Positions 1 through 64,000 of a stretch of 64,000 bases of DNA are shown one piece after another (position 1 is the first letter of the stretch; each line of letters starts with the position of its first letter). The DNA comes from Salinicola peritrichatus (GTDB lineage: Bacteria; Pseudomonadota; Gammaproteobacteria; Pseudomonadales; Halomonadaceae): positions 107,448 to 171,447 of the forward strand of contig NZ_PZJU01000029.1 of assembly GCF_003206715.1 (NCBI RefSeq), in the 5' to 3' direction. Under the pieces are notes generated by a model that ran no database searches, was not told the DNA's origin, and was given only the letters and a program-made list of their open reading frames with translations. Both the position numbers and the translations under genes were made by a program.

Positions 1-465
1 TGGCGGCAGGCGCAGCGCTTCGGCGGCGACTTCGAGCTTGCGCTCGATATTGTGGGCGTCGGCGGCCTCGATGACGTTCTCGAGCCGCGCCTGTTCGGCT
101 GCCAGGGCATCGAAATCGGCATCCGGCTCGGCGTAGGCGGCGTACACCGCTTCGAGCTGCTCCTGCGCCTGTTTGACTTCGCCCAGCGCTTCTTCGACCG
201 TCTCGCGCACGCTCTTGGCGTCGTCGAGTTCCGGTTCCTGGGGCAGATAGCCGATGTTGATGCCCGGCATGGGGCGCGCTTCACCGTTATATTCAGTATC
301 GACGCCGGCCATGATGCGAAGCAGCGTGGACTTGCCGGCACCGTTGAGGCCCAGCACGCCGATCTTGGCGCCGGGGAAGAAGGAGAGCGAGATATCCTTG
401 AGGATCTCGCGCTTCGGGGGGACGATCTTGCCCACCCGGTTCATGGTGTAAACGTATTGCGCCAT
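1..465 (-). CDS. ettA: Energy-dependent translational throttle protein EttA (N-terminal part; runs off window)
   Basis: Only the first ~155 codons are inside the window; the gene starts at an ATG at 465 and reads leftwards off the edge. The protein begins MAQYVYTMNRVGKIVPPK, the usual start of EttA, and carries a Walker A motif GLNGAGKST near residue 40. EttA is a soluble ABC-F ATPase that binds the ribosomal E site and gates entry into elongation according to ATP/ADP level; this is family knowledge. The helical arm region (EQLEAVYAAYAEPDADFDALA) follows the first nucleotide-binding half, as expected. No membrane segments are seen. It could only be confused with another ABC-F paralogue, but the N-terminus is characteristic. 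Confidence 0.93.
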   Translation of the reverse strand, partial: MAQYVYTMNRVGKIVPPKREILKDISLSFFPGAKIGVLGLNGAGKSTLLRIMAGVDTEYNGEARPMPGINIGYLPQEPELDDAKSVRETVEEALGEVKQAQEQLEAVYAAYAEPDADFDALAAEQARLENVIEAADAHNIERKLEVAAEALRLPP

Positions 466-570
466 GGAAATCCGGTTGTTGCTGAAAATAGGAAACAGAG
501 AAAATCCGGTACCGGGAGGCATCGCTCCGGCCTGAGAGGCAGAGTAAACGACTCCTGCCCATAATGCGAA

Positions 571-588
571 CGGGCGCCTGGGCGCCCG
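571..588. repeat. Perfect inverted repeat / possible hairpin
   Basis: Eight-base arms CGGGCGCC and GGCGCCCG separated by TG. It lies about 105 bases upstream of the ettA start. There is no T-run on either side, so it is not a typical intrinsic terminator; it could be a transcript hairpin or part of the neighbouring repeat. Confidence 0.45.
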
Positions 589-597
589 TGTGAGAAT

Positions 598-790
598 GCT
601 GACAAACTATTGCGCTCGCCCATGCGGCGTTGAGTCGGAGCGCAGCGGAGACAACAGCCGAAGGCTGGCCCGAAGGGCGAGCGAAGCGAGTCAATCCGCC
701 TCAGAATGCTCATTTACTACCTGTAAACTGCGCTTCTTTAGGCAGGTTTCGCCTTGCCTGGCCGTCGCTCGTGACCTTTGTCAGCATCCT
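598..790. repeat. Dispersed intergenic repeat, copy 1 (halomonad-type)
   Basis: Blocks GCGCTCGCCCATGCGGCGTT, a CTCATTTACTACCTGTAAACT-like core and TTGCCTGGCCGTCGCTCG recur in diverged form at 11845-12020 (GCGCTCGATCATGCGGCGTT, TTGCCTGGCCTGATCGTCGC). The copies sit in unrelated intergenic gaps. Boundaries are approximate and no coding potential is apparent. Confidence 0.5.
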
Positions 791-818
791 GCTGTTTCAG
801 TTGCAAAAGCGTGACTGC

Positions 819-1013
819 TCACTCTTCCTCGTCATCGAAGTCGGCATACCAATCGTCTTCGATGGCGCGCTTGAGACGCCGCTCTTCCAGCAAGGCCTCG
901 ACCTGGCGGCGGGCCCGCAGGGTATCGGCCTTGCTGCTGCGCGGACGCTCGAATTGTTCGTCATTGACGGCATCGTCAAAGTCTTGCTCGTCGACGTAAT
1001 CTTCACGGCTCAT
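819..1013 (-). CDS. Small acidic PA3496-type putative envelope integrity protein
   Basis: A 64-residue protein from ATG 1013 (MSREDYVDEQDFDD). It is built of an acidic N-terminus, a basic helical middle (RRQVEALLEERRLKRAIEDDW) and an acidic tail FDDEEE. This pattern matches the small PA3496 family of Pseudomonas and relatives, labelled putative envelope integrity proteins; the molecular role is not known to me. No signal peptide or membrane helix is present, so the protein itself looks cytoplasmic. I chose the ATG at 1013 over the upstream start at 1040 because family members begin MSR. It is a separate unit from the MFS gene, whose terminator lies between them. Confidence 0.7.
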   Translation of the reverse strand: MSREDYVDEQDFDDAVNDEQFERPRSSKADTLRARRQVEALLEERRLKRAIEDDWYADFDDEEE

Positions 1014-1101
1014 TTGTTTGGCCCTCCCGTGATCCGGCATCTCGGTGATGCTTGAGGGCTATATATCGCCGAATCAGGCACAAGACAAGACTTTGGTCGT
1101 T

Positions 1102-1135
1102 AAAAAAACCTATCGCCACGATCTGCGACGATAGG
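1102..1135 (-). terminator. Rho-independent terminator of the MFS transporter gene
   Basis: Reading the minus strand, a stem CCTATCG / CGATAGG with a 13-base loop is followed directly by seven Ts. It lies about 30 bases past the stop of the MFS gene. Confidence 0.85.
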
Positions 1136-1165
1136 GTGCGATGAAAGCTATCCCAAAGGTCGGGC

Positions 1166-2482
1166 TCAAGCCTCGACTTCGGCCAGTGCATGGGAGCTCC
1201 AGGCGGCGACCAGGGCCAGGGCCGCCAGCACCAGCAGCAACCCCGAGCTGCCCAGCCACTGCGCCAGCGCGCCGAGAAGCAGGCCCACCAGCAGCATCAA
1301 TACGCCGGTGAAAGTGTTGGAGAAGGCGACATAGAGCGCGCGGGTGCCGCTGTCCGCCAGATCAATCACGTAGGTCTTGCGCCCCAGGCGAATGCCGGCA
1401 TGGGCGATCGTCAGCAAACCGTAGACGCTGGCATAGGGCCACACGCTGGTGCGCATCGATTCCGGCAGCCAGACGCAGGCCGCGCCGGCGAGACAGCAAG
1501 CGGCCGCACTGATCGTGCCGTTGCGCATCACCCGGCGACTGGAGCGATCGGCCAGCCGGCCCCAGATCGGACCGGCGATCATGCCGGCAACACCGGAGAT
1601 GACGATCAGGATGCCCAGGCTCGCTAGATCGGTGCCGCTGTTATGCTGGCCCAGCAGCGCCAGATAAGGCAGGGCGAGGGCGCTCGAGAGCAACAGCGTG
1701 CGGGACAGGTTGAAGTGCAGAAAGCGGCGGTCCCTGCGCAGCAACGACAGGCCCTGCTTGACGCTGTCCCAGGTATTCGCGCCGCCCTCCGTCGCCCCCG
1801 GAGATTCGCGAATCGCTGCCGCGCAAACGGCATTCAGTACCCAACCCAGTGCGGCGGCGAAAAGCAGCACGGCGAGTGCCCAAGTGCCAGGTTGCTGGCC
1901 CATGAAGACCAGGACGCCCCCGACGATCAAGGTCAGGGCACCGGCAACGCCGGCGCTCCATCCCATCAGCGTGCCTCGGCGCTGTTTGGCGATGGTCTTG
2001 CCCAGCACGTCCTTGGTGGCGACCGACGAAAGCCCGCGTCCGAGCGACAGCCCGGTCAAGGCGACCAGCACCAGCGCGCCGCCCCAGCCGCCGTGACCGA
2101 ACAGCGCCAGCAACGCCAGCAACAACGCGCCAATGGCCTGGGCGACGCCACCGACAACCCACACCCACTTGCGAATCGCCCGCAGGCGGATATAGCCGGC
2201 GATCAATAGCTGAGGGAGCAGGGCGCCGGCCTCGCGGATCGGTACCAGCAGGCCCACCATCCACACCGGTGCGCCGATCGCGGCCATCAGCCAGGGCAGG
2301 ATGAGGCGGGCATTGGAGAGTTCGTCGGCGAGCTTGTTGCCGAGCGCGGCGACCAGATGGCGAAAGAAATTGCCCGGCTGCTCACGGCACGCTTCTTCGG
2401 AGATATCACGACACGTGCGACTGTCTTCGTCACCGGTGACGCGCTCGAACAGGCGGGTGAGGCTGCTCTCATAGGTTGTCAT
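1166..2482 (-). CDS. MFS transporter (major facilitator superfamily)
   Basis: A 438-residue polytopic membrane protein with about 12 hydrophobic segments, starting MTTYESSLTRLFERVTGDED and followed by a soluble ~60-residue N-terminal extension before the first membrane helix (ARLILPWLMAAIGAPVWMVGLLV). The loop GPIWGRLADRSSRRVM in the second half resembles the conserved cytoplasmic MFS loop. The substrate cannot be read from sequence; drug or small-metabolite export is possible. An alternative ATG lies at 2512. The long pre-TM1 extension is somewhat unusual. The gene stands alone and ends at a clear intrinsic terminator. Confidence 0.85.
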   Translation of the reverse strand: MTTYESSLTRLFERVTGDEDSRTCRDISEEACREQPGNFFRHLVAALGNKLADELSNARLILPWLMAAIGAPVWMVGLLVPIREAGALLPQLLIAGYIRLRAIRKWVWVVGGVAQAIGALLLALLALFGHGGWGGALVLVALTGLSLGRGLSSVATKDVLGKTIAKQRRGTLMGWSAGVAGALTLIVGGVLVFMGQQPGTWALAVLLFAAALGWVLNAVCAAAIRESPGATEGGANTWDSVKQGLSLLRRDRRFLHFNLSRTLLLSSALALPYLALLGQHNSGTDLASLGILIVISGVAGMIAGPIWGRLADRSSRRVMRNGTISAAACCLAGAACVWLPESMRTSVWPYASVYGLLTIAHAGIRLGRKTYVIDLADSGTRALYVAFSNTFTGVLMLLVGLLLGALAQWLGSSGLLLVLAALALVAAWSSHALAEVEA

Positions 2483-2625
2483 GGAAAACGTCTCTGTTCC
2501 CGTGAAGATCATGCTCGCGACAGGACGGCGAGTGCCCGAATCGTTCGAGTCGAACGCGGACTTGAGACCGGCCGTGGAGCAGGCGCATCATGCCGTACAT
2601 CGTTGTCGGTTTCGAGGAGAGGCGA

Positions 2626-2898
2626 ATGGCCCGCATCCGGATTCACTATTGTACGCAATGCCAGTGGCTGCTGCGCGCGGGCTGGTACGCCCAGGAGCTG
2701 TTGCAGACCTTCGGCGAGGACCTCGAACAGGTCGCCCTGGCGCCGAGTCATGGCGGTCATTTCGAGGTGCTCTACGACGACGAGACACTATGGGAGCGCA
2801 AGCGCGACGGCGGCTTTCCCGACATCAAGGAACTCAAGCGCCGGGTACGCGACCATCTCGACCCCGAACGCGATCTGGGGCATACCGAGAAGAGATAA
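2626..2898 (+). CDS. SelT/SelW/SelH-family (Rdx) thioredoxin-like protein
   Basis: A 90-residue protein starting MARIRIHYCTQCQWLLRAGW, with a CxxC (CTQC) near residues 9-12 in the position where eukaryotic SelW has Cys-x-x-Sec. This is the Rdx family of small thioredoxin-fold redox proteins, whose bacterial role is unclear. The start at 2626 is preceded by GGAGAGG; an upstream ATG at 2590 would add 12 residues unlike the family. It is followed by a purine-rich inverted repeat that separates it from the convergent zntB gene. Confidence 0.85.
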   Translation: MARIRIHYCTQCQWLLRAGWYAQELLQTFGEDLEQVALAPSHGGHFEVLYDDETLWERKRDGGFPDIKELKRRVRDHLDPERDLGHTEKR

Positions 2899-3022
2899 GG
2901 AGGAAGAGGGAAGGAGTAAAAAGTAAGAGGGAAGGCAACATGATGATAATTGCCGCTTGTCGATGCGGCAGGCGGCAATCCGTTTCTTATCTCTTATTTC
3001 TTCCCTCTTCCCTCTTCTTCTC
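2888..3022. repeat. Purine/pyrimidine inverted repeat with a central hairpin between convergent genes
   Basis: The left arm (about 2888-2935) is almost pure G+A on the plus strand, with repeated GAGGGAAG modules. The right arm (about 2984-3022) is the matching C+T tract. Between them sits a hairpin with perfect arms ATTGCCGC (2949-2956) and GCGGCAAT (2972-2979). The SelW-like gene ends inside the left arm (2898) and zntB ends just inside the right arm (3021). Confidence 0.65.
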
Positions 3023-3992
3023 ACCACCAACGCTTGCGCTTGAGTAGCCACATCACCCAGCCACCGACCAGCGCGGTGATGGCGAGGAAGATCACGAAGC
3101 CGTAGGGGCTGTCGGCGCCGGGGATGCCGCCGACGTTGATGCCCAGCAGCCCGGTGAGAAAGCTCAACGGCAGGAACACCGTGGTAATGATCGCCAGCAT
3201 GTACATGCGCTGATTGAGGCGCTCGCTGTGTTCGCTGAATAGCTGTTCCTGCAGAATCAGTGCGCGCTCCTGCATGGCGTGAAAGTCCTCGACGTAGCGC
3301 GACAGCTGGTTGGCGCTCTCGCGAATCGAGACCCTGGTATCCTCGTCGAGCCACTCGGGGCCGTGGGCGATCTGTTCCAGACAGTCCCGTTGCGGCCCCA
3401 TGAACCGGCGCAGCGTGATCAGCGAGCGGCGCAGCCGGGAAAGATCGTCGGGGTCGATCTCGCGGTCGCTCAGTTGGTCCTCTTCCAGCTTGCCCAGCCG
3501 ATCGTCGAGTTGATGCGCCACGTCGCCGACATCGTCGACCAGCGTTTCGGTCAGCCATGCCAGCAGGTCGGGAATCGACAGCGCGCCCTCACCCTGGTCG
3601 ATGCGCTGGCGCACATCGCTGACCGATCTCAGCGGGCGGCGGCGCAGGGTGATCAGGCGGTTGGCGGCGAACCAGATGCGCAGCGAGATCAGGTCCTCCG
3701 GCGCCGCGCCGGGGTTCAGGTTGATGCCGCGCAAAGTGCTGACCGCACCATTGCGAAACTTGGCCACGCGCGGCCGGGTATCCTTTTCCAGCAGCGCTTC
3801 GGTCGGCGCTTCGTCGAGCCCGGCGATCTCCTCCAGGTAGGTGTTGACGTCTTCGTGGCGGAAATCGAGGTGCATCCACACGGGCCGTTGCGGATCTGCC
3901 CAGGCTTCTCGCAGTTGCCGCACGCTGAGCAGGCTACCGCCACCCCGACCATCCAGTTCGTAGGCGGCCACCAGAGCCGTTTCGCCATCCAT
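3021..3992 (-). CDS. zntB: CorA-family zinc transporter ZntB
   Basis: A 323-residue protein: a long soluble N-terminal domain (1-260) rich in helices, then two C-terminal membrane helices (LAIITTVFLPLSFLTGLLG and FVIFLAITALVGGWVMWLL) flanking the signature GINVGGIPG. ZntB proteins carry this GIN form where CorA magnesium channels have GMN. Family knowledge: ZntB mediates zinc (and possibly other divalent cation) transport across the inner membrane as a pentamer. The end KRKRWW is basic, as usual. It stands alone, convergent with the SelW-like gene. Confidence 0.88.
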   Translation of the reverse strand: MDGETALVAAYELDGRGGGSLLSVRQLREAWADPQRPVWMHLDFRHEDVNTYLEEIAGLDEAPTEALLEKDTRPRVAKFRNGAVSTLRGINLNPGAAPEDLISLRIWFAANRLITLRRRPLRSVSDVRQRIDQGEGALSIPDLLAWLTETLVDDVGDVAHQLDDRLGKLEEDQLSDREIDPDDLSRLRRSLITLRRFMGPQRDCLEQIAHGPEWLDEDTRVSIRESANQLSRYVEDFHAMQERALILQEQLFSEHSERLNQRMYMLAIITTVFLPLSFLTGLLGINVGGIPGADSPYGFVIFLAITALVGGWVMWLLKRKRWW

Positions 3993-4099
3993 GTCTCTCT
4001 CCTTTCACCAAGGGTTTCATGCTCGGCCACCTGGCGGCTTCGCGGCGGGGCTGACATCTTGGTCGTTGAACGCTGCAGTGCGGATAGTGGATGACAGGA

Positions 4100-4747
4100 T
4101 CAGGCTTGGTCGGAGGTCGCTTTCAGCATCGGCTCGAGTTGCGACCAAACGTTGTCGAGGATGATCGGTTGGGCCTCGGCGGTCGGGTGAATACCGTCCT
4201 GCTGCAGCATGGTGTCGAGGTCGACACCTTCCAGCAGAAAAGGTACCAATGGCAGATCGTACTCTTTGGCGAGCTGGGAGAAGACGCTGCGGAAGGCATT
4301 GGCGTAAGTCGGGCCGTAATTAGGGGGGACCTCGATGCCGATCAGCAGCACGCGAGCGCCCGCGTTCTGACTGCGTTCGATCATCTTGCCCAGATTCACC
4401 TGCATCTGCTGCGGCGAAAGACCCCGCAGGCCATCGTTGCCGCCCAATTCGAGCAGAACGATATCGGGGTGATGCTGTCGAAGGATGTCGGGCAGGCGAG
4501 CAGCACCACCCGAGGTTGTCTCGCCGCTGATGCTGGCATTGACGACCTCATGGCTATTACCCAGCCGCTGTTTCAGCAGACTGACCCAACCCGCTTGCGG
4601 ATCAATGCCGTAGGCCGCGCTCAGGCTGTCGCCCATGACCAGAATGGTATCGGCGCGCGAGGTAGCGGGTGTTAGCGACAGCACGGCAAAACACAACAAC
4701 ATCGCGGCCAACAGACAGCGTCGCGCCCTAGAGAGCGTAGGCCTCAT
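4100..4747 (-). CDS. tesA: SGNH-family arylesterase / acyl-CoA thioesterase I TesA
   Basis: An exported SGNH hydrolase. After a signal peptide (MRPTLSRARRCLLAAMLL ... TSRA) the block I motif GDSLSAAYGI carries the nucleophilic Ser; block III LGGNDGLRG and the C-terminal DGIHPTAEAQ (Asp and His of the triad) follow. TesA cleaves acyl-CoA, lysophospholipid and ester substrates in the periplasm. I chose the ATG at 4747 because it gives a compact signal peptide; ATGs at 4759 and 4792 are in frame, the latter overlapping the divergent ABC gene start. Divergence from a ybbA-ybbP pair is the E. coli arrangement and supports the call. Confidence 0.9.
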   Translation of the reverse strand: MRPTLSRARRCLLAAMLLCFAVLSLTPATSRADTILVMGDSLSAAYGIDPQAGWVSLLKQRLGNSHEVVNASISGETTSGGAARLPDILRQHHPDIVLLELGGNDGLRGLSPQQMQVNLGKMIERSQNAGARVLLIGIEVPPNYGPTYANAFRSVFSQLAKEYDLPLVPFLLEGVDLDTMLQQDGIHPTAEAQPIILDNVWSQLEPMLKATSDQA

Positions 4748-4790
4748 CGAGCTAGGCATCGGAAAAACAGGCACAGGGAAACCAGACACC

Positions 4791-5510
4791 ATGTCTCACT
4801 CCTCGGAGAATCAGCAAGCGCGCATTTTACACGCCAGTGGGCTCGGCAAACGGGTGAAAAACGGGGAACGCGAACTCGTGATCCTCGAAGCGTTGTCGCT
4901 GCATGTCGATCGCGGAGAGAGCGTTGCCATCGTGGGAAGTTCCGGCGCCGGCAAGTCGACGCTACTGGGGCTGCTGGCGGGACTGGACATGCCTAGTTCC
5001 GGTGAACTCGAGATGTTCGGCCAGTCGTTGCGTGCCCTCGACGAAGACGGGCGAGCGGCGCTGCGCGCCGGTCGCGTGGGCTTCGTTTTCCAGAACTTCC
5101 AGTTATTACCCACCTTGACCGCCATGGAAAACGTCATGTTGCCGTTGGAACTGTCACCACGGCAAGACGTGACGGCGAAAAGTCGTCAATGGCTCGAGCG
5201 GGTCGGCCTGGGCGGGCGCCTGGATCACCTGCCGAAGCAGCTTTCCGGGGGCGAGCAACAGCGGGTGGCGGTGGCGCGGGCCTTCGTCACCGAGCCGGAT
5301 CTGGTATTCGCCGACGAGCCCACCGGCAATCTCGATGAAACGACCGGCAAACGCATCATCGACCTATTGTTCGAACTCAATCGCGAAGCCGGTACCACGC
5401 TCGTTCTGGTCACCCACGACCTGGCCCTGGCCAGGCGCTGCGATCGCTGCCTGCAGCTCGAAGGCGGCGCATTGCATGCCATCGAGCGGCGGACGGGTGT
5501 CGGCGTATGA
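4791..5510 (+). CDS. ybbA: LolD/MacB-type ABC transporter ATP-binding protein (YbbA-like)
   Basis: A 239-residue ABC ATPase with Walker A GSSGAGKST, Q-loop in FVFQNFQLLP, signature LSGGEQQRVAVARA, Walker B LVFADEPTGNLD and the switch His in VTHD. The EPTGNLD form is typical of the MacB/LolD/YbbA group of mechanotransmitting transporters. It starts at ATG 4791 (MSHSSENQQ) and its stop overlaps the permease start (ATGA), so the two are translationally coupled. Role inferred from the E. coli ybbAP-tesA locus: an inner-membrane ABC complex that may deliver or extract hydrophobic compounds for TesA. Confidence 0.9.
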   Translation: MSHSSENQQARILHASGLGKRVKNGERELVILEALSLHVDRGESVAIVGSSGAGKSTLLGLLAGLDMPSSGELEMFGQSLRALDEDGRAALRAGRVGFVFQNFQLLPTLTAMENVMLPLELSPRQDVTAKSRQWLERVGLGGRLDHLPKQLSGGEQQRVAVARAFVTEPDLVFADEPTGNLDETTGKRIIDLLFELNREAGTTLVLVTHDLALARRCDRCLQLEGGALHAIERRTGVGV

Positions 5511-8023
5511 AGCTGATCGGGTTGTCGCTCAAGGGGCTCAGGCGCGATTTGCGTGCTGCCGATGTGCGCGCGCTGTTCGTCGCCCTCATGCTGGCGGTGG
5601 CAGCGACCACCATGATCGGCTTTTTCCTCGATCGTCTGGATCGCGGTTTGACTCGTCAGGCGGGCCAGCTGCTCGGCGGCGATCTGGTGTTGGAGCAGGG
5701 CCGGCCATTCGACGGCGAGCTGCGCCAGGCGTTGCGGGATGCCGGACTGAGGTTGAGCGACCAGGTCGACCTGGTGTCGATGGTCAGCCAGGCGGACGCT
5801 TTCCAGCCGGCGGGGCTGAAAGTGGTGGACGATCACTATCCGCTGTATGGCCGGGTGAGGGTGGATCGCGGCAACGGCATCGAGGCGCTAGATCACGGCC
5901 CCCGGCCGGGGCACGCCTGGATCGCGCCGCGGCTGGCGCAACTGCTTGACGTCAAGCTCGGCGACAGTGTCCAGGTCGGCACGCTGGCGTTGACCATCAG
6001 TGGCCTGATCGATCGCGAACCCGACCAGCAGGCGGGCTTCGCCGGGTTGACGCCGCGCATCATGCTCAACCTCGCCGATCTCGATGCCACCGGGCTGGTC
6101 AGGCCCGGCTCACGGATCGAATACGAGTTGCTGGCGGCGGGCCCGTCCGCGGCGGTGGATTCGCTCTCCGGTCGCCTGGATGAACTGCGCGATGCCGGTG
6201 TCGAGGTGCGCGACGTGCGCGTCGACCGTCCGAGTCTCGGTCGCTCGCTGGAGCGTGCCCAGAAGTACCTCAGCCTGGCCGGGCTGGCGGCGGTATTGCT
6301 AGCCGGCGTGGCGGTGGCGATGGCGACCCGGCGCTATGTCGATCGCCACCTGGATACCGCGGCGTTGCTGCGCTGCTTCGGTGCGTCACAGCGCCAGCTG
6401 GGGCAGCTGTTCGCCTGGCAACTGGGCTGGCTGGGGCTAGCGGCGGCGGTCATCGGCGCCTTGCTGGGGCTCGCCGGCCAGGCGGCGCTGCTAGCCTTGC
6501 TGGTGCGGTTCCTGCCGCTGGAGCTACCGCCGCCCGGATGGCTGCCGTGGCTGATGGGCATCCTCACGGCATTGGCGGTATTGATCGGCTTTGCCGGGCC
6601 GACGCTCTTGCGCCTCAGACGAGTGAGCGCGCTCAAGGTGCTGCGCCGCGAGCTCGATCCGATTCCCGTCGCCGGCTGGCTGGTCGTGGCTGTCGCCAGC
6701 CTGGTGTTCGGTGCGCTGCTGTGGCTCTACTCGGGAGATGCGCTGCTGTCGCTGGGGACTCTGCTGGGCGGGCTGGTGGCGCTGGTGGTGCTGTGGGGCG
6801 TCGGGCAGTTGCTGTTGAGCCTGCTGCTCGGCGTGTTGGCTCGCCTGCCCCAGGGCAATGGCGGGCATGCCTGGCGGTTGGGCGGGCGTCAGCTGGCACG
6901 GCGGCGGCAGGCGAGTCTCGGTCAGTTGCTGGCGTTTGCGGTCACCTTCGCGGCGATGGCGATCATCGTGCTGGTACGTGGCGATCTGTTGACGACCTGG
7001 CAGGCACAGCTGCCCGCGAATACGCCCAACTATTTCGCCATCAACATCCAGCCGCAGGAGCGCGATGGTGTCGAAACGTTGATCGAGGAAGCCGCCGACA
7101 GCGCCAGCGGCCTCTATCCGATGGTGCGTGGGCGGCTGACGGCGATCGACGGGCGGCCGCCTAGCGAGATGGTGCCGGAAGAACATCGCAACGATGGGGC
7201 GTTGCGCCGCGACCTCAACCTCACCTGGCGGGGCTCATTGCCGCAGGGCAACCGGATCACCGCGGGCGAGTGGTTCGGCGCCGGCGCCTCGCAGACGATC
7301 GACGGCGCCGTTCCCATTTCGGTCGAAGAAGAATTGGCCGATCGCTTGGGGCTATCGCTCGGCGACCGGCTGACTTTCACCATCGGCAGCGACACCGTCA
7401 CCGGCGAGATCACCAGTCTGCGCCATCTCGACTGGGAAAGCTTCCAGCCCAATTTCTTCATCATCTTCCCGCCCGGCGCACTGGAGGGGTTCGGCCACAG
7501 CTACATCACCTCTTTCCATTTGCCGGACGCAAGCAACGCCATGCTCGGCGAGATGGTGCGTCAATATCCCGGGGTCTCGATACTCAACGTCGAGGCGCTG
7601 CTCGAACAGGTCCGTGGAATCCTCGGCCAGGTCACTCGGGCGGTGGAGTTCGTGCTCGGCTTCGTGCTGCTGGCCGGCGTCAGCGTGCTCTACGCCGCAC
7701 TCACCGCCAGTCGGCCGGCGCGGGCGCATGAGGGGGCGCTGTTGAGGGTCTTCGGCGCCGGCGATCGTATGCTCTCGCGCATGCAGTGGGCCGAATTCGC
7801 GCTGTTGGGCTTCGCCAGTGGCCTGCTCGGCGCCGTGCTGGCGGAGCTCGCGGCGGTCGGAATCTACGCCTGGCTGGGGCTTACGCCACGGCTGCACTGG
7901 CTGCTGTGGGCGACGATGCCGCCGGTCGGGGCGCTGGCGATCGGCATCATCGGTTTCACGCTATCGCGCGGCACGCGACGCCAGGCGCCGATGGCGAGCT
8001 TGCGCCTGCTGGGCGAAACCTGA
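5507..8023 (+). CDS. ybbP: FtsX-like ABC transporter permease (YbbP-like)
   Basis: An 838-residue inner-membrane protein with an N-terminal helix (MLAVAATTMIGFFL), a periplasmic domain of about 200 residues, a cluster of hydrophobic helices between residues ~260 and ~450, a second periplasmic domain (~480-700) and a final three-helix FtsX domain. This duplicated FtsX layout is that of YbbP. It overlaps ybbA by four bases and surely forms one transporter with it. The cargo is not established; partner TesA suggests acylated or hydrophobic molecules. Confidence 0.88.
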   Translation: MKLIGLSLKGLRRDLRAADVRALFVALMLAVAATTMIGFFLDRLDRGLTRQAGQLLGGDLVLEQGRPFDGELRQALRDAGLRLSDQVDLVSMVSQADAFQPAGLKVVDDHYPLYGRVRVDRGNGIEALDHGPRPGHAWIAPRLAQLLDVKLGDSVQVGTLALTISGLIDREPDQQAGFAGLTPRIMLNLADLDATGLVRPGSRIEYELLAAGPSAAVDSLSGRLDELRDAGVEVRDVRVDRPSLGRSLERAQKYLSLAGLAAVLLAGVAVAMATRRYVDRHLDTAALLRCFGASQRQLGQLFAWQLGWLGLAAAVIGALLGLAGQAALLALLVRFLPLELPPPGWLPWLMGILTALAVLIGFAGPTLLRLRRVSALKVLRRELDPIPVAGWLVVAVASLVFGALLWLYSGDALLSLGTLLGGLVALVVLWGVGQLLLSLLLGVLARLPQGNGGHAWRLGGRQLARRRQASLGQLLAFAVTFAAMAIIVLVRGDLLTTWQAQLPANTPNYFAINIQPQERDGVETLIEEAADSASGLYPMVRGRLTAIDGRPPSEMVPEEHRNDGALRRDLNLTWRGSLPQGNRITAGEWFGAGASQTIDGAVPISVEEELADRLGLSLGDRLTFTIGSDTVTGEITSLRHLDWESFQPNFFIIFPPGALEGFGHSYITSFHLPDASNAMLGEMVRQYPGVSILNVEALLEQVRGILGQVTRAVEFVLGFVLLAGVSVLYAALTASRPARAHEGALLRVFGAGDRMLSRMQWAEFALLGFASGLLGAVLAELAAVGIYAWLGLTPRLHWLLWATMPPVGALAIGIIGFTLSRGTRRQAPMASLRLLGET

Positions 8024-8226
8024 TTGCCGCGGGTCGCGTTGGGGCACGCTTTACCGACGCTAAAGCCAAGGTGAGAAATTATGGTAATGCGCATGATGGA
8101 CTTTCATAGGAAAGCCCGACGGCGCTGGGGTATCATTGCGCTCCATGATTTTTGAGCTGGAGCCGCCGGATACCGCACCCGAGCCGGCGTCAGGCCGAAC
8201 CATCCCCGAGCCGAGGATACCCGTCG

Positions 8227-9489
8227 ATGTTCACCCGAGACATGCAGATTGCCGGATTCGATGATGCCCTGTGGGAGGCGATGCAGCAGGAAGTCGCCCG
8301 CCAGGAAGCGCATATCGAGCTGATCGCCTCCGAGAACTATGCCAGCCCGCGCGTGATGCAGGCTCAGGGCACGCAGCTGACCAACAAGTACGCGGAAGGT
8401 TATCCCGGCAAGCGCTACTACGGCGGCTGCGAGCACGTCGACGTGGTCGAGCAGCTGGCGATCGACTACGCCAAGCAGCTGTTTGGCGCCACCTATGCCA
8501 ACGTCCAGCCGCACTCCGGCTCGCAGGCCAACGGCGCGGTATTCCAGGCGCTGGTCAAGCCGGGCGACACCGTGCTGGGGATGAGCCTGGACGCCGGCGG
8601 CCACCTGACCCACGGCGCCAAGCCGAGCTTCTCCGGCAAGCACTACAACGCGGTGCAGTACGGCATCGACGACAGCGGCCGCATCGATTACGCCGAAGTC
8701 GCCAATCTCGCCCGCGAGCACCAGCCGAAGATGATCATCGCCGGCTTCTCCGCCTATTCGCAGATCATCGACTGGGCCAGGTTCCGCGAGATCGCCGATT
8801 CGGTCGGTGCCTATCTGCTGGTCGACATGGCCCACATCGCCGGCCTGGTCGCCGCCGGTCTCTATCCGAGCCCGCTGCCACACGCCCATGTGGTGACCAC
8901 CACGACCCACAAGACGCTGCGCGGTCCGCGTGGTGGCCTGATTCTCTCCGCCGAAGGCGATGCCGAGATCGAGAAGAAGCTGCAGTCCGCGGTCTTTCCC
9001 GGTGGCCAGGGCGGCCCGCTGATGCACGTCATCGCGGCCAAGGCGGTGTGCTTCAAGGAGGCGATGGACCCCGAATTCAAGAGCTACCAGCAGCAGGTGA
9101 TCAAGAATGCCCAGGCGATGGCCGGGGTGTTCATCGAGCGTGGCTTCGAGGTCGTTTCCGGGGGTACCGAGGACCACCTGTTCCTGCTCTCGCTGGTCAA
9201 GCAGGGCCTGACCGGCAAGGACGCCGATGCCGCGCTGGGCCGTGCCCACATCACCGTCAACAAGAACGCCGTGCCGGGCGATCCGCAGAGTCCGTTCGTC
9301 ACTTCCGGCCTGCGCATCGGCACGCCGGCGGTGACCACGCGCGGTTTCGGTGAAAGCGAATGCCGTGAACTGGCCGGCTGGATCTGCGACATTCTCGACG
9401 CCATGCAGCAGGGCGACTCCAGCCAGGTGGAGGGCGAGGTCAAGGCCAAGGTCGAGGCGGTCTGTTCACGCCTGCCGGTCTATCGCTAA
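8227..9489 (+). CDS. glyA: Serine hydroxymethyltransferase
   Basis: A 420-residue PLP enzyme converting serine and tetrahydrofolate to glycine and methylene-tetrahydrofolate in the cytoplasm. Visible landmarks are the substrate/folate region [25 protein letters not shown], the PLP-binding HSGSQAN and the Schiff-base lysine in [14 protein letters not shown] (near residue 229). The ATG at 8227 gives the normal family N-terminus ([16 protein letters not shown]); the reading frame is open back to 8152 but that part looks like leader. A stem-loop with a T-rich tail follows the gene. Confidence 0.97.
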
Positions 9490-9541
9490 GAATCTATCCA
9501 GATCGTAAACAGGTTCCAAGGACGATCGCTCGTTCGCATGA

Positions 9542-9575
9542 CAGCGCTCCTCATTGGGGGCGCTTTCGTTTCTAT
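9542..9575 (+). terminator. Intrinsic terminator of glyA
   Basis: Stem AGCGCTCC paired with GGGGCGCT (one G-T wobble) around a short loop, followed by TTCGTTTCT. It lies about 50 bases past the glyA stop. Confidence 0.75.
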
Positions 9576-9576
9576 A

Positions 9577-9620
9577 CCCGGCTGCGCCGGGAGCTGTAAG
9601 CCATAAGCTGTAAGCTAGAA
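9577..9620. repeat. Palindrome CCCGGC-TGC-GCCGGG followed by AGCTGTAAGC repeat units
   Basis: A perfect 6-base-arm palindrome (9577-9591) is followed by GAGCTGTAAGC, CATAAGCTGTAAGCT and AGAAG. Two copies of AGCTGTAAGC occur within 25 bases. I recognise such units as common intergenic filler in halomonad genomes, from memory only; no function is known. Confidence 0.45.
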
Positions 9621-9683
9621 GAAAAAACAAAGCCGAAAGCAAAATCGTTTGCCTTGTTTAAGTGGGGAGTCTCGCAGCCCGGT

Positions 9684-9694
9684 TTGTCCTACAA
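9684..9694. promoter_or_regulatory. GntR/FadR-type operator half-cluster, site 1
   Basis: TTGTCCTACAA fits the FadR-subfamily consensus TNGTNNNACNA at every fixed position. It lies about 100 bases upstream of the GntR regulator gene. Confidence 0.55.
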
Positions 9695-9715
9695 CTTTGG
9701 TGGTGTTGTTGACTA

Positions 9716-9726
9716 TTGTCTAACAG
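9716..9726. promoter_or_regulatory. GntR/FadR-type operator, site 2
   Basis: TTGTCTAACAG matches TNGTNNNACNA except the last base, and overlaps a second inverted repeat TGTCTA-N7-TAGACA (9717-9735). It is 32 bases downstream of site 1, about three helical turns. Confidence 0.45.
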
Positions 9727-9749
9727 CCATAGACATTGACTTGCTGGAA

Positions 9750-9766
9750 GCTATGTCCGACATAGC
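9750..9766. promoter_or_regulatory. Perfect 17-bp palindrome, GntR/FadR-type operator site 3
   Basis: GCTATGTC-C-GACATAGC is perfectly symmetrical and has the GT-N3-AC core of FadR-type operators. It ends 20 bases before the regulator start at 9787, a good place for autorepression. Confidence 0.65.
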
Positions 9767-9786
9767 CACTAGTGAGTCGAACATCC

Positions 9787-10575
9787 ATGCCTGCAGGCCA
9801 GACGTCCAACGACCCGAACAACACCCGCGAAGCGCGCGTGGATATCGCCGAAGTCCTGGCCGAGGCGATCTTCAGCGGTCAGTACCGTATCGGCGATACC
9901 ATTCCGCGCGAGGTCGATCTCTGCACGCGCTTTGGTGTTAGCCGCAGCACGGTCCGCAGCGCACTGCAGAAACTGGTCAACGCCGGGTTGCTGGTGCGCG
10001 TCTCGGGCCAGGGAACGCGGGTCTGCGAGCTGGCCTCGTGGCACCTGCTCGACCCCCAGGTCAGTGCCTGGATGGCCCGTTACGCTCAGCCCAACCCGCG
10101 CTTGCAGCGCGAGGTATTCGCCTTTCGCGTGGCGGTCGAGCCGTTCGTCGCCGGTCTCGCCGCACGTCATGCCACTGCCTCCGACCTGCTGGCGATCGAG
10201 ACCGCCTACGAAGGGATGATCCGGGCCCTCGAGCAGCCCGATCTGCGCTGGCAGGGCCAAAGTCATGACGACTACGACGTCGCTTTCCACGAGGCCATTT
10301 TCGCTGCCTCGCACAATCTCATTTGGGCCCAGATCTCTCATGTGCTCAAGCCCGCCATCGCCCTGATCGTCGAACGCTCCAACCACAGCGCCGGCGAGCT
10401 CGACGACAGCATGGCGCGCCATTGCCAGATGATGGAGGCGATTCGCCTGCGTCAGCCGGAAACCGCGATCGCGGCGGCATTCGCGGTGCTGGAACGCACC
10501 GGCCGGGATCTGGGAATGGAGGACATCATTCGGCAACCCCGATCGATCTCCCTGCCATCGATTGGCGGCGCGTAG
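9787..10575 (+). CDS. dgoR: FadR-subfamily GntR transcriptional regulator of the galactonate cluster
   Basis: A 262-residue regulator: an N-terminal winged helix (DIAEVLAEAIFSGQYRIGDTIPREVDLCTRFGVSRSTVRSALQ begins near residue 19) and a C-terminal all-helical FCD domain with metal-site histidines (DVAFHEAIF, NHSAG, RHCQMM). It sits directly upstream of dgoD-dgoA-dgoK, the place of DgoR in E. coli, and is probably a galactonate-responsive repressor. The ATG at 9787 is chosen; a GTG at 9772 is in frame. Three FadR-like operator sequences upstream suggest autoregulation. The symbol is by context rather than by sequence certainty. Confidence 0.82.
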   Translation: MPAGQTSNDPNNTREARVDIAEVLAEAIFSGQYRIGDTIPREVDLCTRFGVSRSTVRSALQKLVNAGLLVRVSGQGTRVCELASWHLLDPQVSAWMARYAQPNPRLQREVFAFRVAVEPFVAGLAARHATASDLLAIETAYEGMIRALEQPDLRWQGQSHDDYDVAFHEAIFAASHNLIWAQISHVLKPAIALIVERSNHSAGELDDSMARHCQMMEAIRLRQPETAIAAAFAVLERTGRDLGMEDIIRQPRSISLPSIGGA

Positions 10576-10626
10576 CCTCGCGGCGTTTTCGGATACGGGA
10601 TACTCTCGACGGAACCGGAGTCGTCA

Positions 10627-10680
10627 TGCTTTGACCGAACAGAATGCTGTGACCTAACAGAATGCTTTGATTGAACAGAT
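10627..10680 (+). repeat. Three tandem 18-bp repeats in the dgoD leader
   Basis: Units TGCTTTGACCGAACAGAA, TGCTGTGACCTAACAGAA and TGCTTTGATTGAACAGAT run end to end and stop nine bases before the dgoD GTG start, with the AGGTGA ribosome binding site just after them. Confidence 0.85.
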
Positions 10681-10689
10681 AGGTGACTC

Positions 10690-11838
10690 GTGAAAATTAC
10701 CCAACTCAAGACCTGGCAGGTGCCGCCGCGCTGGCTGTTTCTCAAGATCGAGACCGACGAGGGGTGCTACGGCTGGGGCGAACCGGTGGTGGAGGGGCGC
10801 GCGGCCACCGTCGAGGCGGCGGTGCATGAACTGTCCGACTATCTCATCGGTCAGGATCCGCACCGTATCGAGCATCTCTGGAACACGCTCTATCGCGCCG
10901 GTTTCTATCGCGGCGGGCCGATCCTGATGAGCGCCATCGCCGGTATCGATCAGGCGTTGTGGGACCTCAAGGGGCGCGATCTCGGGGTGCCGGTGCACCA
11001 ACTGCTGGGCGGCGCCTGCCGTGACAAGATGCGCATGTACGCCTGGACCGGCGGCGACAAGCCCAGTGACGTCGGTGCCGGCGCCAAGGCGCTGGTGGAC
11101 CGGGGCTTCACCGCATTCAAGATGAACGGCACCGCCGAGATGGCGATCGTCGATTCCCACGCCAAGGTGGATGAAGCGATCGCGCGTGTCGCCGAAGCGC
11201 GCGATGCGGTGGGCCCGGACGTCGGCATCGGCATCGATTTCCACGGCCGCGTGCATCGGCCGATGGCCAAGGCGCTGCTGCGCGAGCTGGAGCCTTACCA
11301 TCCGATGTTCGTCGAGGAGCCGGTGCTGCCGGAGCACCTGCCAAGCCTCAAGCACATCGCCGGCGGCCTGGGCTACCCGATCGCCACCGGCGAGCGGCTG
11401 CATACGCGCTATCAATTCCGCGATCTGCTCGCCGAGGGCATGGTCGATATCGTCCAGCCCGACCTCTCCCACTGTGGTGGCATCAGCGAAGGCATGAAGA
11501 TCGCCACCCTGGCGTCCTGCTTCGACGTGGCGCTGGCGCCGCACTGCCCGTTGGGGCCGCTGACGCTGGCGGCCTCGCTGCACGTGGATGCGGTCAACCA
11601 CAATGCCTTCATTCAAGAGCAGAGCATGGGCATCCACTACAATCGGGACAACGACGTGCTCGATTACCTGGTGGACAAGTCGGCGCTGGCGATCGAGGAC
11701 GGTTACTGCGCGATCCCCCAGGGGCCGGGGCTCGGCATCGAGATCGACGAGGCTTTCGTCGAGGAGCGCGCGAAGGTCGGGCACCGCTGGCGCAATCCCG
11801 TCTGGAGCCATGAGGATGGTTCGATAGCAGAGTGGTAA
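10690..11838 (+). CDS. dgoD: D-galactonate dehydratase
   Basis: A 382-residue enolase-superfamily enzyme that dehydrates D-galactonate to 2-dehydro-3-deoxy-D-galactonate. It is closely similar to E. coli DgoD as I recall it: [14 protein letters not shown] at the start, [25 protein letters not shown], the metal/catalytic motifs [20 protein letters not shown] and the catalytic His in [10 protein letters not shown], and the end [15 protein letters not shown]. Translation begins at a GTG (10690) with AGGTGA seven bases upstream. It follows the regulator gene and precedes dgoA and dgoK, separated from dgoA by a 213-base gap carrying a dispersed repeat. Confidence 0.96.
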
Positions 11839-11844
11839 TTCTCG

Positions 11845-12020
11845 GCGCTCTGCTGGCTGCGCTCGATCATGCGGCGTTGACGGACGGACAAGCTTACTCA
11901 TTGAACCCCATGTCAACTCCGTCGCTTGTCCGCCTTTTGCCTGGCCTGATCGTCGCTCGCCGACGCAGAGCATCCGAGAATGTGACGCCCTGCGGGCTAC
12001 GCTCAATCATGCGATGTTGA
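11845..12020. repeat. Dispersed intergenic repeat, copy 2, inside the dgo cluster
   Basis: Related to the segment at 598-790. Two GCGCTCGATCATGCGGCGTTG-like blocks lie at the ends (about 11860 and 12000; the second reads GCTCAATCATGCGATGTTG) around a central TTACTCATTGAACCCC / TTGTCCGCC / TTGCCTGGCC part. The element occupies nearly the whole gap between dgoD and dgoA. Confidence 0.55.
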
Positions 12021-12051
12021 AAAGGCGGGTGCGAATACAGGAGGAAAAAGG

Positions 12052-12738
12052 ATGAATGAAACACGTAAATTCGCGCTGGAGCAGGCGATGCGCGAGCGGC
12101 CGCTGGTGGCGATCCTGCGCGGCATTACGCCGGCGGAAATCGATGCGGCGTTCGATGCGCTGGTGGCGGCGGACTTCAAGCTGATCGAGATTCCGCTCAA
12201 TTCGCCCCAGGCCTGGGACAGCATCGCCAGGATCGCCAAGCGCTGCCCGGACGACGTGGTGATCGGCGCCGGTACGGTACTGGACGCGGCCCACGCCGAG
12301 CGGCTGGCGGCGCTCGATGCGCCGCTGCTGATCACGCCCAACACCGATCTGGAGGTGATCCGTGCCGGTGTCGAGCACGGCCTGGCGCCGATGATCGGCT
12401 GCATGACGCCGAGCGAGGCCTTGGCCGCGGCCAAGGCCGGCGCCACGGCGCTCAAGCTGTTCCCGGCGGCACGCCTGGGTACCGGCTATTTCAAGGATAT
12501 CAGTGCGATCCTGCCCAAAGGGTTGCCGGTGTTGGCGGTCGGCGGCATCGACAAAAGCAACATGAGCGAGTGGCATGCCTTTGGCGCGGCCGGCTTCGGC
12601 TTTGGCAGCAACCTCTACAAGCCGGGTCGCAAGGCGGAAGAGGTTGGCGCTATCGCCGCCGAACTGGTCGCCGAATGGCGCAGACTAACCGAAGTCGCGC
12701 GCCAGGCCGACCATATCGAACGCGAGGCCGACGCATGA
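12052..12738 (+). CDS. dgoA: 2-dehydro-3-deoxy-6-phosphogalactonate aldolase
   Basis: A 228-residue class I aldolase of the KDPG/KDPGal family, splitting 2-dehydro-3-deoxy-6-phosphogalactonate into pyruvate and glyceraldehyde-3-phosphate. Motifs: VAILRGITP at the start, catalytic Glu in LIEIPLNSP, phosphate-binding GAGTVLD, and the Schiff-base Lys in ALKLFPAA. LRGITPAEIDA followed by IPLNSP is the DgoA rather than Eda flavour. Preceded by AGGAGG-like GGAGGAAAAAGG. Its stop overlaps the dgoK start (ATGA), so the two are coupled. Confidence 0.95.
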   Translation: MNETRKFALEQAMRERPLVAILRGITPAEIDAAFDALVAADFKLIEIPLNSPQAWDSIARIAKRCPDDVVIGAGTVLDAAHAERLAALDAPLLITPNTDLEVIRAGVEHGLAPMIGCMTPSEALAAAKAGATALKLFPAARLGTGYFKDISAILPKGLPVLAVGGIDKSNMSEWHAFGAAGFGFGSNLYKPGRKAEEVGAIAAELVAEWRRLTEVARQADHIEREADA

Positions 12739-13700
12739 GCGGTGGGCGTAACGAATGTCTGATCGTCATCGACTGGGGGACCAGCAACTTTCGTGCCTTT
12801 CTGGTCGATGCCGCCAGCGGCGAGGTGCGTGACAGCCGCCGCTCCGCGTCCGGTTTGCGTGCCCTGGAGCAGAGCGAATTTCCGCATTACTGCGCTTCGC
12901 AGATCGACGACTGGCGGGATGGCGGCGGCGCGGCTTCGGGCGCTGAAGGTGGCGCGGGTTCGGGCGTCGAAAAAGTGCCGACTTATCTTTCCGGCATGGT
13001 CGGCTCCAAGCGGGGTTGGTTCGAGGCGCCGCAGCTGGAACTGCCGGTCTCGACCGCGGATCTGGCCGACAATGTGGTCGCCGCGCCGAGGCTCGATAAC
13101 GTCTGGATCGTGCCCGGAGTCAAGCAGGTCGCGTCCGAGCATGTCGATGTCATGCGTGGCGAGGAGGTCCAGGCATTCGGCGCGCTGGCGCTGGCGGGCG
13201 TCGAGTCGGCCGATTGCTGCCTGCCGGGTACCCACAGCAAGTGGGTTCATCTCGAAGACGGGCGCATGCGCGATTTCACCACCGTGATGACCGGTGAGCT
13301 CTACCATGCCGTGCGTTTTCATACCCTGCCGGGGGAACCGGCGCGTGATGACGCGCCATTCGACCCGGCGGCGTTTCGACTCGGGCTGTCGCGTGCCGGC
13401 TGTCCGGGTGGGGTCATGCATGCGCTGTTCGAGGCGCGCAGTCGGCATCTGTATGCGGGGCTGGCGGCGGAGCAGGTGGGCAGCTTCCTCTCCGGTGTGT
13501 TGATCGGGGAGGAGGTCCGGGCGATGCGCCAGGCACGGCCGGGTATCGAGACCGTACGCCTGATCGGGGCCGCATCGCTGCGTGAAAGTTATACGTTGGC
13601 GCTGGAGACCGCCGGCATTGCCGTCGAGGCCATCGACAGCGACCGGGCCACGCTGGCGGGCGTTACGGCGATCGCTGCTCGGCATGCGTCCCGGCGGTGA
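12735..13700 (+). CDS. dgoK: 2-dehydro-3-deoxygalactonokinase
   Basis: A 321-residue sugar kinase phosphorylating 2-dehydro-3-deoxy-D-galactonate at C6, the step before DgoA. The ASKHA-type phosphate loop IDWGTSNFRAF lies near residue 12, followed by SGMVGSKRGW, a PGVKQ segment, the GTHSKWV motif and LIGAASLRESY. Start at ATG 12735, overlapping the dgoA stop. A glycine/alanine-rich insertion (GGGAASGAEGGAGSG, near residue 60) looks like a flexible loop not typical of the family. The cluster has no obvious galactonate permease gene. Confidence 0.94.
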   Translation: MSGGRNECLIVIDWGTSNFRAFLVDAASGEVRDSRRSASGLRALEQSEFPHYCASQIDDWRDGGGAASGAEGGAGSGVEKVPTYLSGMVGSKRGWFEAPQLELPVSTADLADNVVAAPRLDNVWIVPGVKQVASEHVDVMRGEEVQAFGALALAGVESADCCLPGTHSKWVHLEDGRMRDFTTVMTGELYHAVRFHTLPGEPARDDAPFDPAAFRLGLSRAGCPGGVMHALFEARSRHLYAGLAAEQVGSFLSGVLIGEEVRAMRQARPGIETVRLIGAASLRESYTLALETAGIAVEAIDSDRATLAGVTAIAARHASRR

Positions 13701-13706
13701 CTCGAG

Positions 13707-13723
13707 TGCATCAATATGGTGCA
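13707..13723. promoter_or_regulatory. Candidate NtrC binding site
   Basis: TGCATCAATATGGTGCA matches the NtrC consensus TGCACCA-N3-TGGTGCA at 13 of 14 fixed positions. Its centre is 60 bases upstream of the -24 element of a sigma-54-type promoter, a usual enhancer distance. Confidence 0.7.
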
Positions 13724-13743
13724 TCATCCAGTGACATTCCTGC

Positions 13744-13768
13744 GACGGCCCGGCATTCCCGGGCCGTC
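13744..13768 (+). terminator. Strong hairpin downstream of dgoK
   Basis: Ten-base stem GACGGCCCGG / CCGGGCCGTC around a 5-base loop, 45 bases after the dgoK stop. The downstream sequence is GTCGTTGG, not a T-run, so it is a probable but weak terminator. It sits between the NtrC-like site and the sigma-54-like promoter. Confidence 0.5.
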
Positions 13769-13772
13769 GTCG

Positions 13773-13790
13773 TTGGCACGATCCGTGCTA
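13773..13790 (+). promoter_or_regulatory. Candidate sigma-54 promoter of gpgP-gpgS
   Basis: TTGGCACG-ATCC-GTGCTA fits the sigma-54 consensus TGGCACG-N4-TTGCW with one mismatch and has GG and GC exactly 10 bases apart. The expected transcript start is near 13800, about 66 bases before gpgP. Confidence 0.7.
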
Positions 13791-13865
13791 CCTTCACTTC
13801 AATAGGCTGCGCAAGCGGGCAATCGTTAATCAGAGGCTTCCTTGAATGGCAAACAGGGTGATGCA

Positions 13866-14780
13866 ATGGGCGATGCGACGAACGGGCCGGCCTTGAACAA
13901 GCCTCCGCTGCTGATCTTTACCGATCTCGACGGGTCTCTGCTCGATCACGATACCTATGACTGGCAGCCCGCTTCGGGCTGGCTCTCCCGGCTGGAACGG
14001 GAAGCCGTGCCGGTGATCCCGACCACCAGCAAGACCCGCGCCGAACTGTTGGCGCTGCGCGAGGAACTCGGCCTTATCCAGACGCCGTTCATTGCCGAGA
14101 ACGGGGCAGTGATCGGCCTGCCGCCTTCGTGGCAGCATGCGCGTCTTGATCGCGATCCGGCATCTCCGGACGGCCTGGTGGTGAAGACACCGAGCCTGGA
14201 CGTCGATTTCATCCGGCGGCGTCTGGACGTGATTCGCGAACGGCACGACCTGCGCTTTCGCCGCATGGGGGAGATGAGCCTCGAGGAAGTCCGCGAACTG
14301 ACCGGGCTCGGTGCTGCCGCGACCGAGCAGGCAATGACCCGCGAGGGGAGCGAGCCGCTGGTCTGGGAGGACGACGAGGTCAAGCTGGGCAAGCTGCATG
14401 AGACGCTGCGTATCGACGGCCTGCATCTGACGCGTGGCGGGCGTTTCTGGCACGTGATGGGCGCGGTCGACAAGGGCCAGGCCGCCGAGTGGCTGGTGGC
14501 GCGATTCCAGGCGCTGCGTGGTTACCGCCCGCGGACGCTGGGGCTCGGCGACGGGCCCAACGATCTGGCGCTGTTGGCGGCCACCGACATGTCGGTGGTG
14601 ATCGCCGCCGGTCACGGGCAGCCGATGCCGCTGGAGAAGCCATGTGTGTACCGTACGCGGGCGCACGGACCGCAAGGATGGTCCGAAGGGGTGTCCCATT
14701 GGTTGCAGAAGGAACTGGGGTGGGAAACGGAATTCCCCGATGAACGACAGGCGCCGGAGAATGACGCCGGCGACAATTGA
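13866..14780 (+). CDS. gpgP: HAD-family glucosyl-3-phosphoglycerate phosphatase (MPGP/GpgP type)
   Basis: A 304-residue cytoplasmic HAD IIB phosphatase: motif I FTDLDGSLLDHDTY near residue 20, motif II Thr in IPTTSKTRAE, and motif IV GLGDGPNDLALL. The closest named family is mannosyl-3-phosphoglycerate phosphatase. Because the next gene is a GpgS-type glucosyltransferase, the likely substrate is glucosyl-3-phosphoglycerate, giving glucosylglycerate. Start at ATG 13866 (CAGGGTG upstream); a TTG at 13842 is in frame but less likely. Promoter signals upstream suggest NtrC/sigma-54 control. It could also act on the mannosyl analogue. Confidence 0.88.
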   Translation: MGDATNGPALNKPPLLIFTDLDGSLLDHDTYDWQPASGWLSRLEREAVPVIPTTSKTRAELLALREELGLIQTPFIAENGAVIGLPPSWQHARLDRDPASPDGLVVKTPSLDVDFIRRRLDVIRERHDLRFRRMGEMSLEEVRELTGLGAAATEQAMTREGSEPLVWEDDEVKLGKLHETLRIDGLHLTRGGRFWHVMGAVDKGQAAEWLVARFQALRGYRPRTLGLGDGPNDLALLAATDMSVVIAAGHGQPMPLEKPCVYRTRAHGPQGWSEGVSHWLQKELGWETEFPDERQAPENDAGDN

Positions 14781-14792
14781 CGAGGACGCCGC

Positions 14793-16013
14793 ATGAGCGA
14801 TTTCTATCAGAACGGTATCATCACCAACTTCCATAACCTGACCCGGCGTTCGATCGAGGCGCTGGAGAACGACCTCAAGCGGTTTTCGCGCAGCCGCCCA
14901 ATGGGCCTGATCCTGCCGTCGCTCTACTCCGAGCTGGAAGGGCCGGCACTGTCGCGCATCGTCGACGAGCTGTGCAAGGTGCCCTATCTCAGCGAGATCG
15001 TGATCGGCCTCGATCGCGCCGATCGCGAGCAGTTCCTCAAGGCGCGGGAGTTCTTCTCGCGCCTGCCTCAACACCATCGCATCCTGTGGAACGACGGCCC
15101 GCGCTTGCAGGCGTTGCAGCAGGAGCTGTCACAGGAGGGATTGGCGCCACAGGAGCCGGGCAAGGGCTGCAACGTCTGGTACTGTTCCGGCTACGTGCGC
15201 GCTTCGGGCAAGGCCGATGCGGTGGCGCTGCACGACTGCGATATCGTCACCTACGATCGCAGCCTGCTGGCGCGGCTGATCTATCCGGTGGCCAATCCGC
15301 GTTTCCACTACGAGTTCTGCAAGGGCTACTATTCGCGCATCGCCTCCGGCAAGCTCAACGGCCGCGTCGCGCGCTTGATGGTCACGCCGTTGATCCGTGC
15401 ATTCAAGATGATCTACGGGCCGTTGCCGTATCTCGACTATCTCGACAGCTACCGCTACCCGCTCTCCGGCGAGTTCTCGATGCGCGCCGACGTGCTCGAC
15501 GGCATTCGCATTCCCAGCGATTGGGGGCTCGAGATCGGCGTGCTCTCCGAAGTCCACCGCAATTTCTCGACCAAACGCCTGTGCCAGGTGGATATCGCCG
15601 ATGCCTACGACCACAAGCATCAGCCGGTGTCCGAGGACGATCCCTCCGGCGGTCTCAACCGCATGAGCATGGACATCGCCAAAGCGATGTACCGCAAGCT
15701 GGCGACCCTCGGGGTCGAGATGAGTGTCGAAAGTTTCCGCACGGTGAAAGCCACCTACTATCGCGTGGCGTTGGACCTGATCGAGGCCTATGACCACGAT
15801 GCGGCGATGAATGGACTAAAGCTCGACCGCCATAGCGAGGAAGCGGCGGTCGAGCTGTTCGCCGACAACATCATGCAGGCCGGTTCCGCGTTCTTCGAAT
15901 CTCCCCGCGACAAGCCGTTCATCCCCAGTTGGAACCGGGTGCAGGCGGCAATACCCGACCTGCAGGATCGTCTCTATGAAGCGGTGGAACTGGATAACAC
16001 AGGAGACGTCTGA
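14793..16013 (+). CDS. gpgS: Glucosyl-3-phosphoglycerate synthase (GT81-type)
   Basis: A 406-residue glycosyltransferase starting MSDFYQNGIITNFHNL, a start recognisable in bacterial GpgS proteins. It moves glucose from an NDP-glucose to 3-phosphoglycerate, making the precursor of the compatible solute glucosylglycerate. Motifs: an N-terminal LILPSLYSELEGPAL donor region, the DxD-like ALHDCDIVTYD near residue 150, and LSGEFSMRADVL and DWGLEIGVLSE acceptor-site regions. GAGGA precedes the ATG; only 12 bases separate it from gpgP, so the two form one operon. It is cytoplasmic, with no membrane helix. Confidence 0.9.
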   Translation: MSDFYQNGIITNFHNLTRRSIEALENDLKRFSRSRPMGLILPSLYSELEGPALSRIVDELCKVPYLSEIVIGLDRADREQFLKAREFFSRLPQHHRILWNDGPRLQALQQELSQEGLAPQEPGKGCNVWYCSGYVRASGKADAVALHDCDIVTYDRSLLARLIYPVANPRFHYEFCKGYYSRIASGKLNGRVARLMVTPLIRAFKMIYGPLPYLDYLDSYRYPLSGEFSMRADVLDGIRIPSDWGLEIGVLSEVHRNFSTKRLCQVDIADAYDHKHQPVSEDDPSGGLNRMSMDIAKAMYRKLATLGVEMSVESFRTVKATYYRVALDLIEAYDHDAAMNGLKLDRHSEEAAVELFADNIMQAGSAFFESPRDKPFIPSWNRVQAAIPDLQDRLYEAVELDNTGDV

Positions 16014-16024
16014 CGCGGAATCAT

Positions 16025-16056
16025 ATGCCCGGTGCAATACCGATTGCCCCGGGCAT
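16025..16056. terminator. Hairpin between convergent gpgS and TonB-receptor genes
   Basis: Outer arms ATGCCCGG / CCGGGCAT and inner arms GCAAT / ATTGC form a long interrupted stem, ending six bases before the receptor stop codon at 16062. Without a T-run it is likely a shared, imperfect terminator. Confidence 0.5.
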
Positions 16057-16061
16057 GTGAC

Positions 16062-18086
16062 TTAGAAGCTCAAGGTCAGTCCGGCGTTGTAGGCACGTCC
16101 GTCCAATACGCGGCCGTAGCTGCCGTAATCCACGCGCTTGTCGAAGAGGTTATAGACCCCGCCGTAGAGCGACAGATTGGACATCAGACGGTAGTTCAGG
16201 CCGGCATCCACCAGGGTGTAGCTGGGGTAGGCGTCGGATAGTCCCGAGCGCGCCGCCACCTGTTCTGCCTCGCCCTTGAAGCGCGCTCGCGCCCAGATAT
16301 TGGTCGCGGCGTTGGCGGCCCAGTCCAGCCCCAGGCTGGCGCGGTGTTTAGGCTGGTCGTCGAGTGGCAGACCGGCATTTTCACCACTTTTCTGCTCGCT
16401 GTCGGTATAGGTGTAGCTGGCGTTCAGGTCGAGTGTGGCAGTCAGGGCCCAGTCCAGTCCGAGTTCGACACCATCAACCGAGGCTTCATCCACGTTCATG
16501 TACTGGTAGAGAGCGGTGTAGTCATCCCCCAGATAGATGCAGGAGGCATCGCCTTCGCGGGTGTCACAGACTACTGGCTTCTCGATCTTGTCCTCGAATT
16601 CGGTGTGGAACACTGTGGCGCTGGCGAGCAGGGCAGGCGTCGCCTGCCAATAGGCTGCTAGCTCATAGGTAAGGCTCTTCTCCGGCTTGAGGTCCGAGTT
16701 GCCAACGTCGCGGCAGTCGGCGCAACTCGGTCCACCGCCACCCTCCAGCCAGTTGGAATCGCCCTCCTTGAGATCCGGTGTGCGGTAGCCGGCGCTGACG
16801 CCCCCTTTGAAGGTAAGCGTGGGAGTGGCATCGAACACACCGTAAAGGCGCGGCACGAACTCGCTGCCGTAGTTTTCGTCCTTGACCCAGCGGGCGCCAG
16901 TAGTCAGCGAGAACCGATCGGTCAGAAACCATTCGTCTTCGGCGAACAGGGCACTGTCCCAGCGCTCCAGCGTTGCTACGCCCAGCGCTCGATCGGGGTG
17001 GTCGATCTCCTGCTTGCGATATTCGGCACCAACGGTCAGCAGATGATCGGCCAGTGGGATCACCGTGGAAGATTTGACCGTAGTGCGCTCGTAGGTCGAG
17101 GTGTACGAGCCGTCGTCCTGATCGAGATCGGTGTGCTTGACGAAGCTGCGGGTCTTGAGCCGGTCTCCCCAGTCGAGTTCGTGCGTCAGGGTCTGATGGC
17201 GCCGCCGGGTTTCAAAGTCGCGCTCACTACTGCTGCTGCGTCCTTCGGTTGCGCGTGTGTGCTGGTCGCCGTAGCCCGCCTCGAGGCTCAGTGTGTTGGC
17301 ATCGTTGGGCGTCCAGGAAAGTTTGCCGCTGTAGGTGTCGCGGTCGTAGTCGGGGTAGCCGTACTCGATGTCGTCCTCGCCGCGTTGCAGTTTCGAGGCG
17401 CTGAAGGTCGCCGATAGTGTGTCTTCGATCAGCGGACCAGACAGGTAGAGATTGCCTTGCTGGCGGTTGCCGGAGTCGCTGTGCTGTTGCACCAGCGTGT
17501 CGGCGGTTAGTGAACCGGTCCAGCGTTCGGGTACCGCACGGGTGATGATGTTGATCACCCCGCCTAGAGCGTCGGAGCCGTAGAGTGTCGACATCGGTCC
17601 ACGAATCACCTCGATGCGCTCGATCGCTGCCATCGGCGGTAGCCAGCTGTATTCGGCGCCGCTGCCGTAGCCGTTGTAGTAGGCTTGGGAAGAGTCCTGG
17701 GGTACCCCGTCGACCAGAATCAAGGTGTACTGGGAGTCGAACCCACGGATCGATATCTCGCCGGTACCGCCTTTGCTGGTCGGTCCATCGTCGACGTAGA
17801 CCCCCGGTACGTCCTGCAATGCCTGGGTGATGTCGCGATACGATTTGCCTTCCAACTCCTCCCGGGTAACGACTGAGATGCTGGCTGGCGCATGCACTGG
17901 GTCGACGGCGTAACCCGACGCAGAGGCCGAGGTCACGGTCAAGGGGGCGAGCGTTTCGGCGCTCTGGGCCTGGACGGTGGCAGGGAGCGTGCCGCTCAAG
18001 GCCAGTCCCAGACTAGCCAGTACCCATTGGTGTCCGGTGAGCCCTCCTCGAGAGGTAAGGTCTGAGTGTGTTCGTTTCAGTGACAT
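16062..18086 (-). CDS. TonB-dependent outer-membrane receptor (CirA/FepA-like)
   Basis: A 674-residue receptor with a signal peptide ending TVQAQ, a plug domain (APASISVVTREELEGKSYRDI ... IEVIRGPMSTLYGSDALGGVINIIT, the hallmark plug end) and a 22-strand barrel closing with a terminal Phe (NAGLTLSF). The plug resembles IrgA/CirA catecholate receptors. The heme-receptor motifs FRAP and NPNL appear only as YRTP and NSDLKPEKS, so heme specificity is not proven. It imports a TonB-dependent ligand across the outer membrane. AGGGA precedes the ATG. It lies downstream of, and in line with, the hmuTUV-like transporter and PadR gene, with a 167-base gap that may hold its own promoter. Confidence 0.88.
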   Translation of the reverse strand: MSLKRTHSDLTSRGGLTGHQWVLASLGLALSGTLPATVQAQSAETLAPLTVTSASASGYAVDPVHAPASISVVTREELEGKSYRDITQALQDVPGVYVDDGPTSKGGTGEISIRGFDSQYTLILVDGVPQDSSQAYYNGYGSGAEYSWLPPMAAIERIEVIRGPMSTLYGSDALGGVINIITRAVPERWTGSLTADTLVQQHSDSGNRQQGNLYLSGPLIEDTLSATFSASKLQRGEDDIEYGYPDYDRDTYSGKLSWTPNDANTLSLEAGYGDQHTRATEGRSSSSERDFETRRRHQTLTHELDWGDRLKTRSFVKHTDLDQDDGSYTSTYERTTVKSSTVIPLADHLLTVGAEYRKQEIDHPDRALGVATLERWDSALFAEDEWFLTDRFSLTTGARWVKDENYGSEFVPRLYGVFDATPTLTFKGGVSAGYRTPDLKEGDSNWLEGGGGPSCADCRDVGNSDLKPEKSLTYELAAYWQATPALLASATVFHTEFEDKIEKPVVCDTREGDASCIYLGDDYTALYQYMNVDEASVDGVELGLDWALTATLDLNASYTYTDSEQKSGENAGLPLDDQPKHRASLGLDWAANAATNIWARARFKGEAEQVAARSGLSDAYPSYTLVDAGLNYRLMSNLSLYGGVYNLFDKRVDYGSYGRVLDGRAYNAGLTLSF

Positions 18087-18253
18087 GTGATGTTCCCTGT
18101 TTTCTTTGCCTTGCTGAGAAAGTCAAAGGGCTCATCGCAGTCCGGCCTTGGGAAATCGGCATCCGGTCGATGACGGCAAGTTGCGCTATGGCATCTCGGT
18201 CCGCGTCGGTTGGTTGCGTGTTTCCTTATCGTTGTGTCGTCAGGTGTATGTCG

Positions 18254-18898
18254 TTACGTTCGTCGGGTGCCTGGGGTATCGTTGTCGTTTCTCTTCGGTG
18301 AGCCGAGCGCGCGAATGGCGGTGGTCGTCTCCTCGAGCGTTTTCAAGATCATTCGTTGCTTGTCCGGCGGCAGCGCGAGACTCTCGTGCAACGCCGCCTT
18401 GAGGTCCATGCGGGCTTCCAGCATCGCCTGGGCCAGCATCGAACTATCTTCGTCCGGCATGTTGAGTTCATAGGCTCGCCGCATGGCGGTGAGCTTGTGC
18501 CCGGCGCGCTGCAGGCGCTTGCGAACTTTGTCGGCTTCGCGCCGGAGCTCATCACATTGCCTGTGTCCGTCTTTGGTCAGTCGATAGATCTTCAGTCGTC
18601 CTTGCCTGGATCTCTCGATCAAGCCTCGTTCGAGTAGCTTCGACAGGGCGGGATAGAGACTGCCCGGGCTGGGACGGTAGAAGCCTTGCGACAATTCCTC
18701 GATCCGCTCACTCAAGGCGCTGCCGTGAGCGGGTGACTCCCCGATCAGAATGAGCAGCAGTAGCGCCAGTTCGCGGGCGTTCAATTTGCGTGCGGTGGGC
18801 ATGCCGAGAGGCAGGCCTGGCGGTCGCCGTTCCTTGCCTTTCTGATGTTCGCTCTCCAGCACGCGCTGGGATTGAGGACCGTCGAGTGTCGCTGTCAT
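18254..18898 (-). CDS. PadR-family transcriptional regulator
   Basis: A 214-residue protein: a ~50-residue basic leader, then a PadR winged helix (ALLLLILIGESPAHGSALSERIEELSQGFYRPSPGSLYPALSKLLERGLIERS contains the family core) and a long C-terminal helical dimerisation part. Its ATG at 18898 overlaps the stop of the ABC ATPase gene (ATGA), so it belongs to the uptake operon. PadR regulators are best known from phenolic stress and multidrug efflux; one embedded in an iron/heme uptake operon is unusual. Target and ligand are unknown. Confidence 0.82.
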   Translation of the reverse strand: MTATLDGPQSQRVLESEHQKGKERRPPGLPLGMPTARKLNARELALLLLILIGESPAHGSALSERIEELSQGFYRPSPGSLYPALSKLLERGLIERSRQGRLKIYRLTKDGHRQCDELRREADKVRKRLQRAGHKLTAMRRAYELNMPDEDSSMLAQAMLEARMDLKAALHESLALPPDKQRMILKTLEETTTAIRALGSPKRNDNDTPGTRRT

Positions 18899-19758
18899 CG
18901 ATAGGCTCGCGTGATGCCGTCTTGGGTCGTGATGCCATCGGGCGTTGCCTCGTCGGAGGGCGTGTCGCAGGTAACGACTATGGGGCAATCGCGCTGCGGG
19001 TGGCTGATCACACTGACCGGCTGGCGATAGACATTGCCCAGGCGTTCGGCGTCCAGTACTTGCCATGGCGTGCCTTGTGCCTGAATCTTCCCCTCGGCCA
19101 GCAGTACTAGATGATCGGCATGCGCGGCCGCGAGATTGAGATCGTGCAGGACCACCACGACGCAGCATCCCGCTTGCGCCAGCTTTCCCACGCTCTTGAG
19201 CAGACGCTCCTGGTGCCGGAGGTCGAGTGCGGCGGTGGGCTCGTCGAGTAGCAGAATCGGTGTCTGCTGCGTCAGCACGCGCGCGAAGGTGGTACGTGCT
19301 TGCTCGCCGCCGGAAAGCGTCGTCGCATCGCGTGTCGCCAGGTGTCCGATCTCTGCGGCATGCAGGCTGGCGGTCACGACGGTGTCATCCTGCTCGGGCG
19401 GCAGGTCGCGCAGGGCTCTGCCCATGCGTACCACTTCTTCGACTTGATAGGCGAAGCGCAGCACGCTGTCCTGCGGCATGACCGCTCTCCGCGCGGCGAG
19501 TTCGGCAATGCTGAGGTCCGTCAGGCGATCGCCGGCGAGACGCACCTCGCCTGTGTCCGCCTGTTCGTCACCGGCGATCAGCGACAGCAGTGACGACTTA
19601 CCGGCGCCGTTGGGACCGATCAGAGCGGTGATGCGGCCGTATTCGCAGCGTAGGTCGATGTCATGCAGTACCCGCTTTCCGCCCAGCGTTAGCGACACCG
19701 AGACGACATCGATCGCCGATACTGCGTTCTCGAACGTGTTGGGCGAGGGCGGATTCAT
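18895..19758 (-). CDS. hmuV: Hemin/iron ABC transporter ATP-binding protein (HmuV-like)
   Basis: A 287-residue ABC ATPase with Walker A IGPNGAGKSS, signature LSGGEQARTTFARV, Walker B ILLLDEPTAALD and switch His VLHDLNLAA. The GDEQADTGEV region and ALDLRHQERLL match heme/FecE-type ATPases. Its start overlaps the permease stop (ATGA) and its stop overlaps the PadR start. It is the motor of an inner-membrane importer for heme or a siderophore. The C-terminal ~30 residues (CDTPSDEATPDGITTQDG) are an extra acidic tail beyond the normal domain end. Confidence 0.88.
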   Translation of the reverse strand: MNPPSPNTFENAVSAIDVVSVSLTLGGKRVLHDIDLRCEYGRITALIGPNGAGKSSLLSLIAGDEQADTGEVRLAGDRLTDLSIAELAARRAVMPQDSVLRFAYQVEEVVRMGRALRDLPPEQDDTVVTASLHAAEIGHLATRDATTLSGGEQARTTFARVLTQQTPILLLDEPTAALDLRHQERLLKSVGKLAQAGCCVVVVLHDLNLAAAHADHLVLLAEGKIQAQGTPWQVLDAERLGNVYRQPVSVISHPQRDCPIVVTCDTPSDEATPDGITTQDGITRAYR

Positions 19759-20825
19759 GCGCGCTTTCCCATGCCACGCCCGCGTGCGATCAGCCAGAGG
19801 AAGAAGGGGCCGCCGAGCGTGGCCGTCAGAATACCGATCGGTATCTCGCTGGGCGGGTCGAGCGAGCGGGCGCCGATGTCGGCCAGCATCAGAAGCAGTC
19901 CGCCGGCCAGCGCGCTGAGCGGCAGCAGGTGCCGGTGGCCCGGCCCCATCAGCAGGCGGATCAGATGCGGTACGACCAGTCCGACGAAACCGATAGTACC
20001 GGTGAAGGAGACTGCGGCGGCCGTTAGCAATGCGGTCAGTATGACCAGATTGCGGCGCAGGCGGACGACATCGACACCGGCATGTCTGGCCTGGCGTTCG
20101 CCTAGTGCCAACAGGTCCAGCGGCGTTGCCTGGCGACGTAATAGCCAACCAGCCAATACTACGATCGGGGCGATTACCGCCACGGCCCGCCAGTCGATGC
20201 TGCCGAGTGATCCCATCGCCCAGAAAAGCAGGCTCTCCAGCTGTGCGGTGCTGGCGAGGTAAGTGAGATAACCGGTCGCGGCACCGGCGATGGCGTTGAT
20301 GGCAATGCCGATCAGCAGCAGACTGGCATTGTCGCCCTGGGGTGTGCGTACCGCCAGGACATAGATAAGCGCGGTCGTGGCGGCGCCGGCGACGAAGGCG
20401 CCCAGCGGGAGCGTCCACAGTCCGAAGGTGTCGAGCTGGAGTACGATGACGGCGACGGCGCCCAGCGATGCACCGCTGCTGACGCCGACGATGCCGGGAT
20501 CGGCCAGTGGGTTGCCAAACAGCCCCTGCAGAGCGGCACCGGACATCGCCAGTGCGGCGCCGACCAGCAACGCCATCAGGGCTCGTGGTAGTCGCAACTC
20601 CCAGAACACTACATGGGCCAATCGTTGGCCCTCTTCGGTCTCGAACGGTGTGATCAGCGCTTTCAGGATCTGGTCGAGCGATAGTGGCACCTGGCCGGTT
20701 ACCGCAGCGCCGATCAAGGCCAGCAACAGCCCGACCGATAGACCCAGATAGACGGGAATCGCAGCTGGGCGGGAGCGGCGACGGGTACGCATGATGAGCA
20801 GGTTGCGAGGGGGAGCCGTTGTCAT
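19755..20825 (-). CDS. hmuU: FecCD-family iron/heme ABC permease (HmuU-like)
   Basis: A 356-residue inner-membrane permease with about ten hydrophobic helices. FecCD landmarks: FWELRLPRALMALLVGAALAMSGAALQ, NPLADPGIVGVSSGASLGAV, and FVGLVVPHLIRLLMGPGHRHLLPLSAL. It exports nothing; with the binding protein and ATPase it imports heme or ferric chelates from the periplasm. Start ATG 20825 overlaps the upstream stop; its own stop overlaps the ATPase start. The short cytoplasmic N-terminus contains RTRRRSRP, typical of the family. Confidence 0.9.
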   Translation of the reverse strand: MTTAPPRNLLIMRTRRRSRPAAIPVYLGLSVGLLLALIGAAVTGQVPLSLDQILKALITPFETEEGQRLAHVVFWELRLPRALMALLVGAALAMSGAALQGLFGNPLADPGIVGVSSGASLGAVAVIVLQLDTFGLWTLPLGAFVAGAATTALIYVLAVRTPQGDNASLLLIGIAINAIAGAATGYLTYLASTAQLESLLFWAMGSLGSIDWRAVAVIAPIVVLAGWLLRRQATPLDLLALGERQARHAGVDVVRLRRNLVILTALLTAAAVSFTGTIGFVGLVVPHLIRLLMGPGHRHLLPLSALAGGLLLMLADIGARSLDPPSEIPIGILTATLGGPFFLWLIARGRGMGKRA

Positions 20826-21700
20826 GGTGAACGCTTGCCTCCGACATCGGCTAAAGCGCGGGCCAAGGCCAGCGTCGCTTCGCCGCTCTGTGCGGCATCG
20901 AATTTCACCGCGGCGTGAGGCAGCACGACCAACTGCCGGTCGCGGGCGGCAGGCGTATTGGCCAGCCCCGGTACTTGTTGCCAGATGCCGTTCGGCCCAC
21001 CCAGCGCCGGCAGTTCGAGATCGGAGACCAACACCACCTCCGGCGCCATGCCGATGACACCTTCCGCCGTCAGTGACTGATAGCGTTCCAGTCCGGCTTC
21101 GGCGCCGGCATTGATGCCACCGGCGCGTTCGATCAATCCATTGACTGCCGTCGAGCGGCCGGCGGCGGTAACGGCACCGGTCGTTCCCGCGCCACTACTC
21201 GAGACTTGAAGTACCGTGGGGGAGTGATCGATGGGGGCGACGATGCGGGAAGCCTCTGCGTAACGGGCCTCGATCCGGGTCACCAGTTTCTCACCTTCGG
21301 CTTGGCGGCCGACCAGCTTGGCGATTTGCTGGATACGCGTCGTCGCCGGCAGTTCGCGGGAGACCATATGATTCTCGATATCCAGCGAGCCGGCGCGCTC
21401 GAGAATCGATAGGTCGCGCCCGGGATTTCCGCCGATGATGAGCGTCGTGCCCGCGGCCAGAATGCCCTCCAAGGTCGGCAGTCGCCGATAGCGTGCCGCA
21501 TGGGGAAAGGCTGTCCGAAACGCCGGATCTGTCGGCATCAGTACCAATTCGTCCCCTACGCCCAATGCCTCGAGAATCTCCGCATGCCCCGGATCCATGA
21601 CTGCAATTCGCGGGACATCCCGGTTCGCCGCTTGCGCGCCGTTGCAGGCGAGAAGCCAAAAAAGTAGAGCGACGATCGATACGGTCCACAACTGACGCAT
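20822..21700 (-). CDS. hmuT: Periplasmic hemin/iron-chelate binding protein (HmuT-like)
   Basis: A periplasmic binding protein of the BtuF/HmuT class (292 residues from the ATG at 21700). The signal peptide MRQLWTVSIVALLFWLLACNGAQA is followed by two lobes joined by a long helix (PATTRIQQIAKLVGRQAEGEKLV). RIAVMDPGHAEILEALGVGDELV is the usual first strand and helix, and the GRSTAVNGLIERAGGIN segment is typical of heme-binding members. In-frame starts at 21733 and 21754 are possible but would add residues before the signal peptide. First gene of a Fur-box-preceded operon. Confidence 0.85.
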   Translation of the reverse strand: MRQLWTVSIVALLFWLLACNGAQAANRDVPRIAVMDPGHAEILEALGVGDELVLMPTDPAFRTAFPHAARYRRLPTLEGILAAGTTLIIGGNPGRDLSILERAGSLDIENHMVSRELPATTRIQQIAKLVGRQAEGEKLVTRIEARYAEASRIVAPIDHSPTVLQVSSSGAGTTGAVTAAGRSTAVNGLIERAGGINAGAEAGLERYQSLTAEGVIGMAPEVVLVSDLELPALGGPNGIWQQVPGLANTPAARDRQLVVLPHAAVKFDAAQSGEATLALARALADVGGKRSP

Positions 21701-21788
21701 CCCCGAGTCTGGAGTGGAGAGGACTGCTGCTGTCATCGGCGATGGAGGGGGCACGGCGATAGCTACCTAGCATGGAATGATAGGATAT

Positions 21789-21820
21789 ATCGTACGATAA
21801 ATTAAATGATAATCAAACTC
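21789..21820 (-). promoter_or_regulatory. Fur box overlapping the promoter of the hmuT-led operon
   Basis: On the plus strand 21802-21820 matches the 19-base Fur consensus at 13 positions (core ATGATAATCA). On the minus strand TTGATT (21816-21811) and TACGAT (21794-21789) are a plausible -35 and -10 with a 16-base spacer, so Fur would cover the promoter. Confidence 0.65.
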
Positions 21821-21861
21821 ATTAATGAATCAGCCATCAACGGCTGCCGCCCGAACGTAGA

Positions 21862-21886
21862 GAGCCGAGGCTTTATACCTCGGCTC
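21862..21886 (-). terminator. Hairpin downstream of the small secreted protein gene
   Basis: Perfect nine-base stem GAGCCGAGG / CCTCGGCTC with a seven-base loop, about 90 bases past the stop of the minus-strand gene at 21975. The following minus-strand bases TCTCTACGTT are only moderately T-rich. Confidence 0.55.
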
Positions 21887-21974
21887 CTATGGCTAGAGGG
21901 TATCGGATCCCGCCGAAATGCCCCATGTGATGACCTTGCGCGAAAACGGGCTCTGATACGAGCCGCTATGCTGT

Positions 21975-22337
21975 CTAAGCCGGGTCGCTGTCATGAATAC
22001 GCCGTAGTGCTTCCGCCACGGCGGCACTTTGGCCTTCCGCCGCCAGGTTCTGGCGATGCGTACCGTAGCGCACCATGGTTTCCATGGACGTGCTGTTCTG
22101 ACTGGCGCGAAGCGCTTCCGCCCCTGCGTCGCTCTGACCGGCACCGATGTCGAGGCGCCACATTCCGAACTGGTTAGTGGACATCAAGGCGGGTTGTACG
22201 TTGAGTGGTTGATGCAAGCGCTGCATTGCGGCCTGCTGAGCCACGCTATTGCCGGCTTGTGCCAGTACGGGAGCGCAACCTGCCAAGGCGACGGTTGCCG
22301 CAATGCGCATCCAACGAGAAAAGATCGCTGATTTCAT
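21975..22337 (-). CDS. Small secreted protein of unknown function
   Basis: A 120-residue protein I do not recognise. It begins with a convincing signal peptide (MKSAIFSRWMRIAATVALAGCAPVLAQA, cleavage after AQA). The mature part is small, rich in Gln, Ala and Met (QQAAMQRLHQPLNVQPALMSTNQFGMWRLDIGAG begins it), and contains no cysteine after the signal. A Cys at the end of the hydrophobic stretch (ALAGCAPV) could alternatively be a lipobox. Neighbours are the hmu operon and a sulfur module, neither obviously related. A real gene is likely from its signal peptide and downstream hairpin. Confidence 0.65.
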   Translation of the reverse strand: MKSAIFSRWMRIAATVALAGCAPVLAQAGNSVAQQAAMQRLHQPLNVQPALMSTNQFGMWRLDIGAGQSDAGAEALRASQNSTSMETMVRYGTHRQNLAAEGQSAAVAEALRRIHDSDPA

Positions 22338-22561
22338 GATGACCGGTTCCTATTGCAAGAAGGTGTTTGCGACCGCGTTCACGATCGTGGTCGACAGCGG
22401 GTCGACTACGGTGCAACTCGCTGTCGGCTGACCGTAAGACGCATGGGCAGGTGATCTATTCCTGGGTTGGCTGAAATGTCTCACCGGGGAAATGGCGTCG
22501 GAGTGCGCAGTCAGGAAATAAAGGAATATGAGCAGGCTCTAGATTTTATATTCAAAAAAGA

Positions 22562-22573
22562 TCTAACGTTAGA
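22562..22573. promoter_or_regulatory. Perfect 12-bp palindrome upstream of the MBL gene
   Basis: TCTAACGTTAGA lies 48 bases before the MBL start in an A+T-rich stretch, a plausible repressor site. Persulfide dioxygenase genes are often controlled by ArsR-type BigR/SqrR repressors, but no such gene is present nearby and the sequence is not the BigR box I remember. Confidence 0.35.
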
Positions 22574-22621
22574 ACTTGATTGGCGATATGCTGTGAGGTG
22601 TATCGACTTCCAGGAGCCCTC

Positions 22622-23521
22622 ATGCAGACCTTCGCGCTTTCGAAAGGCCAGCCCGATGTCGCCGGTTTTTTCGATCCCCGCACCTTCAGCATCCAATACG
22701 TGGTCAGCGACCCCGCCACGCGGCAATGCGCGATCATCGATCCCGTACTCGACTATGACGAAAAATCCGGTGCCACGGCGACGCACCATGCCGATGAGCT
22801 ACTGGCCTATATCGCGCGGGAGGGCTTCACGGTGGAGTGGATCCTGGACACTCACCCTCATGCCGATCACTTCTCCGCCGCCCATTACCTCCATGGCAAG
22901 ACGGGGGCGCCGACCGCGATCGGCCGCCCGGTGACCCAGGTCCAGGCGTTGTGGAAGGAGATCTACCACTGGCCGGATTTCACTGGCGACGGCAGCCAGT
23001 GGGACCGCTTGTTCGCCGATGGTGACACCTTCCCGATCGGTGAGTTGACAGCGCGAGTCATGCATTCGCCGGGGCATACCCTGGCCTCGATTACCTACGT
23101 CATCGGCGATGCCGCCTTTGTTCACGACACCTTGTTCCAACCCGATTTCGGCACGGCTCGTGCCGATTTTCCCGGTGGTAGCGCGCATCAGCTTTGGCAT
23201 TCGATCCAGGCGATACTCGCGCTACCCGAGGAAACGCGCCTATTCACCGGACACGATTACATGCCCGATGGCCGCGAGCCGCAGTGGGAGAGCACGGTGC
23301 GCGAGCAATGCGAACGAAACAGGCATCGGGTCGGCCAGTGCAGCGAGGCAGAGTACGTCGAACTGCGCCGGCGCCGTGATCGCGAACTGCCCATGCCCAA
23401 GCTGATCCTGCATGCGTTGCAGGTGAACATTCTGGGCGGGCGTCTGCCCGAGCCGGAAACCAACGGCAAGCGCTATCTGAAGATCCCTCTCAATGCTCTG
23501 GAAGGTGCCGCTTGGGAGTGA
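22622..23521 (+). CDS. MBL-fold hydrolase, persulfide dioxygenase-like (ETHE1/Blh type)
   Basis: A 299-residue metallo-beta-lactamase-fold protein. The metal motif is WILDTHPHADHFSAAHYL (THxHxDH), with further metal-site His in HSPGHTLAS and Asp in FVHDTLF, and the His of LFTGHDYMP. This layout is the ETHE1/Blh persulfide dioxygenase group, which oxidises glutathione persulfide to sulfite. AGGAG precedes the ATG at 22622; an ORF extension to 22580 is probably leader. It heads a sulfur cluster whose next gene, a sulfide:quinone reductase, is broken. Confidence 0.85.
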   Translation: MQTFALSKGQPDVAGFFDPRTFSIQYVVSDPATRQCAIIDPVLDYDEKSGATATHHADELLAYIAREGFTVEWILDTHPHADHFSAAHYLHGKTGAPTAIGRPVTQVQALWKEIYHWPDFTGDGSQWDRLFADGDTFPIGELTARVMHSPGHTLASITYVIGDAAFVHDTLFQPDFGTARADFPGGSAHQLWHSIQAILALPEETRLFTGHDYMPDGREPQWESTVREQCERNRHRVGQCSEAEYVELRRRRDRELPMPKLILHALQVNILGGRLPEPETNGKRYLKIPLNALEGAAWE

Positions 23522-23567
23522 TGACGCGCCGAAGTCTCAGCGGAATCCATCATGACAGGAGGAAACG

Positions 23568-23812
23568 ATGAACGAACCGGCAGCGGTGAATGGGAAACGC
23601 CATGATGTCGTCATTATCGGTGGTGGCGCCGGAGGTATTGCGGTGGCGGCGAGTCTGCACAAGCGCCAGCCGGATCTCGACATCGCGATCGTCGTCGCCA
23701 ATCTGCTCGCATTTCTCGACAATAAGTCGCTGCCTTCCGGTTACCGTGGATCTACTGGACCTTGATGCTCAAGGGGCTCGAGTGGTTGGCGAAATCGGCG
23801 GCACGTTCGTGA
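23568..23812 (+). pseudogene. Remnant of a sulfide:quinone oxidoreductase-type flavoprotein gene
   Basis: The start is normal (AGGAGG, then ATG at 23568) and the product begins with an FAD-binding fold, VVIIGGGAGGIAVAASLHKRQPDLD. Near residue 43 (base 23694) it jumps to VANLLAFLDNKSLPSGYRG, which in full-length proteins lies near the C-terminus. Then the frame shifts: bases 23753-23812 in another frame read YWTLMLKGLEWLAKSAARS and stop, which fits the family's C-terminal end. So two deletions removed most of a protein normally of about 400 residues, the second out of frame. The joined ORF stops at residue 65. A function is very unlikely. Confidence 0.75.
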
Positions 23813-23905
23813 GAATCGGCCGGTCACTCGTGAAGCATGCAGAGATGGGCTCGGCAACGAACCGATGAGAGCGCCAATGTCGATACGAGAGAAGGATACC
23901 GGGGC

Positions 23906-25708
23906 GTGAGCGGGAGAGGGCGCTCGGGCCTGACGCGCTGGTTGCCGATCCTGGCGTGGGGGAGGCGCTACGACCGGAAAATTTTCGGCGAGGATCTGGT
24001 GGCGGCAGCGATCGTCACGCTGATGCTGATCCCGCAGGCGCTGGCATACGCGATGCTGGCCGGTCTGCCGCCGGTCGTCGGACTCTATGCCAGCCTGCTG
24101 CCGCTGATCGTCTATACGCTGATGGGAAGCAGCAGCACACTTTCCGTCGGACCCATGGCCGTGGTGTCGCTCATGACCGCTGCGGCACTGTCGCGGGTCG
24201 CCGAAGCGGACTCCGCCGGCTATGCGGCCGCGGCGCTCGTCCTGGCGCTGCTCTCGGGCGGCATCCTGCTGATCATGGGGGTGTGTCGACTCGGTTTTCT
24301 GATCAATTTCCTGAGCCACCCTGTCATGACGGGATTCGTCAGTGCTTCGGGATTACTGATCGCCGCCAGCCAGCTCAAGCACCTGCTGGGCATTCCTCTC
24401 TCCGGTTCGACGCTACCGGCGCTGCTTTCTCGACTGCCGTCGGCGCTGGAGCGGCTGAACTTGCCGACGCTCGCCATGGGCTGCGCTTCCCTCATCATGC
24501 TATGGCTGATCCGACGTTGGGGAAAGGCGGGCCTCGAACGTTGCCGGGTGCCTTCACGCGCTGCCGGTATGCTGGTCAAGCTCGCGCCCATCGCGACGGT
24601 CGCCATTGCGGCATTGGCTGCCAGTACCGTCGGGTGGCTGGGACACGACGTTTCCACCATCGGGAAGATTCCGACAGGCCTGCCATCGTTGATGCTGCCT
24701 CCCTGGGATCCCGGGCTCTGGCGGACATTGATATGGCCGGCGATACTGATCAGCATCGTCGGCTATGTCGAATCGGTATCGGTGGCCCAGGCGCTGGCCA
24801 TCCGTCGTGGCGAACGGTTGGACCCCGACCAGGAGCTGGTTGGCCTCGGCGGTGCCAATCTGGCTGCTTCGATCAGTGGTGGCATGCCGATTACCGGTGG
24901 CTTTTCGCGGTCGGTGGTCAATTTCGATGCCGGCGCACGCACCCCGGCCGCCGGTGCCTATACCGCCGTCGGTATCGCCGTGGTCATGCTGCTGTTCGCG
25001 CCATGGCTGCGCGAACTGCCAATGGCCGCGCTGGCGGCGGTCATCGTCATTGCCGTGCTCTCTCTGGTGGATCTGCCGGCGTTCGCGCGCGTCTGGCGTT
25101 ATTCGCGGGGCGAGGGCGTAGCGATGGCGGCGACGGCGGTGGCGACACTGCTGCTGGGTGTCGAAATCGGTATCCTGGTCGGCGTCGGCATGTCGCTGGC
25201 GCTACATCTCTACGGCACCAGCCGACCCCATAGCGCGGAGGTCGGGCGGATTCCCGGCACCGAGCATTTTCGCAACATTCGTCGCCATGCGGTGGAGACC
25301 GACTCCCACCTTGCCATCCTGCGTGTCGACGAAAGCCTCTATTTCGCCAATGTTCGCTATCTCGAGGATCTGGTAACGATGGTGACAAGCCGCGATCCAC
25401 CGCCACGGAACCTGGTGTTGACATGTCAGGCGGTCAATGTGATCGACGCCAGTGCCCTGGAGAGTCTCGAGGCGTTGAACCGGCGCCTGACGAATCAAGG
25501 GGTCGGTCTGCATCTGGCCGAGGTCAAGGGCCCGGTGATGGACCGCTTGAGCCATACGGGGTTGCTCGAATCGCTCAATGGACGTGTCTTTCTGAGCACG
25601 TTCGAGGCGTGGCGCGCACTGCATGGCCGTGGGCCAGCGCGGCTCTCCATGCCCTGTATCGCTACACCTGGCGTCACATTCCCATCGCCTCGGCAATCGG
25701 CTTCATGA
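23906..25708 (+). CDS. SulP-family anion (sulfate) permease with STAS domain
   Basis: A 600-residue inner-membrane transporter. The membrane domain begins with the SulP signature (EDLVAAAIVTLMLIPQALAYAMLAGLPP) and contains SSTLSVGPMAVVSLMTAAAL, GYVESVSVAQALA and PITGGFSRSVVNFDAGARTP; the last ~130 residues are a STAS domain (AILRVDESLYFANVRYLED ... VIDASALESLEAL). It carries sulfate or a related anion such as bicarbonate; the cluster favours a sulfur anion, perhaps exporting sulfite/sulfate made from persulfide. I chose the GTG at 23906 (AAGGA upstream); an ATG at 23837 is in frame but overlaps little sequence of protein character. Confidence 0.85.
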   Translation: MSGRGRSGLTRWLPILAWGRRYDRKIFGEDLVAAAIVTLMLIPQALAYAMLAGLPPVVGLYASLLPLIVYTLMGSSSTLSVGPMAVVSLMTAAALSRVAEADSAGYAAAALVLALLSGGILLIMGVCRLGFLINFLSHPVMTGFVSASGLLIAASQLKHLLGIPLSGSTLPALLSRLPSALERLNLPTLAMGCASLIMLWLIRRWGKAGLERCRVPSRAAGMLVKLAPIATVAIAALAASTVGWLGHDVSTIGKIPTGLPSLMLPPWDPGLWRTLIWPAILISIVGYVESVSVAQALAIRRGERLDPDQELVGLGGANLAASISGGMPITGGFSRSVVNFDAGARTPAAGAYTAVGIAVVMLLFAPWLRELPMAALAAVIVIAVLSLVDLPAFARVWRYSRGEGVAMAATAVATLLLGVEIGILVGVGMSLALHLYGTSRPHSAEVGRIPGTEHFRNIRRHAVETDSHLAILRVDESLYFANVRYLEDLVTMVTSRDPPPRNLVLTCQAVNVIDASALESLEALNRRLTNQGVGLHLAEVKGPVMDRLSHTGLLESLNGRVFLSTFEAWRALHGRGPARLSMPCIATPGVTFPSPRQSAS

Positions 25709-25733
25709 CTCAAGCAGAAGGAGCGGTGACATC

Positions 25734-26183
25734 GTGGAACTCGTGAGTGCGTTAAAGGGCTTGATCGGCGGCGGATTGATTGGTCTCGCCGCCGTGCTGC
25801 TGATGGGCCTTCTCGGCCGCATTGCCGGGATCAGCGGCATCGTCTCGGGAGCGCTGTTCGAGCGTGGTAGCGACCGCGGCTGGCGGCTGGCATTCATAGC
25901 CGGATTGATCGCCGCTCCGGTGCTGCTGGCCATGACGGGGCTCGAGTGGGGCAACGTCGTCGCCGAGCCGGGGCGCCTGATCGGAGCGTCGGCCTACGGT
26001 CCCGGCGTCATGCTGATCTCCGGCCTGTTGGTCGGTTTGGGCACCGGCATCGGCAGCGGCTGTACCAGTGGCCATGGCGTGTGCGGGCTGGCTCGCCTTT
26101 CGCCGCGCTCGATCGCGGCGACACTGACCTTCGTCATCGTCGCCATGCTGACCGTCTACTTGCGCCACGTGATAGGGGAGTGA
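25734..26183 (+). CDS. YeeE/YedE-family membrane protein, first half-transporter (PmpA-like)
   Basis: A 149-residue membrane protein with four to five helices. The motif GTGIGSGCTSGHGVCGLARLSPRS contains the conserved cysteines and GHGVCG of YeeE/YedE sulfur transporters. Start is a GTG at 25734 with AGGAG about ten bases upstream. Four bases separate it from the next gene, the second half, so the two make a heteromeric permease like PmpA-PmpB. Family members take up thiosulfate or other reduced sulfur species via persulfide relays on Cys; that role is inferred. Confidence 0.88.
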   Translation: MELVSALKGLIGGGLIGLAAVLLMGLLGRIAGISGIVSGALFERGSDRGWRLAFIAGLIAAPVLLAMTGLEWGNVVAEPGRLIGASAYGPGVMLISGLLVGLGTGIGSGCTSGHGVCGLARLSPRSIAATLTFVIVAMLTVYLRHVIGE

Positions 26184-26186
26184 TAC

Positions 26187-26600
26187 ATGATCGTCTTGTC
26201 TGGACTGCTTGCCGGACTGCTGTTCGGACTGGGCCTTTCGATCGGCGGCATGACCGATCCCACGCGGGTGATCGGCTTTCTCGATGTGACCGGGACGTGG
26301 GATCCGACTTTGGGCTTCGTGCTCGGCGGCGCCGTTGTTACCTCATTCGTCGGCTATCGACGGGTGTGGCGGCGCGGTGCGCCGCTCTTTGCCGAGCGCT
26401 TTCAACTGCCGAGCCGGCGCGATCTCGACGCGCGTCTCATCGGAGGCGCTGCTCTGTTCGGCATTGGCTGGGCGCTGTCCGGCTACTGTCCGGGGCCGGC
26501 GCTCGCCTCGCTGTCGGCAGCAGGCTGGCCTCTGATCACTTTTCTGGCGGCGATGATCGCTGGCTGGTGGCTGGCGCGGCGATGGTCGGCGCGCCACTGA
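26187..26600 (+). CDS. YeeE/YedE-family membrane protein, second half-transporter (PmpB-like)
   Basis: A 137-residue membrane protein with the YeeE second-half features: LLFGLGLSIGGMTDPTRVIGFLDVTG at the start and WALSGYCPGPALASL, with the conserved Cys in GYCPGP. It partners the preceding gene. The gene is the last of the MBL-SQR(broken)-SulP-YeeE unit, all on the plus strand and closely spaced. Confidence 0.9.
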   Translation: MIVLSGLLAGLLFGLGLSIGGMTDPTRVIGFLDVTGTWDPTLGFVLGGAVVTSFVGYRRVWRRGAPLFAERFQLPSRRDLDARLIGGAALFGIGWALSGYCPGPALASLSAAGWPLITFLAAMIAGWWLARRWSARH

Positions 26601-26788
26601 GCGTCAATTCCTGCCACTGCCAGTCCCATCTGGGCTGGCTCCTCTGCCCGGACTCGTGGGTATTTGGTGTGGGTGGAGACTTCACCGACATTCTCCGCTT
26701 TTGATCCCATGACGCGTGATTGCCTCATACCCGATGCGTGGATATTCAACCGTATTTCGAGCATGAAAAGCAGGTATGAAAGCCATGG

Positions 26789-27169
26789 TTAGCCGTGTCG
26801 TAGCCAGCCGTAGCAGGCGATTCCCAGCAGCGTCATCGCGAAGGAACCGAGCACATGTATCAGGGTGCCGGCCAGCGCCCAGATCCAGCGGCCGCTCTGG
26901 ATCGCGGTCACCATCTCGGCGGAGAAGGTGGAGAAGGTGGTCAGGGCGCCCAACAGGCCGGTCACGGCGAACAGCTTCCACTCCACGCTCAGCGACGAAT
27001 CCTGAAAGAAGCTCAGCGCCAGCCCGATCAACCAGGCGCCGGCCAGGTTGGCGATCAGCGTGCCGGGCGGGATATGCAGAAAATAACCGTTGTACTGCGC
27101 GCCGAGCCACCAGCGCAGATTGGCGCCGATGGCCGCGCCGAGGCTGATGGCGAGTATGGGTAACCACAT
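26789..27169 (-). CDS. crcB: Fluoride ion channel CrcB/Fluc
   Basis: A 126-residue four-helix membrane protein that works as a dual-topology dimer to release fluoride. Motifs: ISLGAAIGANLRWWLG at the start, GTLIANLAGAWLIG, and the sodium/fluoride-pathway region GLLGALTTFSTFSAE. AAGGAAAGG precedes the ATG at 27169. I looked for a fluoride riboswitch in the leader and did not find its conserved segments. Single gene, downstream of and on the same strand as the GH13_18 phosphorylase (gap ~105 bases). Confidence 0.94.
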   Translation of the reverse strand: MWLPILAISLGAAIGANLRWWLGAQYNGYFLHIPPGTLIANLAGAWLIGLALSFFQDSSLSVEWKLFAVTGLLGALTTFSTFSAEMVTAIQSGRWIWALAGTLIHVLGSFAMTLLGIACYGWLRHG

Positions 27170-27273
27170 TGACCTTTCCTTATCGCGTATCGATGGGATG
27201 GGTGGCGCTGGCGGGCGATAACTTTATCATCTCGAGACGAAGCGACAAGAGGGGCACTGGCGTCTTCAGGTTC

Positions 27274-29049
27274 TCAGGGCTGCACCAACCACAGACTGCG
27301 ATAGGGGCGCAGAATATCGCGCTCTTCCGGATGTGGATTCCAGTGTCTGCCATCCTTGAGTACGTCGTACCAGTCGCCTTCGGCGAGTTCGGCGATATCC
27401 AGTGGCTGGCGCTTGTCGCTGATGTTGTAGATCGCCAGCAGACGGCGGCCGTTGGCCAGCGGGCCGCGCTCGATGGCGAAGATGCCCGGCGGTGTCTCGA
27501 GCACCCGCTGTGGCGCCTCGGGATGGAAACAGGGCTCGTTGGCGCGAATGTTGAGACGCCGCTTGAGCGAGGTGAAGGCCTCGCGGGTCGGCGTGCTGCG
27601 GCTGTCGATCAGTTCGTCGAGTTCTTCCTTGGGCCATTGGCGGCGATTGATCGAACGCAGCCGACCACTGCGCTCGACGCCCTCGTGATCGTTGAGCGTC
27701 GCGGTCAGCGAATGGAAGTAGATCCCGGGAATCCCCTGCAGCGCCAGCATCAGGTTCTGGCTGCACAGGAAGCGTTCCACCTGCCAGGCATCGGGACCGC
27801 GGCGCGTGCCTTTCATGGCATCGTAGTAGGTGATGTTGATCTCATAGGGGGAATCGCTGCCGTCGGGGTTGGTCCTCATGCTGACGTAGCCACCGAAGCG
27901 GTGCATCAGTTCGAGCAGGATCTGCAGGTCGTGCGGTGGCAACAGGCCTTCCAGCGCGCGTACGCCGATACCGTCGTGGCTGGCGGTGAAGTTGAAATAG
28001 GTACATCCCGGTGGCAGCTGCGGCAGCGAGCGGGCCCAGTCGCTCAGCGTGGTGGCGTCGCCGCTGGTCAGGGTGTGCACCAGCAGCGGCGGCAACGTGA
28101 ACTGATAGATCATGTGGGCTTCGTCAGGCATCGTCCGGGGATCCTCGAGACGCTCCAGTCCGAAGTAGCTCATGTTCTCGTTGTGGGGCACGTTGGTTTC
28201 GGTGATCAACAGCGTACCCGGCGCCACGAAATCCAGGATCGCGCGCATCAACCTCACGATGGCGTGGGTCTGCGGCAGGTGTACGCAGTTGGTTCCGACC
28301 TCTTTCCACAGATAGGTGATGGCGTCCAGGCGAATGATGCGGGCGCCTTGCTGGACATAGAAAAGCAGGATGCCGACGAATTCGAGCAGCACGTCCGGAT
28401 TGGCGAAATTGAGATCGATCTGGTCGTCGGAGAAGGTGGCCCACAGGTAGCGGGTGCCACGACGGGTCGAGACCGGTACCAGCAGCGGCGAATTGCGGGG
28501 CCGGGTGACCTGGGACAGATCGGTTTCCGGGTCCATCTCGATGAAGTAGTCACGGCCTGGCTGGGTGCCGGAGAGATAGTCGGTGAACCATAGCGACTCG
28601 CGCGAGACGTGATTGATCACCAGGTCGACCATCAGGTCGATGCGCGAGGCAAGACGCCGCACGTCCTGCCAGGTGCCCAGCTTGGGGTTGACTTCGCGAT
28701 AGTGAACGACCGAGAAGCCGTCGTCGCTGCTCCAAGGGAAGAAAGGCAGGATATGCAGGCCGCTGAAGGTGCCATTGAGGCGGGTCGCGAGGAAATCGTC
28801 GAGGACCTCCAGCGGCGGGCGCTCACCGTCGATGATGGTGTCGCCATAGGTGATCAGGATCTGGTCGCGTTCGCTCCAGGTCGGCCGCGGAAGACTGTCC
28901 AGTGCACTTCGCTGGTGCATCAGCAGTGTCATCAACCGCCGCATCACCTCGTCGCGGCGCGGCCCGTAGACCTCTTCGAGTCGCGCACTGGCGCGTTCAA
29001 TGAATGCCTCTTCGGAGAGCGCAGGATAATTCGCGGCACGGCTGGGCAT
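27274..29049 (-). CDS. GH13_18 sugar phosphorylase (glucosylglycerate or glucosylglycerol phosphorylase type)
   Basis: A 591-residue cytoplasmic enzyme of the sucrose phosphorylase clan. Landmarks: HILPFFPWSSDDGFSVVHY, DLVINHVSRESLWF, the nucleophile region IIRLDAITYLWKE (Asp), acid/base LLITETNVPHNE (Glu) and FTASHDGIGVRALEG (His-Asp). At 591 residues it is longer than sucrose phosphorylases (~490-500) and in the range of glucosylglycerate (YcjM) and glucosylglycerol phosphorylases, with a ~60-residue N-terminal extension. It breaks an alpha-glucoside with phosphate to give glucose-1-phosphate. The gpgS/gpgP genes 11 kb away make glucosylglycerate the favoured but unproven substrate. Confidence 0.85.
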   Translation of the reverse strand: MPSRAANYPALSEEAFIERASARLEEVYGPRRDEVMRRLMTLLMHQRSALDSLPRPTWSERDQILITYGDTIIDGERPPLEVLDDFLATRLNGTFSGLHILPFFPWSSDDGFSVVHYREVNPKLGTWQDVRRLASRIDLMVDLVINHVSRESLWFTDYLSGTQPGRDYFIEMDPETDLSQVTRPRNSPLLVPVSTRRGTRYLWATFSDDQIDLNFANPDVLLEFVGILLFYVQQGARIIRLDAITYLWKEVGTNCVHLPQTHAIVRLMRAILDFVAPGTLLITETNVPHNENMSYFGLERLEDPRTMPDEAHMIYQFTLPPLLVHTLTSGDATTLSDWARSLPQLPPGCTYFNFTASHDGIGVRALEGLLPPHDLQILLELMHRFGGYVSMRTNPDGSDSPYEINITYYDAMKGTRRGPDAWQVERFLCSQNLMLALQGIPGIYFHSLTATLNDHEGVERSGRLRSINRRQWPKEELDELIDSRSTPTREAFTSLKRRLNIRANEPCFHPEAPQRVLETPPGIFAIERGPLANGRRLLAIYNISDKRQPLDIAELAEGDWYDVLKDGRHWNPHPEERDILRPYRSLWLVQP

Positions 29050-29129
29050 GATAGAGCGGTTCCTGGTTCAACAATGGACAGCACGAAGGCGAGAGAGTCA
29101 CCGAATGTGACCGAATCGTCACACTATCC

Positions 29130-29147
29130 TTGCAGAAGATGGGCCAA
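29130..29147 (-). promoter_or_regulatory. Weak candidate sigma-54 promoter of the GH13_18 gene
   Basis: On the minus strand TTGGCCCATCTTCTGCAA has GG and GC spaced by exactly 10 bases and a TGC at -12, but three mismatches to TGGCACG-N4-TTGCA. It lies about 80 bases upstream of the start. No good NtrC site was seen beside it. Confidence 0.3.
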
Positions 29148-29268
29148 CTTTAAAACCGATCCTTAATTTCAGTGTATTTCCGGTATGTTGCACAACCCGT
29201 TACACTGAAGGACGAGTTCAATTCGCGGGGCGATCCTTCGATTGCCCGCGCCGCCAGGTAGAATACCG

Positions 29269-29778
29269 ATGCATTGTCCTTTCTGCGGTACGCACGACAC
29301 GAAGGTGACCGACTCGCGCTTGGTAGCCGAAGGGGACCAGGTGCGTCGACGTCGTCAATGCGCCGCCTGCGGCGAGCGCTTCACGACCTACGAGACGGCC
29401 GAGCTGGTCATGCCCCGGGTGGTCAAGGCGGATGGCTCGCGAGAGAGTTTCGATGAGCAGAAGATGCGCGCCGGCATGTCGTTGGCCCTGGAAAAGCGCC
29501 CGGTCAGCGTCGAATCCTTCGAGGCGGCGGTCGAGCGCATCCGGCAACGGCTGCGTGCACGCGGAGATCGCGAAGTCGAGGCACGCGAAATCGGCGAAGA
29601 GGTGATGGAGATGTTGAAGCGTCTGGATCACGTCGCCTATATCCGCTTTGCTTCGGTCTACCGCCGTTTCCAGGATCTCGATGAGTTCCGTGCCGAGATC
29701 GATCGTCTGACGCAGGAGCCCCGTACTCCTTCGGGCGATGACAGTCCACCGGGCAACGGCAAGGGAAACACCGCCTGA
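29269..29778 (+). CDS. nrdR: Transcriptional repressor NrdR
   Basis: A 169-residue regulator of ribonucleotide reductase genes. The N-terminal zinc ribbon has its four cysteines in HCPFCGTHD and [10 protein letters not shown]; the ATP-cone follows ([22 protein letters not shown]). The ATG at 29269 (MHCPFCG) is the universal start for the family; AGGTAGA precedes it. The position before ribD is standard in gammaproteobacteria. The Ser/Pro/Gly-rich tail ([17 protein letters not shown]) is a short disordered extension. Confidence 0.97.
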
Positions 29779-29868
29779 ATGTCTGCGTATGTCGTGTTCC
29801 CCAGACGTTGAACCCGCCCCTGTCGAGTCGCGGCCGGCTCGCCGGCCGTGCTGAACGAGCGAATCGCC

Positions 29869-31032
29869 ATGTCCTCTGCCTTCGAAAGCGCTTCCCAGAT
29901 CGACCGGCCCGTGGCCGAGGCGTGGATGAGCCGCGCCATTCGCCTGGCCTGGAAAGGGCGCTACAGCTGCGATCCCAACCCACGCGTGGGCTGTGTGCTG
30001 GTCAAGGATGGCGTGCTGGTCGGCGAGGGCTTTCACGCCCGCGCCGGCAAAGCGCACGCCGAGATCAACGCGCTCGAGGCGGCCGGTGAAGCCGCGCGTG
30101 GCGCAACCGCATACGTGACCCTCGAACCCTGCTCGCATACCGGACGCACCGGCCCTTGCAGCCAGGCGCTGATCGAGGCCGGCGTGGCGAGAGTCGTCGC
30201 GGCGATGGAGGACCCCAACCCGCAGGTCTCGGGGCGCGGATTCGCCATGCTGCGCGCCGCCGGGATCGACGTCGTTGTCGGGTTATTGGAGAGCGAGGCG
30301 CGCGCGCTCAATCCCGGATTCATCCGTCGCATGAGCGAAGGCCGACCGCGGGTCACGCTGAAGATGGCGATGAGCCTCGACGGCCGTACCGCCATGGCCA
30401 GCGGCGAATCGCAGTGGATTACCGGCCCCGCCGCGCGCCAGCAGGTGCAGCGCCTGCGCGCGGCCTCGAGCGCCGTGCTGACCAGCGTGGAATCGATCAT
30501 CTTCGATGATTCGCGGCTAACGGTGCGTGCCGAGCAGTTGGGGCTCGAGCAGGCCGAATCGATCGCTCGGCGCCAGCCGCTGCGGGTGGTTCTCGACAGC
30601 AGTCTGCGCCTGCCGCTGGCCGCCGCCTGTCTGAACGAGCCGGGACGCACGCTGGTGTTCACCGTGCAGGATGAGCGCGCGCCGCGCCGGGCCAGGCTCG
30701 AGGCCGCCGGGGCCGAAGTGATCTGCATGCCGGCCACTAATGAGGGCCGGGTCGAGTTCGACGCCGTGTTGCGCTATCTCGCCGCCCAGGAGGCGTGCAA
30801 CGAGGTACTGGTGGAAACCGGCGCCACACTGGCTGGCGCGCTGCTCGAGGCGCAGTGCGTCGACCGTCTGGAACTGTTCATCGCACCGACCCTGCTGGGC
30901 GGCGAGGCACGGCCACTGTTCGCGCTGCCGGGGTTAAAAAACATGAGTCAGCAGCGCCGGCTCGAGATCGACGAGATTCGTGCCGTGGGCAACGATTGGT
31001 GGATCAAGGCGCGTCCCGCCTCGGACGGTTAG
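29869..31032 (+). CDS. ribD: Bifunctional riboflavin deaminase/reductase RibD
   Basis: A 387-residue cytosolic enzyme for two early riboflavin steps: deamination of the pyrimidine and reduction of the ribose side chain. The deaminase domain (1-~150) has the zinc motifs AHAEINAL and EPCSHTGRTGPC; the reductase domain begins RPRVTLKMAMSLDGRTAMASGESQWITG and continues through LVETGATLAGALLEA. The ATG at 29869 is chosen over a GTG at 29848. Next comes ribBA after a 129-base gap; the riboflavin synthase gene ribE, often found between them, is absent. Confidence 0.95.
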   Translation: MSSAFESASQIDRPVAEAWMSRAIRLAWKGRYSCDPNPRVGCVLVKDGVLVGEGFHARAGKAHAEINALEAAGEAARGATAYVTLEPCSHTGRTGPCSQALIEAGVARVVAAMEDPNPQVSGRGFAMLRAAGIDVVVGLLESEARALNPGFIRRMSEGRPRVTLKMAMSLDGRTAMASGESQWITGPAARQQVQRLRAASSAVLTSVESIIFDDSRLTVRAEQLGLEQAESIARRQPLRVVLDSSLRLPLAAACLNEPGRTLVFTVQDERAPRRARLEAAGAEVICMPATNEGRVEFDAVLRYLAAQEACNEVLVETGATLAGALLEAQCVDRLELFIAPTLLGGEARPLFALPGLKNMSQQRRLEIDEIRAVGNDWWIKARPASDG

Positions 31033-31040
31033 TGCCGCGC

Positions 31041-31066
31041 CGGGCGTCGTTTCACGGCGACGCCGG
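31041..31066 (+). other. Hairpin in the ribD-ribBA gap
   Basis: A perfect seven-base stem GGCGTCG / CGACGCC just after the ribD stop (31032). No T-run. I checked for FMN riboswitch conserved segments and did not see them. Confidence 0.35.
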
Positions 31067-31161
31067 TTGGCGTTGCCATGTGCCGACAGTGGCGTCAGCG
31101 TCTCCCGACAGGTAGTCTGTGCCGTCATCGAACCCTAGCGGTCTGTGTGGACGAATCAGCA

Positions 31162-32295
31162 ATGACGACAGCGCAACCGAGCCAGCTGGCCAGCATCGAG
31201 GCTCTTGTCGAAGACATTCGGCAGGGCAAGATGGTCATCCTGATGGATGACGAGGATCGCGAGAACGAAGGCGACATCATCATGGCCGCAGAGTGTGTCG
31301 AGGCGAGCCATATCAATTTCATGGCGCGCCACGCCCGTGGCCTGATCTGCCAGCCGATGAGCCGCGAGCGATGCCAGCAGTTGAAGCTACCGCTGATGGT
31401 CAGCGACAACGGCTCCGGCTATGGCACCAAGTTCACCGTCTCCATCGAAGCCGCGCGCGGTGTCTCGACCGGCATCTCCGCCGCCGACCGGGCCTTGACC
31501 GTGCGTGCCGCGGCGGCGCGTGACGCCAAACCCGAAGACATCGTGCAACCGGGTCATATCTTTCCGCTGATGGCGGAGCCGGGCGGGGTGTTGCGGCGTG
31601 CCGGGCATACCGAAGCGGCCTGCGATCTGGCGACGATGGCCGGTTTCGAGCCGACCGGCGTGATCTGCGAGATCATGAACGACGACGGTAGCATGGCACG
31701 GCGCCCGGAACTCGAGCGCTTCGCCGCCGAGCACGATATCAGGATCGGCACCATCGCCGATCTGATCCACTATCGCATGCTCAACGAGCGCACCGTCGAC
31801 GCGGTGGAGCAAAATCCGGTACGCACCGCCTTCGGCGACATGCTGCTGCACGTTTTCCATGACCGTATTCAGGACACGCACCATCTGGCCCTGGTCAAGG
31901 GTAAGCCCGAGCCCGGCACACCGACGACGGTGCGCGTCCATGGCGGCGACACGCTGCGCGACCTGCTGGCGCTGTGCAGGGGCGACAGCCACTGGACGGC
32001 CTATACCGCGCTGGAGGCGATCGCCAATGCCGAGTCCGGTGTGTTCGTGCTGCTCGAGGAAGCCCGGCCGCAGGGCGATTTCAAGCTCCAGCTCGACGTG
32101 CTGCTCGGGCGCCGCCCGCCGCCGCGCTCAAGCGCTTCGGATGGTGCGGGCAATTTTCTGTCGATCGGCACCGGCGCGCAGATTCTGCGCCAGCTCGGTG
32201 TCGGCAAGATGCGACTGCTGAGTTCGCCGTGGCGCTTCTCGGCTCTTTCCGGCTTCGACCTGGAAGTGGTCGAACTGGTCAGCGGCGATGCGTGA
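31162..32295 (+). CDS. ribBA: 3,4-dihydroxy-2-butanone-4-phosphate synthase with degenerate GTP cyclohydrolase II domain
   Basis: A 377-residue protein. The N-terminal ~205 residues are a complete DHBP synthase (MVILMDDEDRENEGDIIMAAE with acidic loop, HARGLICQPM, GHIFPLMAEPGGVLRRAGHTEA), making the four-carbon unit of riboflavin. The C-terminal half aligns with GTP cyclohydrolase II by its TAY/GTGAQILRQLGVGKMRLLSSP parts, but the three zinc cysteines and the GD-x-LGS core are missing (RVHGGDTLRDLLALCRGD stands there), so it is probably not a cyclohydrolase; similar hybrids are known in pseudomonads. A separate ribA is expected elsewhere. Start at ATG 31162. Confidence 0.92.
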   Translation: MTTAQPSQLASIEALVEDIRQGKMVILMDDEDRENEGDIIMAAECVEASHINFMARHARGLICQPMSRERCQQLKLPLMVSDNGSGYGTKFTVSIEAARGVSTGISAADRALTVRAAAARDAKPEDIVQPGHIFPLMAEPGGVLRRAGHTEAACDLATMAGFEPTGVICEIMNDDGSMARRPELERFAAEHDIRIGTIADLIHYRMLNERTVDAVEQNPVRTAFGDMLLHVFHDRIQDTHHLALVKGKPEPGTPTTVRVHGGDTLRDLLALCRGDSHWTAYTALEAIANAESGVFVLLEEARPQGDFKLQLDVLLGRRPPPRSSASDGAGNFLSIGTGAQILRQLGVGKMRLLSSPWRFSALSGFDLEVVELVSGDA

Positions 32296-32492
32296 AGCCG
32301 GTGCGCTAGCGCATGCGATTCCTGCTCATGCCCCATCCTGATTCGAACCCGTGAACGCGCGGCCGTGATAAGATGGCCGGCTTCGCGCGCCGAGCGCTGG
32401 CGCCGGTCAACCAAACTGTTTTATCGTGCGCCCTGTCCGATTCATCGTACTTTTGACTCATCAACAGGGCGCAGTGACTCCGGAACCCGACA

Positions 32493-32975
32493 ATGCAACC
32501 GATCGCTCAACTGGAAGGTCAATTCACCGATGTCGACGGGCGCTATGCCATCGTCGTCGGCCGTTTCAATCATCATGTCGTCGATAGCCTCGTCGAAGGG
32601 GCGGTCGATAGCCTGATGCGTCACGGCGTCGGTGAAGACAACATCGAGCTGATTCACGTTCCCGGCGCCTGGGAACTGCCGCTCGCGGTCAAGCGCGTGC
32701 TGCAGGTGTCCCGACCGGACGCGGTGGTCGCGCTGGGCGCGGTGATTCGCGGTGGCACGCCGCACTTCGAATACGTCGCCGGCAACTGCAATTCGTCGCT
32801 GAGTGCGTTGCAACTGGAGTTCGATACCCCGATTGCCAACGGCGTGTTGACGGTCAACTCGATCGATCAGGCCGTCGAGCGTGCCGGTACCAAGGCCGGC
32901 AACAAGGGAACGGAGGCGGCCATGGCGGCAATGGAAATGGTCTCGCTGCTCAAGCGGCTGGGAGGTGGTGAATGA
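32493..32975 (+). CDS. ribH: 6,7-dimethyl-8-ribityllumazine synthase
   Basis: A 160-residue subunit of the icosahedral or pentameric lumazine synthase, joining the RibD and RibB products. Motifs: [52 protein letters not shown] and the catalytic His in the last. The gap of ~200 bases before it shows no gene. Its stop overlaps the nusB start (ATGA). Confidence 0.95.
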
Positions 32976-33472
32976 GCGCGCCTTCCCGCCAGCCTTCCAA
33001 GGCCCAGGAGTCGCGTCGCGCGGCGCGTGAACTTGCCGTGCAAGGGCTCTATCAATGGCAGATGACCGGCAAGTCGATCAGCGCCGTCGAGGCCGAGTTT
33101 CGCGCCCAGGTCGCCGACGAGGATCTCGAGGATCACGAGAACTGGCACAAGGTGATGCAGATCGCCGATCAGGCGCTTTTTCATGATCTTTTGCACAACA
33201 CCGCGGGCCACCGTGCCGAACTCGATGCCGCTATCGCGCCGCTGCTCGATCGGCGGCTGGAGGATCTCGACCGCATCGAACTGGCGATTCTGCGTCTCGG
33301 TGCCTATGAGCTGTCGCGGCGTCCCGAAGTTCCCTATCGCGCGGTGATCAACGAAGGCGTCGAACTGGCCAAGATCTTCGGCGCCACCGATGGCCACAAA
33401 TACGTCAACGGCATCCTCGACAAGCTGGCGTCGCGCCTGCGGGGTGCCGAGGTCGCTGCTCGCCGTCGTTGA
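32972..33472 (+). CDS. nusB: Transcription antitermination factor NusB
   Basis: A 166-residue all-helical RNA-binding protein acting with NusE (S10) in rRNA antitermination. Features: [21 protein letters not shown] at the N-terminus, [19 protein letters not shown] and [33 protein letters not shown] at the end. Coupled to ribH by a four-base overlap, as in many gammaproteobacteria. Confidence 0.96.
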
Positions 33473-33473
33473 C

Positions 33474-34445
33474 ATGACTCGCGCTTCGTTGAGCGAATTC
33501 GAGCTGATCGCTCGCTACCTGTCACGCCCGCCGGCGGGGGAGCGCGGCGACATCGTTGTCGGCAACGGCGACGATTGCGCGGTGCTCACGCCGACGCCGG
33601 GGCACCAGTTGGCGGTCAGCGTCGATACCTCCGTGGTCGATATCCACTTTCCGCACGATGCGCCGCCCGACGCCATCGGCCATCGCGCGCTGGCGGTCGC
33701 GCTGAGCGATCTGGCGGCGATGGGTGCCAAGGCGCGCTGGTGCTGCATGGCGCTGACGCTGCCCGAGGCCGATCCCGCCTGGCTTGCTGAATTTGCCGCA
33801 GGCTTCCGGGCGCTGGCCGAGCGTAGCGGTTGCGAGCTGGTGGGCGGTGACGTCACGCGTGGTGCGCTGACGATCGGCGTCACGGTGCACGGCGAGTTGC
33901 CCGCCGGTAGCGCGCTGCGTCGCAGCGGGGCGAAACCGGGCGAGCTGATCGCCGTCACCGGCTATCCCGGGCGCGCGGCCGCCGGACTGCTGCGTTGGCA
34001 GCAGGACGAGCGCGAGGCCGGGCATCCGCTGCTCGAAGCGTACTTGCGTCCCGAGCCGCGACTGGCGGCCGGTGAAGCGTTGCGGGGATTGGCGAGCAGC
34101 GCCATCGATATCTCCGATGGGCTGCTGGCGGATCTGGCGCATATCCTGCGCGCTTCCGGGGTTGGCGCACGGCTCGATCTCGAGTCGCTACCCTTGGCCA
34201 CGCCGCTGCGTGCGATCTTCGAGACCGGCGCGGTGCATGAGCTGGCGCTCAATGGCGGCGATGACTACGAGCTGCTGGTGACGCTGGCCGAGTCGGACCT
34301 GGCGGAGGCGCAGCGCCGGCTGGCGGCGCTGCATCTGCCACTGACGCCGATCGGACGCATCGTCGACAGCGAGGGCATTCATGGTGTCCCGCCGCACTAT
34401 CTGCAGCGCAGCGGCTGGGACCATTTTCCGGAGACGGCACCATGA
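33474..34445 (+). CDS. thiL: Thiamine-monophosphate kinase
   Basis: A 323-residue kinase of the PurM/ThiL fold, converting thiamine phosphate to thiamine diphosphate. Motifs: GNGDDCAVL (metal-binding aspartates), VDTSVVDIHFP, LSDLAAMGAKARW, ELVGGDVTRG, SSAIDISDGLLADLAHI and LNGGDDYELLVT. It begins two bases after the nusB stop codon and its stop overlaps pgpA, so the four genes ribH-nusB-thiL-pgpA are tightly packed. Confidence 0.95.
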   Translation: MTRASLSEFELIARYLSRPPAGERGDIVVGNGDDCAVLTPTPGHQLAVSVDTSVVDIHFPHDAPPDAIGHRALAVALSDLAAMGAKARWCCMALTLPEADPAWLAEFAAGFRALAERSGCELVGGDVTRGALTIGVTVHGELPAGSALRRSGAKPGELIAVTGYPGRAAAGLLRWQQDEREAGHPLLEAYLRPEPRLAAGEALRGLASSAIDISDGLLADLAHILRASGVGARLDLESLPLATPLRAIFETGAVHELALNGGDDYELLVTLAESDLAEAQRRLAALHLPLTPIGRIVDSEGIHGVPPHYLQRSGWDHFPETAP

Positions 34446-34915
34446 ACCGGGCGCCCTCCAGCGTGTGGCGCCGGCCGCGCCACTTCCTGGCCTTCGGCCT
34501 GGGCAGTGGCGCGGTGCCGTTCGCGCCCGGCACCTTCGGCACGCTGGCGGCGATTCCCTTCTATTGGTTGCTCTCGGGGCTGCCGCTGTCGATCTACCTC
34601 GGAGTGATGGGCGTGGCGACCCTGGTCGGCATCTGGCTTTGCGAAACCACGTCGCGCGATCTCGGCGTTCACGATCACTCCGGCATCGTGTGGGACGAAT
34701 TCGTCGGCTACTGGCTGACCATGGCGGCGGTACCGTTCTCCTGGGAGGCCGCGCTGTGGGGATTCGTCGTCTTTCGCGTGTTCGATATCATCAAGCCGTG
34801 GCCGATCCGCTGGGTCGATCGTCGGGTGGCCGGCGGCATCGGCATCATGTTCGACGATATCCTGGCCGGGGTGTATGCCTGGTGCACGATGCATCTGTGG
34901 TTCTGGCTGCACTGA
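34442..34915 (+). CDS. pgpA: Phosphatidylglycerophosphatase A
   Basis: A 157-residue inner-membrane phosphatase that makes phosphatidylglycerol. Motifs: FLAFGLGSGAVPFAPGTFGTLAAIP at the start, HDHSGIVWDEFVGYWLTM with the catalytic acidic residues, FRVFDIIKPWPIRWVDRRV, and GGIGIMFDDILAGVYA. Three to four hydrophobic helices. The ATG overlaps the thiL stop (ATGA). Confidence 0.96.
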   Translation: MNRAPSSVWRRPRHFLAFGLGSGAVPFAPGTFGTLAAIPFYWLLSGLPLSIYLGVMGVATLVGIWLCETTSRDLGVHDHSGIVWDEFVGYWLTMAAVPFSWEAALWGFVVFRVFDIIKPWPIRWVDRRVAGGIGIMFDDILAGVYAWCTMHLWFWLH

Positions 34916-34990
34916 GATCGCGACACTCATCGACCCATGACAGCTCACTCGCGGTGGGCACTCTTCTTCCTTCAACGTGAGGAGCCAGGA

Positions 34991-36316
34991 ATGCGCAAGT
35001 GGATTGGCGCGGGTGTCGTCGTCCTGCTCATCGCCGGGGCGGGCTATCTCGGCGCCCAGGCCTATTCGAGCCAGCGTTTCGAAGATGAGATGGCCAGATC
35101 GATCGCGCGGCTCGACGCCAGTCCGCAATGGCAGCTATCGCGCCATGACGTCGATAGCGGCTGGTTCCACTCCAGTGGCCGGATCGAAGCGCATTATCTC
35201 GATCTCGCCGAGGGGGCGGATGCCATTGTCATCGATACGCCTTATCACGCCGAGCACGGGCTGCTCGAGACGACGCTCGGCGGCGAGAGCCAGGTTCGAG
35301 TCGGTGACGACGATGAAACGTTGTTCGGCGACGTGCTGAAAAGTGACGCTCCGGTGACCTGGAAAGGGCGATTTCTGACCCGTGACCAGCGCCTCGAGGC
35401 CTCCGTCGAGGTGCCGGGCTTCTCGCAGCGCGTGACCGTTCCCGCCAGCGGGATCGAGGGCGAGATGACGCCGCCCGGAAAGATACGACTGGACTTCGAC
35501 GGGCTGTCGCTGGATATCGTCCAGGTCGGCGATCGCGTCACTCTCGATGGCCAAGCGCCACGGTTGCAGGTGGTCGATGACGAGGCCGATGTTCGCCTGG
35601 ACGATGTGGCGCTGGCGGGAACCTTCAAGGGTGACGATCGGGCATTCGAGCAGCAGGTCACATTGACGATCCCCACGGCCACGGTAACGCCAAGCGACGG
35701 CCCGAGCGTGGTTTCCAAGGACATCCGCTATGCCATGCGGGCGACCCTGGATGCCGAGCAACTGGCGATGCAGTTGAAGGCCGACGTCGGCGAGAGTCGC
35801 ATCCAGGGCCAGCGGATCTTCAGCGGCAGCTTGAACATGACGCTGGATCGTATCGATGGCGATGCCTATCGGGCGCTGGCGGCGAATCTCGATTCGCATC
35901 TCGGCGCCATCCAGGCGGCCATCGATGCCAACGATGAAGCAGCGCTGGACGCGGCCCTGGCGCCGCTCGCGCCGCAGATCCAGGCGATACTTGCCGGTTC
36001 GCCGCGGCTGGCGCTGGATACGTTCGATGTCGACAGCCCGCTGCTGGGCATGCGAATGAACGGCAGCGGCGAACTCACGCTCGACGGCGCCGGTATCGAA
36101 AGCTGGAATCCTGGGGCGATGAGCGATCAGGCAACGGCGAATGCCTTGATCGAGCGTCTCGAGGGGCACTTGATTTTCAACGGCGCGCCGCCGCTGCTGT
36201 CGATGTATCTGGGGCTGCCGACGACCAGCGACCCGCTGAAGGTCGAACTTGCCGGCGGCGTGCTCGACGTCAACGGCCGGCGGATGCCGTTGTTGCTGCC
36301 TGAACTCGCCGAGTAG
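34991..36316 (+). CDS. DUF945 family protein, membrane-anchored and exported
   Basis: A 441-residue protein with an N-terminal hydrophobic anchor or signal (MRKWIGAGVVVLLIAGAGYLGAQAY) and a long, mostly beta periplasmic domain. DUF945 (YdgA-like) features: SRHDVDSGWFHSSGRIEA near residue 50 and repeated short strand units such as GSGELTLDGAGIESWNP. Function is not known; distant relatives of AsmA-type lipid carriers have been suggested for such folds, which I cannot verify here. GGAGCCAGGA precedes the ATG at 34991. A single-gene unit between pgpA and lon. Confidence 0.8.
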   Translation: MRKWIGAGVVVLLIAGAGYLGAQAYSSQRFEDEMARSIARLDASPQWQLSRHDVDSGWFHSSGRIEAHYLDLAEGADAIVIDTPYHAEHGLLETTLGGESQVRVGDDDETLFGDVLKSDAPVTWKGRFLTRDQRLEASVEVPGFSQRVTVPASGIEGEMTPPGKIRLDFDGLSLDIVQVGDRVTLDGQAPRLQVVDDEADVRLDDVALAGTFKGDDRAFEQQVTLTIPTATVTPSDGPSVVSKDIRYAMRATLDAEQLAMQLKADVGESRIQGQRIFSGSLNMTLDRIDGDAYRALAANLDSHLGAIQAAIDANDEAALDAALAPLAPQIQAILAGSPRLALDTFDVDSPLLGMRMNGSGELTLDGAGIESWNPGAMSDQATANALIERLEGHLIFNGAPPLLSMYLGLPTTSDPLKVELAGGVLDVNGRRMPLLLPELAE

Positions 36317-36396
36317 ATCGTCCGTGCGGCGTCCGACGATACGGGGCGGGCTTGGGTATTCGTTCCGTCATTTCCGCTGGTTGTCCGGCCGCGTGA

Positions 36397-36423
36397 CTTG
36401 AACTCCTGCCCGGGCGCCCACAT
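36397..36423 (+). promoter_or_regulatory. Candidate sigma-32 heat-shock promoter of lon
   Basis: CTTGAA (36397-36402), a 14-base spacer and CCCACAT (36417-36423) fit the sigma-32 pattern CTTGAA-N11-16-CCCCATNT. The inferred start of transcription is near 36430, about 35 bases before the lon ATG. lon is a classic heat-shock gene. Confidence 0.7.
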
Positions 36424-36465
36424 CCCTTGACCATTCGGCCATTTCTGGCTTCTGACTCAGGGTGA

Positions 36466-38901
36466 ATGATGAGCGAATACGATCGGGATTCCGCGGAAAC
36501 CTTCGACGCAGGACAGGACGCCCAAAGCGACGGCGGACAGAGCCACAGAACCTCGGCCAGTGGCGCCGTCGTGCCGTCCGGCGATTATCTGCCGGAGCGC
36601 ATCTACCTTCTTCCTATTCACAATCGCCCTTTCTTCCCGGCCCAGGTACAGCCGTTGATCATTCAGCGCCAGCGCTGGGAAGAGACCATGCAGCGGGTTG
36701 CCAACACGCCGCATCACATGGTCGGCGTCGCTTTCGTGGGCGAGGTCGGCGTCGATGAACTGGGGGTGGACAGCTTCCCCGAGATCGGCACGGCGGTGAA
36801 GGTGCACCGCACCCAGAGCGAAGAACAGCAGATCCAGTTCATCGCCCAGGGCATGCGCCGTTTTCGCATCCATCGCTGGCTCTCCAGGAAGCCGCCGTAT
36901 CTGGTCGAGGTTTCCTACCCGCGGGAGCCGGTCGACGCCGAGGCCGAGGAAGCGCGTGCCTACGCGATGTCGTTGATCAATGGCATCAAGGAACTGCTGC
37001 CGATCAACCCGCTCTATGGCGAGGAGCTGAAAAGCTATCTCAATCGCTTCAGCCCGCACGAGCCCGGCCCGCTGACCGATTTCGCCGCCGCCATCACCTC
37101 GGCCAAGGGCCGCGAGTTGCAGAGCGTGCTGGAGACGCTGCCGATCATGGAGCGCATGCAGCGCGTGCTGCCGCTGCTGCGCAAGGAGATCGAGGTCGCG
37201 CAGTTGCAGAACCAGATCAGCGAGCAGGTCAACTCGCAGATGCAAAAGCATCAGCGCGAATTCTTCCTGCGCGAGCAGCTCAAGGTCATCCAGAAGGAAC
37301 TCGGCATCTCGAAGGACGACCGCGAGAGCGATGTCGACACCTTCCGTGGGCGGCTGGAAAACCTGCAGGTACCGGAGCGCGTGCAGGCGCGCATCGACGA
37401 TGAGTTGACCAAGCTCTCGGTGCTCGAGACCGGCTCGCCGGAGTACGGCACCACGCGCAACTATCTCGACTGGCTGACCTCGCTGCCCTGGGGGATCACC
37501 TCCGAGGATCAGCTCGATCTCCAGCGGGCGCGCAAGATACTCGATCGCGATCATGACGGTCTCACCGACGTCAAGGAGCGCATCATCGAGTTTCTCGCCG
37601 AGGGCGCCTTCAAGGGCGACGTCGGTGGCTCGATCGTGCTGCTGGTGGGGCCGCCCGGGGTCGGCAAGACATCGGTCGGGCGCTCGATCGCCGAAGCGCT
37701 GGGACGCAAGTTCTATCGCTTCTCGGTCGGCGGCATGCGCGACGAGGCCGAGATCAAGGGCCATCGCCGGACCTACATCGGCGCCATGCCGGGCAAGCTG
37801 GTGCAGGCGTTGAAGGAAGTCGAAGTCGAGAATCCGGTGATCATGCTCGACGAGGTCGACAAGATGGGTCAGTCGTTCCAGGGCGACCCGGCGTCGGCGC
37901 TGCTCGAAGTGCTCGATCCCGAGCAGAACGTCGACTTCCTCGATCATTATCTCGACGTGCGTCTGGACCTCTCCAAGGTGCTGTTCGTGTGCACGGCGAA
38001 CCAGCTCGACACCATTCCCGGACCGCTGCTCGATCGTATGGAGCAGATTCGACTGTCCGGCTACATCGCCGAAGAGAAGCTGGCGATCGCCAAGCATCAT
38101 CTGTGGCCGAAGTTGCTCGAGCGCGACCGCATTCCGAGGAAGCGGATCAACCTCACCGATGCCGCGCTCAAGCAGGTGATCGAAGGCTACGCGCGCGAGG
38201 CCGGCGTGCGGCAACTGGAGAAACAGCTGCATCGGATCGTACGCAAGGCGGCGGTGAAGCTGCTCGAGAGCGGTCAGCAGAGCGTCAAGGTCTCGGTCAA
38301 CAACCTCGAGGAATTCCTCGGCGCGCCGTTGTTCCGCAAGGAGAAGGTGCTCAAGGGCGTCGGGGTCGTCACCGGCCTGGCGTGGACGGCCATGGGTGGC
38401 GCCACGCTGCCGATCGAGGCGACCAAGGTGCATGCGCTGACGCGCGGCTTCAAGCTGACCGGCAAGCTCGGGGAGGTGATGCAGGAGTCCGCCAACATCG
38501 CCTACAGCTACACCTTGGGTCACCTCGGTGAATTCGGCGCAGACGCGGACTTCTTCAACGATGCCTTCATCCACCTGCACGTGCCGGAGGGGGCGACCCC
38601 GAAGGATGGCCCGTCGGCGGGCGTCACCATGACCACGGCGCTGATGTCGCTGGCCAGGAACCAGAGCATCGATCGCCCGTTGGCGATGACCGGCGAGTTG
38701 ACCCTCACCGGTCAGGTGCTGCCGGTCGGCGGCATTCGCGAGAAGGTGATCGCGGCGCGTCGCAGCGAGATCTTCGAACTGATCCTGCCGGAGGCTAACA
38801 AGCGCGACTACGACGAACTGCCGGACTATCTCAAGGAAGGTGTAACGGTGCACTTCGCCAAGGTCTATCAGGACGTCGCCAAGGTGGTGTTCGAGCGTTG
38901 A
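36466..38901 (+). CDS. lon: ATP-dependent protease La (Lon)
   Basis: An 811-residue AAA+ protease that degrades misfolded and regulatory proteins in the cytoplasm. Order: N-terminal substrate domain (YLLPIHNRPFFPAQVQP), coiled coil (REFFLREQLKVIQKELGI), AAA+ with Walker A GPPGVGKTS near residue 395 and Walker B VIMLDEVDKM, and the protease domain with the Ser of PKDGPSAGVTM (near 717) and Lys of REKVIAARR (near 760). A second ATG at 36469 is equally usable. The region upstream carries a sigma-32-type promoter. Family length is near 780-815, so it is complete. Confidence 0.97.
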   Translation: MMSEYDRDSAETFDAGQDAQSDGGQSHRTSASGAVVPSGDYLPERIYLLPIHNRPFFPAQVQPLIIQRQRWEETMQRVANTPHHMVGVAFVGEVGVDELGVDSFPEIGTAVKVHRTQSEEQQIQFIAQGMRRFRIHRWLSRKPPYLVEVSYPREPVDAEAEEARAYAMSLINGIKELLPINPLYGEELKSYLNRFSPHEPGPLTDFAAAITSAKGRELQSVLETLPIMERMQRVLPLLRKEIEVAQLQNQISEQVNSQMQKHQREFFLREQLKVIQKELGISKDDRESDVDTFRGRLENLQVPERVQARIDDELTKLSVLETGSPEYGTTRNYLDWLTSLPWGITSEDQLDLQRARKILDRDHDGLTDVKERIIEFLAEGAFKGDVGGSIVLLVGPPGVGKTSVGRSIAEALGRKFYRFSVGGMRDEAEIKGHRRTYIGAMPGKLVQALKEVEVENPVIMLDEVDKMGQSFQGDPASALLEVLDPEQNVDFLDHYLDVRLDLSKVLFVCTANQLDTIPGPLLDRMEQIRLSGYIAEEKLAIAKHHLWPKLLERDRIPRKRINLTDAALKQVIEGYAREAGVRQLEKQLHRIVRKAAVKLLESGQQSVKVSVNNLEEFLGAPLFRKEKVLKGVGVVTGLAWTAMGGATLPIEATKVHALTRGFKLTGKLGEVMQESANIAYSYTLGHLGEFGADADFFNDAFIHLHVPEGATPKDGPSAGVTMTTALMSLARNQSIDRPLAMTGELTLTGQVLPVGGIREKVIAARRSEIFELILPEANKRDYDELPDYLKEGVTVHFAKVYQDVAKVVFER

Positions 38902-38972
38902 GGAAGACAGCATTGGCGTTGAGCCAGGCCGGATCTGTCGATCGGCCTGGACTAATGGATTAGGAGCTAGGG

Positions 38973-39173
38973 ATGTCGAGCCAATCAATCCAATCGAAAC
39001 GCCGATGGATGGTTCACGGTGGCTGGGCGATGCTGGTCATGCTGCTGCTCAGCGCGTGCAGCTACCATCCAGCGCGTATCGAGCCGGAGCCGGCGGTCAT
39101 CATCGGTGACGACCATCGCCATGGCGATGGGGATTTCTGTCCACCGGGACAGGCCAAGAAAGGCAACTGCTGA
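38973..39173 (+). CDS. Small putative lipoprotein
   Basis: A 66-residue protein with a lipoprotein signal: basic start MSSQSIQSKRRW, hydrophobic AMLVMLLLSAC with the lipobox Cys near residue 29, then a short His/Asp/Gly-rich mature part (GDDHRHGDGDF) with a Cys at the end and one in FCPPGQ. GGAGCTAGGG precedes the ATG. I do not know its function; the His/Asp run could bind metal. It follows lon and ends at a strong hairpin. Confidence 0.7.
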   Translation: MSSQSIQSKRRWMVHGGWAMLVMLLLSACSYHPARIEPEPAVIIGDDHRHGDGDFCPPGQAKKGNC

Positions 39174-39199
39174 GCGAAATCGTTACGCTGAAAGTGTCA

Positions 39200-39235
39200 A
39201 CGAAGGCAGTGCGACAGCGCTGCCTTCGTCGTTTC
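39200..39235 (+). terminator. Terminator hairpin after the lipoprotein gene
   Basis: Ten-base stem ACGAAGGCAG / CTGCCTTCGT with a ten-base loop and CGTTTC tail, 27 bases past the stop at 39173. Confidence 0.65.
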
Positions 39236-39341
39236 GGAAGCCGGGCGTGATGCCGGATACCCGTGGCGGCCAGCGCTTCACATGCTCGCCGGGTTGTGCC
39301 GGTCTTCCCGGGTCCAGCAGCGTCTCGATCGGTTGAGTTGA

Positions 39342-40262
39342 TCAGCTCGCCTTGGGTTTCCTGCTGACCAGCGCGACCCCGAGCGCGGCGATGCCCATGC
39401 CGAGCCAGGCGATCGGCGGCATCGGCTCGTCGATCAGCCACCACGACAGCAACGCGGCGCAAGGCGGTACCAGATAGAACAGTGCCGATACCCGGGAAGC
39501 TTCTCCGCGCCGTATCATCGCCAGCAGCAGCGAGATCGCGATCAGCGAGTTGCCGATCACCAGGTAGGCCAGCGAGCCGATCAACGGCCCGTTCCAGGTG
39601 AGCGTGAAGTGGCCGAACAGGGCAATCAGCGGCAGGGTCGTGATCAGGCCGGTGAAGTACTGGATAAGATTGGCGCTGACCGGATGGAGCGGGCGACCGT
39701 AGCGCTTTTCATAGAGCGTGGCACCGCTCATGCCGAGCAGTCCGGCCACGCTCAACAGCAGGCCGGCCAGTGTCGTGCCCTCGATCGTGGCGCGCCCGAG
39801 TATGACCACCAGCGCTCCCAAAAGGCCCAGGCCGAAGCCGATCCAGCGTCGCGTGCCGATGGTTTCCCCCACCATGACGGGGGCCAGCAGGGCGACCAGC
39901 ACCGGTTGCAGGGAGACGATCAGGGCGACGACGCCGGCGGAACTGCCCAAGGCGAAGGCGCTGTAGCAGCAGCCGAAATAGACGGTCTGGATCAGGAAGC
40001 CGACCACGGCCTGATGCCACCAGTCGATGCGGCGAGCAGGCATCGGCGGGCGCAGCCAAAGCCATACCGGTACCATCAATAGCAGCACCAGGACGAAGCG
40101 TAGCCCGAGAAACAGCAGCGGATCGATGTGCTGCGTACCGATCTTGGCGACCGGAAAGCCGAGCGACCAGAGCAGCAGGAAAAGGCCGGGCGCGGCACTA
40201 AGCCACAGTGGTTTGGCCGCGGGCGAGGAGGGTACCGCCGCAGCGGTGCGAGATTCCGGCAT
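39342..40262 (-). CDS. EamA-family (DMT superfamily) transporter
   Basis: A 306-residue membrane protein with about ten helices in two EamA repeats: the first contains LLWSLGFPVAKIGTQHIDPLLFLGLRFVLVLLLM, the second VAGLLGMSGATLYEKRYGRP and LIAISLLLAMIRRGEASRVSALFYLVPPCAALLSWWLI. DMT transporters export amino acids or other metabolites; the substrate is not evident. It starts at ATG 40262 and stands alone. Confidence 0.88.
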   Translation of the reverse strand: MPESRTAAAVPSSPAAKPLWLSAAPGLFLLLWSLGFPVAKIGTQHIDPLLFLGLRFVLVLLLMVPVWLWLRPPMPARRIDWWHQAVVGFLIQTVYFGCCYSAFALGSSAGVVALIVSLQPVLVALLAPVMVGETIGTRRWIGFGLGLLGALVVILGRATIEGTTLAGLLLSVAGLLGMSGATLYEKRYGRPLHPVSANLIQYFTGLITTLPLIALFGHFTLTWNGPLIGSLAYLVIGNSLIAISLLLAMIRRGEASRVSALFYLVPPCAALLSWWLIDEPMPPIAWLGMGIAALGVALVSRKPKAS

Positions 40263-40319
40263 GAGGGTCCGTTATTGTGATTATCGAAAGGTGATCAATG
40301 CGCTCGTGGTCAGCGGTTG

Positions 40320-40736
40320 CTAGGTATTGCCGGTGTGTTGCGCTTCGATCTCGGCGCCGGTCAGCCGCGACGTCTCCTCGGCCAGCGAGTAGTAGTTCGG
40401 CTTGGCGTCGATATGGATCTGCTGTGTCAGTACCCAGTCGCCGTCATCCTCCAGCACGCCGACGGGGACCGCCTGATAATCGGCATCCAGCAATCGATAG
40501 AAGAGATGGGTGCCGCAGCGTTTGCAGAAACCTCTCTCCGCCCAGTCCGACGAGCGGTAACGCATGACTGCGGCTTCGTTGTCGAAGGTCAGTCTGGTGC
40601 CGTGCGCCACGAACAGTGGGCCGCCACCCCAGCGCAGGCACATGCGGCAGTGGCAGCCTTCGGCATGACGCTCGTCGACTTCCAGCGTGAGCGCTACGTC
40701 GCCACACAGACAGCGGCCTTGCATCGAAGTAGCCAT
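40320..40736 (-). CDS. GFA-family protein (glutathione-dependent formaldehyde-activating enzyme fold)
   Basis: A 138-residue zinc protein: GRCLCGDVAL, GCHCRMCLRWGGG and GFCKRCGTHLFY carry the cysteines of the two zinc sites. The name comes from a formaldehyde-activating enzyme, but most family members, including this one, have no proven activity. AGGAG lies before the ATG at 40736; an upstream start at 40781 is less likely. It lies just downstream of the SDR gene on the same strand, 63 bases apart. Confidence 0.85.
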   Translation of the reverse strand: MATSMQGRCLCGDVALTLEVDERHAEGCHCRMCLRWGGGPLFVAHGTRLTFDNEAAVMRYRSSDWAERGFCKRCGTHLFYRLLDADYQAVPVGVLEDDGDWVLTQQIHIDAKPNYYSLAEETSRLTGAEIEAQHTGNT

Positions 40737-40799
40737 TTTCGCGACTCCTGGCTTCGCGGGCGATGCCGCTGCATGCGGCATCGCCCGACGGTGGGAAGC

Positions 40800-41887
<1,088 letters not shown>

Positions 41888-43159
41888 ATGGCCAATACCC
41901 AAAAGCGACGCTACTACGGTCTGGAGTGGCTGCGCTTCCTGATGGCGCTGTGGATGGTGATATACCATTTCGGCGGGATCTACCGTGACATGCCCGCCAT
42001 GCTGGAAAGCTTCGTCGGCATGGGATTTTTCGCGACCAGCACGTTTTTCATGCTCTCGGGGTTCCTGCTGGCCCACGTGGCGCTGGATCACGCCGGTGAG
42101 ATGAAGATGAACGGACCGGCCTTCATCGTCAGGCGCTTGTGCAACCTCTATCCCATCCACGTGATCACCTTGCTGCTGGCGTTGGGGCTACTGCTTTTCC
42201 AGTACCCGATCCGGCCCGAAGGCGTGCATGTCTATTTCAATACGCATCCCTATCATCCATTGAGCGACGAGGCGCGGGCTGCATTTACCGAGCGCCTCTC
42301 ATGGCCGAGCGCCATCGGCTACATCGCCATGCAGTTGATGCTGCTGCAAGCCTGGGAGCCGCGATTTCTGTGGCTCAACGGCGCCTCCTGGTCGATCTCG
42401 GCGCTGCTGTTCTTCTACGCCTGCTTTCCCTGGCTGGCGCCACGGCTGATGCGCGTACAGCGCTGGGGCCTTGCGCTGCTCGCCATCTGGGCGGTCTACG
42501 CCGCGGGGCCGTTGATCGCAACGCTGATGGGGTCCTTCGACTACGTGACGGTCGGCGTGCTGCACCGTAATCCACTGTTCCGGCTACCGGAGTTCCTGGC
42601 CGGCATTCTGCTCTATCGGGCGATGCAGTCCGAGGCATTGAACGATCTCTTCCGCCGCTTCCGTTACCCGCTGCTGGTACTCGGCCTGTGTGGCGTGCCG
42701 GTCGGGGCATGGTTGCTGAAGCAGGATGGCCTGCATCTCTACTATCTCACTCATAATGGGCTGCTGATGCCGTTTCAGGCCCTCGTGCTGCTGAGCGCCA
42801 CCGCCTTCGCCACACCCTCCGGCGCGGCCGTGCGTGAAACGGCAACAGCCCCTATGGCACAGCGTCTCGGCGAATCGGCGCTGTGCATCTTCGCGCTTCA
42901 TACACCGCTGATCGGACCGTTCGCGCGGGCGACACGTTGGCTCCTCGCACGCTGGCACGAGGGATGGATCGCCGAGAGCGGCAACGCGGCGCTGAAGTTC
43001 GCGATTCCACTTTGGACCATGGCGTTCCACCTTGCGCTGATCGTCGTGCTCGCGCTGCTGATGCAACGCTTCGTGGTGGTGCCGATGCGCCATTGGCTGG
43101 AAGCGCGTCTACCGGCGCAATGGCAGCAGCGGCCGGCAATGATGCCGGTCAGGGCATGA
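41888..43159 (+). CDS. Acyltransferase-3 family (OafA/YrhL-like) integral membrane acyltransferase
   Basis: A 423-residue membrane protein with about ten helices. The start YYGLEWLRFLMALWMVIYHFGGIY contains the conserved H of the family active site, followed by FFMLSGFLLAH and NLYPIHVITLLLALG (R-x-x-R-x-x-P-type region). Family members acetylate or acylate extracellular polysaccharides, lipopolysaccharide or glycans using cytoplasmic acyl donors. The target cannot be deduced since the neighbours are unrelated. Confidence 0.87.
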   Translation: MANTQKRRYYGLEWLRFLMALWMVIYHFGGIYRDMPAMLESFVGMGFFATSTFFMLSGFLLAHVALDHAGEMKMNGPAFIVRRLCNLYPIHVITLLLALGLLLFQYPIRPEGVHVYFNTHPYHPLSDEARAAFTERLSWPSAIGYIAMQLMLLQAWEPRFLWLNGASWSISALLFFYACFPWLAPRLMRVQRWGLALLAIWAVYAAGPLIATLMGSFDYVTVGVLHRNPLFRLPEFLAGILLYRAMQSEALNDLFRRFRYPLLVLGLCGVPVGAWLLKQDGLHLYYLTHNGLLMPFQALVLLSATAFATPSGAAVRETATAPMAQRLGESALCIFALHTPLIGPFARATRWLLARWHEGWIAESGNAALKFAIPLWTMAFHLALIVVLALLMQRFVVVPMRHWLEARLPAQWQQRPAMMPVRA

Positions 43160-43196
43160 ACCGATATGGCGAGGCGGGCGCCCCGCCGTGTGGAGG

Positions 43197-44507
43197 TTAG
43201 ACGACGAGCAGGACGCCACCGATGATGACGCCCGAGACGAGCAGGATGATGGCGCAGAATCCCATGATGTCGCGTGCCTTGAGACCGGCGATCGCCAGCG
43301 CCGGCAAGGCCCAGAAGGGCTGGATCATGTTGGTCCAGCTGTCGCCCCAGGCAAAGGCCATTGCCACTCGCGGAATGTCAGCGTTGAGGGCTTTGGCGGC
43401 CTCCATCAGGATCGGCCCCTGCACGGCCCATTGGCCGCCGCCGGACGGAATGAAGATGTTGAGTAGCCCCGCGGAGAGAAAACTCAGCGCGGGCAGCGTA
43501 TCCGCGCTGGCGATATCGACGAAGCCTTGGGCAATCGTCGAGGCAAGGCCGGAGGCGCCCATCATGCCCATGATCCCGGCATAGAACGGGAACTGGATCA
43601 GCACGCCGCCGGCGCCACCGATACCCTCGGCGAGAGTATCGAGAAAACGGCGAAGGGTGCCATGCAGCAGGATGCCCAGGAATAGGAGTATGAAGATCAC
43701 GACATTGAGATTGAGGCCGCCGCCCGAGAAGGCGTAGACCGCGATAGCCGCGAATCCCATCAGCGCGATCAGCCTCGCCAGCCAAGACGAGCGTTCGAGG
43801 CGCTCCGCCGGCCGGGTCACCGCGCCTTGCGGGGTCGGCGTCGCTGCGGTTTCCTCGATCTCGAGCGTCACCGGCGTGTCGATTCCGCGAAGCATCAGAC
43901 AGTTGGTCACGGGGAGACAGATCAACAGCAGGACGACGATCGCCAGGTTGAACGGGCTCAGCAACGTCTCGCTGGTGGGAATGAGGCCGACCTGCGACTC
44001 GAGGAAGTGCCCCGGCGTGGCCAGCGTCAAGGGCACCGCGCCCGAGAGTCCGCCATGCCAGATCAGAAAACCGGAATAGGCGCTGGCAATCAGCAGGCGG
44101 TAGTCGACATCCGCAACCCGCCGTGCCAGTTCCCTGGCCAGGATGGCGCCGATCACCAAACCGATGCCCCAATTGAACCAGGTCACGATCAGCGACGTCA
44201 GCGTCACCAGCAGCACGGCGCGACCCGGGGTACGGGCGATTTCAGCGATGTGAGTGACCAACCGCATGAACAGCGGCGCCTTGGCAACGATGAAACCGGT
44301 GACAAGGATCAGTGCCATCTGCATGGCGAAGGTATGCAGCGTCCAGAATCCGTCCATCCAATAGCCGAGCATATCGACCGGCGTGCGTGCCTCGAACAGC
44401 ATCCCGGCGGCGAATACGATCAACGTGATCAGCACGACCAGGACGAGCGGATCCGGCAGGTAGCGGTCGAACAGCCGAACGCAGGCGTTGGTGAAGAATT
44501 TCAACAT
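43197..44507 (-). CDS. atoE: Short-chain fatty acid transporter, AtoE family
   Basis: A 436-residue transporter with about eleven helices. The family pattern is seen at VRLFDRYLPDPLVLVVLITLIVF, the TWFNWGIGLVIGAILARELAR loop, IWHGGLSGAVPLTLATPGH, PSGGGQWAVQGPILMEAA and WGDSWTNMIQPFWALPALAI. AtoE imports short-chain carboxylates such as acetoacetate and butyrate. It is directly downstream, on the same strand, of the molybdoenzyme fusion, with three 15-base repeats between; GAGGAAATCCG precedes its ATG. This pairing suggests that the fusion acts on a carboxylate or supplies one. Confidence 0.9.
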   Translation of the reverse strand: MLKFFTNACVRLFDRYLPDPLVLVVLITLIVFAAGMLFEARTPVDMLGYWMDGFWTLHTFAMQMALILVTGFIVAKAPLFMRLVTHIAEIARTPGRAVLLVTLTSLIVTWFNWGIGLVIGAILARELARRVADVDYRLLIASAYSGFLIWHGGLSGAVPLTLATPGHFLESQVGLIPTSETLLSPFNLAIVVLLLICLPVTNCLMLRGIDTPVTLEIEETAATPTPQGAVTRPAERLERSSWLARLIALMGFAAIAVYAFSGGGLNLNVVIFILLFLGILLHGTLRRFLDTLAEGIGGAGGVLIQFPFYAGIMGMMGASGLASTIAQGFVDIASADTLPALSFLSAGLLNIFIPSGGGQWAVQGPILMEAAKALNADIPRVAMAFAWGDSWTNMIQPFWALPALAIAGLKARDIMGFCAIILLVSGVIIGGVLLVV

Positions 44508-44525
44508 CGGATTTCCTCGCGTGTT

Positions 44526-44570
44526 GTTGTTGTGACTTGGGTTGTTGTGTCTCGGGTTGTTGTGACTGGG
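44526..44570 (-). repeat. Three tandem 15-bp repeats upstream of atoE
   Basis: Minus-strand units are CCCAGTCACAACAAC, CCGAGACACAACAAC and CCAAGTCACAACAAC, placed between the molybdoenzyme stop and the atoE ribosome binding site. Confidence 0.8.
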
Positions 44571-44580
44571 GTGGTGGCAA

Positions 44581-47500
44581 TCAAAGATCCAGGGTGAGAT
44601 CGGTCAGTGGAATCGCCTGGCAGGTCAGACACTGGTCCGCCTCGAGATCGTTCGCGGGCGAGGCGACTTCTCCCGAAATCAGAGTCGCGGCGCAGCTCTC
44701 GCACTGGCCGACGCGACAACCGCTGGGCATCGCAACGCCGTGTCGTTCGGCGCTGTCGAGCAGGCTTCCCTCGTCGGGCCGCCAGACGAACTCGCTCCCC
44801 GTGCGGGCCAGCCGAACGCGCCGCGGCCGGTGACGCCCGGTCGATGGGCGAGCCGGCGAGACGAAGGCTTCGCTGAAGATGGCATGCGGCGGTACGCCTC
44901 GGGCACGCAGCGTGCGTTTCAGTGCTTCCACCATGGCAACACTGGCGCACAGGTAGTAGCGCGCCTCGTTCGGCAGGTTCAGATGCTCGATCACCTTGCC
45001 GTCGATGCGCCCCGTTATCCGGTGTCCACGATCCTCGGCTTCGGGAGCGCTGTAGGCCGTGATCACGCGTAGACGGGGGAGTGCGGCTTCGAGTGCCGCG
45101 AGGCGTTCGCGGAAAGCGTGCGAGCGTCCGTTGCGGTTGGCGTAGATCAGCGTCATGGCGGGCATTTGTGCCGAGCCATCGTTGGCCAGTGTCTCGAGCA
45201 AGGAGAGAAACGGCGTGATACCGATGCCGCCGGCGATCAAGACGATCGGCAGGCCATGGCGACGCGGCAGCGTGAACCGCCCGGTCGGCATGGCTATCTC
45301 GACTTCGTCGCCGGCCTGGAGCGACTGGTGCCAGTGAGAGGAGACGATGCCTGCCGGCAGCGCAGGTGTGGCCGCCGCGCGTTTGATCGAGATGCGGTAG
45401 CGTTCGTGCCCCGACGGATCGGCCGGGCCGGACAGAGAGTAGCTGCGGTGATGGAACTGCCCATCGAGCATGAGGCGAACCGCAACATGCTGGCCCGGCA
45501 GGTAGTCGGGCAGGCGCTGCCCGTCGATCGGCGTCAGCCAGAAGGAGACCACATCCGGCGTTTCCACGATTCTTTCGCTGATGCGCATGCGGCGGTAGCC
45601 CTGCCAGGCGGAGGCGGCCGTGGCCGATCGCCTGACCTCGCAGGGCGCCGAGCGTAGCGGCAGCGCGCCGCTTACCGGATCCCTGTTGCGAGTGCCGAAC
45701 AGCGCATTGACGCTGCGGGATCCCGCGCCATGAATCGGCGTCGCCGGACGGCCGAGATCGTCGCACGCCTGCCACCAGCCGTAGTCGGTGACGACGAGGT
45801 CGTCGGCCAAGGTGTCGTCGACGTTGACCTTGAGCGTCACCGAACCCTTGTCGCCGATCAGTTCCGCCCACTCGCCGTCCTCCAACCCTCTGGCGGTCGC
45901 GAGCCCGCTGCCGAGCGTCATCGTCGGTTCCGGCGAGCGGCGGCGCAGCGAAGCGATCTGGCGCTGCTGGCTGTGGCAGTAGCGGCCGTTCTTGACGCTG
46001 ACCAGGGTCAACGGGAGCCCGGAGTCGGCAACCGGCCGGACCGGTAGATGGCGGGGCACCGGCGGATAGCCGGCGTCGGCCAGCGTCTGCGAGTAGAACT
46101 CGACCCGGCGCGTCGGCGTGTCGAAACCCCGGCAGCGGCCCGAATCGTCGAGCCGGGCGTAACCGCGAGCCGTCTGTTCGAGCGCCACGCGGTAGCCTTC
46201 GGGATGGCGCCGGAGAAAGTCGACGTCGAGTCCGCTCGGGGCCAGCACATGATTCCAGGCCTGCTCGATATCCCCGTCGAAGAACGCCTCGCGCATGCCC
46301 AGCCGGCAGCCGAGCTCCAGCGCGATGTCATAGTCGGCGCGGGCCTCGCCGCGAGGAGAAACCATGGCCCGGCGCAACTGAATGTGGCCGACGGCCTCGG
46401 CATTGATCTCGAAGCCGATGCGCAGCCCTTCCCGCTCCCACGGCGTGCCGATCGGCAGCAGGATGTCGGCATGGGCATTGGTCGGCGAGTGAAACAGATC
46501 GCAGTGGACCTGAAACTCGAGCGCGGTAAGCGCCCGCTCGCCGCGCTCGGGGTCGGGCTGGGAGACGAGAAAGTTGCCGCCGAAGCCGAACAGTGCGCGG
46601 GGGCGATAGGGTTTGCCGGTTTCGATCGCCTCATAGAGCGCTTCCGCCGTGATCCAACCGCTGGCGGCGGGGCCCAGAGGACGCGACTCGAGTCCGAGCG
46701 CCTTGCATCTCTGCGCCTCGGCGAGAAGCGCCAGGTCGTTGACGCTGTTGGTCGGCGGCTGGGACCAGCGCCGGTTTCCCCCCGGGCGATCGAAACTGCC
46801 GGTCAGCGCGTAGAGCGTCGCCAGTGCCCGCTCGGTCTGAGTGGCGTTGGCATGCTGTCCGATGCCGGTCCAGGCGTGGTAGCTGATCGCCGCTCCCGCC
46901 TCGGCGATCATCTCGACCGCGGCCTCGATCGACGCGACGCAGAGACCGGTTGCGGCGGCGGCGCGCTCGAGGGTCCATTCCGCGCAGGCGCGCTGGTAGA
47001 GTTCGAAGGCTGGATGGCAGTGGCGTACGCTGCCGTCGGCGCGTGCCACGGCGTATCGCCCCGTCAGCGCCAGTTCCCGGGCCCGTTCGGCGTCGAGCGG
47101 GAATCGCGTGTCCAGTGCGACGGCCCGTCGCTGTTGCGGGTGCCAGGCGAGAAACTCCCCGCCGGGCGCGGTGATGAAGCGTCCGGAGGCTTCGTCCACC
47201 AGCAACGGCGCATTGCTCCAGCGTGCCACGAACTCGTGGTCGAAGCGCTCCCGGCGAATCAGCTCGCGAGCGATCGCCATCGCCAGCGCGGCGTCGCTCC
47301 CCGGCCGGATGGGGAGCCATAGGTCGGCGCGTTTCGCCAGCGGCGTCTCGCGGGGATCGATGACCAGCAGCCGGGCGTCGGCGGCGCCGATTTCGCCCGC
47401 TTGGGAGAGCCACACGTGGGATGGGTTGTGGCCCCAGAGAATGTTGAGTCTCGAGTTGGCGTAATCGGCAGCCGGCATGGCGCAGCCGAAAGTGAAACGG

Positions 47501-47955
47501 TGGGCGACATCCTTGTGCCAGTTGCAGATTTCGGTGCCGTAAATCGTGTTGGGGCTGCCGTACAAGCGGATGAAGCGCTCGACCCAGTCGCTGCTGTCGC
47601 TCATCGGCGTGCCGCTCGGGGTGGTGACGCTGAAGGCAACGCTTTCCGCGCCGTGGGTATCGCGATAATGGGCCAGTTTCCGGGCCACGAGGCTCAGCGC
47701 TTCGTCCCAGCCGATGCGCTCCCAGCCGGGATCGTCGGCCCCCTTGGGACGGGTGCGTCGCAGCGGATGGAGAATGCGCTGCGGACTGTCGACGATCTCC
47801 GGTGCCGCCCGTCCCTTCGCGCAGGTGGCCCGTCCGGTTGGATGGCCAGGCAGCGGTTCCACCCGAATGAGGCGGTCGTTCTCGATATGGTTCAGCGTGC
47901 CGCAGCGGGAGCGGCATAGGGTACAGAACCCGGGTACTGCGTTTGTCGTTGTCAT
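44581..47955 (-). CDS. Molybdopterin oxidoreductase fused to flavin reductase and [2Fe-2S] ferredoxin domains
   Basis: A 1124-residue three-module protein. Residues 1-~760: a molybdopterin oxidoreductase with an N-terminal [4Fe-4S] site (Cys11, 14, 18 and 45 in FCTLCRSRCG and TCAKG), a Cys144 probably ligating Mo (GTEICNWHKD), and a C-terminal molydopterin-binding domain. Residues ~775-1020: a ferredoxin-reductase-type FAD domain (RSYSLSGP) and NAD domain (IAGGIGITPF). Residues ~1045-1124: plant-type [2Fe-2S] ferredoxin (CRVGQCESC ... CLTC). There is no Tat signal, so it is cytoplasmic. Electrons could pass NAD(P)H-FAD-2Fe2S-4Fe4S-Mo in one chain, giving a reductase; the reverse is possible. 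The substrate is unknown; AtoE downstream hints at a carboxylate. Assimilatory nitrate reductase is a rival idea but no nas genes are near. Confidence 0.88.
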   Translation of the reverse strand: MTTTNAVPGFCTLCRSRCGTLNHIENDRLIRVEPLPGHPTGRATCAKGRAAPEIVDSPQRILHPLRRTRPKGADDPGWERIGWDEALSLVARKLAHYRDTHGAESVAFSVTTPSGTPMSDSSDWVERFIRLYGSPNTIYGTEICNWHKDVAHRFTFGCAMPAADYANSRLNILWGHNPSHVWLSQAGEIGAADARLLVIDPRETPLAKRADLWLPIRPGSDAALAMAIARELIRRERFDHEFVARWSNAPLLVDEASGRFITAPGGEFLAWHPQQRRAVALDTRFPLDAERARELALTGRYAVARADGSVRHCHPAFELYQRACAEWTLERAAAATGLCVASIEAAVEMIAEAGAAISYHAWTGIGQHANATQTERALATLYALTGSFDRPGGNRRWSQPPTNSVNDLALLAEAQRCKALGLESRPLGPAASGWITAEALYEAIETGKPYRPRALFGFGGNFLVSQPDPERGERALTALEFQVHCDLFHSPTNAHADILLPIGTPWEREGLRIGFEINAEAVGHIQLRRAMVSPRGEARADYDIALELGCRLGMREAFFDGDIEQAWNHVLAPSGLDVDFLRRHPEGYRVALEQTARGYARLDDSGRCRGFDTPTRRVEFYSQTLADAGYPPVPRHLPVRPVADSGLPLTLVSVKNGRYCHSQQRQIASLRRRSPEPTMTLGSGLATARGLEDGEWAELIGDKGSVTLKVNVDDTLADDLVVTDYGWWQACDDLGRPATPIHGAGSRSVNALFGTRNRDPVSGALPLRSAPCEVRRSATAASAWQGYRRMRISERIVETPDVVSFWLTPIDGQRLPDYLPGQHVAVRLMLDGQFHHRSYSLSGPADPSGHERYRISIKRAAATPALPAGIVSSHWHQSLQAGDEVEIAMPTGRFTLPRRHGLPIVLIAGGIGITPFLSLLETLANDGSAQMPAMTLIYANRNGRSHAFRERLAALEAALPRLRVITAYSAPEAEDRGHRITGRIDGKVIEHLNLPNEARYYLCASVAMVEALKRTLRARGVPPHAIFSEAFVSPARPSTGRHRPRRVRLARTGSEFVWRPDEGSLLDSAERHGVAMPSGCRVGQCESCAATLISGEVASPANDLEADQCLTCQAIPLTDLTLDL

Positions 47956-48006
47956 GGTGCCGGAACAGTGCTTGGCATCTTGCGGCACCGTATCGTCGAA
48001 CGAGCG

Positions 48007-48032
48007 TTACAGCTAATATGTATTAATTGTAA
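48007..48032. promoter_or_regulatory. 26-bp dyad, probable operator of the LysR / molybdoenzyme divergent pair
   Basis: Pattern TTACA-N2-TAATA-N2-TATTA-N2-TGTAA with all arms mirrored around 48019.5. It is A+T-rich, sits between the divergent starts at 47955 and 48052, and contains LysR-type T-N11-A spacing. Confidence 0.7.
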
Positions 48033-48051
48033 TGTGGTATAGATACTGTCT

Positions 48052-48960
48052 ATGACCTTTCAGCAACTGCGCCATTTCCTAGCCATCATCGAGACGGGCA
48101 ACCTGTCCAAGGCCGCCCAGCGTTGCCACATTTCCCAGCCCTCGATGTCGGCGTCGCTGAAAGCGCTGGAATCGGATCTCGACTGTCAGCTGTTCAAACG
48201 TCATGCCAAGGGCTTGCTGCCGACGGAAGCCGGGCGCAAATTGCAGCAGCACGCTTCACGGCTGTTGGATGAGGCGCATCTGGCTCGCCAGAGCCTGAAG
48301 GCCCAGACAGCGTTGCCCACCGGAGAACTGCGGCTCGGAGTGACCGAAACGATATCCGCCTATCTGCTGGCGCAGATGTTCCGCTGGCGATCGGGCGTGT
48401 TCAGGTCGATCACGTTGCAGATCGAAGAGGGCAGTGTCGAGTCGATCCAGCAGAAACTGCGCGCCGGTGAAATCGACCTGGCGCTGATGGTGACCGACAA
48501 CGTCGAACCGGGGGGTGATCTGCGGCTCGACGAGCTTTTCGTGACGCCCCGAAGACTCTGGGCGCCGGCGGGTCATCCCCTGTTGCGTCAGCCCGAGATC
48601 GCGTTGCGCGATGTCTGCCGGTATCCGTTCGTGCTGCTGGAAATGGATGACCACGTCAAAACCTGGAAGCGTTATTGGCAGGCGCAGCCCCGGCAGCCGG
48701 AGATCGTGTTGCGAAGTCATTCGATCGAAGCCGTCCGCAACTGGGTTGGTTCCGGGCTTGGTATTACCATTTTGTCGGACCTCATCTTTCGCCCCTGGTC
48801 GCTCGATGGCGATCATCTCTCCCGGCGCGAACTCACCGAACCGGTTCCCGGCATGCAGATAGGATTTCTCTCCCGGAACGCCGGCTGTTCGTCACTCGCC
48901 GGTCATTTCGTCACGCGCCTGCGTGCCGCGGTCCAGGAGTACGGCTGGCTGGCACACTGA
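48052..48960 (+). CDS. LysR-family transcriptional regulator (CynR-like)
   Basis: A 302-residue regulator: N-terminal winged helix MTFQQLRHFLAIIETGNLSKAAQRCHISQPSMSASLK and a periplasmic-binding-like effector domain (ELRLGVTETISAYLLAQMF). It is divergent from the molybdoenzyme gene with a 96-base gap holding a clear dyad, the usual arrangement for an activator of the adjacent gene and of itself. The effector is unknown and probably the enzyme's substrate. NO homologue was assigned by name with certainty. Confidence 0.86.
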   Translation: MTFQQLRHFLAIIETGNLSKAAQRCHISQPSMSASLKALESDLDCQLFKRHAKGLLPTEAGRKLQQHASRLLDEAHLARQSLKAQTALPTGELRLGVTETISAYLLAQMFRWRSGVFRSITLQIEEGSVESIQQKLRAGEIDLALMVTDNVEPGGDLRLDELFVTPRRLWAPAGHPLLRQPEIALRDVCRYPFVLLEMDDHVKTWKRYWQAQPRQPEIVLRSHSIEAVRNWVGSGLGITILSDLIFRPWSLDGDHLSRRELTEPVPGMQIGFLSRNAGCSSLAGHFVTRLRAAVQEYGWLAH

Positions 48961-49066
48961 GGGAGACGGTTCCGGGCGGACTACATGCTCGCTGTCGGCA
49001 CTCTTTTCCGGCCTCGGGCTGCGATATCCTATAACCGATGCAAATTCAACGGCGAAGGAGACAGGC

Positions 49067-50113
49067 ATGAAGGGCACCATAGGCGTGGGGCTGGTCGGTT
49101 ACGGCATGGCGAGCAAGCGCTTCCATGCACCGCTGATCCAGGCTCAGGAAGGGCTCTCGCTGGTTGCCGTGGCGAGCCGCGATCCCGGCAAGGTGCGTGC
49201 CGACTGGCCGGAGATTCCGGTGGAGGCGACACCCGGGGCGCTGTTCGCGCGGGACGACATCGATCTGGTGGTCATTCCGACGCCCAACGCAACGCACTAT
49301 GCGCTGGTCAGCGAGGCGCTGGCCGCCGGCAAGCACGTCGTTGTCGACAAGCCGTTCACCGTCACCGTGGACGAGGCCGAGCGGCTCTGCGTCCAGGCAG
49401 CCGAGGCGGAGCGCCTGCTCAGCGTGTTCCACAATCGACGCTGGGATGCCGACTTCCTCACCGTGCGCAAGCTGCTCGATAGCGGAGCGCTGGGCCGGAT
49501 GATGCATTTCGAATCCCACTTCGACCGCTATCGCCCGGAAGTGGCGCAGCGCTGGCGTGAAGAGCCGGCGCCGGGGAGCGGGGCCTGGTTCGACCTCGGC
49601 TCGCACCTGCTCGACCAGGCGCTGGTGCTGTTCGGCAAGCCGCAGTCGATCTGGCTCGACCTGGCCAGTCAGCGCGAGGGCGCACGGGTCGACGACTACT
49701 TCCACGCCGTGTTGCGTTACGGCGAGAACCGGGTGGTGCTGCATGGCGGCACGCTGGTGGCGGCGCCGGGAGCGCGTTTCACCATCCACGGTACCCGGGC
49801 GAGTTACATCAAGCACGGCCTCGATCCGCAGGAGGATATGCTCAAGCGCGGCGATCGCTTGCCTTCGCCGGGCTGGGGCGAGGACTGGCGGCACGGCATG
49901 CTCACCACCGGTCAGGCACGCGAGGGCGGTCAGCCGGAGCTGCACGAAGTTCCGACACTGCCCGGCGACTATCTGGCCTATTACGCCGGCGTTCGCGACG
50001 CCATTCTGGGACGTGGCCCGCTGCCGGTGACGGCGGAGTCGGCGCTCGAGGCGATGCGCCTGCTCGAAGCGGGGCGCCGGAGCGCCGAGACGGGGCGGGT
50101 CGTCTCGTTCTAA
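49067..50113 (+). CDS. Gfo/Idh/MocA-family oxidoreductase (YdgJ-like)
   Basis: A 348-residue NAD(P)-dependent sugar-type oxidoreductase. The Rossmann part starts GVGLVGYGMASKRFHAPLIQ and the catalytic lysine motif is VVDKPFTVTVDEAE (in place of the usual EKP), then SVFHNRRWDADF and ESHFDRYRPEV, typical of YdgJ/YhhX-like members. GAAGGAGA precedes the ATG at 49067. It is on the plus strand after the LysR gene with a ~107-base gap; no function in the neighbouring systems is apparent. It likely oxidises or reduces a sugar or inositol-type compound. Confidence 0.87.
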   Translation: MKGTIGVGLVGYGMASKRFHAPLIQAQEGLSLVAVASRDPGKVRADWPEIPVEATPGALFARDDIDLVVIPTPNATHYALVSEALAAGKHVVVDKPFTVTVDEAERLCVQAAEAERLLSVFHNRRWDADFLTVRKLLDSGALGRMMHFESHFDRYRPEVAQRWREEPAPGSGAWFDLGSHLLDQALVLFGKPQSIWLDLASQREGARVDDYFHAVLRYGENRVVLHGGTLVAAPGARFTIHGTRASYIKHGLDPQEDMLKRGDRLPSPGWGEDWRHGMLTTGQAREGGQPELHEVPTLPGDYLAYYAGVRDAILGRGPLPVTAESALEAMRLLEAGRRSAETGRVVSF

Positions 50114-50176
50114 AGATACGTCGGGTCAGGATGATGGCGTACTGGCTCGATACGTTCAGTAGGTCGTCTCCTTGGC

Positions 50177-51214
50177 TCATTTCATCAAGGTGCCGGACTC
50201 GAACGAATCGGCTCTCTCTAACCTGCTGATTTCGCTATTCCCATCCGGCGCTTTCAATTCCCCATTGCGCTTGAGCAACCAGGAGGCGATGGCGGGCGCC
50301 ATCAAAGCCGACACCAGCACGCAGGCGGCCACCTGAGTGGTGGCGACTCCGACATAGGATTGCAGCGAAGGGTCTGCTGCGGCAGCGATCGCCGGAGTGG
50401 CAATGGAGTTGCCAGCCGTGGTACCCGCCGCGAAACCGATGCCGCTGCGGGGGCCGCGTTTGAGCACATAGCGGTAGCCAAGGTAGACCAGTCCGCCGGT
50501 AAAAGGCGCGACGACCAAGCCGAGCGCGAGGCCGCTGAGCCCGCCATGGAGTACATCGGTCAGGTTGATGCCGGTGCCCAGTCCGAAGGAGAAGAACGGA
50601 ATCACCATCTCGGGTACCGGGCGCAGTACTTCGGTCCACTTTGGGTCGAGATTACCGACCAGGATGCCTAGCAGCAGCGGGATGATCGCCGCCATGAAGA
50701 CTTCCAGCGGAATATCGGCCAGCCCGGAGGCGCCGATCAGAATCAGGGTGAAAAAGGGGCCGTCATTGATGGCGCTGGCAATGTAGGCGCCACGGTCTCG
50801 CTGGTCGCCGTAGCGACCGGTGAAGGCCAGCCAGATACCGCCGTTGCTATTGTCCATTGCCGCCAACATGGCCAGGATCGAGACTCCGAACAAGCCATGC
50901 ATGCCGGTCGCTAGGCCCAGCAAGGCGATCAGGATTCCCGGCATCACGCTTTTCATCAGCAGGATCACGCTGGCGGTACCGATGATTGGACCGGCGTTGC
51001 GTGGGGTGATTTGCATGCCGGTGGCGAAAATCACCAGTGCCATGAACGCCATGGCGCCATCCTTAAACAGCGCCGTGGTGAAGCTGCCGATCTCCAGTGC
51101 CGATGGCGCCAGGGTCCCGACAATCGAGCCGAGGATCAGTGGCACAATCATCAGCCCGCCGGGGATACGGTTCAGGGTGTCGTAAATGGGAACGCGGGAT
51201 ATCGGGGACGACAT
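50177..51214 (-). CDS. kdgT: 2-keto-3-deoxygluconate permease
   Basis: A 345-residue inner-membrane permease of the KdgT family, with about ten helices. Motifs: LNRIPGGLMIVPLILGSIVGTLAP at the start, FATGMQITPRNAGPIIGTASVILLMKSVMPGIL, LAAMDNSNGGIWLAFTGRYGDQRDRGAYIASAINDGPF and IGFAAGTTAGNSIATPAI. It imports 2-keto-3-deoxy-D-gluconate or a related keto-deoxy acid. GGGAGGAGA precedes the ATG. It is the second gene of a likely operon with the UxaA-type dehydratase (48-base gap). Confidence 0.93.
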   Translation of the reverse strand: MSSPISRVPIYDTLNRIPGGLMIVPLILGSIVGTLAPSALEIGSFTTALFKDGAMAFMALVIFATGMQITPRNAGPIIGTASVILLMKSVMPGILIALLGLATGMHGLFGVSILAMLAAMDNSNGGIWLAFTGRYGDQRDRGAYIASAINDGPFFTLILIGASGLADIPLEVFMAAIIPLLLGILVGNLDPKWTEVLRPVPEMVIPFFSFGLGTGINLTDVLHGGLSGLALGLVVAPFTGGLVYLGYRYVLKRGPRSGIGFAAGTTAGNSIATPAIAAAADPSLQSYVGVATTQVAACVLVSALMAPAIASWLLKRNGELKAPDGNSEISRLERADSFESGTLMK

Positions 51215-51262
51215 GCAATCTCCTCCCTCTGATGATGATATTTGCCGAGCCAGATATTGGCC

Positions 51263-52840
51263 TCAGGTAATGACGCCGATCTGCCAGGGCACGAACTCCT
51301 GCTGGCCGTAGCCATGGCGCTCGCTCTTGCTGCGTTCGCCGGAGGCGAGACTGAGCAGGCGCTGGAAGATCCGCTCGCCGAGCTGGTCGATATCGACTTC
51401 GCCATCCAGCAGCGCGCCGCAGTTGATGTCCATGTCGTCGGTCTGATGGCGCCACAGCGCGCTGTTGGTCGCCAGCTTGAGCGATGGCACCGGGGCACAG
51501 CCGAAGGCGCTGCCGCGTCCGGTGGTGAAGGCGATCAAGTTGCAGCCGCTGGCGACCTGGCCGGTCACCGAAACCGGATCGAATCCGGGCGAGTCCATGA
51601 ACGCCAGGCCGCGCTCGCGCATCGGTTCGGCGTACTCGAGTACCTCCACCAGCGGCGTTGTGCCGGCCTTGGCCACGGCACCGAGGGATTTCTCCAGGAT
51701 CGTGGTCAGGCCGCCGGCCTTGTTGCCGGCCGAGGGATTGTTGTCCAGCGAGGCACCGCGGACGCGGCAGAACTCTTCCCACCAGTGGATGCGCTCGATC
51801 AGCTTGTGGGCCACCGCCGGCGTTATCGCGCGGCGGGTCAGCAGGTGTTCCGCACCGTAGATTTCCGGAGTCTCGGCGAGTACCGCGCTGCCGCCATGCG
51901 CGATCAGGCAGTCCACCGCGGCGCCGAGTGCCGGGTTGGCGGTGATGCCGGAGTAGCCATCCGAACCGCCGCACTGCAGCGCGAGGCGCAGATGCTCGGC
52001 GGGGCAGGGCTCGCGCTCGATCTGGTTGGCTTCCTTCAGCAGGCTTTCGACATGGCGAATGCCTTCGGCGATGGCGCGGGTGGTGCCGCCGATCTGCTGA
52101 ATGGTGAAAGGGTGCAGTCTGGGTCCCGGCTCGAGCCTCTGTGACTCGATCAGGGCATCGATCTGGTTGGTCTCGCAGCCCAGCCCGATCATCAGCACGG
52201 CGGCGAAGTTGGCATGGCGGGCATAGCCGGCCAGCGTCCGGCGCAGCATCGTCAATGCCTCGCCGTCGGCGGCCACCGCGCAGCCGACACCGTGGGTCAG
52301 GGCAACGACACCATCCACGTTCGGGTAAGGCGCCATCGCCTCCGGATGGACATCGCGGCGGAAGTGATCGGCAATCGCGTGGGCAACGGTGGCCGAGCAG
52401 TTGACCGAGGTCAGGATGCCGATGTAGTTGCGGGTGGCGACCCGGCCGTCGGCGCGCCGGATGCCCATGAAAGTGGCCGGCGTCGGGACCCGTTCCACCG
52501 GCGTCACTTCGCTGCCGATGGCATAGTCCCCGGCGTAGCTCCGCTCGTGTGCTTCGCCCTCCAGGTCGCCAATGTTGAGGTTATGCACATGCACATGGTC
52601 ACCCGCCGCGATCGGGCGGGTCGCGCGGCCAATGATCTGGCCGTAACGGCGGATCAGCTCACCTTCGGCCAGAGCGCGAACGGCAATCTTGTGGGCGGCG
52701 GGTACCGCGCCGCCCAGGGTCACGCCCGGTAGTATCTCGGTGCCGGCGGGCAAAGGCTGGCGCGCGATGACGACGTCGTCGCGCTCGTGCAGGCGAATCA
52801 CCGAAGCGGGCGCTTCGGCGATGTGTTCGATCAGTGCCAT
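51263..52840 (-). CDS. uxaA: UxaA-family dehydratase (altronate or galactarate dehydratase)
   Basis: A 525-residue hydratase with both UxaA/GarD parts: an N-terminal SAF-type domain (IRLHERDDVVIARQPLPAGTEI) and a large C-terminal domain with LGCETNQID, LQCGGSDGYSGITANPALG, NPSAGNKAGGLTTILEKSLG and FTTGRGSAFG. The HVHVHN segment and length are between UxaA (495) and GarD (523), so D-altronate or galactarate is possible; I lean to altronate/ aldonate. It is coupled with kdgT and divergent from a LysR regulator. GAGGAG precedes its ATG. Confidence 0.82.
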   Translation of the reverse strand: MALIEHIAEAPASVIRLHERDDVVIARQPLPAGTEILPGVTLGGAVPAAHKIAVRALAEGELIRRYGQIIGRATRPIAAGDHVHVHNLNIGDLEGEAHERSYAGDYAIGSEVTPVERVPTPATFMGIRRADGRVATRNYIGILTSVNCSATVAHAIADHFRRDVHPEAMAPYPNVDGVVALTHGVGCAVAADGEALTMLRRTLAGYARHANFAAVLMIGLGCETNQIDALIESQRLEPGPRLHPFTIQQIGGTTRAIAEGIRHVESLLKEANQIEREPCPAEHLRLALQCGGSDGYSGITANPALGAAVDCLIAHGGSAVLAETPEIYGAEHLLTRRAITPAVAHKLIERIHWWEEFCRVRGASLDNNPSAGNKAGGLTTILEKSLGAVAKAGTTPLVEVLEYAEPMRERGLAFMDSPGFDPVSVTGQVASGCNLIAFTTGRGSAFGCAPVPSLKLATNSALWRHQTDDMDINCGALLDGEVDIDQLGERIFQRLLSLASGERSKSERHGYGQQEFVPWQIGVIT

Positions 52841-52944
52841 GGGTTGATCTCCTCGGTCTATCCACTTTCGTCTATACGACTTATGGGTAAAAATCTTTTT
52901 TAATCAGTTTCTTAAGATGACAACTGCATAATGGAACCCTATCG

Positions 52945-52954
52945 AGCGATCGCT
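52945..52954. promoter_or_regulatory. 10-bp palindrome in the uxaA/LysR divergent gap
   Basis: AGCGATCGCT is a perfect palindrome in the 190-base space between the uxaA and LysR starts. Alone it is weak evidence for an operator. Confidence 0.25.
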
Positions 52955-53030
52955 GGCGCCGCTACTGAGAATGTCTGATTGGGCGATAACCCGGCTGCAT
53001 TGAACCAAAGTCGTAATTCCGAGGTCTGCC

Positions 53031-53948
53031 ATGACGCCAACGCTGGATGAACTGATGTCGCGCCTGCGCCTGCGACAGCTGCGTCTGTTGATGGCGCTCG
53101 ACGAGTGCGGATCCATCCACAGGGCGGCGGAGCGGGTGGCGATTTCGCAACCCGGGGCGACCCGGGCGCTCAACGAGATCGAGGCCACCTTCGGCGCGCC
53201 CCTGTTCATGCGCAGCGCGCGCGGGCTCGAGGCGAATGACCTGGGCCGCTGCGTGGTGCGCTATGCGCGTCTGATCCAGACCGATGTGGCGCATCTGCGC
53301 GAGGAGATGATCGGCATTCAGCAGGGCTATGGCGGACATCTGGCGGTGGGTGGCACCATGGGCGCGATCGCGGCGATCGTCGAGGCCATCGTCAAATTGC
53401 GCGCAGAACAGCCCTCGCTGTCACTACAGATTGTCGAAGACACCAGTGAGGGCCTGTTGCGATTGCTGGACCAGGGGCGCATCGATGTCGCCCTGTGCCG
53501 CTCCGACTTCGGCCGCCGTCCCGCCGATTACCACTGTCACGGCAGCTTCCCTGAACCGCTATGGGTAGTGGCCAACCCGACCCATCCGCTGGTGAACGCC
53601 ACCGTACCGGATTTCGCCGCGCTGGCCGGTCAGGCCTGGATCGTCTATCCGGTAAGCATGCCGCGCATGCTGGAGCAGGAGTTCGTCGCCGCCGGTCTGT
53701 CGCGGCCGGTCAAGTCGATCGAGATCTCCTCGACCTACGCCATTCTGGCCATGCTGGCACGGGACGCAGGCGTGCTGGCGCTGTTGCCGGAACGTATCGC
53801 AAGCGACCAGGTGGCGAAAGGCAATGTCGCGCGCATCGACTACACGCTCGGCACGCAGAATCCGCCCTTCGAACTGCTGTGGCGACGGGATCGGGAGCCG
53901 TCACCGGCGGCCAAGCGATTCATCGCCTGGTATCAGGAGAGTGGTTAA
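53031..53948 (+). CDS. LysR-family transcriptional regulator (sugar-acid locus)
   Basis: A 305-residue regulator: the helix-turn-helix is LRLRQLRLLMALDECGSIHRAAERVAISQPGATRALNEIEATFG and the effector domain follows (GHLAVGGTMGAIAAIVEAIV). The DNA-binding part resembles the GbpR/galactose-binding-protein regulator group. It is divergent from the uxaA-kdgT operon and is its likely regulator. The ATG at 53031 follows GAGGT. Nothing unusual in length. Confidence 0.87.
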   Translation: MTPTLDELMSRLRLRQLRLLMALDECGSIHRAAERVAISQPGATRALNEIEATFGAPLFMRSARGLEANDLGRCVVRYARLIQTDVAHLREEMIGIQQGYGGHLAVGGTMGAIAAIVEAIVKLRAEQPSLSLQIVEDTSEGLLRLLDQGRIDVALCRSDFGRRPADYHCHGSFPEPLWVVANPTHPLVNATVPDFAALAGQAWIVYPVSMPRMLEQEFVAAGLSRPVKSIEISSTYAILAMLARDAGVLALLPERIASDQVAKGNVARIDYTLGTQNPPFELLWRRDREPSPAAKRFIAWYQESG

Positions 53949-54073
53949 TCTATGTGAAACGTAATTGAGTGAATTTCCTTGAAAATTTGCGTGAATGGCA
54001 TTGGGTGTCTAGGTTTTGCCATAGTGCATTCTGACCTCGTTTCGAGGCCACGATGAATTCAGGGAGGATTCAT

Positions 54074-54442
54074 ATGAAAACGCTCAACGCCGTCATTTTT
54101 TCTGCTCTGCTGTCGCTACCGACCGCCGGAGCATTCGCGCAGAGCGACGCGCCCGACGTCAGCCCCGAAACGGGCTCGGCCAACACGCAGACCGGTGGCT
54201 CTACGCCGACCCAGGTGGAAGGCGCCACGGCGGCAGGCGACAGCGAAGGTAGCCTGCCGTCCGAGAACAACCTGCCGGATGAGAACAATGGCCAGACCGG
54301 TTCCGCCAATACGCAGCCGGGCAGCCTGAAGGCCGAGGGCAAGACGGCGCAGGATCCCGCCGCCGCCGACGGCCCGATTCAGGACGATTCCATGGAAGAC
54401 AACCATGGTGTCGATTCCGCGCAGGACGTCGATCCCGACTAG
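54074..54442 (+). CDS. Low-complexity acidic secreted protein of unknown function
   Basis: A 122-residue protein I do not recognise. A clean signal peptide (MKTLNAVIFSALLSLPTAGAFA) precedes a mature chain rich in Gly, Ser, Thr, Asp and Gln that contains two repeats of GSANTQ-x-GS (near residues 38 and 80) and ends in an acidic tail. It is predicted disordered, with no cysteine. GGGAGGATT precedes the ATG at 54074. A strong acid surface suits a salt-adapted organism. It ends at a clear terminator. Confidence 0.65.
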   Translation: MKTLNAVIFSALLSLPTAGAFAQSDAPDVSPETGSANTQTGGSTPTQVEGATAAGDSEGSLPSENNLPDENNGQTGSANTQPGSLKAEGKTAQDPAAADGPIQDDSMEDNHGVDSAQDVDPD

Positions 54443-54470
54443 ACCGCGACAGTCAGGCATGTCGTACCGC

Positions 54471-54503
54471 AAGATCGCTCCGCATCAGCGGGGCGATCTT
54501 TTT
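54471..54503 (+). terminator. Rho-independent terminator of the acidic protein gene
   Basis: Stem AAGATCGC / GCGATCTT, extended by CGC / GCG inside, followed by TTT. It is 28 bases past the stop at 54442. Confidence 0.85.
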
Positions 54504-54573
54504 GTGTCGTGTCTCATGTCGTGTCAATCGACGTTACTTGTGTCGTGTCTCATGTCGTGTCAATCGACGTTAC
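54502..54573. repeat. Perfect 36-bp tandem duplication at the 3' end of nudE
   Basis: Two identical 36-base units lie at 54502-54537 and 54538-54573. The second contains the nudE stop codon (54570-54572), and the first begins within the T-run of the previous gene's terminator. The unit itself holds GTGTC repeats. Confidence 0.9.
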
Positions 54574-55163
54574 CACCAACTCGCGGTTTGCTGTTCGTTG
54601 CGCAGCATCTCGCGGGCGATGAACAGCGCGGCAACGGCGCGTGCCTCATGAAAGTCTTCCCGAGCGAGAAGGCTGGTAATGTCGTCGATGGCGTGCGTTT
54701 CGACGATCAAAGGCTCCGGCTCGTCCCCTTCGAGGCGCTGCTCATACAGGTCGCTGGCCAGCATCACGTGCATGCGGTGATTCATGTAGTTGGGCGCCAG
54801 CGACAGTTCCACCAGGGGTTCGATGCGATTGGCGCCGAAGCCGCACTCTTCCATCAATTCGCGATTGGCGGCGGTGACGATATCCTCGCCGGGGTCGACC
54901 AGGCCCTTCGGCAGGGTCAGCGCGTACTCGTCGAAACCGGCGGCGTATTCACGAATCAGCAGGACATGATCGGGATCGGGCATCGCGACCAGCATGACGG
55001 CGCCCTGGCCCTTGCCCTTGAGGCGCTCGAAGGTGCGCTCGGCGCCATTGGAGAAACGCAGTTCCAGTTCCTCGATGGCGAACAGGCGGCTGGCGGCCAA
55101 GTCGCGACGCGCGAGAATGCTTGGCTTGGTGGGGAGAGTCGGCGGGAAGTCTGTTGGCGCCAT
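54570..55163 (-). CDS. nudE: ADP-compounds Nudix hydrolase NudE
   Basis: A 197-residue Nudix hydrolase cleaving ADP-ribose, NADH and similar ADP compounds. The Nudix box is GLVDPGEDIVTAANRELMEECGFG with all catalytic glutamates; upstream LTLPKG and downstream ELSLAPNYMNHRMHVMLA are NudE-like. The ATG at 55163 (GGAGG upstream) is preferred to a far upstream start at 55262. The 3' end lies in a tandem duplication. Divergent from yrfG, the common gene order. Confidence 0.92.
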   Translation of the reverse strand: MAPTDFPPTLPTKPSILARRDLAASRLFAIEELELRFSNGAERTFERLKGKGQGAVMLVAMPDPDHVLLIREYAAGFDEYALTLPKGLVDPGEDIVTAANRELMEECGFGANRIEPLVELSLAPNYMNHRMHVMLASDLYEQRLEGDEPEPLIVETHAIDDITSLLAREDFHEARAVAALFIAREMLRNEQQTASWW

Positions 55164-55380
55164 GCGGCCTCCGTGCAATGGGTGGGATGCACTAGGGGCT
55201 GTTGACGTTTCAGCGCGGCCGTGAATGAAACGACAACAGCTCCTAGGTACAATAATGGACACTCAAGCTTCTGGGAAACTCCGTCTGGCGTAACGCCGTC
55301 CCGTGCGAAGACGGCGCGACCGTCGCGCGGCACGCGCCAGCGGGTTTCCGACATTCACCGCCCGGCCTGGAATTCGCCGA

Positions 55381-56040
55381 ATGATCGATTGGAACGCCAT
55401 CGATACCGTCTTCCTCGACATGGACGGCACGCTGCTCGATCTGCATTTCGACAGCCACTTCTGGCTCGAGCATCTGCCGCGACGTTATGTCGAGCTGCAT
55501 CGCCTGGACGAGTCGCATCGCCTGGCGCTGGAAGCGCGTATCCTGGATAGCCGTGGTACGCTCGACTGGTACAGCCTGGCCTACTGGAGCCGGGAACTGT
55601 CGTTGGATATCGTCGCCCTCAAGCGCGAGGTCGCCCACCTGATCGGCTGGCGTGCCGATGCCCTGGCATTCATGGAGTGGCTGAAGGCGGCGCCGATCGA
55701 TGTCGTGCTGGCCACCAACGCCGATCGTCAGAGCCTGGGGCTCAAGCTACCGCTGACCGGGCTCGACCGCTATGTCGATCGCATCGTGTCGTCGGCGGAT
55801 TTCGGCCATCCCAAGGAGCAGCCGGCATTCTGGGAAGCGATGCAGTCGCTGCATCCCTTCGATCCCGAACGCAGCCTGTTCATCGACGACAATGCCGACG
55901 TGCTCGAATGCGCCCGACGCTATGGCATCCGCCATTTGTTGGGAATCCACCAACCCGACAGTCGCCGGCCGGGCAGGGCGCATCCCGGCTTCACGGCGGT
56001 CGAGCAGTTCGCTGCGCTGCTGCCCGCGGGCACGGGTTGA
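55381..56040 (+). CDS. yrfG: GMP/IMP nucleotidase YrfG (HAD family)
   Basis: A 219-residue HAD hydrolase dephosphorylating purine nucleotides, GMP and IMP. Motif I is FLDMDGTLLDLHFD near residue 12; motif II is in LATNAD and motif IV in SLFIDDNADVLE. The start at 55381 (MIDWNAIDTVFLDMD) matches the family; the upstream part of the frame is not protein-like. It is followed by hslR and hslO in the order seen in E. coli. Confidence 0.93.
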   Translation: MIDWNAIDTVFLDMDGTLLDLHFDSHFWLEHLPRRYVELHRLDESHRLALEARILDSRGTLDWYSLAYWSRELSLDIVALKREVAHLIGWRADALAFMEWLKAAPIDVVLATNADRQSLGLKLPLTGLDRYVDRIVSSADFGHPKEQPAFWEAMQSLHPFDPERSLFIDDNADVLECARRYGIRHLLGIHQPDSRRPGRAHPGFTAVEQFAALLPAGTG

Positions 56041-56095
56041 AGGGTGGGGCGTCCGACCCCATCTAGGCCCATCCCGTGGTCGAAGTGAGAGACCC

Positions 56096-56488
56096 ATGAG
56101 TGAAACGGTTCGTATCGACAAATGGCTGTGGGCCGCACGCTTCTTCAAGACCCGCCAGTTGGCCAAGAAGGCGATCGATGGCGGCAAGGTCCGTTACAAC
56201 GGCAGCCGGGTCAAGACCAGCAAGAACGTCGAAGTCGGGGCGCTGATCGAGGTGCCGCAGGGTTGGGACAGCGCCACCGTCGAGGTGTTGGCGCTGTCGG
56301 ATCAGCGGCGCGGCGCACCGGAGGCCCGGCAGCTCTACGCCGAAACTGCGGACAGCATCGCCCGCCGCGAACGCGAGGCGCACAACCGCAAGCTGGCCAA
56401 TCAGGTCATGCAGCCACCGATCAAGCGTCCCGACAAGCGCCAGCGCCGCAATATCCAGCGTTTCCAGCGTCAGCATGGCGACGACTGA
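56096..56488 (+). CDS. hslR: Ribosome-associated heat-shock protein Hsp15
   Basis: A 130-residue S4-domain protein: VRIDKWLWAARFFKTRQLAKKAIDGGKVRYNGSRVK is the RNA-binding S4 fold and a basic tail (RPDKRQRRNIQRFQRQ) follows. Hsp15 binds free 50S subunits carrying a nascent chain and rescues them. Position between yrfG and hslO agrees with E. coli. The start is ATG 56096. Confidence 0.96.
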   Translation: MSETVRIDKWLWAARFFKTRQLAKKAIDGGKVRYNGSRVKTSKNVEVGALIEVPQGWDSATVEVLALSDQRRGAPEARQLYAETADSIARREREAHNRKLANQVMQPPIKRPDKRQRRNIQRFQRQHGDD

Positions 56489-56560
56489 TCCTCGCTTGCC
56501 CTTTATTCCCGCCATGCCGTGCCACCACGATGGCCGGCCGATGGCCGACGAGACCCGATC

Positions 56561-57433
56561 ATGAACGACCAGATCCAGCGTTTTCTGTTTGACGACACCA
56601 ACGTACGTGGCGAGATCGTGCAATTGGAGCGCGCCTACGGCGAGGTGCTCGGCCGTCACGACTATCCCGAGGCGATCGGCCACCAATTGGGAGAACTGCT
56701 CAGCGCCGTGGCGCTGCTGACCGAGACCGTCAAGCTCGACGGCACGGTGAGCCTCGAGGTGCGCGGCAAACAGGGTGTCGACGTGCTGATGGCCGAGTCC
56801 AATCCCGGCGGGCAGCTTCGCGCCATCGCCCGCTACGACGAGTCCCAGGTCTTCGCCGACAATGCCAGTCTGCGCCAGCTCGTCGGCGACGGGCACATCG
56901 TGATTACGCTCGACCCCAAGGAGGGCAATCGGTACCAGGGCATCGTCGCCCTCGAGCACGCCGATCTGGCCGGCTGTCTGGAGGCCTATTTCGCCCAGTC
57001 CGAGCAGTTGGCGACGCGGCTGTGGCTCAGCGCCGATGGTCAGCGCAGCGCCGGACTGCTGTTGCAGCAGCTCCCGGACGATCACTCGAACAAGGACCCC
57101 GACGCCTGGGATCGGGTGGTGCATCTGGCGGCCACGATCACCGACGACGAGCTATTGACCCTCGAAGGACAGGACGTGCTCTATCGCCTGTTCCACGAGG
57201 AAACCACGCGGGTCTTTACACCGAAAGCGCTGGAATTCGGCTGTACCTGTTCCCGCGAGCGCATCGCCAACGCCCTGCATACGCTGGGCGCCGACGAGTT
57301 GCGCGGCATCCTGGAGGAGCGCCAGGCGATCGATACGCAGTGCCATTTTTGTCATACCCGCTACCATTTCAGCGCCGCCGAGATCGAGGCGATCATCGAT
57401 TCGCCCCAGGCGCCATCGCCGACACTGCATTGA
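56561..57433 (+). CDS. hslO: Redox-regulated chaperone Hsp33
   Basis: A 290-residue chaperone activated by oxidation. The zinc-binding cysteines are in GCTCSRE (near residues 228-230) and CHFCHTRY (near 261-264), the C-x-C and C-x2-C of Hsp33; the N-terminal domain ([18 protein letters not shown]) and linker are normal. The start ATG is at 56561. It ends at a strong terminator, and hslR and yrfG lie upstream on the same strand. Confidence 0.96.
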
Positions 57434-57462
57434 TCGCCGCGATCGAAGGCCGATTGACAGGG

Positions 57463-57494
57463 AGCGCCCAGCGTTTGCGCGTTGGGCGCTTTTT
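57463..57494 (+). terminator. Rho-independent terminator of hslO
   Basis: Stem AGCGCCCA / TGGGCGCT with a twelve-base loop followed by TTTT, 30 bases after the hslO stop. Confidence 0.88.
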
Positions 57495-57643
57495 GCCATA
57501 ATGGCGATCCTTTATTTGCCCGCCACATGTCGTCGCCGGCCTGAGAGAGCGGTGTTCCTCCCGGCCCGGAGGGCGATGGATCGCGCGGCGGGTTGCGACG
57601 CTGCGAAAACGACACGAACAGAGGCCTTCGAGCCCAGGACTGG

Positions 57644-59230
57644 ATGATGACCACCTCTCAAGCCGCCTTCCAGGCTGCCCACGATTCCCGCCCCGCGAAA
57701 GCGCATACCAATTTGACCGCGGCCGAGCTGGTCGAATACGCCCTCGCACGAGGAGAAGGGGTTCTGGCCGCCAACGGAGCCCTGGTGGTGGAGACGGGCG
57801 AACGAACCGGGCGATCCACCCTGGATCGTTTCATCGTCAAGGAACCCTCGACAGCCGATCTGATCGACTGGGGGCAGGTCAACCGCCCGATCGACCCGGA
57901 CGTCTTCGACGCCCTCTGGGAGCGGGTCGAGGATTACCTGGCCGGCGGCGAGACGTTCGTGTCCGAGCTGCATGTCGGGGCCGATCCGGAACACTACCTG
58001 CCGATTCGCGTCACCACCCAGCGGGCCTGGCACAACCTCTTCGGGCGTAACCTGTTCGTGCGCCCCGATGGCTACAACCCCAAGGGCAAGAGCGAATGGT
58101 CGGTACTGAGCGCGCCCGGTTTCGTCTGCGACCCGGCGCGTGACGGTACCCATTCCGGCGCCACCGTGATGATCAACTTCGCCCGCCGCAAGGTGTTGCT
58201 GGCGGGCATGCGCTACGCCGGCGAGATGAAGAAGGCGATGTTCTCGGTGCAGAACTTCCTGCTGCCGGAGAAGGACGTGCTGCCGATGCACTGCAGTGCC
58301 AACGTCGGCGAAGACGGCGAAACCACGCTGTTCTTCGGTCTCTCCGGCACCGGCAAGACCACGCTCTCGGCCGATCCCGAGCGTTATCTGATCGGTGACG
58401 ACGAGCACGGCTGGGGCGAGGGCACGGTATTCAATTTCGAGGGCGGCTGCTACGCCAAGACCATCGACCTGTCGCGCAAGAACGAGCCGATCATCTGGGA
58501 CGCCATCCGCTTCGGGACGGTGCTCGAAAACGTCGTGCTGGGCGCAGATCGCGTTCCCGACTACACCGACGACAGCCTGACCCAGAACGGCCGCGCCGGG
58601 TATCCGCTGGAATTCGTCGACAAGCGCGTCGAGGAGAACCGTGCCGGCGAGCCGAGCGCGATCATCTTCCTGACCTGTGACATGAGCGGCGTGCTGCCGC
58701 CGGTTTCGCTGCTCTCCAAGGAAGCGGCCGCGTATCACTTTCTCTCCGGCTACACCGCCAAGGTCGGCTCGACCGAGATGGGCTCCACCAGCAGCCTGGA
58801 AGCGACTTTCTCGACCTGCTTCGGGGCGCCGTTCTTCCCGCGTCCGGCGCATGAATACGCCGAACTCCTGATCAGGCGCATCGAGGCGTTCGGCTCCCGC
58901 GTCTATCTGGTCAATACCGGTTGGAGCGGCGGCGCCTACGGTCAGGGCGGCAGCCGTTTCAGCATCCCGACCACCCGCGCGATCATCCGGGCGATCCAGG
59001 CGGGCCAGCTCAAGGGCGTCGAGACCCGCCACATCGACGGGCTCAACCTCGACGTGCCGCTAACGGTCGAGGGCGTCGACGCCAAACTGCTCGACCCGCG
59101 CGAGGCCTGGGGCGACCAGGAGGCCTACCGCGAGCAGATGAACGCGCTGATCCGCAAGTTCACCGACAACTTCACCAAGTTCGACGGCGTCGATCCGGAG
59201 ATCGTCGCGGCCGGCCCGCAGACGCTGTAG
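57644..59230 (+). CDS. pckA: Phosphoenolpyruvate carboxykinase (ATP)
   Basis: A 528-residue enzyme of gluconeogenesis turning oxaloacetate and ATP into phosphoenolpyruvate. The kinase loop is [18 protein letters not shown] near residue 232, preceded by MHCSANVG and followed by [17 protein letters not shown] and the metal-site segments. ATG pairs at 57644 and 57647 are both possible; CAGGA lies just upstream. It is the expected neighbour of hslO in this group. Regulation signals were not obvious. Confidence 0.97.
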
Positions 59231-59258
59231 AGCATGTCGGCGCCTGGTGGAAAATAGC

Positions 59259-59286
59259 GATGGGGATGGCCTGGGCCATCCCCATC
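59259..59286 (+). terminator. Strong hairpin between pckA and tex
   Basis: A 13-base perfect stem GATGGGGATGGCC / GGCCATCCCCATC with a TG loop, 28 bases past the pckA stop. There is no T-run, so termination is likely but not typical. Confidence 0.6.
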
Positions 59287-59382
59287 CTGCATGGATTCCC
59301 TTTCTCCGTCGCCCTCGCGGCGCGTGAGCCGCTAACGGCTCTGTGCTACCTTGGCGCGATCTTTCCCGTCGTGATGTGCTTC

Positions 59383-61734
59383 ATGTCCAACACCCAAACC
59401 GCAATCGTCTCCGTGATCGCCGACGAACTCGGCGTGCGCTCCCAACAGGTCCAGGCTGCCGCCGAATTATTGGATGGCGGCGCGACCGTTCCTTTCATCG
59501 CCCGTTACCGCAAGGAAGTCACCGGTGGCCTCGATGATGGCCAACTGCGCTCGCTGGAAGAGCGCCTGCGCTACCTGCGTGAGATGGAGGAGCGGCGTGG
59601 CGCGATCCTGCAGGCGATCGACGAACAGGGCCAGATGACCGCTGCGCTGCGCGCCGAGCTGATGGCCGCGACCACCAAGCAGCGCCTGGAAGACCTCTAT
59701 CTGCCCTATCGCAAGAAGCGCCGGACCAAGGCGCAGATTGCCCGCGAGGCCGGGCTCGAGCCGCTGGCGGATCGCCTGCTGGATGATCCTGCCCTCGATC
59801 CGGAGCGGGAGGCGGCGCAGTACACCGATGCCGTCACCGGCCAGTCGCACGGCATCGAGGACGCCAAGGCCGCGCTCGACGGCGCCAAGCAGATCCTGAT
59901 GGAGCGCTTCAGCGAGGAGGCCGAACTGGTCGGCCGGCTGCGCGAACGCCTGTGGGAGGAGGGCCAGCTGCGCTCGCGGGTGGTCAAGGGCAAGGAAAAC
60001 GAAGGCGCCAAGTTCGCCGACTACTTCGAGCACGACGAAGCCCTGGCCAGGACGCCGTCCCACCGCGCGCTGGCGATGTTCCGTGGCCGCAACGAAGGCG
60101 TACTGGCGCTGTCGCTGGTCATGCCCGGCGAGGACGAGGCGCCGATTCACCCCGCCGAGGTCGCGATCGCCCGCCACGTGGGGATCGATCTCGGCGCCGA
60201 GCTGCCGTCATCGCGCTGGTTGAAGGAAGTGGTGCGCTGGACCTGGCGGGTCAAGCTCTATACCCACCTGGAAACCGAGTTGATGGGGCGGCTGCGCGAG
60301 GGCGCCGAGCAGGAGGCGATCGATGTGTTCGCCGCCAACCTGAAGGATCTGCTGCTGGCGGCGCCGGCCGGGCCGCACGCGACACTGGGGCTCGATCCCG
60401 GCCTGCGTACCGGTTGCAAGGTCGCGGTGGTCGACGCCACCGGGCGTTTCGTGGAGCACGCGGTCATCTATCCCCACGCCCCGCAGAATCGCTGGGAAGA
60501 GTCGCTGGCGACGCTGACCGCCCTGGTCGAGCGTCACGCGGTGACGCTCATCGCCATCGGCAACGGCACCGCTAGCCGCGAGACCGATAAGCTGGCCGCC
60601 GAACTGGTCAAGCGACTGGCGCCGCGCCAGATCGCCAAGGTGATGGTCAGCGAGGCGGGAGCTTCGGTCTACTCGGCCTCGGAACTGGCGGCGAAGGAGT
60701 TTCCCGAGCTCGACGTGTCGATTCGCGGCGCGGTATCGATTGCCCGGCGTCTGCAGGACCCGCTGGCGGAACTGGTCAAGATCGACCCCAAATCGATCGG
60801 GGTCGGCCAGTACCAGCACGACGTTTCGCAGCTGCGCCTGTCGCGCAGCCTCGAGGCGGTGGTCGAGGATTGCGTCAACGCCGTCGGCGTCGATCTCAAC
60901 ACCGCTTCCAGCGCGCTGTTGTCGCGAGTCTCCGGCTTGAGCGCGATGCTGGCCGAGAACATCGTCGCCCGGCGCGACCGCGAAGGACCGTTCCGCAGCC
61001 GCCAGGATCTGCTCGGGGTCGAGCGTCTCGGACCCAAGACGTTCGAGCAGTGCGCCGGATTTTTGCGCATCATGAACGGTGACAATCCGCTCGATGCCAG
61101 CGCCGTCCATCCCGAGGCCTATCCGCTGGTTGCCCGCATCGCCGAGCGCAACGGCCGCCAGCTCGGCGGCTTGATCGGCGACAGCCAATATCTCAAGTCG
61201 CTGAAGCCATCCGACTATGTCGACGAGAAGTTCGGGGTGCCGACGATCATCGACATCCTGGGGGAGCTCGACAAGCCCGGCCGCGATCCGCGTCCGGAAT
61301 TCAAGGCGGCGACCTTCCGCGAAGGAGTCGAAAAGCTTTCGGATCTCGAGCCCGGCATGCTGCTGGAAGGGGTGGTGACCAACGTCACCCATTTCGGCGC
61401 CTTCGTCGATGTCGGCGTGCACCAGGACGGCCTGGTGCATATCTCCGCGCTGGCCGACAAGTTCGTCGAGGACCCGCGTCAGGTGGTCAAGGCCGGCGAC
61501 ATCGTCAAGGTCAAGGTGCTCGAGGTCGACGTGCCGCGTCAGCGCATCGGGCTGACGATGCGGCTGAACGACACACCGGGAGAAAAGCGTGAGCGCCGTT
61601 CCGGCAATGATGGCGCCGGTGGTGGCGAGTCCCGCCGTGGACGGCAACCACGACAGGGCGGTCGCGAGCGTCAATCCGGCCAGCCTGTCGGTGCGCTTGG
61701 CGAGGCGCTGTTGAAAGCGCAGCGCCGGTCATGA
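59383..61734 (+). CDS. tex: RNA-binding transcription accessory protein Tex
   Basis: A 783-residue protein of the Tex/Spt6 family. Order: helical N-terminal domain, YqgF/RuvC-like domain ([17 protein letters not shown]), HhH motifs ([26 protein letters not shown]), and an S1 RNA-binding domain near residue 655-725 ([28 protein letters not shown]). Tex binds nucleic acid and assists transcription; details are species-dependent. The ATG at 59383 ([10 protein letters not shown]) is preferred; ATG 59374 is two residues longer. A long basic Gly/Arg-rich tail ([26 protein letters not shown]) ends the protein. Confidence 0.95.
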
Positions 61735-61763
61735 CAGGGGGGCCGGCGACGAACAGATTATTA

Positions 61764-61905
61764 GGAAATATTGAATAAATCGCCGAATGGCGTGAAGCGC
61801 AAGGCGCACGCAGCGCAAAAACCGGAGCCTATGGGGTATAGGTGAGGATTTTGAGCAGCGCGCAACGCAGCGATTTACCCATGCAGGCATTTATGCGGTG
61901 TTTCC
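61764..61905. mobile_element. MITE-like element with IS5/IS1031-type ends
   Basis: Imperfect terminal inverted repeats GGAAATATTGAATAAAT (61764-61780) and, on the other strand, GGAAACACCGCATAAAT (61905-61889) bound a ~142-base element. TTA directly flanks both ends (61761-61763 and 61906-61908), the TNA-type three-base duplication of IS1031-group elements. It carries no gene and looks non-autonomous. Confidence 0.65.
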
Positions 61906-62045
61906 TTAGCCTTGAAAGCGCTATCGCCGGCTCCATAATGGGGTTTTGCTCGCGACGGATCGTCGACGGGGCGTTGGCCATCACGGCAACGTCGATGCAC
62001 GGACAACGGGGAAGCGGCGCTTCCTCATGACATAAGGTGTTGAGC

Positions 62046-63659
62046 GTGTCTGATCAACTCGCCACGAACGTCGGCCGACTGATGGCGCCGGCCCGCAATG
62101 GATTGCTTGGTCGTCTGCGGCGAGGCATCGAAAAGGAAGGGTTGCGCGTCGACGCCCATGGCGCCATCGCGGCGACGCCGCATCCCTATACTTTCGGCTC
62201 CAAGCTGACCCACCCGCACATTACCACCGATTATTCCGAGGCACTGCTCGAGTACATCACGCCGGTCTACTGCCGTCCCGCGGATGCGCTCTCCTTCCTC
62301 GGCGATCTGTTGCGCTTCAGCTATCGCAATCTCGATGACGAGTGGATCTGGCCGGCCAGCATGCCGGCGCGCCTTCACGGTAACGAAAGTATTCCGATCG
62401 CCGACTACGGCACCTCCAACATCGGCACCATGAAACACGTCTACCGCAAGGGCCTGGACGTGCGCTACGGCCGCATCATGCAGTCGATCGCCGGCATTCA
62501 TTACAACGTCTCGTTGCCCGAGGACATCTGGCCGCTGCTGCAGTCGCTCGAGGGGCGCGAGGATGAGTCGCCCAAGGGGTACCGGTCGACCCGCTATTTC
62601 GACCTGATACGCAATTTCCGCCGCAACAGCTGGCTGCTGCTCTATCTGTTCGGCGCTTCGCCGGCGCTGGATCGCAGCTTTCTGGGAGGTGTCGGCGGTG
62701 ACCAGCGCTGCGACAAGCTCAAGGCGTGGGGAAAAGGGCAGGAAACGCTTTACGCCCCCTATGCCACCAGCCTGCGGATGTCCGACCTGGGCTATCAGAA
62801 CAAGGTTCAATCGCAGCTCAAGATCTGTTTCAACTCGCTTTCCAACTACGTCGGCACCCTGCGCCACGCCATCTCCACCGAGTGGCCGGACTATCGCCGC
62901 ATCGGGGTCGAGGTCGAGGGTGACTGGCGTCAGCTGAGCGCCAACATTCTGCAGATCGAGAACGAGTACTACAGCGATATCCGCCCCAAGCGGGTAGCCC
63001 GTCACGACGAGACGCCGACCCAGGCGCTCGAGGCGCGCGGGGTGGAGTATATCGAGGTGCGCTGTCTCGATCTCAATCCGTTTTTGCCGCTGGGCATCGA
63101 TGAGCCGCAGATGCGGTTTCTCGACACCTTCCTGCTCTGGTGTCTATTGTCCGAGAGCCCATGGATTCCCGACGAGGAGTGCGATCGCCTGGACGACAAT
63201 CGCCGGCTGGTGGTCGAGCGCGGCCGCGATCCCGAACTCGAGCTGCAGGTGGGCGAACGTCGCATGCCGCTCGCCGCACGCGGCCACGAGATCATCGCCG
63301 GCATGCGGAAAGTCGCGGCGCTGCTCGACGTGATCGAGGGTGACGAGCTGCACGTCGCGGCGGTGACTTCGCTGGCCCGGCGGCTGGACGACCCGGAGTC
63401 GACGCCGTCGGCGCAGATGCTGCGGGCGCTCGAGGCACACGGTGGTGAGTGGGCCGATTTCGTGACCGACCTGGCCAAGGCGCAGGCACGTCAATGGCGC
63501 TCGACGCCGATGGATCATGATCGGGATGCGCTGTTCAGCCAACTGGCGGAGACCTCGCATCAACAGCAGCACGATATCGAGGCCGAAGATCAGGTATCGT
63601 TCGCCCAGTTCATCGCCGATTATTTCGAACGGGCGAGGGAACCGCGCTCGGCAGCCTGA
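62046..63659 (+). CDS. gshA: Glutamate-cysteine ligase
   Basis: A 537-residue enzyme for the first step of glutathione synthesis. Family landmarks: RRGIEKEGLRVDAHGAIAATPHP, TTDYSEALLEYITPV, GTSNIGTMKHVYRKGLDVRYG, and EYIEVRCLDLNPFLPLGI. Start is likely the GTG at 62046 (AAGGTG about eight bases before, giving MSDQLATNV); in-frame GTG 62037 and TTG 62040 are alternatives. The gap before it, 62046 back to tex, holds the MITE. The family C-terminal disordered region is short. Confidence 0.95.
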   Translation: MSDQLATNVGRLMAPARNGLLGRLRRGIEKEGLRVDAHGAIAATPHPYTFGSKLTHPHITTDYSEALLEYITPVYCRPADALSFLGDLLRFSYRNLDDEWIWPASMPARLHGNESIPIADYGTSNIGTMKHVYRKGLDVRYGRIMQSIAGIHYNVSLPEDIWPLLQSLEGREDESPKGYRSTRYFDLIRNFRRNSWLLLYLFGASPALDRSFLGGVGGDQRCDKLKAWGKGQETLYAPYATSLRMSDLGYQNKVQSQLKICFNSLSNYVGTLRHAISTEWPDYRRIGVEVEGDWRQLSANILQIENEYYSDIRPKRVARHDETPTQALEARGVEYIEVRCLDLNPFLPLGIDEPQMRFLDTFLLWCLLSESPWIPDEECDRLDDNRRLVVERGRDPELELQVGERRMPLAARGHEIIAGMRKVAALLDVIEGDELHVAAVTSLARRLDDPESTPSAQMLRALEAHGGEWADFVTDLAKAQARQWRSTPMDHDRDALFSQLAETSHQQQHDIEAEDQVSFAQFIADYFERAREPRSAA

Positions 63660-63742
63660 GTCTGTTAGGTGAGCACACGAGCCGAACCTGTGGGATGGGG
63701 CGTCGTCGATAACGAATACCGGATAATCAGTGGAAGAGCTGC

Positions 63743-64000
63743 ATGCAAATCAAGCATCGGATAGCGCAGGCCAGTGTCCGTCAATGGTGCCTGCTGGGGC
63801 TGTTGATGTGCTGTTTCATGATGGCCGTCGCCCTCTACCTGCAATACGGGGTCGGGCTGGAGCCCTGCCCGTTGTGCATTTTTCAGCGCGTCGCCGTCAT
63901 CTCGGCAGGTGTATTCTTTCTGATCGGCGCCATCCACAATCCCAGGCATTGGGGCGGGATCGTCTATGCTGTGCTGGCGCTGCTCGCGGTGCTGGCCGGG
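63743..64000 (+). CDS. dsbB: Disulfide bond formation protein DsbB (partial; runs off window)
   Basis: The first 86 codons. The N-terminal helix (WCLLGLLMCCFMMAVALYL) and the first periplasmic pair CPLC in GLEPCPLCIFQRV are visible, as is part of the next helix. DsbB reoxidises DsbA and passes electrons to quinone. The starting ATG is at 63743, 83 bases after gshA; the rest is outside the window. Confidence 0.92.
   Translation, partial: MQIKHRIAQASVRQWCLLGLLMCCFMMAVALYLQYGVGLEPCPLCIFQRVAVISAGVFFLIGAIHNPRHWGGIVYAVLALLAVLAG

Follow-up and report, generated by a model that had tools for sequence, protein, structure and literature searches.

What controls the synthesis of the osmolyte glucosylglycerate in Salinicola peritrichatus, and is nitrogen supply part of the answer? 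The question is raised by a 64,000-nt stretch of its genome (the window in what follows), in which two genes, gpgP and gpgS, assigned by the families of their products, are preceded by putative binding sites for the nitrogen regulator NtrC and for sigma-54 RNA polymerase (Table 1). From the sequence of this stretch, NtrC/sigma-54-type control of gpgP-gpgS had been predicted. Comparison with relatives strongly supports that prediction, and we consider it very probable that the operon belongs to the NtrC/sigma-54 regulon and is switched on by nitrogen shortage.

Table 1. Features of the gpgP-gpgS locus (positions in the window)
Feature	Position	Strand	Remarks
NtrC-binding-site-like palindrome TGCATCAATATGGTGCA, predicted enhancer site	13707..13723	.	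1 mismatch in 14 fixed positions; similarly placed in relatives
Perfect inverted repeat, 11-bp arms, 5-nt loop	13743..13769	.	between predicted enhancer and promoter
Sigma-54 (-24/-12) promoter-like sequence TGGCACGATCCGTGCT	13774..13789	+	1 mismatch in 12 fixed positions
gpgP, HAD-family phosphatase of the mannosyl/glucosyl-3-phosphoglycerate phosphatase kind	13866..14780	+	family match
gpgS, glucosyl-3-phosphoglycerate synthase family protein	14793..16013	+	12 bp after gpgP

The GpgP protein scores 243.3 bits against TIGR01486 (cut-off 164.75), which makes it a HAD-IIB phosphatase of the MPGP type, and its best PDB match is 1xvi (E 2.5e-58); no equivalog cut-off was reached, so its substrates may be of the glucosyl or the mannosyl type. 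For GpgS, no Pfam match was found at E 0.001, and the best NCBIfam model is that of GpgS itself (NF040724), with a score of 350.5 bits that is below the cut-off of 700. Six PDB sequences also match (best E 6.3e-6), four of them named GpgS and two 'putative uncharacterized'. Residues D148 and D150 are invariant across 16 aligned GpgS sequences. Indirect evidence for the predicted product is that Chromohalobacter salexigens accumulates glucosylglycerate (PMC3308980) and that five other named Chromohalobacter encode a protein 83-84% identical to GpgS. The gpgS gene is expected to be on the same transcript as gpgP.

The consensus patterns are TGCACCA-N3-TGGTGCA for NtrC and TGGCACG-N4-TTGCW for sigma-54. 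Matching the NtrC pattern to the window gave a fit at 13 of the 14 fixed positions, the count given in the original prediction, and the near-perfect sigma-54 promoter with GG-N10-GC spacing described there was likewise recovered, with the invariant GG at 13775-13776 and the GC at 13787-13788 separated by ten bases. The gpgP transcript would start about 12 nt past this GC, that is, near 13800. With respect to this start, the centre of the NtrC-like palindrome (13715) would be about 85 bp upstream, as had been proposed, and within the ~80-160 bp expected for NtrC-dependent promoters.

Neither loose pattern is distinctive by itself; the distinctive feature is the pair of sites. Within the window, the NtrC pattern is not enriched at up to 3 mismatches (3 matches versus 2.9 expected), nor is the sigma-54 pattern at up to 2 mismatches (9 matches versus 12.45 expected), and genome-wide the latter is not enriched at up to 1 mismatch either (52 sites versus 49 in the reversed control). 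The NtrC pattern at up to 2 mismatches occurs 27 times in the genome versus 6 in the reversed control. Six sigma-54-like sites of the window keep the GG and GC at up to 2 mismatches, and the best NtrC-like partner has 1 mismatch for the gpgP site versus 6 for the other five. At the scale of the whole genome, 7 of the 52 sigma-54-like sites have an NtrC-like partner with no more than 3 mismatches, and the gpgP pair ranks joint best. The other six pairs all precede genes that are of nitrogen type by family, encoding two family-3 solute-binding proteins, a branched-chain amino acid/urea-type binding protein, NtrB, a carbon-nitrogen hydrolase and a cytosine permease. Furthermore, NtrC-like sites of at most 2 mismatches are located near the genes for GlnA and urocanase. 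The genome encodes NtrC (752 bits, cut-off 558.6), as well as NtrB and RpoN.

The original prediction had named lack of conservation of both sites next to gpgP in relatives as an outcome that would speak against it; this comparison was run, and the sites proved to be conserved, with a clear phylogenetic limit. Among 70 upstream regions of gpgP from the Halomonadaceae, the sigma-54 core (at most 2 mismatches) is present in 62, compared with 2.5 in shuffled sequences, and both sites with a spacing of 60-160 bp are found in 48, compared with 0.075. Of the 62 core-bearing loci, 50 have an NtrC-like site with 3 mismatches or fewer (0.63 in shuffles); in the remaining 12, by the same scoring rule, the NtrC-like sites have 4-5 mismatches only. 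The core falls below threshold in 8 of the 70 loci, two of which (L082 and L084) have a core with 3 mismatches together with an NtrC-like site with 2. Among 80 named loci, the core was found in 41 and both sites in 31 under the stricter rule. A test that made no use of the NtrC consensus, in which 6-mers upstream of the sigma-54 core were counted over 56 regions, returned the NtrC half-site GCACCA/TGGTGC as the commonest word (50 of the 56 regions, 6.8 expected; over 100 shuffles no 6-mer exceeded a count of 25), and the most enriched words were this half-site and words overlapping it. A chance origin of the gpgP pair is thus ruled out by the shuffles, the 6-mer test and the own-genome ranking. 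A strict spaced pattern searched over 275 genomes, whose permitted gap was too narrow for sensitivity, gave 5 matches, every one upstream of gpgP by coordinates, and 7 in the reversed control.

The promoter could also have been part of the context of dgoK, the gene upstream in S. peritrichatus. This was ruled out, since dgoK is within 700 bp upstream of gpgP in only 27 of the 80 named loci, which means that the upstream gene changes while the promoter stays with gpgP, and since Larsenimonas rhizosphaerae and Phytohalomonas carry dgoK without the promoter.

In Kushneria, Larsenimonas and Phytohalomonas, gpgP-gpgS is present and the pair or its core was not found upstream; the same holds for Pokkaliibacter, for five of six Alcanivoracaceae loci and for all 21 Erwiniaceae loci (with no Dickeya in the sample). 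The absence of the promoter from the first three genera and from the 21 Erwiniaceae loci indicates that the wiring is lineage-specific. Missing regulators were ruled out as the cause, as ntrC and rpoN are present in all 16 genomes tested, including four of Kushneria, three of Larsenimonas and one of Phytohalomonas (genera assigned from contig coordinates). Across the class, GpgS matched in 51 of 369 gammaproteobacterial genomes, three of them within the family, and no class-wide conservation of the promoter was found in 36 loci from other gammaproteobacteria. Four of the 36 (L157, L160, L166 and L173) have an NtrC-like site with no more than 2 mismatches in the 500 bp before the first gene of the operon, and three more (L161, L171 and L179) have one elsewhere in the stretch. 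Of those four, only L157 carries a sigma-54 core with 2 mismatches or fewer, and there the core falls at the predicted gene start.

The mechanism by which NtrC activates transcription is established. By this route, when nitrogen is short, NtrB would phosphorylate NtrC, which would bind the palindrome upstream of gpgP; the DNA would loop, and the ATPase of NtrC would open the sigma-54 polymerase held at the core. Transcription from about 13800 through gpgP and gpgS would then lead to glucosylglycerate, a nitrogen-free anionic solute. NtrC binding, the start site, the nitrogen response, the identity of the product and the physiological purpose are the steps that we infer; the nitrogen control proposed here is nevertheless well supported in silico. 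The palindrome, the -24/-12 core and their spacing are those of NtrC/sigma-54 promoters of the glnA, ntrB and glnK type, and the host genome itself has the same pair before ntrB and an NtrC-like site by glnA. The targets of those promoters are genes for nitrogen uptake or assimilation; the predicted target here is an osmolyte operon.

One alternative accepts the nitrogen control and concerns its purpose, and is compatible with membership of the NtrC/sigma-54 regulon. That is, surplus glucose and 3-phosphoglycerate would be parked as glucosylglycerate and later reclaimed, as carbon overflow or storage. Halomonads also store polyhydroxyalkanoate, which speaks against this purpose. A sucrose-phosphorylase-like GH13 protein (27274-29049), encoded about 11 kb away, is a candidate that might degrade such glucosides, but the NtrC-like match found there (28903) falls within coding sequence. 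In favour of storage, mycobacterial hydrolases of glucosylglycerate are said to be active while cells recover from nitrogen starvation (PMC11009771). On balance, we regard this purpose as possible, though rather unlikely.

Much less probable is that a sigma-70 or sigma-38 osmotic promoter mainly drives the operon, with the NtrC/sigma-54 pair contributing little. Glucosylglycerate is an osmolyte, and a sigma-70 promoter of weak consensus or a sigma-38 promoter is possible; however, a simple scan of 13600-13900 found no sigma-70-like promoter, and the sigma-54 core is kept in most loci of the family, as described above. C. salexigens makes glucosylglycerate at low salinity, and an ectoine-synthase mutant of the species makes it as well, whereas according to the same source none was detected at high salinity (PMC3308980). 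Because some is made at low salinity, nitrogen need not be the sole input.

The nearest precedent for the gpgP promoter is that of ectC in Halomonas elongata: the start site there has been mapped, and the promoter is sigma-54-like and was related to nitrogen by the authors (PMC3187862). The likeness is that of a compatible-solute gene of the same family with a sigma-54-like promoter for which nitrogen supply is discussed; the difference is that ectC has a FleQ-like upstream box and a nitrogen-rich product, whereas the box at gpgP is NtrC-like. Unlike H. elongata ectC, the 4.5 kb holding ectC in S. peritrichatus has no sigma-54-like site of fewer than 3 mismatches on the gene strand, and no NtrC-like site of fewer than 4 mismatches that would suggest NtrC control of the ectoine genes. 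It is improbable that another enhancer-binding protein, responding for example to osmotic stress or carbon supply, is the main activator at gpgP with the NtrC-like site secondary or shared: the FleQ-like box of H. elongata, the 22 matches to the NtrC model in the host genome (some of them partial), which mean that other activators exist, and the better preservation of the sigma-54 core would fit it, but the enriched upstream words and the nitrogen-type genes behind the six other pairs do not.

Accumulation of glucosylglycerate under nitrogen limitation has repeatedly been described, in cyanobacteria, Dickeya/Erwinia, mycobacteria and Planctomycetes (PMC11009771, PMC5924519). Product and proposed trigger are as here, and the available parts of these sources give no transcriptional mechanism; the Erwiniaceae differ in that their sampled loci lack the promoter. 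Among the matches listed in a literature search, with most subscription journals outside its reach, no report of NtrC or sigma-54 control of gpgS was found, in line with the original statement that no description of the link in halomonads was known. One of them, on Salinicoccus halodurans, connects RpoN with a different solute, the available text naming glucosylglycerate in a reference only (PMC4685198). The original prediction further had glucosylglycerate replace nitrogen-rich solutes such as ectoine. This is at most a possibility: a review ties glucosylglycerate rather to the replacement of glutamate as counter-ion (PMC11009771), and replacement of glutamate or storage of carbon are possible alternatives. 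We give about even chances to a broader proposal, namely that glucosylglycerate synthesis was wired once to nitrogen control in the clade of Cobetia, Salinicola, Chromohalobacter, Halomonas, Onishia and Modicisalibacter, chiefly as a response to nitrogen starvation rather than to osmotic stress, the anionic osmolyte being swapped from glutamate, which needs nitrogen, to glucosylglycerate, which needs none. The conserved promoter that many halomonads have before the biosynthetic genes is the proposed direct transcriptional cause of the link between nitrogen and glucosylglycerate; if this is true, nitrogen feeding should alter the solute mix of halomonads used for compatible-solute production. 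Should the clade-wide wiring hold, it would provide a gene-level mechanism for a link seen in several phyla, and Kushneria, Larsenimonas and Phytohalomonas, which possess the enzymes but not the switch, would serve as natural controls.

A terminator scan made no call on the inverted repeat between the two sites, which has no T-run. Its RNA folds at -25.9 kcal/mol (z -3.49), and it is perhaps where transcription of dgoK, the upstream gene, stops.

The original prediction had nitrogen limitation turning on gpgP-gpgS through NtrC and sigma-54, and the two sites it placed ahead of gpgP are both present there (see the table), as judged by the NtrC and sigma-54 consensus patterns applied throughout the analysis. 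The gpgP stop and the gpgS start are separated by 12 bp. In searches with profile models, GpgP fell in the mannosyl-3-phosphoglycerate phosphatase family and the best-scoring models for GpgS were glucosyl-3-phosphoglycerate synthases; both score under the equivalog cut-offs, so the product assignment draws on family membership together with the glucosylglycerate reported in Chromohalobacter salexigens (PMC3308980). The genome (4.6 Mb) belongs to the genus Salinicola, and among the best 80 of 219 relatives the closest GpgS proteins came from 16 loci (94-97% identity), 15 of which are named Salinicola.

Coordinates of the promoter features ahead of gpgP, of further predicted pairs in the same genome (G000:C, its contigs) and of loci with a kinase-like gene (L, loci from relatives)
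Feature	Position	Location	Remark
dgoK	end at 13700	upstream of gpgP	
NtrC-like palindrome	13707-13723	between dgoK and gpgP	consensus match
11-bp perfect inverted repeat	13743-13769	between dgoK and gpgP	
sigma-54-like core	13774-13789	between dgoK and gpgP	consensus match
gpgP start	ATG 13866		alternative TTG 13842 possible
Predicted NtrC/sigma-54 pairs	G000:C15:50499-50585; G000:C49:39011-39140	own genome	
Predicted NtrC/sigma-54 pairs	G000:C81 near 15382; G000:C45 near 139249; G000:C74 near 4752	own genome	
D-glycerate 3-kinase-like gene	L160, L161, L165, L166, L170-L173, L175, L179	other gammaproteobacteria	

Taken singly, the loose patterns were about as frequent in the window as expected by chance (NtrC-like sites with up to three mismatches, 3 versus 2.9 expected; sigma-54-like sites with up to two, 9 versus 12.45). 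Over the whole genome, the NtrC pattern occurred at 27 places with up to two mismatches versus 6 for the reversed control, and the sigma-54 pattern at 52 with up to one mismatch versus 49. The informative signal is the pairing of both sites rather than either alone. For each of the 52 sigma-54-like sites we looked for the NtrC-like word with the fewest mismatches lying 60-160 bp ahead of the predicted start; it had at most three mismatches in 7 cases, four in 2 and five to seven in 43, and by total mismatches the gpgP pair ranked joint first with two others. The other six of the seven pairs precede genes for two family-3 solute-binding proteins, a branched-chain amino acid/urea-type binding protein (binding proteins named at family level, their matches leaving the substrate unsettled), ntrB (NF008293, 371 bits, cut-off 240), a carbon-nitrogen hydrolase and a cytosine permease (NF008241, 528 bits, cut-off 326); as a set, the five further pairs in the table stand ahead of genes for solute-binding proteins, a carbon-nitrogen hydrolase and a cytosine permease. 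NtrC-like sites also adjoin glnA and urocanase, and the genome encodes both NtrC (752 bits, cut-off 558.6) and RpoN.

GpgS matches, of which a few are weak, turned up in 193 of 275 family genomes, among them every one of the 18 Salinicola genomes. We compared 70 upstream regions, 30 from the family GpgS search (the window's own included) and 40 picked across genera, all with a gpgP match. Since the loci are mutually related, figures from dinucleotide shuffles measure departure from composition rather than independent events, and on that footing a sigma-54 core (up to two mismatches, GG and GC intact) occurred in 62 of the 70 regions versus 2.5 expected and both sites, with the NtrC-like one 60-160 bp ahead of the expected start, in 48 versus 0.075, bearing out the anticipated conservation next to gpgP. 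Among the 62 loci with a core, the best NtrC-like word had 0, 1, 2, 3, 4 and 5 mismatches in 1, 7, 18, 24, 8 and 4 loci, respectively, three or fewer being expected in 0.63 loci. To avoid selection by the NtrC consensus, near-copies were removed and, in the 56 regions that remained, all 6-mers were counted over the 125 bp preceding the core. The commonest was GCACCA/TGGTGC, an NtrC half-site, in 50 of 56 regions versus 6.8 expected; across 100 shuffles, 25 was the highest count that any 6-mer reached.

The eight regions without a core came from Kushneria (two), Larsenimonas (two), Phytohalomonas (one) and genus g23 (three), two of the latter (L082, L084) having a 3-mismatch core and a 2-mismatch NtrC-like site; the named genera were assigned by matching contig coordinates to those of the named relatives. 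By the same rule, the core was present in 41 and both sites in 31 of the 80 named loci, which are the top 80 among 219 relatives; with up to four NtrC mismatches, these loci and the window gave 38 with both, 4 with the core only and 39 with neither. In the GpgS tree, every row with the pair fell within one fork of 49 rows (100/99), outside which lay Phytohalomonas, Kushneria and Larsenimonas in a weakly supported order (80/35, 86/82). Within the fork, pair and core were missing from Pokkaliibacter, from one Vreelandella (L241) whose version is weaker, and from five of six Alcanivoracaceae loci (L222, L225-L229; Alloalcanivorax/Alcanivorax), the sixth having a doubtful core only. The placement of Alloalcanivorax/Alcanivorax GpgS beside Modicisalibacter suggests acquisition from halomonads. 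Among 16 genomes tested, all eight of Kushneria, Larsenimonas and Phytohalomonas carried ntrC and rpoN, and the pair was absent from 21 of 21 Erwiniaceae loci; from this distribution, NtrC/sigma-54 control looks like lineage-specific wiring, not one general to gpgP-gpgS operons. The dgoK neighbour is common to Larsenimonas rhizosphaerae and Phytohalomonas too. The tree is compatible both with a single gain and later losses and with more complex histories.

The best reading of the promoter is ordinary enhancer-dependent activation, with predicted binding, start and nitrogen response: low nitrogen would yield phosphorylated NtrC, which would bind at 13715, the DNA would loop over the inverted repeat, and sigma-54 polymerase would be opened to start near 13800. 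A simple scan found no sigma-70-like promoter; one may still be present. As RNA, the inverted repeat has a folding energy of -25.9 kcal/mol (z -3.49); it may mark where dgoK transcription stops, though no terminator was called there by the scan.

Candidate purposes of glucosylglycerate are glutamate replacement, ectoine replacement and carbon storage. Under nitrogen limitation it can, according to a review, stand in for glutamate as counter-ion, and mycobacteria are said to reclaim it following nitrogen starvation (PMC11009771); Planctomycetes are said to produce it at limiting nitrogen (PMC5924519). Regarding the proposed replacement of nitrogen-rich solutes such as ectoine, the 4.5 kb at ectC in the same genome held no NtrC-like site better than four mismatches and, on the gene strand, no sigma-54-like site better than three, and thus no matching nitrogen control in that stretch; metabolic replacement is a separate question. 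In C. salexigens, glucosylglycerate was reported at low salinity and in a mutant of ectoine synthase, but not at high salinity (PMC3308980); these observations, in themselves no test of nitrogen, fit a non-osmotic trigger. About 11 kb from gpgS, the window also encodes a GH13 sucrose-phosphorylase-like protein (591 aa, 27274-29049, minus strand), a candidate for degrading glucosylglycerate or a similar glucoside. In the PDB it matches glucosylglycerol phosphorylase best (E 1e-53), and with TIGR03852 it scores 183 bits, below the cut-off of 334. An NtrC-like word with two mismatches within its coding region (28903) is probably due to chance.

Among the matches listed, in a search with subscription journals mostly outside it, no paper described gpgS as controlled by NtrC or sigma-54, and the word stem glucosylglycer is absent from the main text of a Salinicola genome paper surveying osmolytes (PMC5518125). 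The closest precedent is the Halomonas elongata ectC start with its sigma-54-like elements (PMC3187862). The gpgP-gpgS promoter turns the link between nitrogen and glucosylglycerate into a directly testable question.

Among 36 loci of other gammaproteobacteria, four had an NtrC-like site with up to two mismatches no more than 500 bp from the first gene (perfect in L160); sigma-54 cores were poor or badly placed, and NtrC/sigma-54 control is therefore not claimed for them. Ten of the 36 carry a D-glycerate 3-kinase-like gene upstream of gpgP-gpgS (no gpgP was matched in L171), the best PDB matches of the L179 product being D-glycerate 3-kinases (E 7e-20), and such a product could supply 3-phosphoglycerate to GpgS.
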